Shown piece by piece: positions 1 through 36,616 of a stretch of 36,616 nucleotides of DNA (position 1 is its first letter; each line of letters opens with the position of its first letter). The DNA lies in contig JANYDQ010000343.1 of NCBI GenBank assembly GCA_025363555.1, positions 1 to 36,616 of the forward strand, in the 5' to 3' direction. Origin of the DNA: Bacteroidota bacterium (GTDB taxonomy: Bacteria > Bacteroidota > Bacteroidia > 2-12-FULL-35-15). The translations under genes and the position numbers were made by a program. The notes beneath the pieces were generated by a model. The model made no database searches, had not been told where the DNA came from, and saw only the letters and a list, made by a program, of their open reading frames with translations.

Positions 1-180
1 TCTTGGCTCAAGAAAAAACCAATTTTGCTTAAGCGAAATCACTTTTTGCTTGAGCAGAAACTGAAACTGTTCACCCCTATTAAATAGTATAAAGTTGAAT
101 TTCAGTATTTTATGAAATTTAAAGCCTTTCTGATAGAAAAAAAAGGCAAACTGATGTCAAAATGTCATTTTTATCAAAAT

Positions 181-366
181 TCATTTTTTATCACTACAAC
201 CATAGATATTAAAAACGTTTTAGGGCAAACTATTATCAGTAAAAAGTTTTCTTCACAAAAAGAAGTAAAAGAAAGTTTTGATTTAAGTAAGGAAGGGAAA
301 GGGATGTATTTTGTGAAGGTAGTGAGTGGAGAAAAAACAGAAACACAAAAAATAATTATACAATGA
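181..366 (+). pseudogene. Orphan T9SS type A C-terminal sorting domain fragment
   Basis: IDIKNVLGQTIISKKFSSQKEVKESFDLSKEGKGMYFVKVVSGEKTETQKIIIQ closely matches the C-terminus of the 8965..10356 protein (INIKNLLGKSIISKKYSFQKELKESFDLSGVGKGVYLVEV); no cargo domain upstream in frame. Confidence 0.6.
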
Positions 367-402
367 CACCCCCCCCCTACCCCCTCTCAAGAGGGGAATT
401 GC
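366..402. repeat. Intergenic repeat/hairpin ACCCCCCCCCTACCCCCTCTCAAGAGGGGAATT
   Basis: CCCCTCT-CA-AGAGGGG dyad; resembles a dispersed intergenic sequence common in Bacteroidetes. Confidence 0.5.
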
Positions 403-547
403 TGGGTGAACAAAAAATGCTGAAATAGTTAAAACCAGCAGACAAGAAAAAAAACAGGCGAACAACACACCCACTGCCGGAGGCACATACAGGTGATAAC
501 ACGATGGGCTAAATAAAGCGAAGCGTCTAAATAAAAAATACTGCAAT

Positions 548-1420
548 TTATTTCTTTTTCAGTTTCATTTTTCCGCTTTTGGTAAGGTCGATGTGGAAAG
601 ATTCTTTGACCGGGTCGATGGATACCAAATCGGCATTGAGCGTGAGGGTGTAGTTATAGTAATCGTGGTTGGTGATAACGTCCATTATTATTTTGCCGGC
701 ATTTTTCATGGTTATTTCTATGGGCAGGGTTACTATTGTTTCACTCTTTGGTTTTATGCTTATTTCGTGCTGATAGACTCCTTTTATGTCTCCATGGTCG
801 GGCACCATCATGGTATAATTCATGTTGCTGATGGAAAGAGCCATGGCATTGTGGTTGATGATTTTTATTTGTGCCTGGGCGCGAATGTATTTTAAATGCA
901 CCTCTTCGTAATTTATATCCACAATGGCAAGTTCGGGCGGTTGGGGGAGTTTAAATTTTGCGTTTTTGTTGATTACCATATTCGATTTGCCAAACAGGGT
1001 AGAATACTGAAGCGTAACCGCAACGGTGTAACTGGAACTGTCGCCATTGCTGCGTTCGGTTTTCATATCTTTTAAAATTTCGGTGTAGGGCACTTCCAGC
1101 GACCAGTCGATGGTGTCTTTTCCGTTTGCGGGAAGTTCTATGCCCAGGTATTTTACGCTTTCCAGGTAAGTTTTATCGAAAAGCGACACTTTATATTTGA
1201 TGGTATCGGTTTTTATTTTTAAAAATAATTTATTTTCAACCGTTATCTTCGAAGAGAAAAGAGCTTTATCGTTTACCACTTTTACCATGATGTCACCTAA
1301 TTGTTCCACTTCAGGCATAAAATGTTTTTTTATCCTGTCGCGAAAGGCAAAAGCAATGCCTCCGGCTATGAGCAGAAGAATGAGAATAAAAATACTGATG
1401 CGGGCAATTTTACTTTTCAT
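548..1420 (-). CDS. LEA14-like (LEA type 2) domain protein, N-terminal membrane anchor
   Basis: 290-aa ORF; N-terminal TM segment, then paired beta-rich segments of the LEA_2/WHy type. Confidence 0.6.
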   Translation of the reverse strand: MKSKIARISIFILILLLIAGGIAFAFRDRIKKHFMPEVEQLGDIMVKVVNDKALFSSKITVENKLFLKIKTDTIKYKVSLFDKTYLESVKYLGIELPANGKDTIDWSLEVPYTEILKDMKTERSNGDSSSYTVAVTLQYSTLFGKSNMVINKNAKFKLPQPPELAIVDINYEEVHLKYIRAQAQIKIINHNAMALSISNMNYTMMVPDHGDIKGVYQHEISIKPKSETIVTLPIEITMKNAGKIIMDVITNHDYYNYTLTLNADLVSIDPVKESFHIDLTKSGKMKLKKK

Positions 1421-1446
1421 GGACAGGGATTTTTGGTTAGGATGAT

Positions 1447-1483
1447 AAAAAAACGCAACATATAAGGTATGTTGCGTTTTTTT
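1447..1483. terminator. Bidirectional intrinsic terminator
   Basis: AAAAAAACGCAACATA-taagg-TATGTTGCGTTTTTTT: 16-bp perfect stem, 5-nt loop, A/T tracts on both sides. Confidence 0.85.
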
Positions 1484-1510
1484 AAAGAGTTAAAAGCATA
1501 GAACATTTTT

Positions 1511-1822
1511 TTAGCTCATGGCATGTCTTCCGTCTTTTTTAAAGTCAGACACTTTTTCTTTTCCTTTTTCGTAAAGCGAAGAAGCTTCATCTTTTCCTTT
1601 TTCGTAAAGAGAACCGGCTTCATCTTTTGCAGATTCATACTTTTCAACCAGGTTGTTGAATAATTCTTCAAACTTGTCTTCCAGTTCTTCCGTGGTGGCG
1701 GCTCCTTTTTTCATAAGTTTTTTTCTTGTTTCCGAACCTTTGTCGGGTGCAAACAAAATTCCTAATACTGCTCCGGCAGCAACACCTGCCAACATACCTA
1801 ATACTAATTTTCCTCCGTTCAT
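1511..1822 (-). CDS. YtxH domain-containing protein
   Basis: [36 protein letters not shown] signature; repeated [18 protein letters not shown] tail. Confidence 0.9.
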
Positions 1823-1873
1823 GTTTTTTTTATTTTAATGATTAATTTTTAATTATAATTTTTTTAGCGGGTA

Positions 1874-1929
1874 CAAAGGTGAGATGATTTGGCAAAAGGT
1901 CTGTTATATTATTTTATGAAAATGTTTCA
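1874..1929 (-). promoter_or_regulatory. Promoter of ytxH-like gene with tandem TRTAAY sites
   Basis: Minus strand TATAACAGACCTTTTGCCAAATCATCTCACCTTTG; distal copy TGAAAC 21 bp upstream. Confidence 0.6.
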
Positions 1930-1996
1930 TTATTTAGGCTAAGACTTGGGTCTAGTTTTTTATTGGGCGTGTGCCGATGAAGAATCGGCACCGGGC

Positions 1997-2097
1997 TTTC
2001 CGCTTCAATCTTTTTTGCCCCCGCTGTCACACAGAGCCTGTCGAAGTGCCCAACGCAACAAAAAAGGATTTTCGCTGCAATCCCTCACGCGGTGCTT
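1997..2097. repeat. Dispersed-type intergenic repeat (GTCACACAGAGCCTGTCGAAGTG ... GGATTTTCGCTGCAATCCCTCACGC)
   Basis: Resembles Bacteroidetes intergenic repeats of the CACTTCGACAGGCTCAGTGTGACA type; accounts for the spurious ORF 1971..2171 (HTEPVEV). Confidence 0.5.
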
Positions 2098-2151
2098 CCC
2101 GAAGTTGGCTTCGTAAAAAACATATATTAAAAGAAGTATTAAAAAAGGCGG

Positions 2152-2190
2152 AAAAAATTAAACCTCTTTGATGTTATCGCAGAGGTTTAA
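2152..2190 (-). terminator. Intrinsic terminator of putative small RNA A
   Basis: 10-bp stem TTAAACCTCT/AGAGGTTTAA (2158-2167 with 2181-2190) followed on the minus strand by TTTTTT. Confidence 0.7.
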
Positions 2191-2293
2191 GCATGACATA
2201 TGGTTTTCCTTATCTCAATTAAATTGATTCAGTGGTGAGGGGTTTCCTTTCAGTTTGACCTTATGGGTGGTTCCCTAAACCGATGTAATCTTG
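2152..2293 (-). ncRNA. Putative small RNA A (own promoter and terminator)
   Basis: Minus-strand TATCCTCACCTTTG promoter at about 2300-2313, about 140 nt without an ORF, ends in TTAAACCTCT-N13-AGAGGTTTAA-TTTTTT; related unit at 8101-8249. Confidence 0.5.
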
Positions 2294-2299
2294 CTGGTA

Positions 2300-2355
2300 C
2301 AAAGGTGAGGATAAACCGGGAGGTGGCTATTATAAAATTTTTCGTTAATGTTATA
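2300..2355 (-). promoter_or_regulatory. Promoter of putative small RNA A with tandem TRTAAY sites
   Basis: TATAATAGCCACCTCCCGGTTTATCCTCACCTTTG; distal TATAAC exactly 21 bp upstream. Confidence 0.65.
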
Positions 2356-2369
2356 AAATTTTCCACTTC

Positions 2370-2403
2370 AAAAAATTACCGCCTGGTTTTGCCAGGGAGG
2401 TAA
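2370..2403 (-). terminator. Intrinsic terminator of XRE gene
   Basis: Minus strand TTACCTCCCTGG-caaaa-CCAGGCGGTAA-TTTTTTG. Confidence 0.75.
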
Positions 2404-2415
2404 AGTTTATTCCGA

Positions 2416-2778
2416 TTAACCTTCTTCGTCACATAAGTCGGTTACTTCTACGTTTAATGCGCAGGCTATATCATATACATCAACTATATCTACTTCATAT
2501 TCTGAATCTGCATTTTCTATTCCTCTAACCAGGGCAAGAGGAAGGTCTGATAATTGGGAAAGTTGCTTTAGACTCCATCCTTTTGCTTCTCTCAATTCTT
2601 TAATCCGATTCCCCATTCTGGTATTGAATGCCTGTATAAGCGGATAGTAATCAAAATTCATTCTCCACTCGTTCAGTTTATTCTCAAATTGTTCGTCTGT
2701 TATTCCATTTTCTTCCAATGCAATTTTAAAGCCGGCTGCTGCCTGGCTTATAAATTCCTCGTGCGTTAACTTTTCCAT
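2416..2778 (-). CDS. Helix-turn-helix XRE/Cro-CI family protein
   Basis: RIKELREAKGWSLKQLSQLSDLPLALVRGIENADSEYEVDIVDVYDIACALNVEVTDL. Confidence 0.85.
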   Translation of the reverse strand: MEKLTHEEFISQAAAGFKIALEENGITDEQFENKLNEWRMNFDYYPLIQAFNTRMGNRIKELREAKGWSLKQLSQLSDLPLALVRGIENADSEYEVDIVDVYDIACALNVEVTDLCDEEG

Positions 2779-2824
2779 TTTATTAATTTTTTAAAGGTTA
2801 TTGTTTGTGTTTTAATTCACACCA

Positions 2825-2880
2825 CAAAGTTCGAGAGAATTCACAAATTGGTTGTTATATAAACTTTATTTAAAATCATA
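2825..2880 (-). promoter_or_regulatory. Promoter of XRE gene with tandem TRTAAY sites
   Basis: TATAACAACCAATTTGTGAATTCTCTCGAACTTTG; distal TATGAT 21 bp upstream (1 mismatch). Confidence 0.6.
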
Positions 2881-2969
2881 TTATACGTTTATAAAATTTA
2901 AGGGAATTTGAAACCTCTTTTGGGTGGGTGACTGAAAGCATGAAGTACTAATGTATTTTTTTTAGGTTA

Positions 2970-3010
2970 CCGCCCCCTCTCCTTTGGGCGGGGATAAAGG
3001 GGTGAGGTGG
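2970..3010. repeat. Dispersed-type intergenic repeat CCGCCCCCTCTCCTTTGGGCGGGGATAAAGGGGTGAGG
   Basis: CCCCTCTCCTTTGG...GGGGTGAGG pattern common between Bacteroidetes genes; internal dyad. Confidence 0.5.
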
Positions 3011-3032
3011 TTGAGTGCAGTTTAACAGCACC

Positions 3033-4295
3033 TTAAGGGGTAAGGTTCTTTTTTTTATTAGGTGTAAGAATTAACCGGAGGGAAGTATCTTTGGTGAAGT
3101 ATGCCCACGCCCAGTTAATAAAAATTATCAGTTTGTTTCTCACACTCAAAATAAGCATGAGGTGCAAAAACATCCATGTTAACCATGCCAGATACCCTTT
3201 AAATTTAATAAAGGGCAAATCTACCACTGCTTTGTTTCTCCCTATGGTTGCCATGGTGCCACGGTCTTTGTATTCAAACTCCACCCATTTTTTACCGTTT
3301 GCCATTCGTTTAAAATTCTTTGCTAAATTTTTTGCCTGGTTAATAGCCACGTTAGCTACCTGCGGATGGCTCATGGGATACATAGGAGTTTGCATATAGG
3401 CAATATCGCCTAAAGCAAAAACAGCAGAACACCCTTCCACTTTATTGGTTCGAGATACTTTAATGCGGTTTCCTTTAGTAAACGATTCGTGGGGTATGCC
3501 TTCCACCATATTGGGAGTAACCCCTGCAGTCCAAATTACTGTTTTTGTTTTTATTGTATTCCTGTTACTAAAGGTAAGAATTTCTCCGTCATAGTTTTTT
3601 ACAATTGTTTCCGTAAGTACATTCACTCCCATTTGCTCCAGGTATTTTCGCGAAGCAGTTTTGGCGCTGTTACTCATATTATTTAAAGTGTATTTACTTC
3701 CTTCTACAAGGGTGATATTAAATTTAGAAAAATCAATGCCGGGATAATCTTTGGGCAATATGTTCTTTTTAATTTCTGCAAATGCACCTGCCAATTCCAC
3801 CCCGGTAGGACCGGCACCAGCTATCACCATGTTCAGCAAACTTTCTTTTTCCGTTTCCTTTGCCGAAATAATATCTTCAAACATTTGCAATACATGATTG
3901 CGAATGGTAATGGCATCTGATGTAGATTTTAAAGTAAACGAATTTCTATCAATCTCCTTGTTGCCGAAAAAATTGGTGGTGCAACCGATAGCAAGCACCA
4001 GGAAATCGTATTCGAACTCCCCAATAGAAGTGTTTATTTTATTAGCAGCTGGATGGATACTAATTACTTCGGCAAGCCGTATCTGCACATTTTTTTTATA
4101 TTTAAAAATATGGCGCAGCGGAAAGGAAATACTGGCAGGTTCAAGTTGCGAAGTAGCTATCTGGTAAAACAACGGCTGAAACTGGTGGTAATTAATTTTA
4201 TCAATAAGAAGAACATCAAATAATTTTTCGTCCAGTGTTTTTATAAACTGAATGCCTGCAAATCCGCCACCTGCCACTATTATTTTTTGTTTCAT
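3033..4295 (-). CDS. NAD(P)/FAD-dependent oxidoreductase (type II NADH dehydrogenase-like)
   Basis: GGGFAGIQFIKTL, VIAGAGPTGVELAGAFAEI, TVIWTAGVTPN, FALGDIA motifs. Confidence 0.85.
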   Translation of the reverse strand: MKQKIIVAGGGFAGIQFIKTLDEKLFDVLLIDKINYHQFQPLFYQIATSQLEPASISFPLRHIFKYKKNVQIRLAEVISIHPAANKINTSIGEFEYDFLVLAIGCTTNFFGNKEIDRNSFTLKSTSDAITIRNHVLQMFEDIISAKETEKESLLNMVIAGAGPTGVELAGAFAEIKKNILPKDYPGIDFSKFNITLVEGSKYTLNNMSNSAKTASRKYLEQMGVNVLTETIVKNYDGEILTFSNRNTIKTKTVIWTAGVTPNMVEGIPHESFTKGNRIKVSRTNKVEGCSAVFALGDIAYMQTPMYPMSHPQVANVAINQAKNLAKNFKRMANGKKWVEFEYKDRGTMATIGRNKAVVDLPFIKFKGYLAWLTWMFLHLMLILSVRNKLIIFINWAWAYFTKDTSLRLILTPNKKKNLTP

Positions 4296-4312
4296 CCTGT
4301 ATGTCTTATTTT

Positions 4313-5908
4313 TTAAAAGGATTTTGAATCTGGGTCTGCATCTGTATAAGAAGGCAAATCGAAATTAGCAGGACCATTAATTACTTTTCCCCGGTACGAA
4401 AACCGGCTGCCATGACATGGGCAATCCCAGCTTTTTTCATCATTGTTCCAAAGCACCATACATTTCAAATGCGTACACTCGGCAGATACAAGGAAAAGTT
4501 TTCCGGATTCATCGCGGTAGGCTCCGCATTTTTTTCCGTCCAGCTTTACTATTCCTGCTGTTCCGTTTTTAATTTCCGACAATTCCACACTTCCGGTATA
4601 AAACCATTTTTTTAAAACATTTTTCAAGTCTTCTGCCACCAATTTCAGAGCCACACCACTTTCTTTGAAAGTAAAACGCAAAGGACTGTATAATTTCTCC
4701 CATTTATTTTCTTTCCCATTTATCAAATCAGTTATTAATAAACCTGCAAAAGAACATTGCGTCATCCCGTTTCCCGAATCACCTGTTACAATATAAACAT
4801 TATCGTGGTCCAGCGGATTGCGCCCTATAAATCCAATCCCGTCCATGGGTGCCAACACCTGCCCGGACCACCGATAAACCATTTCCCCGATGGGGAAATG
4901 GTTGCGGGTCCAGGCTTCCAAAACGCGGTACCTGTTTTCTTCGGGCACATGAGTATCGCTCGTTTCCGCAGTAGGATGGTCTTCCCCCCCACTTATAAGC
5001 AGGTCGAACAAATCGTTATACGGATGCAAACGAACATAATGATAGGGCTGATATTTTGTGTTTTTCGAAAAATCTCCTGTATCCCACCAGAGCGCGTTGG
5101 GAAGCGTTCCTTTTTTTACCAATGCACCAATTACATAAGTTCGATAAGGATATTGTTTGGAAAACATGGTGTATAAATTATTCACAGGGAAATTAGTTGC
5201 CACCACAATGTGTTTTGCTTTTACCGTAAATTTATCAGAGGTAGTAATGCCCTGGTGATTTATTTTGGAAGCATGTGTGCAGGTATATACTTTGCCTCCC
5301 ATTTTCTCAATGGCTTTGCACAACCCGTTAATATAATTCAACGGATGAAACTGTGCCTGGTTCAGAAAGCAAAGTGCTTTTTGGGGATACAGCAAACCGG
5401 GCACCTCTTCTTCTTCTCTTATTTTTACCCCGGCTTTTCCGGCTGCTTCAAATTCCTTGCCCAGCGAACCTTCTTTGTCCGAAGGATGGAGAAACAAATA
5501 TCCTTTTACCCGTTCAAATTCGCAGTCTATTTTTTCCTGGTGAACTGTTTGTTCCACAAAATCAATTGCTACCTGATGGCTTTGGGCAATAAGTTTGGTT
5601 TTCTCTTCTCCGAAAATTTTTTCCAAATCATAATATCTGTGATCAAGGGCTGTAACCAAGTGTGCAGTGGTTCGCCCGGTTTCCCCACTTCCTATAAACC
5701 CATCTTCCACCACCACCACTTTTTTGCCCGACAACGAAAGACAATACGCAATGCTTAGCCCCGCTAAGCCACCTCCCACTATAACCACATCTGTTTCCAG
5801 GTTTTCGGTTAACGGGGTTTTGGGAAAAGCAAACTGGCTATCTGTCCAATAGCTTATATTTTTTCCGGCTGTTATCCGCGGGTCATTCGGTGTATTATTG
5901 ATTTCCAT
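4313..5908 (-). CDS. FAD-dependent oxidoreductase (DAO-type) with C-terminal Rieske [2Fe-2S] domain
   Basis: DVVIVGGGLAGLSIAYCLSLSGKKVVVVE; CTHLKCMVLWNNDEKSWDCPCHGSRFSYRGKVINGPA. Confidence 0.9.
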   Translation of the reverse strand: MEINNTPNDPRITAGKNISYWTDSQFAFPKTPLTENLETDVVIVGGGLAGLSIAYCLSLSGKKVVVVEDGFIGSGETGRTTAHLVTALDHRYYDLEKIFGEEKTKLIAQSHQVAIDFVEQTVHQEKIDCEFERVKGYLFLHPSDKEGSLGKEFEAAGKAGVKIREEEEVPGLLYPQKALCFLNQAQFHPLNYINGLCKAIEKMGGKVYTCTHASKINHQGITTSDKFTVKAKHIVVATNFPVNNLYTMFSKQYPYRTYVIGALVKKGTLPNALWWDTGDFSKNTKYQPYHYVRLHPYNDLFDLLISGGEDHPTAETSDTHVPEENRYRVLEAWTRNHFPIGEMVYRWSGQVLAPMDGIGFIGRNPLDHDNVYIVTGDSGNGMTQCSFAGLLITDLINGKENKWEKLYSPLRFTFKESGVALKLVAEDLKNVLKKWFYTGSVELSEIKNGTAGIVKLDGKKCGAYRDESGKLFLVSAECTHLKCMVLWNNDEKSWDCPCHGSRFSYRGKVINGPANFDLPSYTDADPDSKSF

Positions 5909-5947
5909 TTTTTAGAAATGAGTTTAAAAATCAGTTTATTCTTTGTA

Positions 5948-6003
5948 CAAAAATCCGTTTTTTTAATGAAAACTATGTTACACAGTTTTTCAATTAAGTT
6001 ATA
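5948..6003 (-). promoter_or_regulatory. Promoter of FAD/Rieske gene with tandem TRTAAY sites
   Basis: TGTAACATAGTTTTCATTAAAAAAACGGATTTTTG; distal TATAAC exactly 21 bp upstream. Confidence 0.65.
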
Positions 6004-6037
6004 TCATTCGTAAAACAAATTCATTCGTAAAACAAAT
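6004..6037. repeat. 17-bp tandem duplication TCATTCGTAAAACAAAT x2
   Basis: Two identical adjacent copies, 6004-6020 and 6021-6037, between divergent promoters. Confidence 0.9.
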
Positions 6038-6063
6038 TTCGAGCAAAATCTTTGGATAAATGA

Positions 6064-6119
6064 TATAATTTTAAGTGTGAATTGTATAAATGATCCGGGA
6101 AAATGTTGCTGTAATTTTG
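6064..6119 (+). promoter_or_regulatory. Promoter of DUF1328 gene with tandem TRTAAY sites
   Basis: TATAAATGATCCGGGAAAATGTTGCTGTAATTTTG (consensus TAATTTTG -7); distal TATAAT exactly 21 bp upstream. Confidence 0.65.
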
Positions 6120-6162
6120 CCACACCAATTTTCAAATCACTAATTCTTTAAAACTTATTATT

Positions 6163-6333
6163 ATGTTAAAATGGACAGCAATTTTCCTGGTTATTTCCAT
6201 CATAGCCGCACTTTTTGGTTTCACAGACATTGCAGAGGGTGCATCGTCTATCGCTAAAGTAATATTTTCAATATTTATTACTTTAATGGTTATCACTTTT
6301 GTTCTTGGAATGACACTTTTCAGAAAAAAATAA
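6163..6333 (+). CDS. DUF1328 (YtjA-like) small membrane protein, 56 aa
   Basis: [56 protein letters not shown]; below the ORF-track cutoff but a clear family match. Confidence 0.88.
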
Positions 6334-6584
6334 AAAGCAATGATTATGGGTTTTACATATGCCTCGCTTCAAGAAGGGCATTTTTTAAATTTTGAGGGTG
6401 CTTATTTAACCCTTAACAAATTTTTTTCTGTCTGTGTAAGAACGTTACGAACCCGTAAAATGATTTTGCCCGTTCGCTTTAATGTTTTTCACTACTGCAA
6501 AAAAATTGTGGTCAACGAAAAAAAAATCTGTAAATTAATTTACTCCAGGTTTTATTTGAGAATATTCCATATCCGCGGTAGTTA

Positions 6585-7407
6585 TTAAAGAGAATTGGTA
6601 ATGTGTTTTACACTTAACACAGGAATTTTGGAATGATTTACAATTTGCTGGGCAAACACTCCAAGAAAAAATCCGGCTATTTTCGATTCGTGCCCTGTAT
6701 TAATAACAATCAGGTCGCAGAGATTTTTATGTGAATACTCCATGGCTGCCTGTGCCAGGTTGTCTCCTTCTGTCCAGGTAGTATAAAAAGGTATTTCTAC
6801 CAATTGTAAAATTTGCTCCACGGAATGCAGTTTGGTTTTAAATTTTCCCAGTTCGGGCTCATCGGTTGTATGGGGTAAAGCTAACACATAAATTTTTGCA
6901 CCGAACATGCTTGCAAATTCCATTGCCATATTTACTTTTTCTTCGCTGTGCATAGAATTATCTATTGGCAGAAGAATGTTTTTCAATTTCAGTTTGTCGG
7001 TATTGGTTTGCATAGTGAGCACCGGCACCTCGGAAAGTGAAACAATGCGGTCGGCATTGCTGCCCACTACTACTTCTTTATAGCCTGATGCTCCATGAGT
7101 ACCCATTACTATCAATTGCATTTTCCTTGTTTTGGCAAAATCAACAATTTCGCTATCTGTTCTTCCTTTCGTGATATAGGTTTTAACTATGATTCCATGT
7201 TTTTTTAAAATATCTTCTTTTATATTTTCCATTTTTCGGGTGATTACAAGTTCTATGTCAGTCGCAGAATCCAAGTGTTCGATATTATGAATGATAAAAA
7301 TATCGGCAAATATTAATTTTGCAATGGTGATGGCTTGCAAAAGTGCTGTTTCGGATGTTTCTGTTGAAATCTACCGGAACAAGGATATTTTTGATTTCAG
7401 TTTTCAT
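6585..7407 (-). pseudogene. Universal stress protein (UspA, two domains), N-terminus frameshifted
   Basis: ATG at 7407 gives MKTEIKNILVPVDF, then frame is lost; next frame continues TETSETALLQAITIAKLIFADIFIIHNI (track ORF 6585..7340). VMGTHGASGYKEVVVGSNADRIVSLSEVPVLTM is UspA-typical. Confidence 0.8.
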
Positions 7408-7434
7408 TGGTTTTTTGGTTTGGTTAATTTAATA

Positions 7435-7490
7435 CAAAGGTCGGAAATGATTGCTAAACGGGCGTTACAGGATATGGATAAAGTATTACA
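7435..7490 (-). promoter_or_regulatory. Promoter of uspA-like gene with tandem TRTAAY sites
   Basis: TGTAACGCCCGTTTAGCAATCATTTCCGACCTTTG; distal TGTAAT exactly 21 bp upstream. Confidence 0.65.
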
Positions 7491-7634
7491 GTTTTACTTT
7501 ATGGCTGGGGGATGGTATTTTTAAAGGTTCGAAAGGGTTTTCCTCAAAACTGGGGTAAAATAGCTACTTGTGTTTTCCTACTTTGAAGGAAATAAAAAAA
7601 GATTAACGAATGAAGGTAATTTACCGCACCGGTT

Positions 7635-8066
7635 TCAGGCTTGATTAAGCACAAAATTATCGAGAGAGGAATCGGGCGTATGAAGGCGAAAGTCGGTTTG
7701 CAGTGCTTTTTGAATGGTTGAAGTCCATGCTTTTGCATCGGTTGGTTTTTTGATGAATAAATTGGCGCCCAAATCGTGGAGCCATTTAATAATGCCTTCG
7801 GCAGAGGTAGTGGTGAAAATAACGATAGGCAGATTATTAAATTTTTGGTTGGCGCGAATTTCTGTAACGCATTGATATCCGTTTTTAAGAGGCATGTTAA
7901 TGTCCAGGAAAAGTATGTCGTGTTCCAGAGGATTTTTGAGCAACTCCATTAGTTCTGACCCGTCTTTTACATGGGTGAGTTGTGTTTCAAGAGGGATTTC
8001 TTTTAACGCATCGCGAAAAAATTCGTAATCGTCTTCATCGTCTTCGGCATACAAAATTTTTATCAT
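7635..8066 (-). CDS. Single-domain response regulator (CheY/Rcp1-like receiver)
   Basis: ILYAEDDEDDYEFFRDAL, DILFLDINMPLKNGYQCVTEIR, LPIVIFTTTSAE, LFIKKPTD. Confidence 0.9.
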   Translation of the reverse strand: MIKILYAEDDEDDYEFFRDALKEIPLETQLTHVKDGSELMELLKNPLEHDILFLDINMPLKNGYQCVTEIRANQKFNNLPIVIFTTTSAEGIIKWLHDLGANLFIKKPTDAKAWTSTIQKALQTDFRLHTPDSSLDNFVLNQA

Positions 8067-8100
8067 TTTAGTATAGGAGTTTTGGACAAGTTCCAGTAAT

Positions 8101-8129
8101 TAAAAATACCCTCCGCATAAGCGGAAGGC
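8101..8129 (-). terminator. Intrinsic terminator/attenuator hairpin at end of RNA B
   Basis: CCTTCCGC-ttat-GCGGAGGG followed on the minus strand by TATTTTTA. Confidence 0.6.
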
Positions 8130-8249
8130 ATTTTTTGGTTGCTTTCCTTTTCGTCCCGATACTTATATCCTGGATTTAAGTGGTTAAGGGTGTTACTGCT
8201 CGTTGCTCTTTGCGGTATCCCCTAAGCAATTGTATAACTTTGCTTTTAA
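8101..8249 (-). ncRNA. Putative small RNA B, or 5' leader/attenuator of the response regulator
   Basis: TATCCTGACCTTTG promoter, about 145 nt without an ORF, ends in GCCTTCCGCTTATGCGGAGGGTATTTTTAA; shares promoter and CCACTtAAATC..GATaTAAG hairpin region with unit A. Confidence 0.5.
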
Positions 8250-8255
8250 CTAATG

Positions 8256-8311
8256 CAAAGGTCAGGATAATTGCTCTTTCTCCTATTACATTATTACAAA
8301 TTTTAGTTATA
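8256..8311 (-). promoter_or_regulatory. Promoter of putative RNA B with tandem TRTAAY sites
   Basis: TGTAATAGGAGAAAGAGCAATTATCCTGACCTTTG; distal TATAAC exactly 21 bp upstream. Confidence 0.65.
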
Positions 8312-8350
8312 TAATTATTTAATGTATTTCACAAACAAAAAGGTAATTGT

Positions 8351-8406
8351 TATAATAATGGCGGCAAATGTTATAATGCTTTTCTTTTAAAATCCACCTA
8401 TTTTTG
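8351..8406 (+). promoter_or_regulatory. Promoter of STAS-like gene with tandem TRTAAY sites
   Basis: TATAATGCTTTTCTTTTAAAATCCACCTATTTTTG (TATTTTTG -7); distal TATAAT exactly 21 bp upstream. Confidence 0.65.
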
Positions 8407-8446
8407 TAGAATAAAATAAGCGGTACATTTAAGAATCTGAATAGCT

Positions 8447-8842
8447 ATGCTACAACCTTCTTCCACGGCTCAATTAATTGAATTTCCTTCCTCTACTATT
8501 TGGTTTGGGGAAGAAGGAATAGTGTATTCTGTTTCAAAAAAAATGCCGCCCGCTACTATTGAGGAAACAAAAAAGGTAGTGGAAGATTTTAAGAAAATGC
8601 TTGATGGCAAAAAAGTGTGTTTCCTGATTGATGTTACCCATTCTCAAGCTACCACGCCAGAAGTGCGGAACTATGCGGCACTGGAGTTTCCTAAATTTAC
8701 AAAAGCAATAGCCATGGTTTCCGATTCGGCTTTGGGCACTATGCTGGCAAATATGTTTTTCACCATCAAAAAACAACCTTACCCAACCAAAATGTTTTCA
8801 TCCCAGGAAAAAGCGGAAGAATGGCTTAAGCAGTATTTGTAA
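8447..8842 (+). CDS. SpoIIAA/STAS-like small protein
   Basis: 131 aa; KVCFLIDVTHSQATTPEVRNYAALEFPKFTKAIAMVSDSALGTMLANMFFTIKKQPYPTKMFSSQEKAEEWLKQYL. Confidence 0.5.
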   Translation: MLQPSSTAQLIEFPSSTIWFGEEGIVYSVSKKMPPATIEETKKVVEDFKKMLDGKKVCFLIDVTHSQATTPEVRNYAALEFPKFTKAIAMVSDSALGTMLANMFFTIKKQPYPTKMFSSQEKAEEWLKQYL

Positions 8843-8911
8843 AATCGGAGTTTGTTTTTTCCGCATTGGTTTGTTATTACAAAAAACAAAAAATTATTAC
8901 TAAAAACAAAA

Positions 8912-8940
8912 ACTGAAAATTTATTTTTTTAAAATTTCAG
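8912..8940. terminator. Hairpin between convergent genes
   Basis: CTGAAAATTTATTTTTTTAAAATTTCAG, imperfect A/T-rich stem. Confidence 0.45.
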
Positions 8941-8964
8941 CTATTTGTAGTTAGAAATTGTTTT

Positions 8965-10356
8965 CTACTCCACTACTACCTTTTTCACCTCTCTTCTCAT
9001 CTGCTTGTCGAAGCCTCCCCCGATCACTTCCACCAAATAAACCCCTTTCCCTACTCCACTCAAATCAAAACTCTCTTTCAATTCTTTTTGAAAAGAATAT
9101 TTTTTACTGATAATGGATTTCCCTAAAAGATTTTTTATATTAATAGTTGCTTCAGGACAATCTCCTTTAAAACAAACAGTAAAAATATTAGTTGTTGGGT
9201 TGGGGTAAATAGTAAAATCGGAACTATTTACAATTGCATTGACCAACACTGTAGTATTGTTATTTCCAAATTTCATTACCGTTTCATAGTAATGTGGGGT
9301 ATTATCATCACTAAAAGACAAATACAGATTATCATTTCTATCAATAGCTAAGGTGGTAAATAAAACATCCCATGCCGATACTCCGGAACTTCCAACAGGC
9401 AGCCAATCTGTACCATTAAATTTTCTTACCACTGCCCTCTGACCGTTTAAATTGTCTTTATAAGCTACATAAATAGAATCTTTTGAATCTATTGCAATAG
9501 AAGCGTATTCTGTGTTGCCGGCAGAAGCAGGAGTCCCCAGTTCAACCCAATTATTCCCGTCAAATTTTACTACAGCTGCCTTATTTGAAACAGAACAAAC
9601 CATATATGGATTATTATTACTATCAAAAGCCAGGCTTCTTGTATATTCCGCATTCCAGTTTTTAAACCCTGGTGTACCCACCTGCACCCAATTAGTGCCA
9701 TCAAACTTTTGAACAGTAGCCCTGAAACTATTGCTGAAATCTGAATAAGCAACATAAGGAACATTATGTTTATCAAAAGTAATGGAAGTGTATAAAGCCC
9801 CTTCGTTGCCATCTCCCAACAGGGAAAATCCCGGTGTTCCAACATAAATCCAATTGGTTCCATCAAATTTCTTAACGCTTGCTCTGTAATCATGAGCAAC
9901 ATCCCGAAAGGTAACATAAGGAATGCCGTTGGAATCTATTGCAATAGAATTATAACTCACCGCAGTATCCGAAAAACCAGGATTACCTAAATATACCCAA
10001 TTGCTTCCATCAAATTTCATCACTGTAATTTTTTTGCCCACTGTCCAATCCATATATGTTACATAAGGTATTCCTGTTCTATCAAAAGCCATTGAAGGAC
10101 AATCTACAATACCGGCAGAAAATTCTCTGTTACCAACCGTATCCCAATTAGTCCCGTTATATTTCATTACTGTTGCCTTTGCATAATGCCCTGAATCGCG
10201 AAAAACTACATAAGGTTCATTAGTTAAAGGATTTACAGCAATGAAAGGGTAATCAGCCACTGCATTTGAAAAACCTGCCACACCTGCAATTTGCCATTGC
10301 GCAACCATGTGTGACACGATTAACAAAAACACTGTTATAACTACTCCTTTTTTCAT
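8965..10356 (-). CDS. Secreted seven-repeat (predicted beta-propeller) protein with T9SS type A sorting domain
   Basis: Signal peptide; seven units of the form IAIDSNGIPYVTFRD...FDGTNWxxVG; C-terminal FTIYPNPTTNIFTV...CTD. Confidence 0.8.
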   Translation of the reverse strand: MKKGVVITVFLLIVSHMVAQWQIAGVAGFSNAVADYPFIAVNPLTNEPYVVFRDSGHYAKATVMKYNGTNWDTVGNREFSAGIVDCPSMAFDRTGIPYVTYMDWTVGKKITVMKFDGSNWVYLGNPGFSDTAVSYNSIAIDSNGIPYVTFRDVAHDYRASVKKFDGTNWIYVGTPGFSLLGDGNEGALYTSITFDKHNVPYVAYSDFSNSFRATVQKFDGTNWVQVGTPGFKNWNAEYTRSLAFDSNNNPYMVCSVSNKAAVVKFDGNNWVELGTPASAGNTEYASIAIDSKDSIYVAYKDNLNGQRAVVRKFNGTDWLPVGSSGVSAWDVLFTTLAIDRNDNLYLSFSDDNTPHYYETVMKFGNNNTTVLVNAIVNSSDFTIYPNPTTNIFTVCFKGDCPEATINIKNLLGKSIISKKYSFQKELKESFDLSGVGKGVYLVEVIGGGFDKQMRREVKKVVVE

Positions 10357-10381
10357 TGTTAATTTCTTATTAAATATGCTG

Positions 10382-10437
10382 CAAAGATCAATAAAATTAA
10401 TGTTTTGAGACTTACACCCCTTTAATAATTCATTACG
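10382..10437 (-). promoter_or_regulatory. Promoter of propeller gene with tandem TRTAA-type sites
   Basis: TGTAAGTCTCAAAACATTAATTTTATTGATCTTTG; distal CGTAAT 21 bp upstream (1 mismatch). Confidence 0.45.
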
Positions 10438-10457
10438 TCATTCAACTTTTACAAATC

Positions 10458-10513
10458 AATAACATTTTCACAAAATTTTATAAAAGGAAATATTAATCTT
10501 ACCACCACCTTTG
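10458..10513 (+). promoter_or_regulatory. Promoter of 10533 gene with tandem TRTAA-type sites
   Basis: TATAAAAGGAAATATTAATCTTACCACCACCTTTG; distal AATAAC 21 bp upstream (1 mismatch). Confidence 0.45.
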
Positions 10514-10532
10514 CAGCCCGAAAACAAAACAG

Positions 10533-13244
10533 ATGAAAAAAAGTACTGTGCTGACTATCATTATAGTTTATCTGAATAGTTTTGCTTTTGCACAATTCCC
10601 TGCCGGAATTAATGTTTGGATGAATAACAAATACATTCATTATCCTACTAACCCGGGAGGCTATGCCGATTTTCCGCCCACCCAAAACCTTGTGAGCGCA
10701 ACGGGAGTTAAATATTATAGAATTGGAGGTTCAGGTTACGACATCTATGGAACAGCAATAGGTGACGATTCAGCACACAACGACTACATAGCCGCAATTG
10801 ATAAAATAAAACACGCTAATCCTGATGCAGGGTTTTTAATCCAGGTTCCTTTTCACTCGGATAGCATGACATCAATACTCGCCAAAATATTAGTTCTGAA
10901 TATTAAAAATGCTTTTCCTTCACAACGATTTTATTACGCTATCGGAAACGAATGGGATAGATATGTTAAGCCCGGTACTTCTGCAAAATATTCTTCATCT
11001 GAAATTAGCGATACTATAAAGAAGTATGCAATGGAAATGAAATCAGCGGATACGACTATTCGCATTGTTGCTCCTGCACTTTCTAATTTTAAAGCAATGG
11101 ATAGAGACACTAATTTAATAATGAAACGCCTGCTTACCAGTATTGACAGCATTACTGGAAAAATTGCTGCCAGTCCTTATGCTTTCTTAAACGGACATTA
11201 TTACTATGTTGACTGCATTGACTTCCATTCATACGGAGGAACTGTGGGAATATTAGATACTATCCTTTCATCAGATTACGATTCTATCCGAGCCGGAATA
11301 ATAAATTATCCTGACAATGGCGGTTTTAAAAAAAACCTAGACACCCTCCAGATATGGCTTCACCATGCAAATATAGCACGAAGCCCAAGCCCTCTAACTT
11401 TTGCCATCTCCGAAATGAATGTATGTTCCACTAATCCGGTGAAAGCAATTGCTAACGGAGACACTACCACCAATTGCACGCAAGGCATTGCCAGCCGCTC
11501 CTTTTTTGCCGGGCAAATGTGGGCAGATTATTTTTCAACGATTATTGCCAGTTCCACCTCTCCGGGCAATGCCAAATGCGAATTTATCATGCCCTGGAGC
11601 ATTCATGAACATAATGGCGATGGCAGCATTACTGATTTAGGAATGACCAAAGGCACTGCGTCCGACACTACAGCTCCCATTCCGCTCTCTACTTATCATC
11701 ATTTTAACCTCATGACTCATTATTTTAATCAGAAATTTTATCGCGGTAACTCTTCCATTTCTCCAAACGTAAAGACATTTGCAAGCATTGACCCGAATAC
11801 AAATTTTATTTATGTAATGATTCTTAACAGAAATAAAACTAATTATTCGTATAACATTGGATTTTCAGGAGCAGACGCTTTTCAGTTTGCAGATTTGCAT
11901 CTTCATTTTCCTTTCACTTCAATATACACAATGGACACTACCGTTTATCCTTTTGCTTCCTATGATACGCTTTTTGGAAATTCAACTGTGGTGCTTCAGT
12001 TCAATTGCCACGGTGCTTTTATAATGAAAAAAGTGTACAACCTTGATGATGCACTAAACGATCAACTCCCAAGAGTAAAACAAGCAGAAACTATTCCTAC
12101 TGATATTACTTATCTTAACAAAAATATAATAAATTGCGGTCATGCAGGAGGCACGCACATAGGTGGAATCATTACTTCGAGCACGACTTATGTAAACGAT
12201 ACTATATATATTACCAGCGACCTATCGGTATCTGGGGCTTCGGAACTTACTTTTGTATCCTGCCTGGTTATTGTTTCCGAAGGGGTAAAAATATCGACCG
12301 GAAACCATGGCGGCATTGTTTTACTTAATACCGTTATGGCAGGTTGCGAAGGTAAAACATGGAAAGGAATAGAGATGATGGGAAACTACTACGCTACGGA
12401 AAGATTACATATTACCAATTCATCTATTTTTAATGCAAGCAGGACTATATGGACAGATAAAATACCGGATATAGCCATCACTCAATCTGTATTTGCAAAC
12501 GGGACATCGGCAATAAATTTGAATTCAAGCCATGCTTTTACTATTACCAAAAACCTTATTGCCGGATATACTATGGGAATAAGCACCAAGGGCACTGTAG
12601 CCAATTATCTATCGGAAATTAAAGACAACAGGATTATGGATGTGGAAACAGCCATGACATTTACAAATGATATGCATAATTACCTGGATATATTTTGCAA
12701 CGAAATGTTTTATACCCAAAAAGGCATTGCAGCCAGCACCACCCATTTGAAAGACCAGGGAACATTAAGCATAAGCGCACAAAACAGGTTTACGAAAACA
12801 GTACCCGATATTAATTTGAATTACCTGGACATTTCGGGCTCATCGCCCTTGTATTATTACGGACCATCTGAAACAGTTCCTTTCAGCAAACCCAATATTT
12901 CCAACATAACTACTCATCTTGCTTTTGCAGACAGAACGTGTTACCATACTTTTATGGAAACTTGCCAAACTTCTGCGGGCATTACCGAAAACCTTTCCAG
13001 TCCTTATCCCGAAATGCTCATTTATCCAAACCCGACTGCAGGAACATTTACCATTGGCTTTACGAACCTGACCTCCTGCGCATGTACCTTAACTATCTAT
13101 GACAGGTTGGGAAAACAAATTAGCAACACTAAAATACAAGCCAAAACTGGAAGTACTACTTTGCAAATAGAAAATAAAGGACTCTATTTTGTTTCGCTTC
13201 AAGATGGTAAAGAAAGGATAACCCAAAAAGTGATAGTGGAATAG
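10533..13244 (+). CDS. Secreted protein: N-terminal glycoside-hydrolase-like (TIM-barrel) region, beta-helix-like region, T9SS type A sorting domain
   Basis: Signal peptide; YYAIGNEWDRYVKPGTSAKYSSSE, FAISEMNVC, FIMPWSIHEHNGDGSITDLGMT; later right-handed-helix-like repeats; MLIYPNPTAGTFTI...CTD. Confidence 0.6.
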   Translation: MKKSTVLTIIIVYLNSFAFAQFPAGINVWMNNKYIHYPTNPGGYADFPPTQNLVSATGVKYYRIGGSGYDIYGTAIGDDSAHNDYIAAIDKIKHANPDAGFLIQVPFHSDSMTSILAKILVLNIKNAFPSQRFYYAIGNEWDRYVKPGTSAKYSSSEISDTIKKYAMEMKSADTTIRIVAPALSNFKAMDRDTNLIMKRLLTSIDSITGKIAASPYAFLNGHYYYVDCIDFHSYGGTVGILDTILSSDYDSIRAGIINYPDNGGFKKNLDTLQIWLHHANIARSPSPLTFAISEMNVCSTNPVKAIANGDTTTNCTQGIASRSFFAGQMWADYFSTIIASSTSPGNAKCEFIMPWSIHEHNGDGSITDLGMTKGTASDTTAPIPLSTYHHFNLMTHYFNQKFYRGNSSISPNVKTFASIDPNTNFIYVMILNRNKTNYSYNIGFSGADAFQFADLHLHFPFTSIYTMDTTVYPFASYDTLFGNSTVVLQFNCHGAFIMKKVYNLDDALNDQLPRVKQAETIPTDITYLNKNIINCGHAGGTHIGGIITSSTTYVNDTIYITSDLSVSGASELTFVSCLVIVSEGVKISTGNHGGIVLLNTVMAGCEGKTWKGIEMMGNYYATERLHITNSSIFNASRTIWTDKIPDIAITQSVFANGTSAINLNSSHAFTITKNLIAGYTMGISTKGTVANYLSEIKDNRIMDVETAMTFTNDMHNYLDIFCNEMFYTQKGIAASTTHLKDQGTLSISAQNRFTKTVPDINLNYLDISGSSPLYYYGPSETVPFSKPNISNITTHLAFADRTCYHTFMETCQTSAGITENLSSPYPEMLIYPNPTAGTFTIGFTNLTSCACTLTIYDRLGKQISNTKIQAKTGSTTLQIENKGLYFVSLQDGKERITQKVIVE

Positions 13245-13275
13245 GGTCACAACCAAGAGAGGTAGTTGCCAACTA

Positions 13276-13431
13276 AATTGAAGATGTTCCAAATGCGATT
13301 GGAGGTGTGCCAAATGCAATTGGAGGTGTTCCGAATGCGATCGGAGGTGTGCCAAATGCGATTGGAGGTGTGGACCAAATGCGATTGGAGGTGTGGCGAA
13401 TGCGATTGGATGTGGCGAATGCGATTGGATT
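13276..13431. repeat. 21-bp minisatellite (CCAAATGCGATTGGAGGTGTG)n, about 7 copies
   Basis: Successive copies GATTGGAGGTGTKCCRAATGC; indels in the last units. Confidence 0.9.
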
Positions 13432-13573
13432 GTTAAATAATGTTAAAATAACGACTTGCGTCCTCTAATTTTTTTAGCGGGGAAAAGGTGAAAAATTTAT
13501 TAATACGAATAAAAAGGGGGAAGGAAGCAAAGCAACTTTTAAAAACTTCTCTGCTGTTATTTCCATTTATTAT

Positions 13574-13581
13574 TACTTTTG
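13574..13581 (+). promoter_or_regulatory. -7 element TACTTTTG upstream of 13600 CDS
   Basis: Matches Bacteroidetes TAnnTTTG; no TRTAAY at the 35-nt register. Confidence 0.5.
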
Positions 13582-13599
13582 CATTCCTAAATAATAAGT

Positions 13600-14511
13600 A
13601 TGCTAACCATTAACCCGAAAGAAGTAAAGATTTCTGAATTTCATAGTTACCTACTGGGGGCTGTTGCTCCCCGCCCCATTGCGTTTGCAAGTACGGTGGA
13701 TAAAGATGGAAATCCAAACCTGGCACCGTTTAGCTTTTTTAATGTGTTTAGCGCGAATCCGCCCATTGCTATATTTGCACCTAACAGAAGCGGACGAACG
13801 GGACATAACAAGCATACATATGAAAATATTAAGGAAGTGCCGGAAGTGGTGATTAATGTGGTAAATTATAGTATGGTGCAACAAACTACGCTGGCAAGTA
13901 CTGAATATGCGAAAGGAGTAAATGAGTTTGAAAAAGCAGGTTTTACGGCTATTGCATCAGAAATGGTAAAACCTTTCAGGGTAAAAGAATCTCCGGCACA
14001 ACTCGAATGCAAGGTAAAACAGGTAATAGAACTGGGCGATAAAGGAGGAGCAGGCAACTTAATAATTTGCGAAGTGGTGCTGTTGCACATTAGCGAAGAT
14101 GTATTGGATGATAACAAACAGATAGACCCTCATAAAATTGATTTGGTTGCGCGGATGGGTGCAAACTGGTACAGCAGGGCAAATGGCACTTCTTTGTTTG
14201 AAGTAACAAAACCTATTTTGAATTTAGGAATTGGAATTGATAATATTCCTTCGTACATTCGCAACTCGAAAGTGCTTACGGGAAACAACCTGGGGCAGCT
14301 TGGGAATATCGAAAAACTGCCGGACAGTTCGGAAATAATGGCTTATAAGAATTCAGGAGCTATAAATGAAGCGTTTGAAATGTATGGCAACAATGCGACT
14401 AAACTGGAAGAGCATTTGCATCACATTGCAAAAGGATTGCTCGAAAATAAAAAAGTGGAAGAGGCCTGGAAAGTTCTTTTGTCAGTAAGTAAAAAGGAAA
14501 TTTATCAATAA
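13600..14511 (+). CDS. Flavin reductase-like (FMN-binding split barrel) family protein
   Basis: YLLGAVAPRPIAFASTVDKDGNPNLAPFSFFNVFSANPPIAIFAPNR. Confidence 0.9.
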   Translation: MLTINPKEVKISEFHSYLLGAVAPRPIAFASTVDKDGNPNLAPFSFFNVFSANPPIAIFAPNRSGRTGHNKHTYENIKEVPEVVINVVNYSMVQQTTLASTEYAKGVNEFEKAGFTAIASEMVKPFRVKESPAQLECKVKQVIELGDKGGAGNLIICEVVLLHISEDVLDDNKQIDPHKIDLVARMGANWYSRANGTSLFEVTKPILNLGIGIDNIPSYIRNSKVLTGNNLGQLGNIEKLPDSSEIMAYKNSGAINEAFEMYGNNATKLEEHLHHIAKGLLENKKVEEAWKVLLSVSKKEIYQ

Positions 14512-14608
14512 GTAAATGGCAAATGGGCAGTATGCAATAAGGCAAATTAAACAGGGAGTAAAAAGCAAACAAATCAATTATAATAATTAAAACTAAAATT
14601 TAAAAACA

Positions 14609-15010
14609 ATGGACGTAACAGGAACATTAAAAGTAAAAGGAGAAACCACAAAGGTTTCGGACAAATTCACAAAAAGAGAATTTGTGATTACGGATAATTC
14701 ATCACAATATCCTCAACACATTTCCTTTCAGTTAACACAGGACAAATGCAGTTTGCTGGACCAGTATCAATTGGGTTCGGAAATAAAAGTTCATTTTAAT
14801 CTTCGCGGCAGGGAGTGGACCAGCCCGACAGGAGAGTTAAAACATTTTAATTCGTTAGAAGCCTGGCGACTGGAAAGTGGTTCAAATGCTGGTTCTTCAG
14901 TGAATTCAAACGCGAGTTCAAATTCTAACATGTCTAACACTGCACCGGCAGCTACTTCGTCCGAATCATCATTTACTGCCCCCACGCAGGAAGACGATTT
15001 GCCGTTTTAA
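14609..15010 (+). CDS. DUF3127 domain-containing protein with SSB-like DDLPF C-terminus
   Basis: GTLKVKGETTKVSDKFTKREFVITDN...QYPQHISFQLTQDKCSLLDQYQLGSEIKVHFNLRGREW; C-terminal EDDLPF. Confidence 0.85.
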   Translation: MDVTGTLKVKGETTKVSDKFTKREFVITDNSSQYPQHISFQLTQDKCSLLDQYQLGSEIKVHFNLRGREWTSPTGELKHFNSLEAWRLESGSNAGSSVNSNASSNSNMSNTAPAATSSESSFTAPTQEDDLPF

Positions 15011-15045
15011 AACTTATTGCGAATACTAACGAATACCCGAATTAC

Positions 15046-15083
15046 ATACCCCTGACAGGTTTCAGAACGCTGTCGGGGGTATT
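15046..15083. terminator. Hairpin/terminator made of a dispersed-type repeat (CCTGACAGGTTTCAGAACGCTGTCGGGG)
   Basis: ATACCCCTGACAG...CTGTCGGGGGTAT between convergent genes; resembles the Bacteroidetes CCTGACAGGTTT repeat. Confidence 0.65.
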
Positions 15084-15096
15084 TACTGAATGGTAT

Positions 15097-16557
15097 TTAT
15101 TCCGCGATAGCGATTAACAACTTTTCCAGTTTCTTTTTCATTTCTGTAGGGGTGCAATCGTAATTGTTTGCCAGTAGAGAGAAACAAAGCATTTCGCCTT
15201 TCCTGTTTTTTACATAACCGGCATATCCCTTTGCGCGGTTCATGTAACCACTCTTGGCATGAAGATTATTATCAGCAAATGTTCCGGTACACATGCCGCC
15301 CAACGAACCTGGTTTTCCTGCCACGGGCAATGAATTATAAAAGATATTAAAATTTTTATCCTTTGCCATCACTCGTAATAGTTGCGTTTGTGTTTTAGTA
15401 GTCATCACGTTGGAGCGCGCCAATCCGCAACCATCATTCATAAAAAAACCGGAAACATCCACTCCTTTACTCTTCCAGAAATCCATCACAATAGTAGTTC
15501 CCCCGGTTTCTGTTCCGTAATCTGATTTTTGATAACTCATGTATTTTAACATACTTTCCGCAAAAAGATTGATGCTTTTCAGGTTGGTAAAATGCACAAT
15601 GGAATCGAGAGTAGGTGAGAAATTAATATACAGGGTATGTTTATCACTTTTTGAAAATGTTTTATTGTCTTTCAATTCCCTTACGGTGGTTGCTTTTTTA
15701 GCCACACTAATGCCTTTGTTCAGTAATGCTTTTGTAAACTCCTGTGCACAAAACAAAGCAGGGTCGGGCAAGGCACCATCCACTTCATAGTTTTTTTTAT
15801 TTGCAGGAATGGTGCCTTGTATGGTGCGGTAATATTGGTAAGGTGCGCCATATATATAGGCATCGTCTTCCGTACCTCTTGCAATGACGCTATTATTTAG
15901 TTGCAACTCTTTTATTTCAGGTTTCATTTTGGTAATGCTGGTTTTGCTTTCTGCTGCCCCCGAATTAAAATACAAGGTATACTTATTATCGTGATAAGAC
16001 AAACCACCGGCACCTGCACCGTAGTAGTTTCCCATATCTCCCCACACCCACTCCGCTGGTGTTATGTTATCATCAAAAATACCTGCATCACCAATGACAG
16101 CTCCGGTTATTTTTTTTATTCCTTTTGATTTAAGTATTGCTGCCCATCGCTGCAAAATTGTAGTACTGTCGTGTTCCTTTTTAAAATAGTCGGATTCCAA
16201 TGAAGGGTCGCCTCCGCCAGTAATGTATAGGTTTCCCTGTATTGTTCCTGTTGCTGTATCCAGTGTTCCATCGAACTGAAGTTTTGTTTCAAACATAAAA
16301 TCTTTTCCGAGCAAAGATAATGCTGCACCGGTAGTGGCTATTTTCATGGTGCTTGCAGGTATCAAACTAATGGTGCTGTTGTATTCGTAAAGAATGGTAT
16401 CTTTTTTTACAGGCATTACGCAGATGCTCCATACCGCGTGTTTCATGGCATTGTCTGCGTTAAGGTTTTGTATTTCATCCATTATTTTTTTATTGGTTTG
16501 TGAAAACAAAACAGGATGCAAAAGCAACACACAAAATGCAGGAATAATTTTAATCAT
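15097..16557 (-). CDS. dacB: D-alanyl-D-alanine carboxypeptidase/endopeptidase (PBP4/DacB-like, S13)
   Basis: LIPASTMKIATTGAALSLLG (SxxK), FMNDGCGLARSNVMT (SxN-like), HAKSGYMNRAKGYAGYV (KSG). Confidence 0.85.
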   Translation of the reverse strand: MIKIIPAFCVLLLHPVLFSQTNKKIMDEIQNLNADNAMKHAVWSICVMPVKKDTILYEYNSTISLIPASTMKIATTGAALSLLGKDFMFETKLQFDGTLDTATGTIQGNLYITGGGDPSLESDYFKKEHDSTTILQRWAAILKSKGIKKITGAVIGDAGIFDDNITPAEWVWGDMGNYYGAGAGGLSYHDNKYTLYFNSGAAESKTSITKMKPEIKELQLNNSVIARGTEDDAYIYGAPYQYYRTIQGTIPANKKNYEVDGALPDPALFCAQEFTKALLNKGISVAKKATTVRELKDNKTFSKSDKHTLYINFSPTLDSIVHFTNLKSINLFAESMLKYMSYQKSDYGTETGGTTIVMDFWKSKGVDVSGFFMNDGCGLARSNVMTTKTQTQLLRVMAKDKNFNIFYNSLPVAGKPGSLGGMCTGTFADNNLHAKSGYMNRAKGYAGYVKNRKGEMLCFSLLANNYDCTPTEMKKKLEKLLIAIAE

Positions 16558-16660
16558 AAATAAATATTAAAATGGTTTAAAGAAAAAACGAAATTAAATA
16601 TAAATGTGAAACAACTAAATTAATTTCACAATTGATTATCGAAATTAAAAATTATTATAA

Positions 16661-16680
16661 AACATGATTTTTATCATGTT
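16661..16680. promoter_or_regulatory. Perfect inverted repeat AACATGAT-TTTT-ATCATGTT, FNR/CRP-like operator candidate
   Basis: 8-bp arms, 4-nt spacer; core TGAT-N4-ATCA; centred about 43 nt upstream of the TSS predicted from TAACTTTG (16700-16707). Confidence 0.6.
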
Positions 16681-16699
16681 ATTAGCAATTTAATAGTTG

Positions 16700-16707
16700 T
16701 AACTTTG
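16700..16707 (+). promoter_or_regulatory. -7 element TAACTTTG upstream of 16733 CDS
   Basis: Exact TAnnTTTG match 26 nt before ATG. Confidence 0.65.
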
Positions 16708-16732
16708 CATTATAAAACTTAAATAAAAAAAT

Positions 16733-17119
16733 ATGATGACAAAAATGAAACACATTGATGACTTACATTTTGAGCATCAGTTATGGACAAGTGAAGCAAA
16801 ATTCTATGTTGATGAATTAAAAATTTACCAGAAAAGATTGCAAGAGATTGCAGGTAAGAACACCAAAGAGGAGGTTCGCAAGCAAATAGAGCATTTTCAA
16901 AATCAATTTATTATTCAAAAAGAGCATTTGGATATTTTAAATCACGGGGTTAACGAGCACGAGCAGTTTCTTGAAAAATTTGCTACTGAACATCCCGTAG
17001 CTATTGACCATAGAATGTTTGCTGACCATGCAGAAATGAATGAAAAAATGGAAACATTCAGAAAAATTTATTCGGAATTGAAAAAAGAGTTTAATCACTT
17101 TTTATCAGTTTACATGTAA
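16733..17119 (+). CDS. Conserved-looking hypothetical helical protein (128 aa)
   Basis: Own promoter; long amphipathic, His-rich helical sequence; no family recognised. Confidence 0.7.
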   Translation: MMTKMKHIDDLHFEHQLWTSEAKFYVDELKIYQKRLQEIAGKNTKEEVRKQIEHFQNQFIIQKEHLDILNHGVNEHEQFLEKFATEHPVAIDHRMFADHAEMNEKMETFRKIYSELKKEFNHFLSVYM

Positions 17120-18523
17120 TTCTTTTTGGTTTGCTACCCAAACAGCGTATTCTTTTTTGGCTTTATCAAACTCGGCAATCAGTTGTTCGCGCGCTGTAAT
17201 TAACCCAGAAACGAGTACGCTTTTTTTATAGAACAACATCATCAGCATCCATTTTGTGCGGTACTCTTTTACGGTATAAAAGTACCAATAAGCAAACAAC
17301 CCGCTTAAGGGAAGACTGATGGCGTACGCCAAGGTAAATAGAGGTGAGTAAGTATATTTCCACATCAATGTTGTCTGAAGGGAATAAAAAATAAGAAAGG
17401 TAAACATGCCGCCTACCATACCTATTGCCCCCCTGAATTCTTTTTGTTTGGTTATTTTACCCGCAACTATGCCCGGGATTTTGAAAGGCAAAATGTTATT
17501 GAGTAAGCCATACAGGTAAACCGGGAAGCCTGAAATGATAATACCGATGGCGAGTAAAGCATTTCCAATAAAAGAATTGTTTTTATCTTTAGGTGCAATA
17601 TCATTATCTTTCAAGCCGAAGGAAGATAAATCTGCAAAATACTTTTTGATGCGCATTCGCAGGGATTCCACTCTTTCCCTGTCGTGTTGAATAAAGTAAT
17701 TTACTGTTTCAATAATATTCCTGGTAATAATAAACTCCCTGTCTTTTTCGTTTTTGTGCAACCCTCGTTCTTCAAAAAGATTTGATTTGTAGAGGGTTTC
17801 AATATCGTTTACCAAATCATCCGTTTTATCATCATTGATGGCAATGATCAGTTTTTCCAGTTGTTTGCTTATTTCGGCAGTTAAACTTTTGGCGCCTGCA
17901 AAACTGTCTTTCTCAAATTCTGTCTTGTAATCTGCCACGGTAATGGGCTTATGAATATTGATAAACAAGTCCCTGTGGAATCGCTGCGGGTCGGCATAGT
18001 TTAACCCTATGTTTACAATATGAACACCCAATTGAAAGTTGTTTCTTGCTTCTGCACCCAATACAATTCGGGCGGCACCGGTTTTAACAGGGCGAAGTTT
18101 TCGTTCGATAATGCTTACGCCTTCGGGAAACATCAGTATAGCCCCGTTGTTTTCCAGGTGCCGGTAACATTTAATAAATGTTTCTTCGTTTTTACTCATC
18201 TGGGAAGGGTCGTCCTGCTTGCGATACACGGGGATAACATTAAATTTGGGCAATATCCATGTTGCAAATTTTGATTTAAACAATTCTCCTTTACCAAGAA
18301 AAAAAACTTTTCGGTTCAGAATGGTTGCCAGCACTATGGGATCCATAAAAGTGCCGGGATGATTGGCTAATACCAGCAAAGGTCCTTTGGCGGGAATTAA
18401 CTCTTTGTTACGAACTGCAATGGTGCGAAAAAAAATGCGAACGGTAAGTTGCATCATTATTTTAAGAAAAGAATACAGCATTTTTTGTTCGGGGAATTTG
18501 AATAAAAAAAATAAGAGCGACAA
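17105..18523 (-). CDS. 1-acyl-sn-glycerol-3-phosphate acyltransferase family protein with C-terminal TM region (start probably near 18481)
   Basis: LLVLANHPGTFMDPIVLA (NHx4D-like), ILMFPEGVSIIERKLRPVKTGAARI. Confidence 0.85.
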   Translation of the reverse strand: MSLLFFLFKFPEQKMLYSFLKIMMQLTVRIFFRTIAVRNKELIPAKGPLLVLANHPGTFMDPIVLATILNRKVFFLGKGELFKSKFATWILPKFNVIPVYRKQDDPSQMSKNEETFIKCYRHLENNGAILMFPEGVSIIERKLRPVKTGAARIVLGAEARNNFQLGVHIVNIGLNYADPQRFHRDLFINIHKPITVADYKTEFEKDSFAGAKSLTAEISKQLEKLIIAINDDKTDDLVNDIETLYKSNLFEERGLHKNEKDREFIITRNIIETVNYFIQHDRERVESLRMRIKKYFADLSSFGLKDNDIAPKDKNNSFIGNALLAIGIIISGFPVYLYGLLNNILPFKIPGIVAGKITKQKEFRGAIGMVGGMFTFLIFYSLQTTLMWKYTYSPLFTLAYAISLPLSGLFAYWYFYTVKEYRTKWMLMMLFYKKSVLVSGLITAREQLIAEFDKAKKEYAVWVANQKELHVN

Positions 18524-18586
18524 ATTTAAAGTATAAAAGATAACATTGCGATTTATTAAAAATTTAATTTATTTTTGCCTCTTATT

Positions 18587-19462
18587 ATGGAAATGAAACT
18601 ACCGCTAAAAAGAAAACAAACAAAAACCAATGCTTTTGCAGTAATAATGCTGGTATTGTTTTCTGCCATGCACCTATTTTCGCAAAACGAAGCGAAGTTT
18701 ACTGTTCGATTCAAAATGATAGTTCATGATGGGGATTATAAAAATGCAGTGATTACTATTAAAAAGGGCAATCAAAATTACAAGGTGATAGATGTGGATG
18801 GGGGGTACACGAGTGTGGACCTGGATTTGAATTCCGATTTTACAGTAGTGTGTACCAAGATGGGGTATATTACTAAAACACTTACTTACAAAACACGGGT
18901 ACCGAGTGGAAGAGCAGCGGATGATTTTGCCAAATTTAAATGTGTGGTAGAATTGTTTCCGCAGCCGGAAGATAAGATAGTTACCTTTTCGCAACCAGTA
19001 GGGAGAATTATGTACAGCATTGGTTTAAATGATTTTGACTATGATAAAAATTATGCGAATACGGCTTTGGAAATGCAGAAACAGGCCGCAGACCATGCCA
19101 CTCCTGCACCCAAACCACCTGCACCGTCAACGCCCCCCCCCAAAGCAGAGCCTCCACCTCCACCTCCACCGGTAGTGAGCAAACCTATTCCTATTGAAAT
19201 AAAACAGCCCGAAGTGGTGCACGAACCTCCTCCTCCACCAAAAAAGAAGGAGCCGCCACATGTGGACCCGCCAAAGAAGATTGAAAAAAATACTTTGGAA
19301 AGGATTTTCCAGGATGACCGGAAAAAGACAACGATAGTTACGGTAACTATTAACAAAGAAGATTTTGTTTATAAAAAGGAAGAATTTAACTGGGGAGCTA
19401 CCTATTACTACAAAAACAACGTAAACATTACCGAAACTACTTATCGAAACGAAACAGAGTAG
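18587..19462 (+). CDS. Secreted/periplasmic protein with proline-rich linker
   Basis: ORF track begins at TTG 18575, but the -7 element TATTTTTG (18570-18577) overlaps it, so ATG 18587 is more likely; PAPKPPAPSTPPPKAEPPPPPPP linker. Confidence 0.7.
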   Translation: MEMKLPLKRKQTKTNAFAVIMLVLFSAMHLFSQNEAKFTVRFKMIVHDGDYKNAVITIKKGNQNYKVIDVDGGYTSVDLDLNSDFTVVCTKMGYITKTLTYKTRVPSGRAADDFAKFKCVVELFPQPEDKIVTFSQPVGRIMYSIGLNDFDYDKNYANTALEMQKQAADHATPAPKPPAPSTPPPKAEPPPPPPPVVSKPIPIEIKQPEVVHEPPPPPKKKEPPHVDPPKKIEKNTLERIFQDDRKKTTIVTVTINKEDFVYKKEEFNWGATYYYKNNVNITETTYRNETE

Positions 19463-19463
19463 C

Positions 19464-19637
19464 ATGAATGCGCCACTTCTCTGGTTGTGCAAATTTCTTT
19501 TTAAATTATATCCCGCTTCCAACTCGATGGTGATTGTTTCGAAGAGGCATAATGCGCCCGCCCTAAAGTTTTTAAAAACTGCTGACAATAAAATGAAAAT
19601 GGACTTTGGTGCCAAGTGGATTGGGTGGGTATACTAA
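19464..19637 (+). other. Short ORF (57 aa), possible gene remnant
   Basis: MNAPLLWLCKFLFKLYPASNSMVIVSKRHNAPALKFLKTADNKMKMDFGAKWIGWVY*. Confidence 0.25.
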
Positions 19638-19742
19638 TGGGGAAATAATATTATGTGTTTGCTTTAAAGGAGAATTTTTGTTTTACTACTTTTGTACTTT
19701 ATAATAATGAACTTTTATTATTAATTTAAACTAACAAACAAA

Positions 19743-20190
19743 ATGAAAAACATTTTAGGGACAAAAAAAATTTGTAAGCGCTGGTGGTGGTTTTAATTAG
19801 TACTTGTGGCAACATGTATGGGCAGAAAAAAGAAAAACTGCTTGGTGAAAAAAACTTTGATATTGTGCTTACGGAGCAGGGAAAAAAAAGAATAGTGAAC
19901 CGGCTAAGGACCAGATAGTGTTTAGGGGTGATAAGTTGAGTTCTACTTTTATGTTGAGAGAATTTACTTTTACACCGAGTGCTTATACAGCAACGATAGA
20001 TTCTACTTCCGGTACTACTATTATTACTTTCGTGTCGGATTCGAAAAATGCTGATGGTGAAAAGCTGAAATGGACGGGAACGGTGACGGGTGAGACGATG
20101 GAGGGAAGTGTTGTGATGACGGACAAAAAAGGAAAAGTGAGGGGTGATTATACTTTTACGGGGCAGCAGAAAAAATTTAGAGGAAAATAA
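19743..20190 (+). pseudogene. Small secreted protein gene with two apparent frameshifts
   Basis: MKNILGTKK... / ALVVVLISTCGNMYGQKKEKLLGEKNFDIVLTEQGKK / KNSEPAKDQIVFRGDKLSSTFMLREFTFTPSAYTATID... in successive frames; promoter TACTTTTG at 19687. Confidence 0.65.
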
Positions 20191-20284
20191 AAGAACTTTA
20201 TTTTAAGTGGCATCATATCTTTTTTTTGATAACGGTTTATGGTGCTATGTGGTGGTTTGGTAAAAAAAATAGTGGTGCGTATGA

Positions 20285-20875
20285 CTAATGAAAAAGAATT
20301 TTTTTTAATGTTCTGAAAATTATTTTTAAATCTACAGCAAAACTTTTTTCGGAAATATACCGGAGGTTTAGTTTTAATTTTGCTGGCATTATGTCGTTAA
20401 TATAAATTTGTTCTGGATTGGTGGCTTTGCCAAGAATTTCGTTTTCGTTGCTGTATTCAATGCTTGCAAAATCAGTAATACCGGGTTTAACCATCAACAC
20501 TTGCTTTTGTTCGGTTGTGTAAAGGTTAACGTATTTTCTCACTTCCGGACGAGGTCCAACCAAACTCATATCTCCAAATAAAACATTGAGCAATTGAGGT
20601 AACTCATCAATTTTGTATTTTCTGATAAAACTTCCGATAGGGGTTATTCGGCTATCTCTGCTACCTATTGTAAGGAGACTGCCTTTGTCGGAGCCGGTTT
20701 TCATAGAGCGGAATTTGAATAGTTTAAAATCTTTGCCCCCCTGCCCTACTCTAGTTTGTTTGTAAAATACGCCTCCGCGGGAGGTGGTAATGATGCAGAT
20801 GGCGATAAAGAGGAAAAAGGGGAAAAGGATAACCAAGCCGATGAAGGAGCAGAGGAGGTCGAATAGTCTTTTCAT
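20285..20875 (-). CDS. Initiating sugar-phosphate transferase (bacterial sugar transferase; WcaJ/PglC type)
   Basis: MKRLFDLLCSFIGLVILFPFF, KLFKFRSMKTGSDKG, KYKIDELPQLLNVLFGDMSLVGPRPEV; N-terminal part of the track ORF is translated repeat. Confidence 0.9.
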   Translation of the reverse strand: MKRLFDLLCSFIGLVILFPFFLFIAICIITTSRGGVFYKQTRVGQGGKDFKLFKFRSMKTGSDKGSLLTIGSRDSRITPIGSFIRKYKIDELPQLLNVLFGDMSLVGPRPEVRKYVNLYTTEQKQVLMVKPGITDFASIEYSNENEILGKATNPEQIYINDIMPAKLKLNLRYISEKSFAVDLKIIFRTLKKILFH

Positions 20876-20972
20876 ATTGGCATTTTTCGCACTTTGTGGC
20901 AACATACCTCCTCGGTATGATTGTTCTTGCAGAGGCAAAGGAGAGAGGAAGGACTTATACAAAGCCGGCTTA

Positions 20973-20999
20973 AAACCTTTGTGTACCTCTGTGTTTTTA
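20973..20999. repeat. Dispersed-type intergenic repeat AAACCTTTGTGTACCTCTGTGTTTTTA
   Basis: CTTTGTGTnCCTnTGTG pattern common in Bacteroidetes intergenic DNA. Confidence 0.45.
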
Positions 21000-21020
21000 T
21001 TGCCCTGGCGGTAAAAACCA

Positions 21021-22244
21021 TTATCCAAGCACTTTTTGAACAGAAGTAATTACCGCATCTATTACCTGTTTTACCATTTCGTCATTGAGATTATAAAAGA
21101 TGGGCAGAGAGATTTCACGGGAATAATTATCGAATGTTACTGGATAATTTTTGATATTGTATCCTTGATTTTTGTAAAAGCTCATCATGGGTACGGGGAT
21201 AAAGTGGACATTGACGGATACTTCGCAGTCAAAAATTTCTTTGATGATGGCATCGCGCTGTGCTTCGGTAATTCCTTTTATTCGCAGGGGGTATAAGTGG
21301 TAACAAGATTCTGTTAATGCCCCGGGGGCAAGCGTTAACGCCTGTAGGGGTAATTGTGCCCAGGAGTGTTTGAGAAAAGCTTGAGTGTATGCTTTGCAAA
21401 TTTGTTTTCTTTTTGGGAGAGTGTCGGTGTCGTATCTTTCTAATTCGACACTACCGATGGCAGCCATAATATCGGTGAGGTTGCATTTGTATCCGGGTTC
21501 AACGATGTCGTATCTCCAGTTTCCTTTTTGTGTTTTTGCGAGTGCGTCTTTGTCTTGCCCGTGGAGGGTTTTGACGCAAAGAGCTTTATAGACTTCGTGA
21601 TTATCGAATGGAGCAGGAAGGTTGAGGGCAACGGAGCCGCCTTCGGCAGTGGTTAAGTTTTTGACGGCATGAAAAGAAAAGACAGAAACATCGGTTAGTG
21701 AGCCGGCACGTTTTCCGTTGTACCAGGCACCGAAGGAATGAGCAGAATCGGAAAGGATTAAGATGCGGGCGAGCATTTTCTGTTCTGCTGATTGAGGGTT
21801 AAAAGTGTGTTTGTGCTTGATTACTAAAGCATTTATTTCATTGTAATGGCAGGGGTATCCGGCAAAATCAACGGGCATAATTACTTTTGTGCGGGAGGTG
21901 ATTGCTTTTTCGATAGCTGCAACTGAAATATTAAAATCGTTTGGATCTACATCGACAAAAACGGGTGTAGCACCGCAGTGCATAATTACATTGGCTGTTG
22001 CGGAATAGGTGTAAGCAGGAAGTATGACTTCATCGCCCTGCTGAACGCCAAACCAGCGAAGCATGATTTCGAGTCCTGCGGTGGCACTGTTGAGACATAA
22101 CGTGGATTTGTTTCCACAATAAGCGGTTAGTTCTTTTTCGAATTGTTTGGTTCTAGTACCGGTGGTTATCCAGCCGGATTGAAGCACTTTGGTAACTTCA
22201 TCAATTATTTTCTGGTCGATTCGAGGAGGAGAAAATGGTATCAT
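21021..22244 (-). CDS. DegT/DnrJ/EryC1/StrS family PLP aminotransferase
   Basis: FSPPRIDQKIIDEVTKVLQSGWITTGTRTKQFE, GDEVILPAYTYSATANVIMHCGATPVFVDVD, VFSFHAVKNLTTAEGGSV. Confidence 0.93.
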   Translation of the reverse strand: MIPFSPPRIDQKIIDEVTKVLQSGWITTGTRTKQFEKELTAYCGNKSTLCLNSATAGLEIMLRWFGVQQGDEVILPAYTYSATANVIMHCGATPVFVDVDPNDFNISVAAIEKAITSRTKVIMPVDFAGYPCHYNEINALVIKHKHTFNPQSAEQKMLARILILSDSAHSFGAWYNGKRAGSLTDVSVFSFHAVKNLTTAEGGSVALNLPAPFDNHEVYKALCVKTLHGQDKDALAKTQKGNWRYDIVEPGYKCNLTDIMAAIGSVELERYDTDTLPKRKQICKAYTQAFLKHSWAQLPLQALTLAPGALTESCYHLYPLRIKGITEAQRDAIIKEIFDCEVSVNVHFIPVPMMSFYKNQGYNIKNYPVTFDNYSREISLPIFYNLNDEMVKQVIDAVITSVQKVLG

Positions 22245-22284
22245 AATTTAAGGATTTAGAAGATTAAAGTTTAAAAAAATATTA

Positions 22285-23538
22285 TTAACTGTTAACAGAT
22301 AGTTGTTGAAATTCCTGAACTTGTTTAGAAAGATGGAAACACAACAAAGAATTAAAAAAGGCATAAAACATGACTCCTGCCTGTGCTTCTAACATGGACT
22401 CTGTTAAAAAATTGACACAGATAAGGAGCAAAAATAAGAGATAAATGGCATTTCCGGTACGGAAAGCAAAAATAAAAGGAAAATAGAGGGAGATGAGTAA
22501 AAGGACAAAACCGATTATGCCGAGGGAAATAAATACCTGGTAGAATTCGTTGTGTGCATTTAACTCGTGTGCATAAGCGCCTGTCATTCCCCTGAATTTA
22601 TAGACATTCATTAATTCATCTTTGGCATCTCCAGTGCCCACGCCAACTATTAAATTGTCGGACACCAGTTCGTTTGCAGCACTCCACACTAATAAGCGAA
22701 CAGCAGAACTTTCGACTTCTGCTTCGTTTACATTAGAATTATTAAGAGCATCGATGGCGCGGTGTATTCGTCCTGAAATTTGGGGGACAAAATTCATTAC
22801 AGCAAAAACAGAGGCACCGATAATGAGTAATCCGAGGAAACCTACCAGGTATTTTTTACTGGTGATTAAATAAAAAGTGAGGAAGCCGGTGTAAATTAAA
22901 ATGATGGTGAGTATACCTGATTTGGAGGAAAGCAGGAAAATGATGAGGGGGAAAAATAAAATAAGAAACCAGGAGAGGAGCAAGGAATAAGGGTTTTCTG
23001 CAAAGGGAAACCTGTGAACATTTATAATTAACCAAACAATTGCGACATTTAAATACATGGAAAAATAACTTGGATGGATGAGCCAGGAAGAAAAAGATTC
23101 ATAAAAGAAATAGTTTTGGTGAGTTGTAAAATACAGGTAGGAAGCACGAAGAAGCATGGCGACAATGGATACAATGCAGCCGGAGATAAATGCAACAAAT
23201 ATGTTTTGCTTTTGGTTTATTGAGAAGGGGCGGCTGGTGAGGACAAGAGGGAAAAAGAGTAAAGAAAGTTTTACCTGCAAATCGAACAGCCCTGCGGGAA
23301 TGTTTTGGGTATAAATTAAACCAATGATGTGGAGCAAATAAAAAGCAAGAAAGATAAGGGCAAATTTGTTGTTAAGTATTATTCGAAATTTATTTATGAA
23401 GTCGCCTTCTATTAACCAATTTGCTAACATAACAACAATGAAAACCGGAACTAAACGGGCAATAGGGAGAAAAAACGCAATGCAGAAGCAAGAGTATAAT
23501 TGAACTTTTTGATGAATGAGGAAACGAGATGAATTCAT
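22285..23538 (-). CDS. O-antigen ligase/polymerase family membrane protein
   Basis: Polytopic; IVGVGTGDAKDELM...AHELNAHNEFYQVFISLGIIG typical of Wzy_C/WaaL. Confidence 0.85.
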   Translation of the reverse strand: MNSSRFLIHQKVQLYSCFCIAFFLPIARLVPVFIVVMLANWLIEGDFINKFRIILNNKFALIFLAFYLLHIIGLIYTQNIPAGLFDLQVKLSLLFFPLVLTSRPFSINQKQNIFVAFISGCIVSIVAMLLRASYLYFTTHQNYFFYESFSSWLIHPSYFSMYLNVAIVWLIINVHRFPFAENPYSLLLSWFLILFFPLIIFLLSSKSGILTIILIYTGFLTFYLITSKKYLVGFLGLLIIGASVFAVMNFVPQISGRIHRAIDALNNSNVNEAEVESSAVRLLVWSAANELVSDNLIVGVGTGDAKDELMNVYKFRGMTGAYAHELNAHNEFYQVFISLGIIGFVLLLISLYFPFIFAFRTGNAIYLLFLLLICVNFLTESMLEAQAGVMFYAFFNSLLCFHLSKQVQEFQQLSVNS

Positions 23539-23541
23539 TTT

Positions 23542-24501
23542 TTATTTAACCGGTTTTTTAAATAATCCTATTAAAAATCCTAAACCGTAGGACAAATGTA
23601 AAACAGGATAAACTAATAAGGAAGCAAATTTAACAACAAGGTTTTGATTATTAGCAAATGAACTGTAAATATCAATGAACAAATAAATAAACAATGGCAA
23701 AAGCAAAAGCGGAAATTTGATGGCAGCAACTAAACTAAGAAGATATAAAACAAAAAAGAGAGGAATGAGGTGCCGCCATTTTACTTCTGATTTTATTTTT
23801 TTTATTACTAAAGGTTTGTACAATCCATATTGAAAGTACTGGCTGAATAAAGCTTTGAAAGAAGAACGCGGAAAATAGGTTGATTTAATATCGGAATGGA
23901 GATAAATGGTTTTGCCTTTGCTTTTGGCACGATAATGAAATTCATCATCCTGGTTTCTTTTCATCTGCACATCAAAGTTGCCAGTATCATAAAACAGTTC
24001 TCGTTTCCAAGCACCCAAATAGACACTATCCACAAAGCCGCTGAAATTAATATCGTGAAATTTGCTGTTGCCTATTCCGAACCAGCCGGAGGTGGCAAAA
24101 GCAATAGCCTTTTGAATGGGAGTGGTTCCAACAGGGTTCATGGGTCCGCCCACAATGTCGGCACCTGTTTTCTTAAATGTTTCAATTATTTTTTCGAAAT
24201 AATCTTTTGCGTAAATAGTGTGAGCATCCAGCCGAACAATAATTTTTCCGGTAGAAGCAGCTAAACCAAGGTTTAATGCCTGCGGGACGTACTTATGAGG
24301 ATTGTGTAATAAATGAATGGAATTGTTTTGTTTTGCCCATTGTTCTATAATGGCAATTGTTCCATCAGCAGAACCACCGTCAATAATAAATAGTTCTTTA
24401 TTTGCGGGGAGGGATTCGGAGTAAAAACGAAGAATGTTTTCAATATAGCGGGCTTCATTATAAACAGGGCATAATACAGTTATTAAAGGTTTCTGATTCA
24501 T
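23542..24501 (-). CDS. Glycosyltransferase family 2 (ExoA-like)
   Basis: TVLCPVYNEARYIENIL, IDGGSADGT, GKIIVRLDAH, C-terminal TM segments. Confidence 0.88.
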   Translation of the reverse strand: MNQKPLITVLCPVYNEARYIENILRFYSESLPANKELFIIDGGSADGTIAIIEQWAKQNNSIHLLHNPHKYVPQALNLGLAASTGKIIVRLDAHTIYAKDYFEKIIETFKKTGADIVGGPMNPVGTTPIQKAIAFATSGWFGIGNSKFHDINFSGFVDSVYLGAWKRELFYDTGNFDVQMKRNQDDEFHYRAKSKGKTIYLHSDIKSTYFPRSSFKALFSQYFQYGLYKPLVIKKIKSEVKWRHLIPLFFVLYLLSLVAAIKFPLLLLPLFIYLFIDIYSSFANNQNLVVKFASLLVYPVLHLSYGLGFLIGLFKKPVK

Positions 24502-25341
24502 CTACTTATAATTTTGAGTAAAAAATGTTTTCAATAAATAAGAATAGGACTCATGTAAACAACGCACTGAAGCGGCTGATTTGAATGTACCTGTAGTGGC
24601 ATTCTGAAAATGAGTTACAACCAGAGATGGTTCGTAAATTGTTTTCAGTCCCAGCTTTCTAGCAGTTTCAGCAACAAATAATTCTTCGCCAAACAGGAAT
24701 ACAGGTGTATTTATAGTTCCTCCTTTGGTGAAATAACTTTTATTAAAAACCATAAAGGAACCATGAATGGCATACGTTTGCATTGATTGATTTACCTTTT
24801 GTTGAGAATTTGATTTTGTAATTTTAGTTTTTAACAAATGTAATAAAGTGAAAAGTAAATAAAAGAAAACAGTGGAAGTAACAAATTTATAAAGTCGAAT
24901 TCGTTTGTAACTGATTCGTTTGAGGATATATGGATTTTGATGGTATTTTAAAAATGAAGAATAAATATCAGGACCTAAAATATCACACTGATTATTTTCT
25001 AAAAGGTTTTCTAACACCGTAATAAAATGAGGAGTTTGAAAAGAAATATCAGTATTGCAAATAATAGTGGCATCGGGATAGTTATTGTTTTTAAGATAAA
25101 ACGTTAACCCAACATAAGCTCCTCCAAAATAGCCCACATTTGTATCGGCATCTATTAATTTTAAATTTGAATAACGAATAGTTAACTCCCTTAACACTTC
25201 TATTTGCCTGCTGCCGTTATTAACGATGATAGCCTGAACCTGAGTATTCAAATAGTTCCCCAATTGTGAAGTAACAAATTCAACTATTTCCTTTTCGTTG
25301 AAATAATTGATTAGCAAAAATAAAATCCGTTTTTTGTTCAT
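24502..25341 (-). CDS. Glycosyltransferase family 2 (rhamnosyltransferase-like)
   Basis: VQAIIVNNGSRQIEVLREL, NVGYFGGAYVGL, IICNTDISF. Confidence 0.82.
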   Translation of the reverse strand: MNKKRILFLLINYFNEKEIVEFVTSQLGNYLNTQVQAIIVNNGSRQIEVLRELTIRYSNLKLIDADTNVGYFGGAYVGLTFYLKNNNYPDATIICNTDISFQTPHFITVLENLLENNQCDILGPDIYSSFLKYHQNPYILKRISYKRIRLYKFVTSTVFFYLLFTLLHLLKTKITKSNSQQKVNQSMQTYAIHGSFMVFNKSYFTKGGTINTPVFLFGEELFVAETARKLGLKTIYEPSLVVTHFQNATTGTFKSAASVRCLHESYSYLLKTFFTQNYK

Positions 25342-25346
25342 GATTA

Positions 25347-26264
25347 TTACTTTTCCTGTGTTCGTAATTGTCTTCTTAATAAAATGATTTTATGAAACAA
25401 ATAACGCAAAACAGAACTGCGCTTGAGAAATTTATAAATAACTAACCCTGCTTTATACTTACGAATAAAGGACAAAGAAGCATTCGGGTTTATCTCCTTA
25501 ATTATCTTATCGAAATCAATAAGTTCTTTACCCGAATTGGTCTTTTTAATTAAATCAATATAAAATCTGTAATCAATATTGAAATTGTTGCGGAACCAGG
25601 TAAGATAGTCGCCTGTATAATAATTATGGGAAATAATTTTTTTCTTTATCAACGGACTCCCCCTCTCTATTAATTCAGCAGCCAGAATAAAACTTGGGTT
25701 TACATCCGCCCTTTTGGAATAGTCGAAGAAACCGCCGGTTTTCATTCCGTTTTGCACTAAATAATCACTTAGACCTATTTCGTAATTGATGATAATCCCT
25801 TTATAGGTTTTTTTAATTCCGTTTTCTTTAAAATATTTTCTTACCAAAGGAATTGAATTTTTATTTAAAATTAAAAAATAAGATTGAATATGATAAGATA
25901 TTTTCCCGGTGGCAACCATTCCAGCATAATCGAGTAATGATTTTTGTTCCCATTCAAAAAAGGGTTTAAGACTTTTAAACAGGATGCACGAATCGTTTAT
26001 TAAACCAATCCTTTCATAATTATTTTTGTCAAATTCATTCAATGCTTTGTACCACATTCCGAAATCCATTCCTTCATTTTGATACAATCGTAATCCTATT
26101 TTTCTTTTGGAAAGATAATCATTATCATCATCGGAAAGTTTCTTTTCATTCGTCAGCAATACCACTTCTGAAAAATGATTGGAGAGTTCCTCCAAATAAT
26201 ACTTTACGTAGTAAGGTATTTTTTGACCTGAAAAATAACTGCTGAAAAAACAAATGGATGTCAT
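25347..26264 (-). CDS. Rhamnan-synthesis-F (RgpF)-like protein, paralogue 1
   Basis: NEGMDFGMWYKALNEFDKNNYERIGLINDSCILFKSL. Confidence 0.65.
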   Translation of the reverse strand: MTSICFFSSYFSGQKIPYYVKYYLEELSNHFSEVVLLTNEKKLSDDDNDYLSKRKIGLRLYQNEGMDFGMWYKALNEFDKNNYERIGLINDSCILFKSLKPFFEWEQKSLLDYAGMVATGKISYHIQSYFLILNKNSIPLVRKYFKENGIKKTYKGIIINYEIGLSDYLVQNGMKTGGFFDYSKRADVNPSFILAAELIERGSPLIKKKIISHNYYTGDYLTWFRNNFNIDYRFYIDLIKKTNSGKELIDFDKIIKEINPNASLSFIRKYKAGLVIYKFLKRSSVLRYLFHKIILLRRQLRTQEK

Positions 26265-27163
26265 TCTTCCCTTTTTAAGATCGTCTTTTTATAATATCGC
26301 CAAGACGGACCTAGCAGAAATCGAGCTAGCCTAAAAAGTAATGATGTAAAAAACGAAAACACAATTTCAATTTGATTTCGCTTATAACCGTCCTGGCTTA
26401 ATAATTTAAAATTAAAAATATTTTCTTTTTCATTAGCTTCCCGAATGATCCGAAAATAATAATTGGGGTCATGGCGAAATGGGTGTTTAAGTATGTCAAT
26501 AAATTCCGCTTTCGAAAATGTTCTGAAAATTATTTTCTTTTTTATTAATGGAAAACCATCTCTAATTAATTCTGTTATTCCATAGACCGAAGGATTTCCC
26601 ACTCCATGATATTTTTTATATGAAAAAAAAGCACCCATCTTTAATCCCTTGCTTTGAATGTAGCTACTCCACCCTAATTCATAAACTTTAATTACATTTT
26701 TTCTGTTGCTCTGCAAACCATTTTTTTTGAAATAATTCAAGGTATAAGAAATAGCATTTTTATTTATTATGGTAAAAAAGGATTGAATGTGATAGTTATA
26801 TTGTGAGGAATCAATGATACCCGAAAAATCCAAATCCTGGTTATTTAACCATAAAAAATACTCGTCAAGGGGTTTGAATAATATACACGAATCGTTTATT
26901 AAACCAATCCTATAGTAACCGGAAAGGTCATATTTCATAAGAGCTTTGTACCACATTCCGAAATCATATCCTTCATTGGTTATGTAAAAGGGTTCCATTG
27001 CATTTCTTATTAAGTATTCATTTGATTCGACATCTAATTGTTTTTCGTTCGTTAAAAAAATAATTTTAGTGAAATGAGGAAGTAAATTATCGAGGTAAAA
27101 TTTGACGTAAACAGGAATATCAGATTCATTAAAATAGCTGCTAAAAAAGCAAATTGATTTCAT
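26261..27163 (-). CDS. Rhamnan-synthesis-F (RgpF)-like protein, paralogue 2
   Basis: NEGYDFGMWYKALMKYDLSGYYRIGLINDSCILFKPL; collinear with neighbour. Confidence 0.65.
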   Translation of the reverse strand: MKSICFFSSYFNESDIPVYVKFYLDNLLPHFTKIIFLTNEKQLDVESNEYLIRNAMEPFYITNEGYDFGMWYKALMKYDLSGYYRIGLINDSCILFKPLDEYFLWLNNQDLDFSGIIDSSQYNYHIQSFFTIINKNAISYTLNYFKKNGLQSNRKNVIKVYELGWSSYIQSKGLKMGAFFSYKKYHGVGNPSVYGITELIRDGFPLIKKKIIFRTFSKAEFIDILKHPFRHDPNYYFRIIREANEKENIFNFKLLSQDGYKRNQIEIVFSFFTSLLFRLARFLLGPSWRYYKKTILKREE

Positions 27164-28282
27164 CTATATACTTTTAAAATAATTCAATAAAATTTCGTTC
27201 CACTTTTTTGCCCAAATTGATATGTCAAATTCATGAGCTCGCTGTATTTGTAAATCTTTATCTACTTTATATGCTCCGTTCATAAATTTAAGCATTTCTA
27301 CCGCCATTGCTTTCGCATTATTTCTTTGCCTAATAATTTTACCAATATCATGTTTAAGTATTTCATTTACACCACCAGAATCTTGAGTTACGATTGGCAA
27401 TTCCAGCAATAGTGCTTCTATTGTTACCAAAGAGAATGATTCTCTTAAAGATGTCAAAACAAAACCGTCAGCGCAATTAAAATAATTATAATATTCATTA
27501 TGTGCACCGAATATCCACTTCACTTTATCAGACAATCCAAGAAATTTTATCTTTTGATTGCATACTTTTTCCAAATCTTTATTCAGTGAATTTCCCAACC
27601 AAATAAAAATAATGTCCGAATTTAATTTTGCCAGCTCATTTGCAATATTAATAAATAAAATCGGGTTTTTATTTTCATCCAACGTTCCACACATCATCCA
27701 AACAAATTGTTCTGGTTTTAAATTTAATTTGTCCCGATATTTCCTCCTCATTTTACTATTTTTATAAAATATATTTGTATCCAGAGCAGGGTAACAAACT
27801 TCTATATTCTCTTTTCGTCCTAATTTATTTAAAACATTTTCGGTGGTTTTGGAATTAGCAATTATTAAATCAGGATAACATATAATATTTTGAATTTGTT
27901 CTGAACTCAAGGGTTCAAACATTTGTTCCAATTCGTGAACATGTAAAATAAGTTTTACATTATTCTGCTTTGCATAGTTGATAACCTCAGGTAAAACAAT
28001 TGTATTTATATACCATATAGAATTTCTGTATTTTGTAAGCTTAACTCGTCTCATCAACCGATTTAGAACTCTGTTCCAAATTCTACCGGAAGAACTTTGA
28101 TATAAGTAATCCAATTTAATATTTGGAGGAAGGCCTGGTGTTTCTATTTTGAATTTAGTAATAAGTGTAAGTTGAAATTCCGGATTAATGTTTTTCAGCA
28201 AATTTAACAAGACAACTTCAGAACCAGTTTTCCCCATTGTTGGTGTAAAAAAGGTAATTTTTTTATTATTAAATCTACACAT
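27164..28282 (-). CDS. Glycosyltransferase family 4
   Basis: TPTMGKTGSEVVLLNLL, GTLDENKNPILFINIA, VLTSLRESFSLVTIEALLLELPIVTQDSGGVNEI; start moved to ATG 28282. Confidence 0.85.
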   Translation of the reverse strand: MCRFNNKKITFFTPTMGKTGSEVVLLNLLKNINPEFQLTLITKFKIETPGLPPNIKLDYLYQSSSGRIWNRVLNRLMRRVKLTKYRNSIWYINTIVLPEVINYAKQNNVKLILHVHELEQMFEPLSSEQIQNIICYPDLIIANSKTTENVLNKLGRKENIEVCYPALDTNIFYKNSKMRRKYRDKLNLKPEQFVWMMCGTLDENKNPILFINIANELAKLNSDIIFIWLGNSLNKDLEKVCNQKIKFLGLSDKVKWIFGAHNEYYNYFNCADGFVLTSLRESFSLVTIEALLLELPIVTQDSGGVNEILKHDIGKIIRQRNNAKAMAVEMLKFMNGAYKVDKDLQIQRAHEFDISIWAKKWNEILLNYFKSI

Positions 28283-28290
28283 CTTATATA

Positions 28291-29094
28291 CTAATCTCGT
28301 ATTTTTCGGTAAATATTCAGCAGCCAATTAAAAAACATGGTCCACTTAGGTTTGTTTACCATCCATTTCGAAATTGCTCTGTTTTTAAATTTTTTGAGAT
28401 TAAATAAGAATTCGATTTCAGATTGCTTCAGGTAAGCAGCATGAATTGTAGCCCTTTCTTTTTCTATAAGGTTCAAATTTTCCGGATTGCTGCTAATTCC
28501 ATCCATATCATAAACTGTTATTGGAAAAGAAAGATAAATAGTTGTAACTTTTTCTATTGCGATAGCGTGAAAAAAAAAATCGTAATCCGAAGCAATTTTA
28601 TAGTTTTCGTTATAAATACCAACAACATTAAAAACCTGCCTTTTAATTAGTGATGAGGGATGCCAAATATTATGATTAAATAAAAAATCCAATGTAAGTA
28701 TGGAAGGTAATGTTTTTTCTCCTAAGTTTATACCTCCTTTAATTATTATAATATTACCGTACAAAATGTCTTCCAAATAATTTTTCAAAAAAACTTTATT
28801 CAATACTTTTACATCGACCAAATAATCACCTGAATTTAAAAACAAACAATATTCTCCTGTTGCTTGTTTAATTCCTTTGTTCATTGCATTGTATATTCCT
28901 TCATCTTTTTCTGAAATCCAGTAATTAATTTTGTCAGAATATTTCCTAATAACATCCACACTTCCATCTATTGATCCACCATCAATTATGATAAATTCGA
29001 AATTTCTAAAAGTTTGTGACTCGACAGACTCAATTGTCTTTTTCAGACCATCTGAGTTATTCAAATTAATTGTAATTAACGATAATTTAAGCAT
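28291..29094 (-). CDS. Glycosyltransferase family 2 (WcaA-like)
   Basis: LSLITINLNNSDGLKKTIESVESQTFRNFEFIIIDGGSIDGSVDVI, EKDEGIYNAMNKGIKQATGEYCLFLNSGD. Confidence 0.92.
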   Translation of the reverse strand: MLKLSLITINLNNSDGLKKTIESVESQTFRNFEFIIIDGGSIDGSVDVIRKYSDKINYWISEKDEGIYNAMNKGIKQATGEYCLFLNSGDYLVDVKVLNKVFLKNYLEDILYGNIIIIKGGINLGEKTLPSILTLDFLFNHNIWHPSSLIKRQVFNVVGIYNENYKIASDYDFFFHAIAIEKVTTIYLSFPITVYDMDGISSNPENLNLIEKERATIHAAYLKQSEIEFLFNLKKFKNRAISKWMVNKPKWTMFFNWLLNIYRKIRD

Positions 29095-30373
29095 TCATCA
29101 TTCTTTTATATACGTTAACATGTTTTTCAATAATTAGACTTTTGGAGTATAATTCACCAGCTTTTTCAGCTATATTTTTTGAATTATACTTTGCTGAATT
29201 TTCAAAATAAGTATCTATGTTTTTCGCAAGTCCAATCGCATCCATTTGATCAACTAAAATACCATTATCTAAATTAATTTGTTCTGAAATGCCACCCACA
29301 TTAAAAGCTATTACAGGTGTTCCGCACAGCAATGACTCTACAACAGTGTTTGGGAAGTTTTCCGCGATTGAAGGTAAAACAAATACATCGGCAGCATTAT
29401 AAATTTTTCTCATTATTTCGTTATCCATTATATACCCTAACTGTATAATTGATAAATTATTTTTAAACTCTTCAGCTATAAAACCAACTGAACACAAAAT
29501 TACATTCTCCGTTTTAAGTAATGAAAAAGCTTCTATCAGATACCTGACTCCTTTCCTGCTATTATTTACATGATGAGCAACATATAATACTATTCTTTTA
29601 TCAGTTGCTAACCCCAGTTCTTTCCGATAGATTAATTTATTAGAATAAAAATATGAATCCTTATCAATAACGTTATGAATGTTTTCGTGCAGAAAAGGTT
29701 TCAAAAGTTTACTTGATTTTGAGCAATTAAGAAGCCATTGAGAAGGACAAATTATCGTTACTCTATTTTCTACCATATTTCTAAATGCATCCATTTTCAA
29801 TGAAAACATTTGCTGTGGAATTTCCTCATCTAAAGTGCCTTTCATCTGAGGACAGCCAACACAGTTAAGCAAATAACCCAAACAATCATCTGAATGATGA
29901 CAGCCGCCTGTAAACGGATTCATATCGTGTAAGGTCCAAACTATTCTTTTATTTATTTTTTTAAAAAATCGATGGTAGTCTAAGAAGCCATCACTAACCC
30001 AATGTAAATGAATAATGTCTGCTTCTAATACCAAGGGGTGTTTTTCTAAATTATATTCAGAAACCGGAAAACTAAAAAATTCAAAACCCTTAGGTTTACC
30101 TGCCAAATATTTTTTTGAAAATTTATTATAGTAATTTGTATTGAACCCAAAACGATTCCCAATTTTATTTACAAAAAAAATGAATTTTTGAAAAAAAGGA
30201 ATAATTGAATAATCCAATTTACTAACTACATAATGATTACTGATATTATCCTCATGCTTGTATAAAGTTAACAATTTTGAATCTACCTTATCCTGCAATA
30301 ATGCCTGGTGAAGCCTAACAGCTGCAATGCCTGCGCCTCCTCTATCACTAGTACTTAAATGCAAAATTTTCAT
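29087..30373 (-). CDS. Glycosyltransferase family 4
   Basis: MKILHLSTSDRGGAGIAAVRLHQAL; VLPSIAENFPNTVVESLLCGTPVIAFNVGGISE. Confidence 0.92.
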   Translation of the reverse strand: MKILHLSTSDRGGAGIAAVRLHQALLQDKVDSKLLTLYKHEDNISNHYVVSKLDYSIIPFFQKFIFFVNKIGNRFGFNTNYYNKFSKKYLAGKPKGFEFFSFPVSEYNLEKHPLVLEADIIHLHWVSDGFLDYHRFFKKINKRIVWTLHDMNPFTGGCHHSDDCLGYLLNCVGCPQMKGTLDEEIPQQMFSLKMDAFRNMVENRVTIICPSQWLLNCSKSSKLLKPFLHENIHNVIDKDSYFYSNKLIYRKELGLATDKRIVLYVAHHVNNSRKGVRYLIEAFSLLKTENVILCSVGFIAEEFKNNLSIIQLGYIMDNEIMRKIYNAADVFVLPSIAENFPNTVVESLLCGTPVIAFNVGGISEQINLDNGILVDQMDAIGLAKNIDTYFENSAKYNSKNIAEKAGELYSKSLIIEKHVNVYKRMMNA

Positions 30374-30380
30374 CTTGTAA

Positions 30381-31361
30381 TTAATAAAAAAAAACTTTCA
30401 GGTTATACTCAAAGGTAATAATATCCCAATTGCGAACCAAAAAACGAGGAAATTGAAAAGGATGCGTATGTTTATCAACAAGAGAAGGATAATTTGCTGC
30501 TGCTAATTCAAAACCAAGTTTGTTTACAATAGATAGCGTATTACTGTTATAATCTTTTGCAGTGCCAAATGGATAGGAAAAATGAATGATGTTGCTTTCG
30601 AGGATTTTCTCCAGTAGCCTCTTAGATAAATTAATCTCCTCCATTTGTTCGTCATATGACAACGAAGCCAGTGAAGGGTGCAAATTTGTATGCGCTCCGA
30701 TGACAGCAGATTTGGATTGGTTCATTTTTTTTAATTCGTCAAATGTAAGTGCTCTGTGAGAAGCACGTTGCTTTGTGCTATTAAATATAATTGCCAATTC
30801 CCTAATAATCTTATCCCTTGCATCAGATTTCATTATTCTCAAATTAGCAAGAATAGAATTATATAATTCCAACTTTAACGAGTCGTTTAAATTTTGAATC
30901 AAATATTTCTTATTACCGAGCAGCATATATTCACGATCAGGAAAAGATTCAGACAGTAAAACTATCCGTTCCACAGCATCCCACCAGAACTCATTCGCGG
31001 TGTTTAAAGTTCCGGTGGCTATGTAGAACAATGCCTGTAAATTATACTTTTCTAAAATGGGCAAAGCCTCTATATAATTATCGGCATAACCATCATCAAA
31101 TGTTATTAGAATAGAATTCCGAGGGAATTTTTTATTATTTTTTAAATACAAATGAAACTCATCAACTGTTAAGACTTTATACTTTTCAGAAAGCAACTTT
31201 AATTGCCTGTCGAAATTAAATGGTGTAACACATAACATTTGAGGATCGGTGTCAATGTCTGTAACTCTATGATAAAGAAGCACTGCACACGAGCCATACT
31301 TTACTTTATGATAGCTTTTTGACAGGAATAGATAAGCTCTTTTAATTTTTCTTTTAAGCAT
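30381..31361 (-). CDS. Polysaccharide deacetylase (NodB/CE4)
   Basis: LLYHRVTDI, ILITFDDGYADNYIEALPIL, IGAHTNLHPSLASLS. Confidence 0.9.
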   Translation of the reverse strand: MLKRKIKRAYLFLSKSYHKVKYGSCAVLLYHRVTDIDTDPQMLCVTPFNFDRQLKLLSEKYKVLTVDEFHLYLKNNKKFPRNSILITFDDGYADNYIEALPILEKYNLQALFYIATGTLNTANEFWWDAVERIVLLSESFPDREYMLLGNKKYLIQNLNDSLKLELYNSILANLRIMKSDARDKIIRELAIIFNSTKQRASHRALTFDELKKMNQSKSAVIGAHTNLHPSLASLSYDEQMEEINLSKRLLEKILESNIIHFSYPFGTAKDYNSNTLSIVNKLGFELAAANYPSLVDKHTHPFQFPRFLVRNWDIITFEYNLKVFFY

Positions 31362-32142
31362 TGATATTTATTGCATGTATATCTAATTGTACATCCATTT
31401 TATTTGTAAATCCTTGTTCAATAAAAGGTTGTTTCAAAATCTCCCCTATAGAATGAATGTAATACCTAAACCCATTATCAGTGAGCATTTTTAGCAAAAC
31501 ATCCAACTCCTGGTCATTATGTATCCATGAATGGTACTCGACAAATAAAAATTTTATTTTTTTTAGTTCCGCTTTACAATCTAACAACACCTCCAATTCT
31601 GCTCCTTCTATATCCATTTTAAGTAAATCTATCCTTTCTTCTTTCTCAAAAAGCTCTTTTAAACGAACACTTGGTAGCGTTATTTTATTTTTTTTAAAAA
31701 AAACAGAACCTCCATCGGCACCTTCGCTCCCAAAAGAAACTCCATTATTACTGTTCCAAACTGCCATATCAAACAATTGGATATCAAATATACTATTCTC
31801 AATTAAATTACTTTTTAAACATTTATAAATTTCAGGGTCAGGTTCAAAAGCCTTAATAATAGATTTTGGATATAATTTTTTGTAATATAAAACTGAAACG
31901 CCCACATTAGCTCCACAATCATATATTACGGGGGTTTCCGAATCAGAATTAAAGTTCATTCTGCCATCATCAAAGAATTCTTTTAATTGCCAGGCTACAG
32001 AAATAAAATCGGTAACGACAAATTTCATTTCTCTAAATATAAATTCGTGTTTCTGAAAACGAGGAAATTTACTGGCTTCAAACAATAATTTTTCAGTATC
32101 TGTTTTTGGTGCTGATAATATTTTCTTTACAAAGGAGCGCAT
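31354..32142 (-). CDS. FkbM family methyltransferase
   Basis: PVIYDCGANVGVSVLYYKKLYPKSIIKAFEPDPEIY, IDLLKMDIEGAELEVL. Confidence 0.9.
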   Translation of the reverse strand: MRSFVKKILSAPKTDTEKLLFEASKFPRFQKHEFIFREMKFVVTDFISVAWQLKEFFDDGRMNFNSDSETPVIYDCGANVGVSVLYYKKLYPKSIIKAFEPDPEIYKCLKSNLIENSIFDIQLFDMAVWNSNNGVSFGSEGADGGSVFFKKNKITLPSVRLKELFEKEERIDLLKMDIEGAELEVLLDCKAELKKIKFLFVEYHSWIHNDQELDVLLKMLTDNGFRYYIHSIGEILKQPFIEQGFTNKMDVQLDIHAININA

Positions 32143-33107
32143 TAAATTTTAAATTTTTTTTGCACCAGCTTGATAATTACATCTGGAACAATTTTTTTAA
32201 AAATCTTTTTAGATTCCTTTTTAAAAGTTGTCTTTGGGATAAGCAGTAAACATATAGACTTTCGCCATTCTTTGATTGCAGTTTCATTTTCCCTCACATT
32301 TATAGGGATTATCGGAATTTCAATCGGGGATAAAACTAAATGTGAGTTGTAATCTTTTTCTCCTGTTTCATGTGTTGCTTCGTTTCCAAATCCAATATGT
32401 TTTGAAAGGGCTTGTTTAGGAAAAAAGGAAACCATATTGTGAATTACAGCAGTAGCAGTCCATCTAATTGCCCAACTATTAATTTTACCATCTATTTGTT
32501 CTTGGAGCATATTTGTAAAATAAGGAAATGGGAGATTTCCGTTAAATTTCTTTTCTAAATCCTTTTCAACAATTATTTTTAAGGCTTTTGAACTATCTTT
32601 TTCAAGAAAATCCCAAGCTCTTTTAAACGTTCCCCAGGCAATGCTATCGGGAAAACGAAAAAAGAAATTCCCATCTAATAGTTGGGGATTACAGAAATAA
32701 TTCCAAGATCCAATACTCAATATATTATTGTTATCTTTATATTGTTCGAGTGATTCATTCATAAATTTCAAAAAAAAAGGAGACAACAAAACATCATCTT
32801 CTATAACAATAATTTTAGAGTGTTTATTTACTAAAAACGTAACTCCTTCAATAATTGAATTTGATAGTCCCTTATTTTTATCTGATTCTATAATGGTAAC
32901 TGTTTTACACCAAAGTTTTTCACGAATTACTTTCCTGACATTATTTATGTTTTTCAAAACATAAATTGGTGAATTGTCTTTAGGTCCATCACAATATATG
33001 AACAAATCAGAATCTTTAGCTAAAGAATTCTCAAAAAGGCTTTCTAATGTTTGTTTTATATGCCAAGGGCGATTATATGCGAATAAAACAATTGGTGCTA
33101 ACTCCAT
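32142..33107 (-). CDS. Glycosyltransferase (GT2/GNT-I-like)
   Basis: PIVLFAYNRPWHIKQTLESLFEN, IYCDGPK, IIVIEDDVLLSPFFLKFMNESL. Confidence 0.8.
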   Translation of the reverse strand: MELAPIVLFAYNRPWHIKQTLESLFENSLAKDSDLFIYCDGPKDNSPIYVLKNINNVRKVIREKLWCKTVTIIESDKNKGLSNSIIEGVTFLVNKHSKIIVIEDDVLLSPFFLKFMNESLEQYKDNNNILSIGSWNYFCNPQLLDGNFFFRFPDSIAWGTFKRAWDFLEKDSSKALKIIVEKDLEKKFNGNLPFPYFTNMLQEQIDGKINSWAIRWTATAVIHNMVSFFPKQALSKHIGFGNEATHETGEKDYNSHLVLSPIEIPIIPINVRENETAIKEWRKSICLLLIPKTTFKKESKKIFKKIVPDVIIKLVQKKFKI

Positions 33108-33821
33108 CTATTTAATTTTTTTCCAAATCGATGTTTTTGTAAATTCTCTAGAATAAGGACTTGCCCCCATTTCATCTATTATTGTGACAAAGCGGGATTT
33201 TAATTCATTTACCAACAACTTCAAATAATAATCCCTATCTGAATTATCGAGAATAAGGAGTCCGCCATTTTTCAATTTAGAAACTGAATGCTTTATGCAC
33301 GAAGGGCGCGATCTTCCATCCACCAATATCACATCAAAATAATTATCCTCAAAAGAATCAATAGCGGTAACATAATTATAATAATTCATGTTAATTGAGT
33401 TAAAATCATCTGATGAATAATGTTCCGGGTTGGCAATATCCGGATCTGATGTGTAATTACCCAATTGTCCTTCTATAAAATTGCCACTCCAATTTTTGTT
33501 TCCTTGTTTGGAAATTATTTTAGATAAAATTGCGAACCATTCTTTATTATGTTCAACGGTAAATACCAGTCGTGAACGTTTTACAAAAAATAAGGTGGAG
33601 CCCCCGCCTCCATACTCAAACACAACTGATTGTCTATTTAAATAATTATCTAAATAGTCAATCGTTTTAAAAGTTATCCAAGGTTGCTCATCCTTGACAG
33701 AAGAAGCATTTTCCGATAATGATTTTTTCCATCGGAAATAATATTTTAACTCCCGGTACTTTGTTGCGCCAGGAATGTATTTTTTAATGAGGTTCAAATA
33801 AATAATGAAAAACTTTCCCAT
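33108..33821 (-). CDS. SAM-dependent methyltransferase-like protein
   Basis: VVFEYGGGGSTLFFVKRSRLVFTVEHNKEW, FDVILVDGRSRPSC. Confidence 0.7.
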   Translation of the reverse strand: MGKFFIIYLNLIKKYIPGATKYRELKYYFRWKKSLSENASSVKDEQPWITFKTIDYLDNYLNRQSVVFEYGGGGSTLFFVKRSRLVFTVEHNKEWFAILSKIISKQGNKNWSGNFIEGQLGNYTSDPDIANPEHYSSDDFNSINMNYYNYVTAIDSFEDNYFDVILVDGRSRPSCIKHSVSKLKNGGLLILDNSDRDYYLKLLVNELKSRFVTIIDEMGASPYSREFTKTSIWKKIK

Positions 33822-35080
33822 TAAGGTTGGATCAGTTGAAATGAATGTTCAATAAAAATATTACCCTGTCCGTCCGGGGGCAATTTACCTGTATTATAAA
33901 AATCACCTGCTTCTACTTCAAAAGTACCTGCGTCCTGAATCCAATCAGCAATTTCGTTATTGACAGTTGCAAAAAGCACAAAAGAATAAATACCTTGCCT
34001 AAAAGGAACTTTATTGATTATTATATCTATTGTATCAACCCTGAGATCGGAAAACAATTGATTGGTGATCTCGTTATTAAATTGAGCAATTCGCTGTCCA
34101 TACTCATCATTTATACCAAAAGCAAAATGCACATTATTTAAAGGCATATTATTTTTTCGGTTGAAATTTATTCTGATTTTACCAAACTTTCCGCATTGCA
34201 ATGACTTCATAGGTATATTGTTTTCATTTTTAACCTCCACCGATACAAAATGAATAATTCCGTTTCCGCTCCTGTCTTTCCTATCAGCTAAATCAATTTG
34301 TTGTATTTCAGAAGAGGCTTTTAAATAACTACTCAATACTGCCTCCACATTTCCTATCATTTGAACTTTGCCTTGTTTTAAATAAATCCCTTTATCACAT
34401 AAATTTTGAACGGCTGCAATATTATGGCTTACAAATAAAACGGTTCTCCCTTGTCCACTCACATCTTTCATTTTTCCTAAACATTTTTTTTGGAAATCGG
34501 CATCCCCTACTGCCAGCACTTCATCCACTATCAATATATCCGGCTCCAGGTGGGCTGCAATAGAAAATGCAAGCCTCACATACATTCCGGATGAATACCG
34601 TTTAACAGGAGTATCCAGAAATTTTTCAACACCGGAAAAATCAACTATCTCATCAAATTTTTTTTTTATTTCATTTTTATTCATTCCTAAAATGGAACCA
34701 TTCAGAAAAATATTTTCCCGACCGCTTAATTCCTGGTGAAACCCAGTGCCTACTTCCAGCAAACTTGCAACACGCCCTTCAATGGTTATCCGTCCTTTGG
34801 TTGGTGTTACTATCCGGCTTAGGATTTTTAATAAAGTGGACTTTCCTGCTCCGTTTCTGCCAATAATTCCAACTCTGTCGCCCTGTTTAATCTCAAACGA
34901 AACATCATTCAATGCCCAAAATTCTTCTGATTTAGGATTTAGGATTTGGGATTTAGAATTTGCAATTGTTTTTACTTTATTTGAAATTACATCCCGCAAA
35001 GCAGTGTATGGCTCTGAATTCTTGTGTTTCAGAATATACTTTTTACTTAAATTTTCTACTTTAATAACAGGGTTGCTCAT
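33821..35080 (-). CDS. wzt: ABC transporter ATP-binding protein of polysaccharide export (Wzt-like, C-terminal glycan-binding-type domain)
   Basis: VGIIGRNGAGKSTLLKILSRI, YSSGMYVRLAFSIAAHLEPDILIVDEVLAVGD; about 180-aa C-terminal extension. Confidence 0.9.
   Translation of the reverse strand: MSNPVIKVENLSKKYILKHKNSEPYTALRDVISNKVKTIANSKSQILNPKSEEFWALNDVSFEIKQGDRVGIIGRNGAGKSTLLKILSRIVTPTKGRITIEGRVASLLEVGTGFHQELSGRENIFLNGSILGMNKNEIKKKFDEIVDFSGVEKFLDTPVKRYSSGMYVRLAFSIAAHLEPDILIVDEVLAVGDADFQKKCLGKMKDVSGQGRTVLFVSHNIAAVQNLCDKGIYLKQGKVQMIGNVEAVLSSYLKASSEIQQIDLADRKDRSGNGIIHFVSVEVKNENNIPMKSLQCGKFGKIRINFNRKNNMPLNNVHFAFGINDEYGQRIAQFNNEITNQLFSDLRVDTIDIIINKVPFRQGIYSFVLFATVNNEIADWIQDAGTFEVEAGDFYNTGKLPPDGQGNIFIEHSFQLIQP
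34929..34963. repeat. Heptanucleotide microsatellite (AAATCCY)5 within wzt
   Basis: Minus strand AAATTCT AAATCCC AAATCCT AAATCCT AAATCAG. Confidence 0.85.
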
Positions 35081-35089
35081 TTTTAATTA

Positions 35090-35932
35090 TTAAATAACAT
35101 CAGCAAACGATTTTTCCATTCTCCTGAAATACCAAATCCCAAATCCCAAAAACAAAATACTTATAAATATAGAAATTATAAAACCAGTTAAATTCATCGA
35201 AATATTTCCCCCGAACACACACCACCTGAAACCATCAATTACACCAACCATCGGATTCAGGGAATAAATAATTTTTAATATTTTCGGAATGCTTTGGTTA
35301 CTATAAATATCATTGCTGCTGAATGCAATTGGTGAAGCGTACAACCCAAACTGAACAATAAACGGCACGATGTAGCGAAAATCCCTGTATTTCACATTAA
35401 GAGAAGCCACGTACAACCCCGTTCCTAACGAAGTAACAAGGGCTAATAATAAAAATAAAGGCAACAGTAATATTTTGATATCAGGAATAAATTTGCAAAA
35501 AATCATCAGAACAATAAGAATGACGAGCGAAATAAAAAAATCTACAAGGCACACAATAACAGTGCTTGCAGGCACTATTAATCGAGGGAAATAAACCTTG
35601 GTAAGCAAATTTGAATTTGCTATCAGCGAATTACTGGCTTCGCTAAAGGAAGTTGAAAAAAATGTCCACGGAAGCGTAGCCGCAGCAACAAAAACCAGGC
35701 GGGGCACACCACCCGGAATGTTAGATTTAAAAAGCCAGCCTATAAAAGCCATAACAGTAATAGTAAGAACGGGGCGCAGTAAACTCCATAAAACTCCAAT
35801 TGCGGTTTGTTTGTATCTAACTAAAATATCCCTCCAGGCTAAAAAATAAAAAAGCCCCCTGAAATTCCAAAGGTCTTTCCAATAATTACTGTCCTCCGTA
35901 TCCGGCTCTATTACTATTCTGTGCTTACTCAA
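35090..35932 (-). CDS. wzm: ABC transporter permease of polysaccharide export (Wzm-like); TTG start
   Basis: LFYFLAWRDILVRYKQTAIGVLWSLLRPVLTI, FRRMEKSFADVI. Confidence 0.9.
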   Translation of the reverse strand: MSKHRIVIEPDTEDSNYWKDLWNFRGLFYFLAWRDILVRYKQTAIGVLWSLLRPVLTITVMAFIGWLFKSNIPGGVPRLVFVAAATLPWTFFSTSFSEASNSLIANSNLLTKVYFPRLIVPASTVIVCLVDFFISLVILIVLMIFCKFIPDIKILLLPLFLLLALVTSLGTGLYVASLNVKYRDFRYIVPFIVQFGLYASPIAFSSNDIYSNQSIPKILKIIYSLNPMVGVIDGFRWCVFGGNISMNLTGFIISIFISILFLGFGIWYFRRMEKSFADVI

Positions 35933-35962
35933 AGATATGTAAAACGTTAAAATTGATTTTTA

Positions 35963-35970
35963 CAAAAGTA
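35963..35970 (-). promoter_or_regulatory. -7 element TACTTTTG of polysaccharide operon
   Basis: Exact TAnnTTTG match about 30 nt before the TTG start; no TRTAAY at the 35-nt register. Confidence 0.55.
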
Positions 35971-36120
35971 GTTATAATCTTTCATAATTTCATGCTCATT
36001 CTCACAACCCTGAATTATAAACTGGAATCTAAGTTATATCTGCCAACTCAATAAAAGACAAAATATTTTCAGATATCGTTACATAGTAATTTTATTTCTC
36101 TCCAAATAATTTACTAATTT

Positions 36121-36460
36121 GAGAGTTTTGCAAAAGTTTAGTTTTTTTAATCTTTTTTTGTGCTCTTCGGAAGAGTTACCTTTTTTTGATTTTTTCTTTT
36201 TTTGACTTCTTTTTTTTATCCGGAGGTTTTTAGCCTCCATTCTTTCTATTTACTTGCATTTGCTCGCACCAATCCTGGTGAGCGATATAGGTTGTAATCC
36301 ATTGCTTCTAAATATCAATTTTGCGCTTTGATACAGCGAAGTCGGAAAAATTCATTTGCGTGTCTGTTTGGAATTAACATGCTTAAAAAATACGAACCAA
36401 ATACGACTGTATATGCTGATATTATTGGTATTTATTAACATTTTACCTTGCAAAACTCTC
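36121..36460. mobile_element. Segment bounded by 13-bp inverted repeats GAGAGTTTTGCAA/TTGCAAAACTCTC (MITE or IS terminus candidate)
   Basis: Perfect 13-bp IR at 36121-36133 and 36448-36460, partly extended by CTAAT; no long ORF inside. Confidence 0.45.
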
Positions 36461-36498
36461 ATTAGACATTATATAAAATCACTACTGTCCAACCATAA

Positions 36499-36616
36499 TT
36501 AAAACATTTTCAGTTGATTATCAGTAGTATTATTTTCGTTTAGTAGTTCATGGTCTTCAAATGCTTGTTTCAAGGGCATTTTCTCAAAAAGTGTTATGCT
36601 CAATATTTGTAAAATT
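36499..36616 (-). mobile_element. Partial IS4-family-like transposase, C-terminus only (truncated by window edge)
   Basis: ILQILSITLFEKMPLKQAFEDHELLNENNTTDNQLKMF*: resembles Bacteroidetes IS4-type transposase C-termini (ILQILSISLFEK...NQLxLF). Confidence 0.65.

Follow-up and report, generated by a model that had tools for sequence, protein, structure and literature searches.

A tandem TRTAAY promoter element in a Bacteroidota genome and a candidate AraC-family reader with an HMA-like domain

Genes and promoters of the locus

The DNA considered in this study (the window, 36,616 nt) comes from a Bacteroidota genome of 4.32 Mb. The genes below, at its left end, are putative targets of the promoter element described here.

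1511..1822, minus strand: YtxH-family gene (Pfam PF12732, E 5e-18)
2416..2778, minus strand: XRE/HTH_3 gene (Pfam PF01381)
3033..4295, minus strand: NDH2-type NAD(P)/FAD oxidoreductase, likely to follow the Rieske-domain gene as the second in a FAD/Rieske operon (domain search)
4313..5908, minus strand: FAD oxidoreductase with a Rieske domain (Pfam PF01266 and PF00355)
6163..6333, plus strand: DUF1328 small membrane protein (Pfam PF07043)
6585..7407, minus strand: uspA, with its ATG at 7407 (Pfam PF00582)
7635..8066, minus strand: single receiver-domain response regulator, behind the RNA B terminator (Pfam PF00072)
8447..8842, plus strand: STAS/SpoIIAA-like protein DUF7793 (Pfam PF25056, PF11964)
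8965..10356, minus strand: Por_Secre_tail beta-propeller-like secreted protein (domain search)
10533..13244, plus strand: 903-aa secreted protein, a probable target with a weak site (ORF list, site scan)

Judging from the sequence, uspA has an apparent frameshift near its 5' end. No homologues of RNA A or RNA B were found in the fetched loci, and a search of Rfam returned Flavo-1 as its only match.

The initial annotation described ten promoters with a paired motif at fixed spacing. An unbiased pattern scan of both strands recovered all ten, with the common geometry TRTAAY-N15-TRTAAY-N25-TTTG, and the same scan found no comparable site from 10.5 to 36.6 kb of the window. Each entry below spans the tandem site and its TTTG.

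1874..1929, minus strand: ytxH, TGAAAC-N15-TATAAC-N25-TTTG
2300..2355, minus strand: RNA A, exact
2825..2880, minus strand: XRE gene, TATGAT-N15-TATAAC
5948..6003, minus strand: FAD/Rieske oxidoreductase gene, exact
6064..6119, plus strand: DUF1328, TATAAT-N15-TATAAA
7435..7490, minus strand: uspA, exact
8256..8311, minus strand: RNA B / receiver gene, exact
8351..8406, plus strand: STAS-like (DUF7793/SpoIIAA-like) gene, exact
10382..10437, minus strand: beta-propeller/Por-tail protein, CGTAAT-N15-TGTAAG
10458..10513, plus strand: 10533 gene, AATAAC-N15-TATAAA, the weakest of the ten

The repeat period is 21 bp, and the proximal copy lies 25 nt upstream of TTTG; the 35 nt originally given from first T to G describes this same geometry (N25) by an inclusive count. 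Six promoters had been called exact. Five of them (RNA A, FAD/Rieske, uspA, RNA B and STAS-like) are so under strict TRTAAY, while DUF1328 qualifies only under TRTAAN (TATAAA).

When the sites are aligned, the repeated unit extends to about AAARTTRTRTAAY, TTTT lies between the two copies, and the -7 box reads BACCTTTG. A TTTG at -33 is absent from the aligned tandem-site promoters of this genome. These are otherwise sigmaA-like TTTG promoters, in keeping with the original view of an activator on same-face direct repeats that replace the -33 box. A palindromic reading (AACNNTTT/AAANNGTT, dyadic by eye) was set aside, as the direct-repeat reading fits the logo better.

The fixed distance to the -7 box might also be explained by an alternative sigma factor that reads the TRTAAY boxes together with BACCTTTG, a box that departs from TAnnTTTG in that the T at -12 is relaxed and CC is enriched. 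The box nevertheless keeps A-N-N-TTTG, so an alternative sigma seems not to be needed. One motif occurring twice, at -62 and -41, 21 bp apart, is no sigma element, and the sites adjoin an AraC gene (see below) rather than a sigma gene. SigmaA of F. psychrophilum itself has three motif variants around TAnnTTTG (PMC9723704). I consider an alternative sigma improbable, the least probable of the three rival readers weighed here.

Abundance of the element in the genome

The enrichment anticipated in the initial annotation was borne out by a search of the whole genome, in which other pattern searches, including one for the reversed pattern, served as controls. Exact matches of the TRTAAN type number 55, against none for the reversed control. 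When TRTAAY was combined with NANNTTTG and at most one mismatch allowed, there were 70 matches (38 of them exact) against 8 in the control. With the first spacer free to vary from 3 to 33, N15 accounted for 40 of 56 matches and the next most frequent value, N16, for 3; with the second spacer free from 10 to 40, N25 accounted for 41 of 63. The N26 variant of the pattern, a negative spacing control, gave 1 match against 2 in controls. An open reading frame lies downstream of 56 of the 61 fetched sites with at most one mismatch, and the median distance from TTTG to ATG (46 nt) is that expected of real Bacteroidetes promoters.

The motif is itself AT-rich, and some exact matches in other genomes resemble matches within coding sequence, both of which would suit an artefact of chance or composition in AT-rich intergenic DNA. 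That explanation is already refuted, and its probability is negligible, given the 55 matches against no reversed controls, the sharpness of the N15 and N25 spacings, and a position that is fixed at homologous genes across families.

The regulon would comprise about 40 to 60 promoters in this genome, ten of them in the window. Site-bearing gene families in the genome include CsbD, YtxH, Usp, STAS, SpoIIE, REC and PAS-kinase, and in site-bearing genomes 8 of 16 CsbD genes have a site about 50 nt upstream. The label of stress regulon given at the outset agrees with the stress-type families among the targets, and it is from those families alone that "stress" is read; so read, a dispersed regulon of stress-type genes is supported.

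A candidate reader of the site

The best-supported candidate for the reader of the tandem site is an AraC-family protein (HTH_18) of 180 to 190 aa, referred to here as HMA-AraC, whose genes are found again and again in site-rich clusters. To assess the linkage, 151 HMA-araC loci were chosen by protein sequence alone, and TRTAAY pairs were counted from 260 bp upstream to 180 bp downstream of each araC gene. The counts peak at a spacing of 21 bp only (93, against 8.5 in shuffled sequence), with 7 to 38 pairs at other spacings. At 27 of the 151 loci the site begins exactly 4 nt past the araC stop codon, and in 31 of the 42 sites that lie downstream, TTTG stands at exactly +25. In each of nine genomes with a single exact site (G022, G024, G075, G086, G122, G200, G225, G248 and G287), that site adjoins an HMA-araC gene. 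A strong HMA-AraC match is present in 14 of the 18 genomes with at least four sites and in 21 of the 277 others (odds ratio 43, p 2e-11; Spearman 0.49). This genomic linkage suggests that HMA-AraC owns the operator.

There are exceptions. Two genomes with 9 exact sites each (G220 and G273) gave no HMA-AraC match better than about 1e-9, one HMA-araC gene of the present genome (contig C317) is not preceded by a site, and the CxxC type in G246 (see below) stands beside CopA, yet has no site. The assemblies of G220 and G273 are fragmented, and the gene may have been lost in an assembly gap.

LytTR regulators such as AgrA and ComE use direct repeats with a period of about 21 bp, placed ahead of -35, and the unit AAARTTRTRTAAY resembles their sites. 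With 19 LytTR genes in the genome, a LytTR-domain response regulator could conceivably bind the repeat, as the initial annotation had suggested. However, pairs at 21 bp around LytTR genes number 23 against 10.8 at other spacings, only about a twofold excess, whereas HMA-AraC genes stand about elevenfold above shuffles, occupy a fixed place and co-occur with the sites across the phylogeny. In the clusters read, LytTR genes were not seen to hold any fixed position next to the sites. LytTR, a different protein family, was rejected as the reader for want of a positional link, and its probability seems to me small, if a shade above that of the sigma factor.

The tandem site often precedes the HMA-AraC gene itself, site-rich clusters repeatedly contain kinase and receiver genes, and G220 and G273 have sites where the gene was not found. 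HMA-AraC might then be just one target of the regulon, with the adjacent PAS hybrid kinase and receiver working through some other DNA-binding protein. At many loci, however, the site lies downstream of araC and ahead of the next gene, which it would drive, and these include CxxC/CopA loci with no PAS kinase. The geometry fits the AraC type, and no second DNA-binding family recurred, HMA-AraC being the only one followed systematically. This alternative is unlikely, albeit the least unlikely of the three.

HMA-AraC itself matches PF12833 (HTH_18/HTH_AraC) above the cut-off (E 1e-13 to 5e-16), and its DNA-binding part finds the AraC, MarA, SoxS and AdpA domains as fold matches. In the AF2 model (pLDDT 84) the N-terminal domain has a beta-alpha-beta-beta-alpha-beta fold, which matches Atx1 (TMt 0.73-0.75) and GolB (0.74) with a Foldseek probability of 1.00 and E of about 0.1-0.3. 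The HMA Pfam profile scores 12.8 and 17.5 bits in CxxC members (E 0.005-0.16), below the curated cut-off of 24.8, and has no match in SxxC members. The domain is therefore called HMA-like, on the predicted fold, rather than a member of HMA.

Putative copper-type and stress-type regulators

The metal motif is CxxC in 22 of the 151 proteins and SxxC in 112. CxxC-type araC genes are followed by genes for a copper ATPase (CopA) or an HMA-domain protein with the same site, and copper is probably what this type senses. In the stress type the motif is SxxC (MVSxRC, the first metal cysteine lost), and the gene is found together with those of a PAS hybrid histidine kinase and a single-receiver protein. 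None of the paralogues of the present genome has CxxC, and in those on contigs C80 and C335, very divergent and on a long branch, both metal cysteines are absent. A tree of HMA-AraC places the CxxC branches outside SxxC, which splits into a clade with downstream sites and one with upstream sites. As the tree is midpoint-rooted, the direction of evolution can only be inferred, and the suggestion is that an AraC regulator of the copper type was put to new use as the activator of a stress regulon.

From the computed sites, spacing, genomic link, predicted folds and tree I infer binding, activation and an inducer as follows. HMA-AraC (HMA-like domain, helix linker and double-HTH AraC DNA-binding domain) would bind the direct repeat as two monomers on the same face of the DNA, separated by two helical turns, with the proximal copy spanning roughly -41 to -36. 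It would bring RNA polymerase carrying the primary sigma to a promoter with ACCTTTG at -7 but without a -33 box, and the regulator of the present genome (paralogues on contigs C317, C80 and C335) would so switch on the dispersed regulon. Given the neighbours of the stress type, the signal probably passes through the PAS hybrid kinase and receiver cascade. I put at roughly 0.8 the probability that an HMA-AraC activator of a stress regulon uses the tandem TRTAAY site as its operator.

AraC activates from tandem half-sites at I1-I2. Its relative XylS binds comparable repeats in tandem immediately ahead of -35 at Pm (PMC5481539), and MtlR has 15-bp blocks at -72..-58 and -50..-36 of PmtlE (PMC4514859). 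HMA-AraC resembles these activators in its double-HTH domain, in direct repeats that follow one another at about 21-22 bp on the same side of the helix, the proximal one lying just ahead of -35, and, as predicted, in dimer activation of primary-sigma promoters. It differs in having an HMA-like domain where they have a cupin or effector domain, in serving dozens of dispersed stress promoters rather than one catabolic operon, and in its Bacteroidetes -7 TTTG promoters. With Atx1 and GolB it shares the N-terminal fold and, in the type preceding CopA, CxxC; unlike them it is fused to an AraC DNA-binding domain, and it has SxxC in the stress type and neither cysteine in two paralogues here. As in the general stress regulons that sigmaB governs in Bacillus and RpoS in E. 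coli, the clusters contain CsbD, YtxH, Usp and Dps-like genes, and SpoIIE/STAS proteins are among the targets, but here with a candidate DNA-binding activator and primary-type promoters in place of an alternative sigma.

More broadly, and with less assurance, I lean toward the view that in many Bacteroidia a general stress response depends on a single activator of the AraC type, itself descended from a regulator that sensed copper (CxxC to SxxC to loss of both cysteines), the operator architecture having been kept from copA to dozens of stress promoters. Bacteroidetes are not known to possess the classical sigma factors of the general stress response, and a non-exhaustive search of the open-access full-text literature found no Bacteroidetes stress master regulator, HMA-AraC or operator of this kind. 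If true, the activator would replace sigmaB, RpoS or PhyR in a phylum with no known equivalent, and would illustrate clearly how a family of metal sensors can shed its metal motif and take on the regulation of stress genes with its DNA site unchanged. With a named candidate, an exact operator and a promoter register, the members of the regulon can be predicted from the sequence of many genomes, and tests become feasible in cultured relatives such as Sunxiuqinia, Pontibacter and Flavobacterium.

A gene similar to the NDH2-type oxidoreductase of the window comes after an HMA-araC gene at another locus (L278).

The tandem site and its spacing

The whole of contig C131, one of 400 in a 4.32-Mb Bacteroidia assembly, makes up the window. 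Searching both strands for TRTAAY-N15-TRTAAY-N25-TTTG recovered, each in its place, the ten promoters of the initial annotation's candidate stress regulon and no comparable tandem site elsewhere in the 36.6 kb. The annotation had also called for a genome-wide scan, and this bore it out, with 55 exact instances of TRTAAN-N15-TRTAAN-N25-TTTG versus 0 of the reversed control. The search of the same genome for TRTAAY with NANNTTTG, allowing at most one mismatch, gave 70 matches versus 8 in the control (38 of the 70 exact). When the first spacer was left free from 3 to 33, N15 accounted for 40 of 56 matches listed, and when the second was left free from 10 to 40, N25 accounted for 41 of 63 matches listed; moving the spacing off register to N26 left 1 match versus 2 in controls. 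A 21-bp simple repeat, TGTAATCAACTTTGCGATTCA, in another genome of the class (G273, contig C14, 51206-51282) also yields the exact pattern and is a source of false matches; at least two of that genome's nine exact sites fall in simple repeat.

Promoters and targets

Promoter anatomy was examined in 61 fetched sites of the window's own genome with at most one mismatch. Their alignment widens the repeat unit to about AAARTTRTRTAAY, which recurs every 21 bp with TTTT in between. The two hexamers span about -62 to -57 and -41 to -36 (counting the G of TTTG as -7), the alignment shows no TTTG at -33, and the median distance from TTTG to ATG is 46 nt. The -7 box reads BACCTTTG(Y), retaining A-N-N-TTTG while losing the preference for T at -12, a nucleotide found in 59% of the remaining A-N-N-TTTG boxes that precede ORFs in this genome. 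The sigmaA -7 consensus in the transcription start site map of F. psychrophilum is TAnnTTTG, with three variants (PMC9723704). Judged by their sequence, the tandem-site promoters look like activator-dependent promoters of the primary sigma factor.

The targets in the window encode YtxH, XRE, FAD/Rieske with an NDH2-type oxidoreductase, DUF1328, Usp, a single receiver, a SpoIIAA-like protein and a Por-tail propeller protein, and two are short predicted transcripts, RNA A and RNA B, each with a terminator-like hairpin at its end.

RNA features and the uspA 5' end in the window
1992-2084, minus strand: Flavo-1 RNA (RF01705, 49.9 bits), following RNA A, in the gap that precedes the ytxH promoter
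about 2299-2150, minus strand: RNA A; regulon promoter, about 150 nt lacking a good ORF, then the hairpin
about 8255-8105, minus strand: RNA B; same arrangement, about 150 nt
about 7340-7407, minus strand: uspA 5' end; ATG 7407 opens the Usp-like MKTEIKNILVPVDF, and the Usp frame resumes in another register

RNA A and RNA B are candidate small RNAs of the regulon, although RNA B may instead be the leader of the receiver gene. No homologues of either were found in the fetched loci; a third case resembling them lies on contig C314. The 5' end of uspA appears frameshifted, presumably by an assembly error or as a pseudogene. The uspA ORF as listed starts at TTG 7340.

Across the genome the targets include four receivers, two YtxH, two STAS, SpoIIE, PAS, CsbD, MlaE, SDR, topoisomerase IB, Cupin_8 and UbiA proteins, among others. 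Other site-rich genomes carry the sites along long clusters with genes that, named by eye from sequence, are YtxH, CsbD-like, Dps-like, catalase-like, YceI-like, MlaE/F/D-like, kinase and receiver genes. Among site-bearing genomes, the tandem site lies about 50 nt upstream of 8 of 16 CsbD genes and directly upstream of 4 of 21 YtxH genes, other YtxH genes being probably inside operons.

HMA-AraC genes and their association with the site

Common to clusters of different families is an AraC-type gene adjoining a PAS hybrid kinase and a receiver. The protein (HMA-AraC) is proposed as the reader of the tandem site, and the window's own genome has three copies.

HMA-AraC genes in the window's own genome
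C317, 26190-26729: MVSNRC; followed by a kinase, then a receiver
C80, 2921-3466: tandem site directly upstream; neighbours Usp, SpoIIE-type phosphatase and receiver
C335, 6620-7144: third copy

I searched 295 genomes of the class with the HMA-AraC protein and compared the result with the tandem sites located in those genomes. A match at E <= 1e-80 was found in 14 of 18 genomes with at least four sites versus 21 of 277 (odds ratio 43, p 2e-11), and in nine single-site genomes the sole exact site adjoins the HMA-AraC gene. The Spearman correlation is 0.49. In all these co-occurrence figures related genomes are not independent. Within one genus (g1), the window's genome and G100 have both sites and gene, G020, G064, G164 and G193 lack both, and only the sites are present in G220. 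Protein search of the draft assemblies detected no HMA-AraC gene in G220 or G273, with nine exact sites each.

An independent test used 151 distinct HMA-AraC loci picked by protein alone (up to 80 from the named-genome scan), in which TRTAAY pairs with no more than one mismatch per pair were counted at spacings of 7-45 over the 260 bp before and the 180 bp after the gene. At spacing 21 there were 93 pairs versus 8.5 in shuffles, and every other spacing gave 7-38. The downstream site begins exactly 4 nt past the araC stop at 27 loci, and TTTG stands at +25 in 31 of 42 downstream sites. Among the genomes with a downstream site are Prolixibacteraceae, Chitinophagaceae, Flavobacterium, Pontibacter and Runella. 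Lone HMA-AraC members turned up in Ignavibacteriota and Auribacterota assemblies (L229, from an Ignavibacteria assembly, and L242, from Candidatus Theseobacter, with a site upstream), possibly by horizontal transfer or binning error.

Structure, proposed mechanism and types of HMA-AraC

The AF2 model of the HMA-AraC of Sunxiuqinia indica (pLDDT 84) has an E-H-E-E-H-E fold joined by a linker helix to an AraC double HTH. Its C-terminus matches AraC-family DNA-binding domains in the PDB, and its N-terminus the copper proteins Atx1/GolB (probability 1.00, TMt 0.72-0.75, E 0.1-0.3); the Pfam HMA profile fell below cut-off for the HMA-AraC proteins tested. The known mode of AraC/XylS proteins is to bind a pair of direct repeats and to activate from beside -35. 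XylS recognizes 15-bp repeats with A and B boxes (PMC5481539), and MtlR 15-bp blocks at -72 to -58 and -50 to -36 (PMC4514859). The tandem site has the same geometry, and I therefore propose that two HMA-AraC monomers would bind the tandem repeat and activate a primary-sigma promoter, presumably in response to an inducer.

Of the 151 loci, 22 have CxxC at the metal-motif position, 112 have SxxC, and 17 have another motif or were unparsed. A gene for an HMA chaperone or for a P-ATPase of copper type (CPC motif) often comes after a CxxC gene, and in three genomes (G077, G200, G225) an exact tandem site lies between the CxxC gene and the following one. In one SxxC clade the site is downstream of the gene, often before CsbD; in a second it is upstream, ahead of kinase and receiver genes. 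On a midpoint-rooted tree CxxC requires three changes versus 20.8 in shuffles and falls mostly outside the SxxC group. Both cysteines have been lost from the copies on C80 and C335, which lie on a long branch. The arrangement on C80, with STAS proteins elsewhere among the targets, hints at a partner-switching input. In the locus fetched there (L049, 2418-4753), the divergent HMA-AraC gene, whose product has no metal cysteines, stands between the receiver and SpoIIE-type phosphatase genes.
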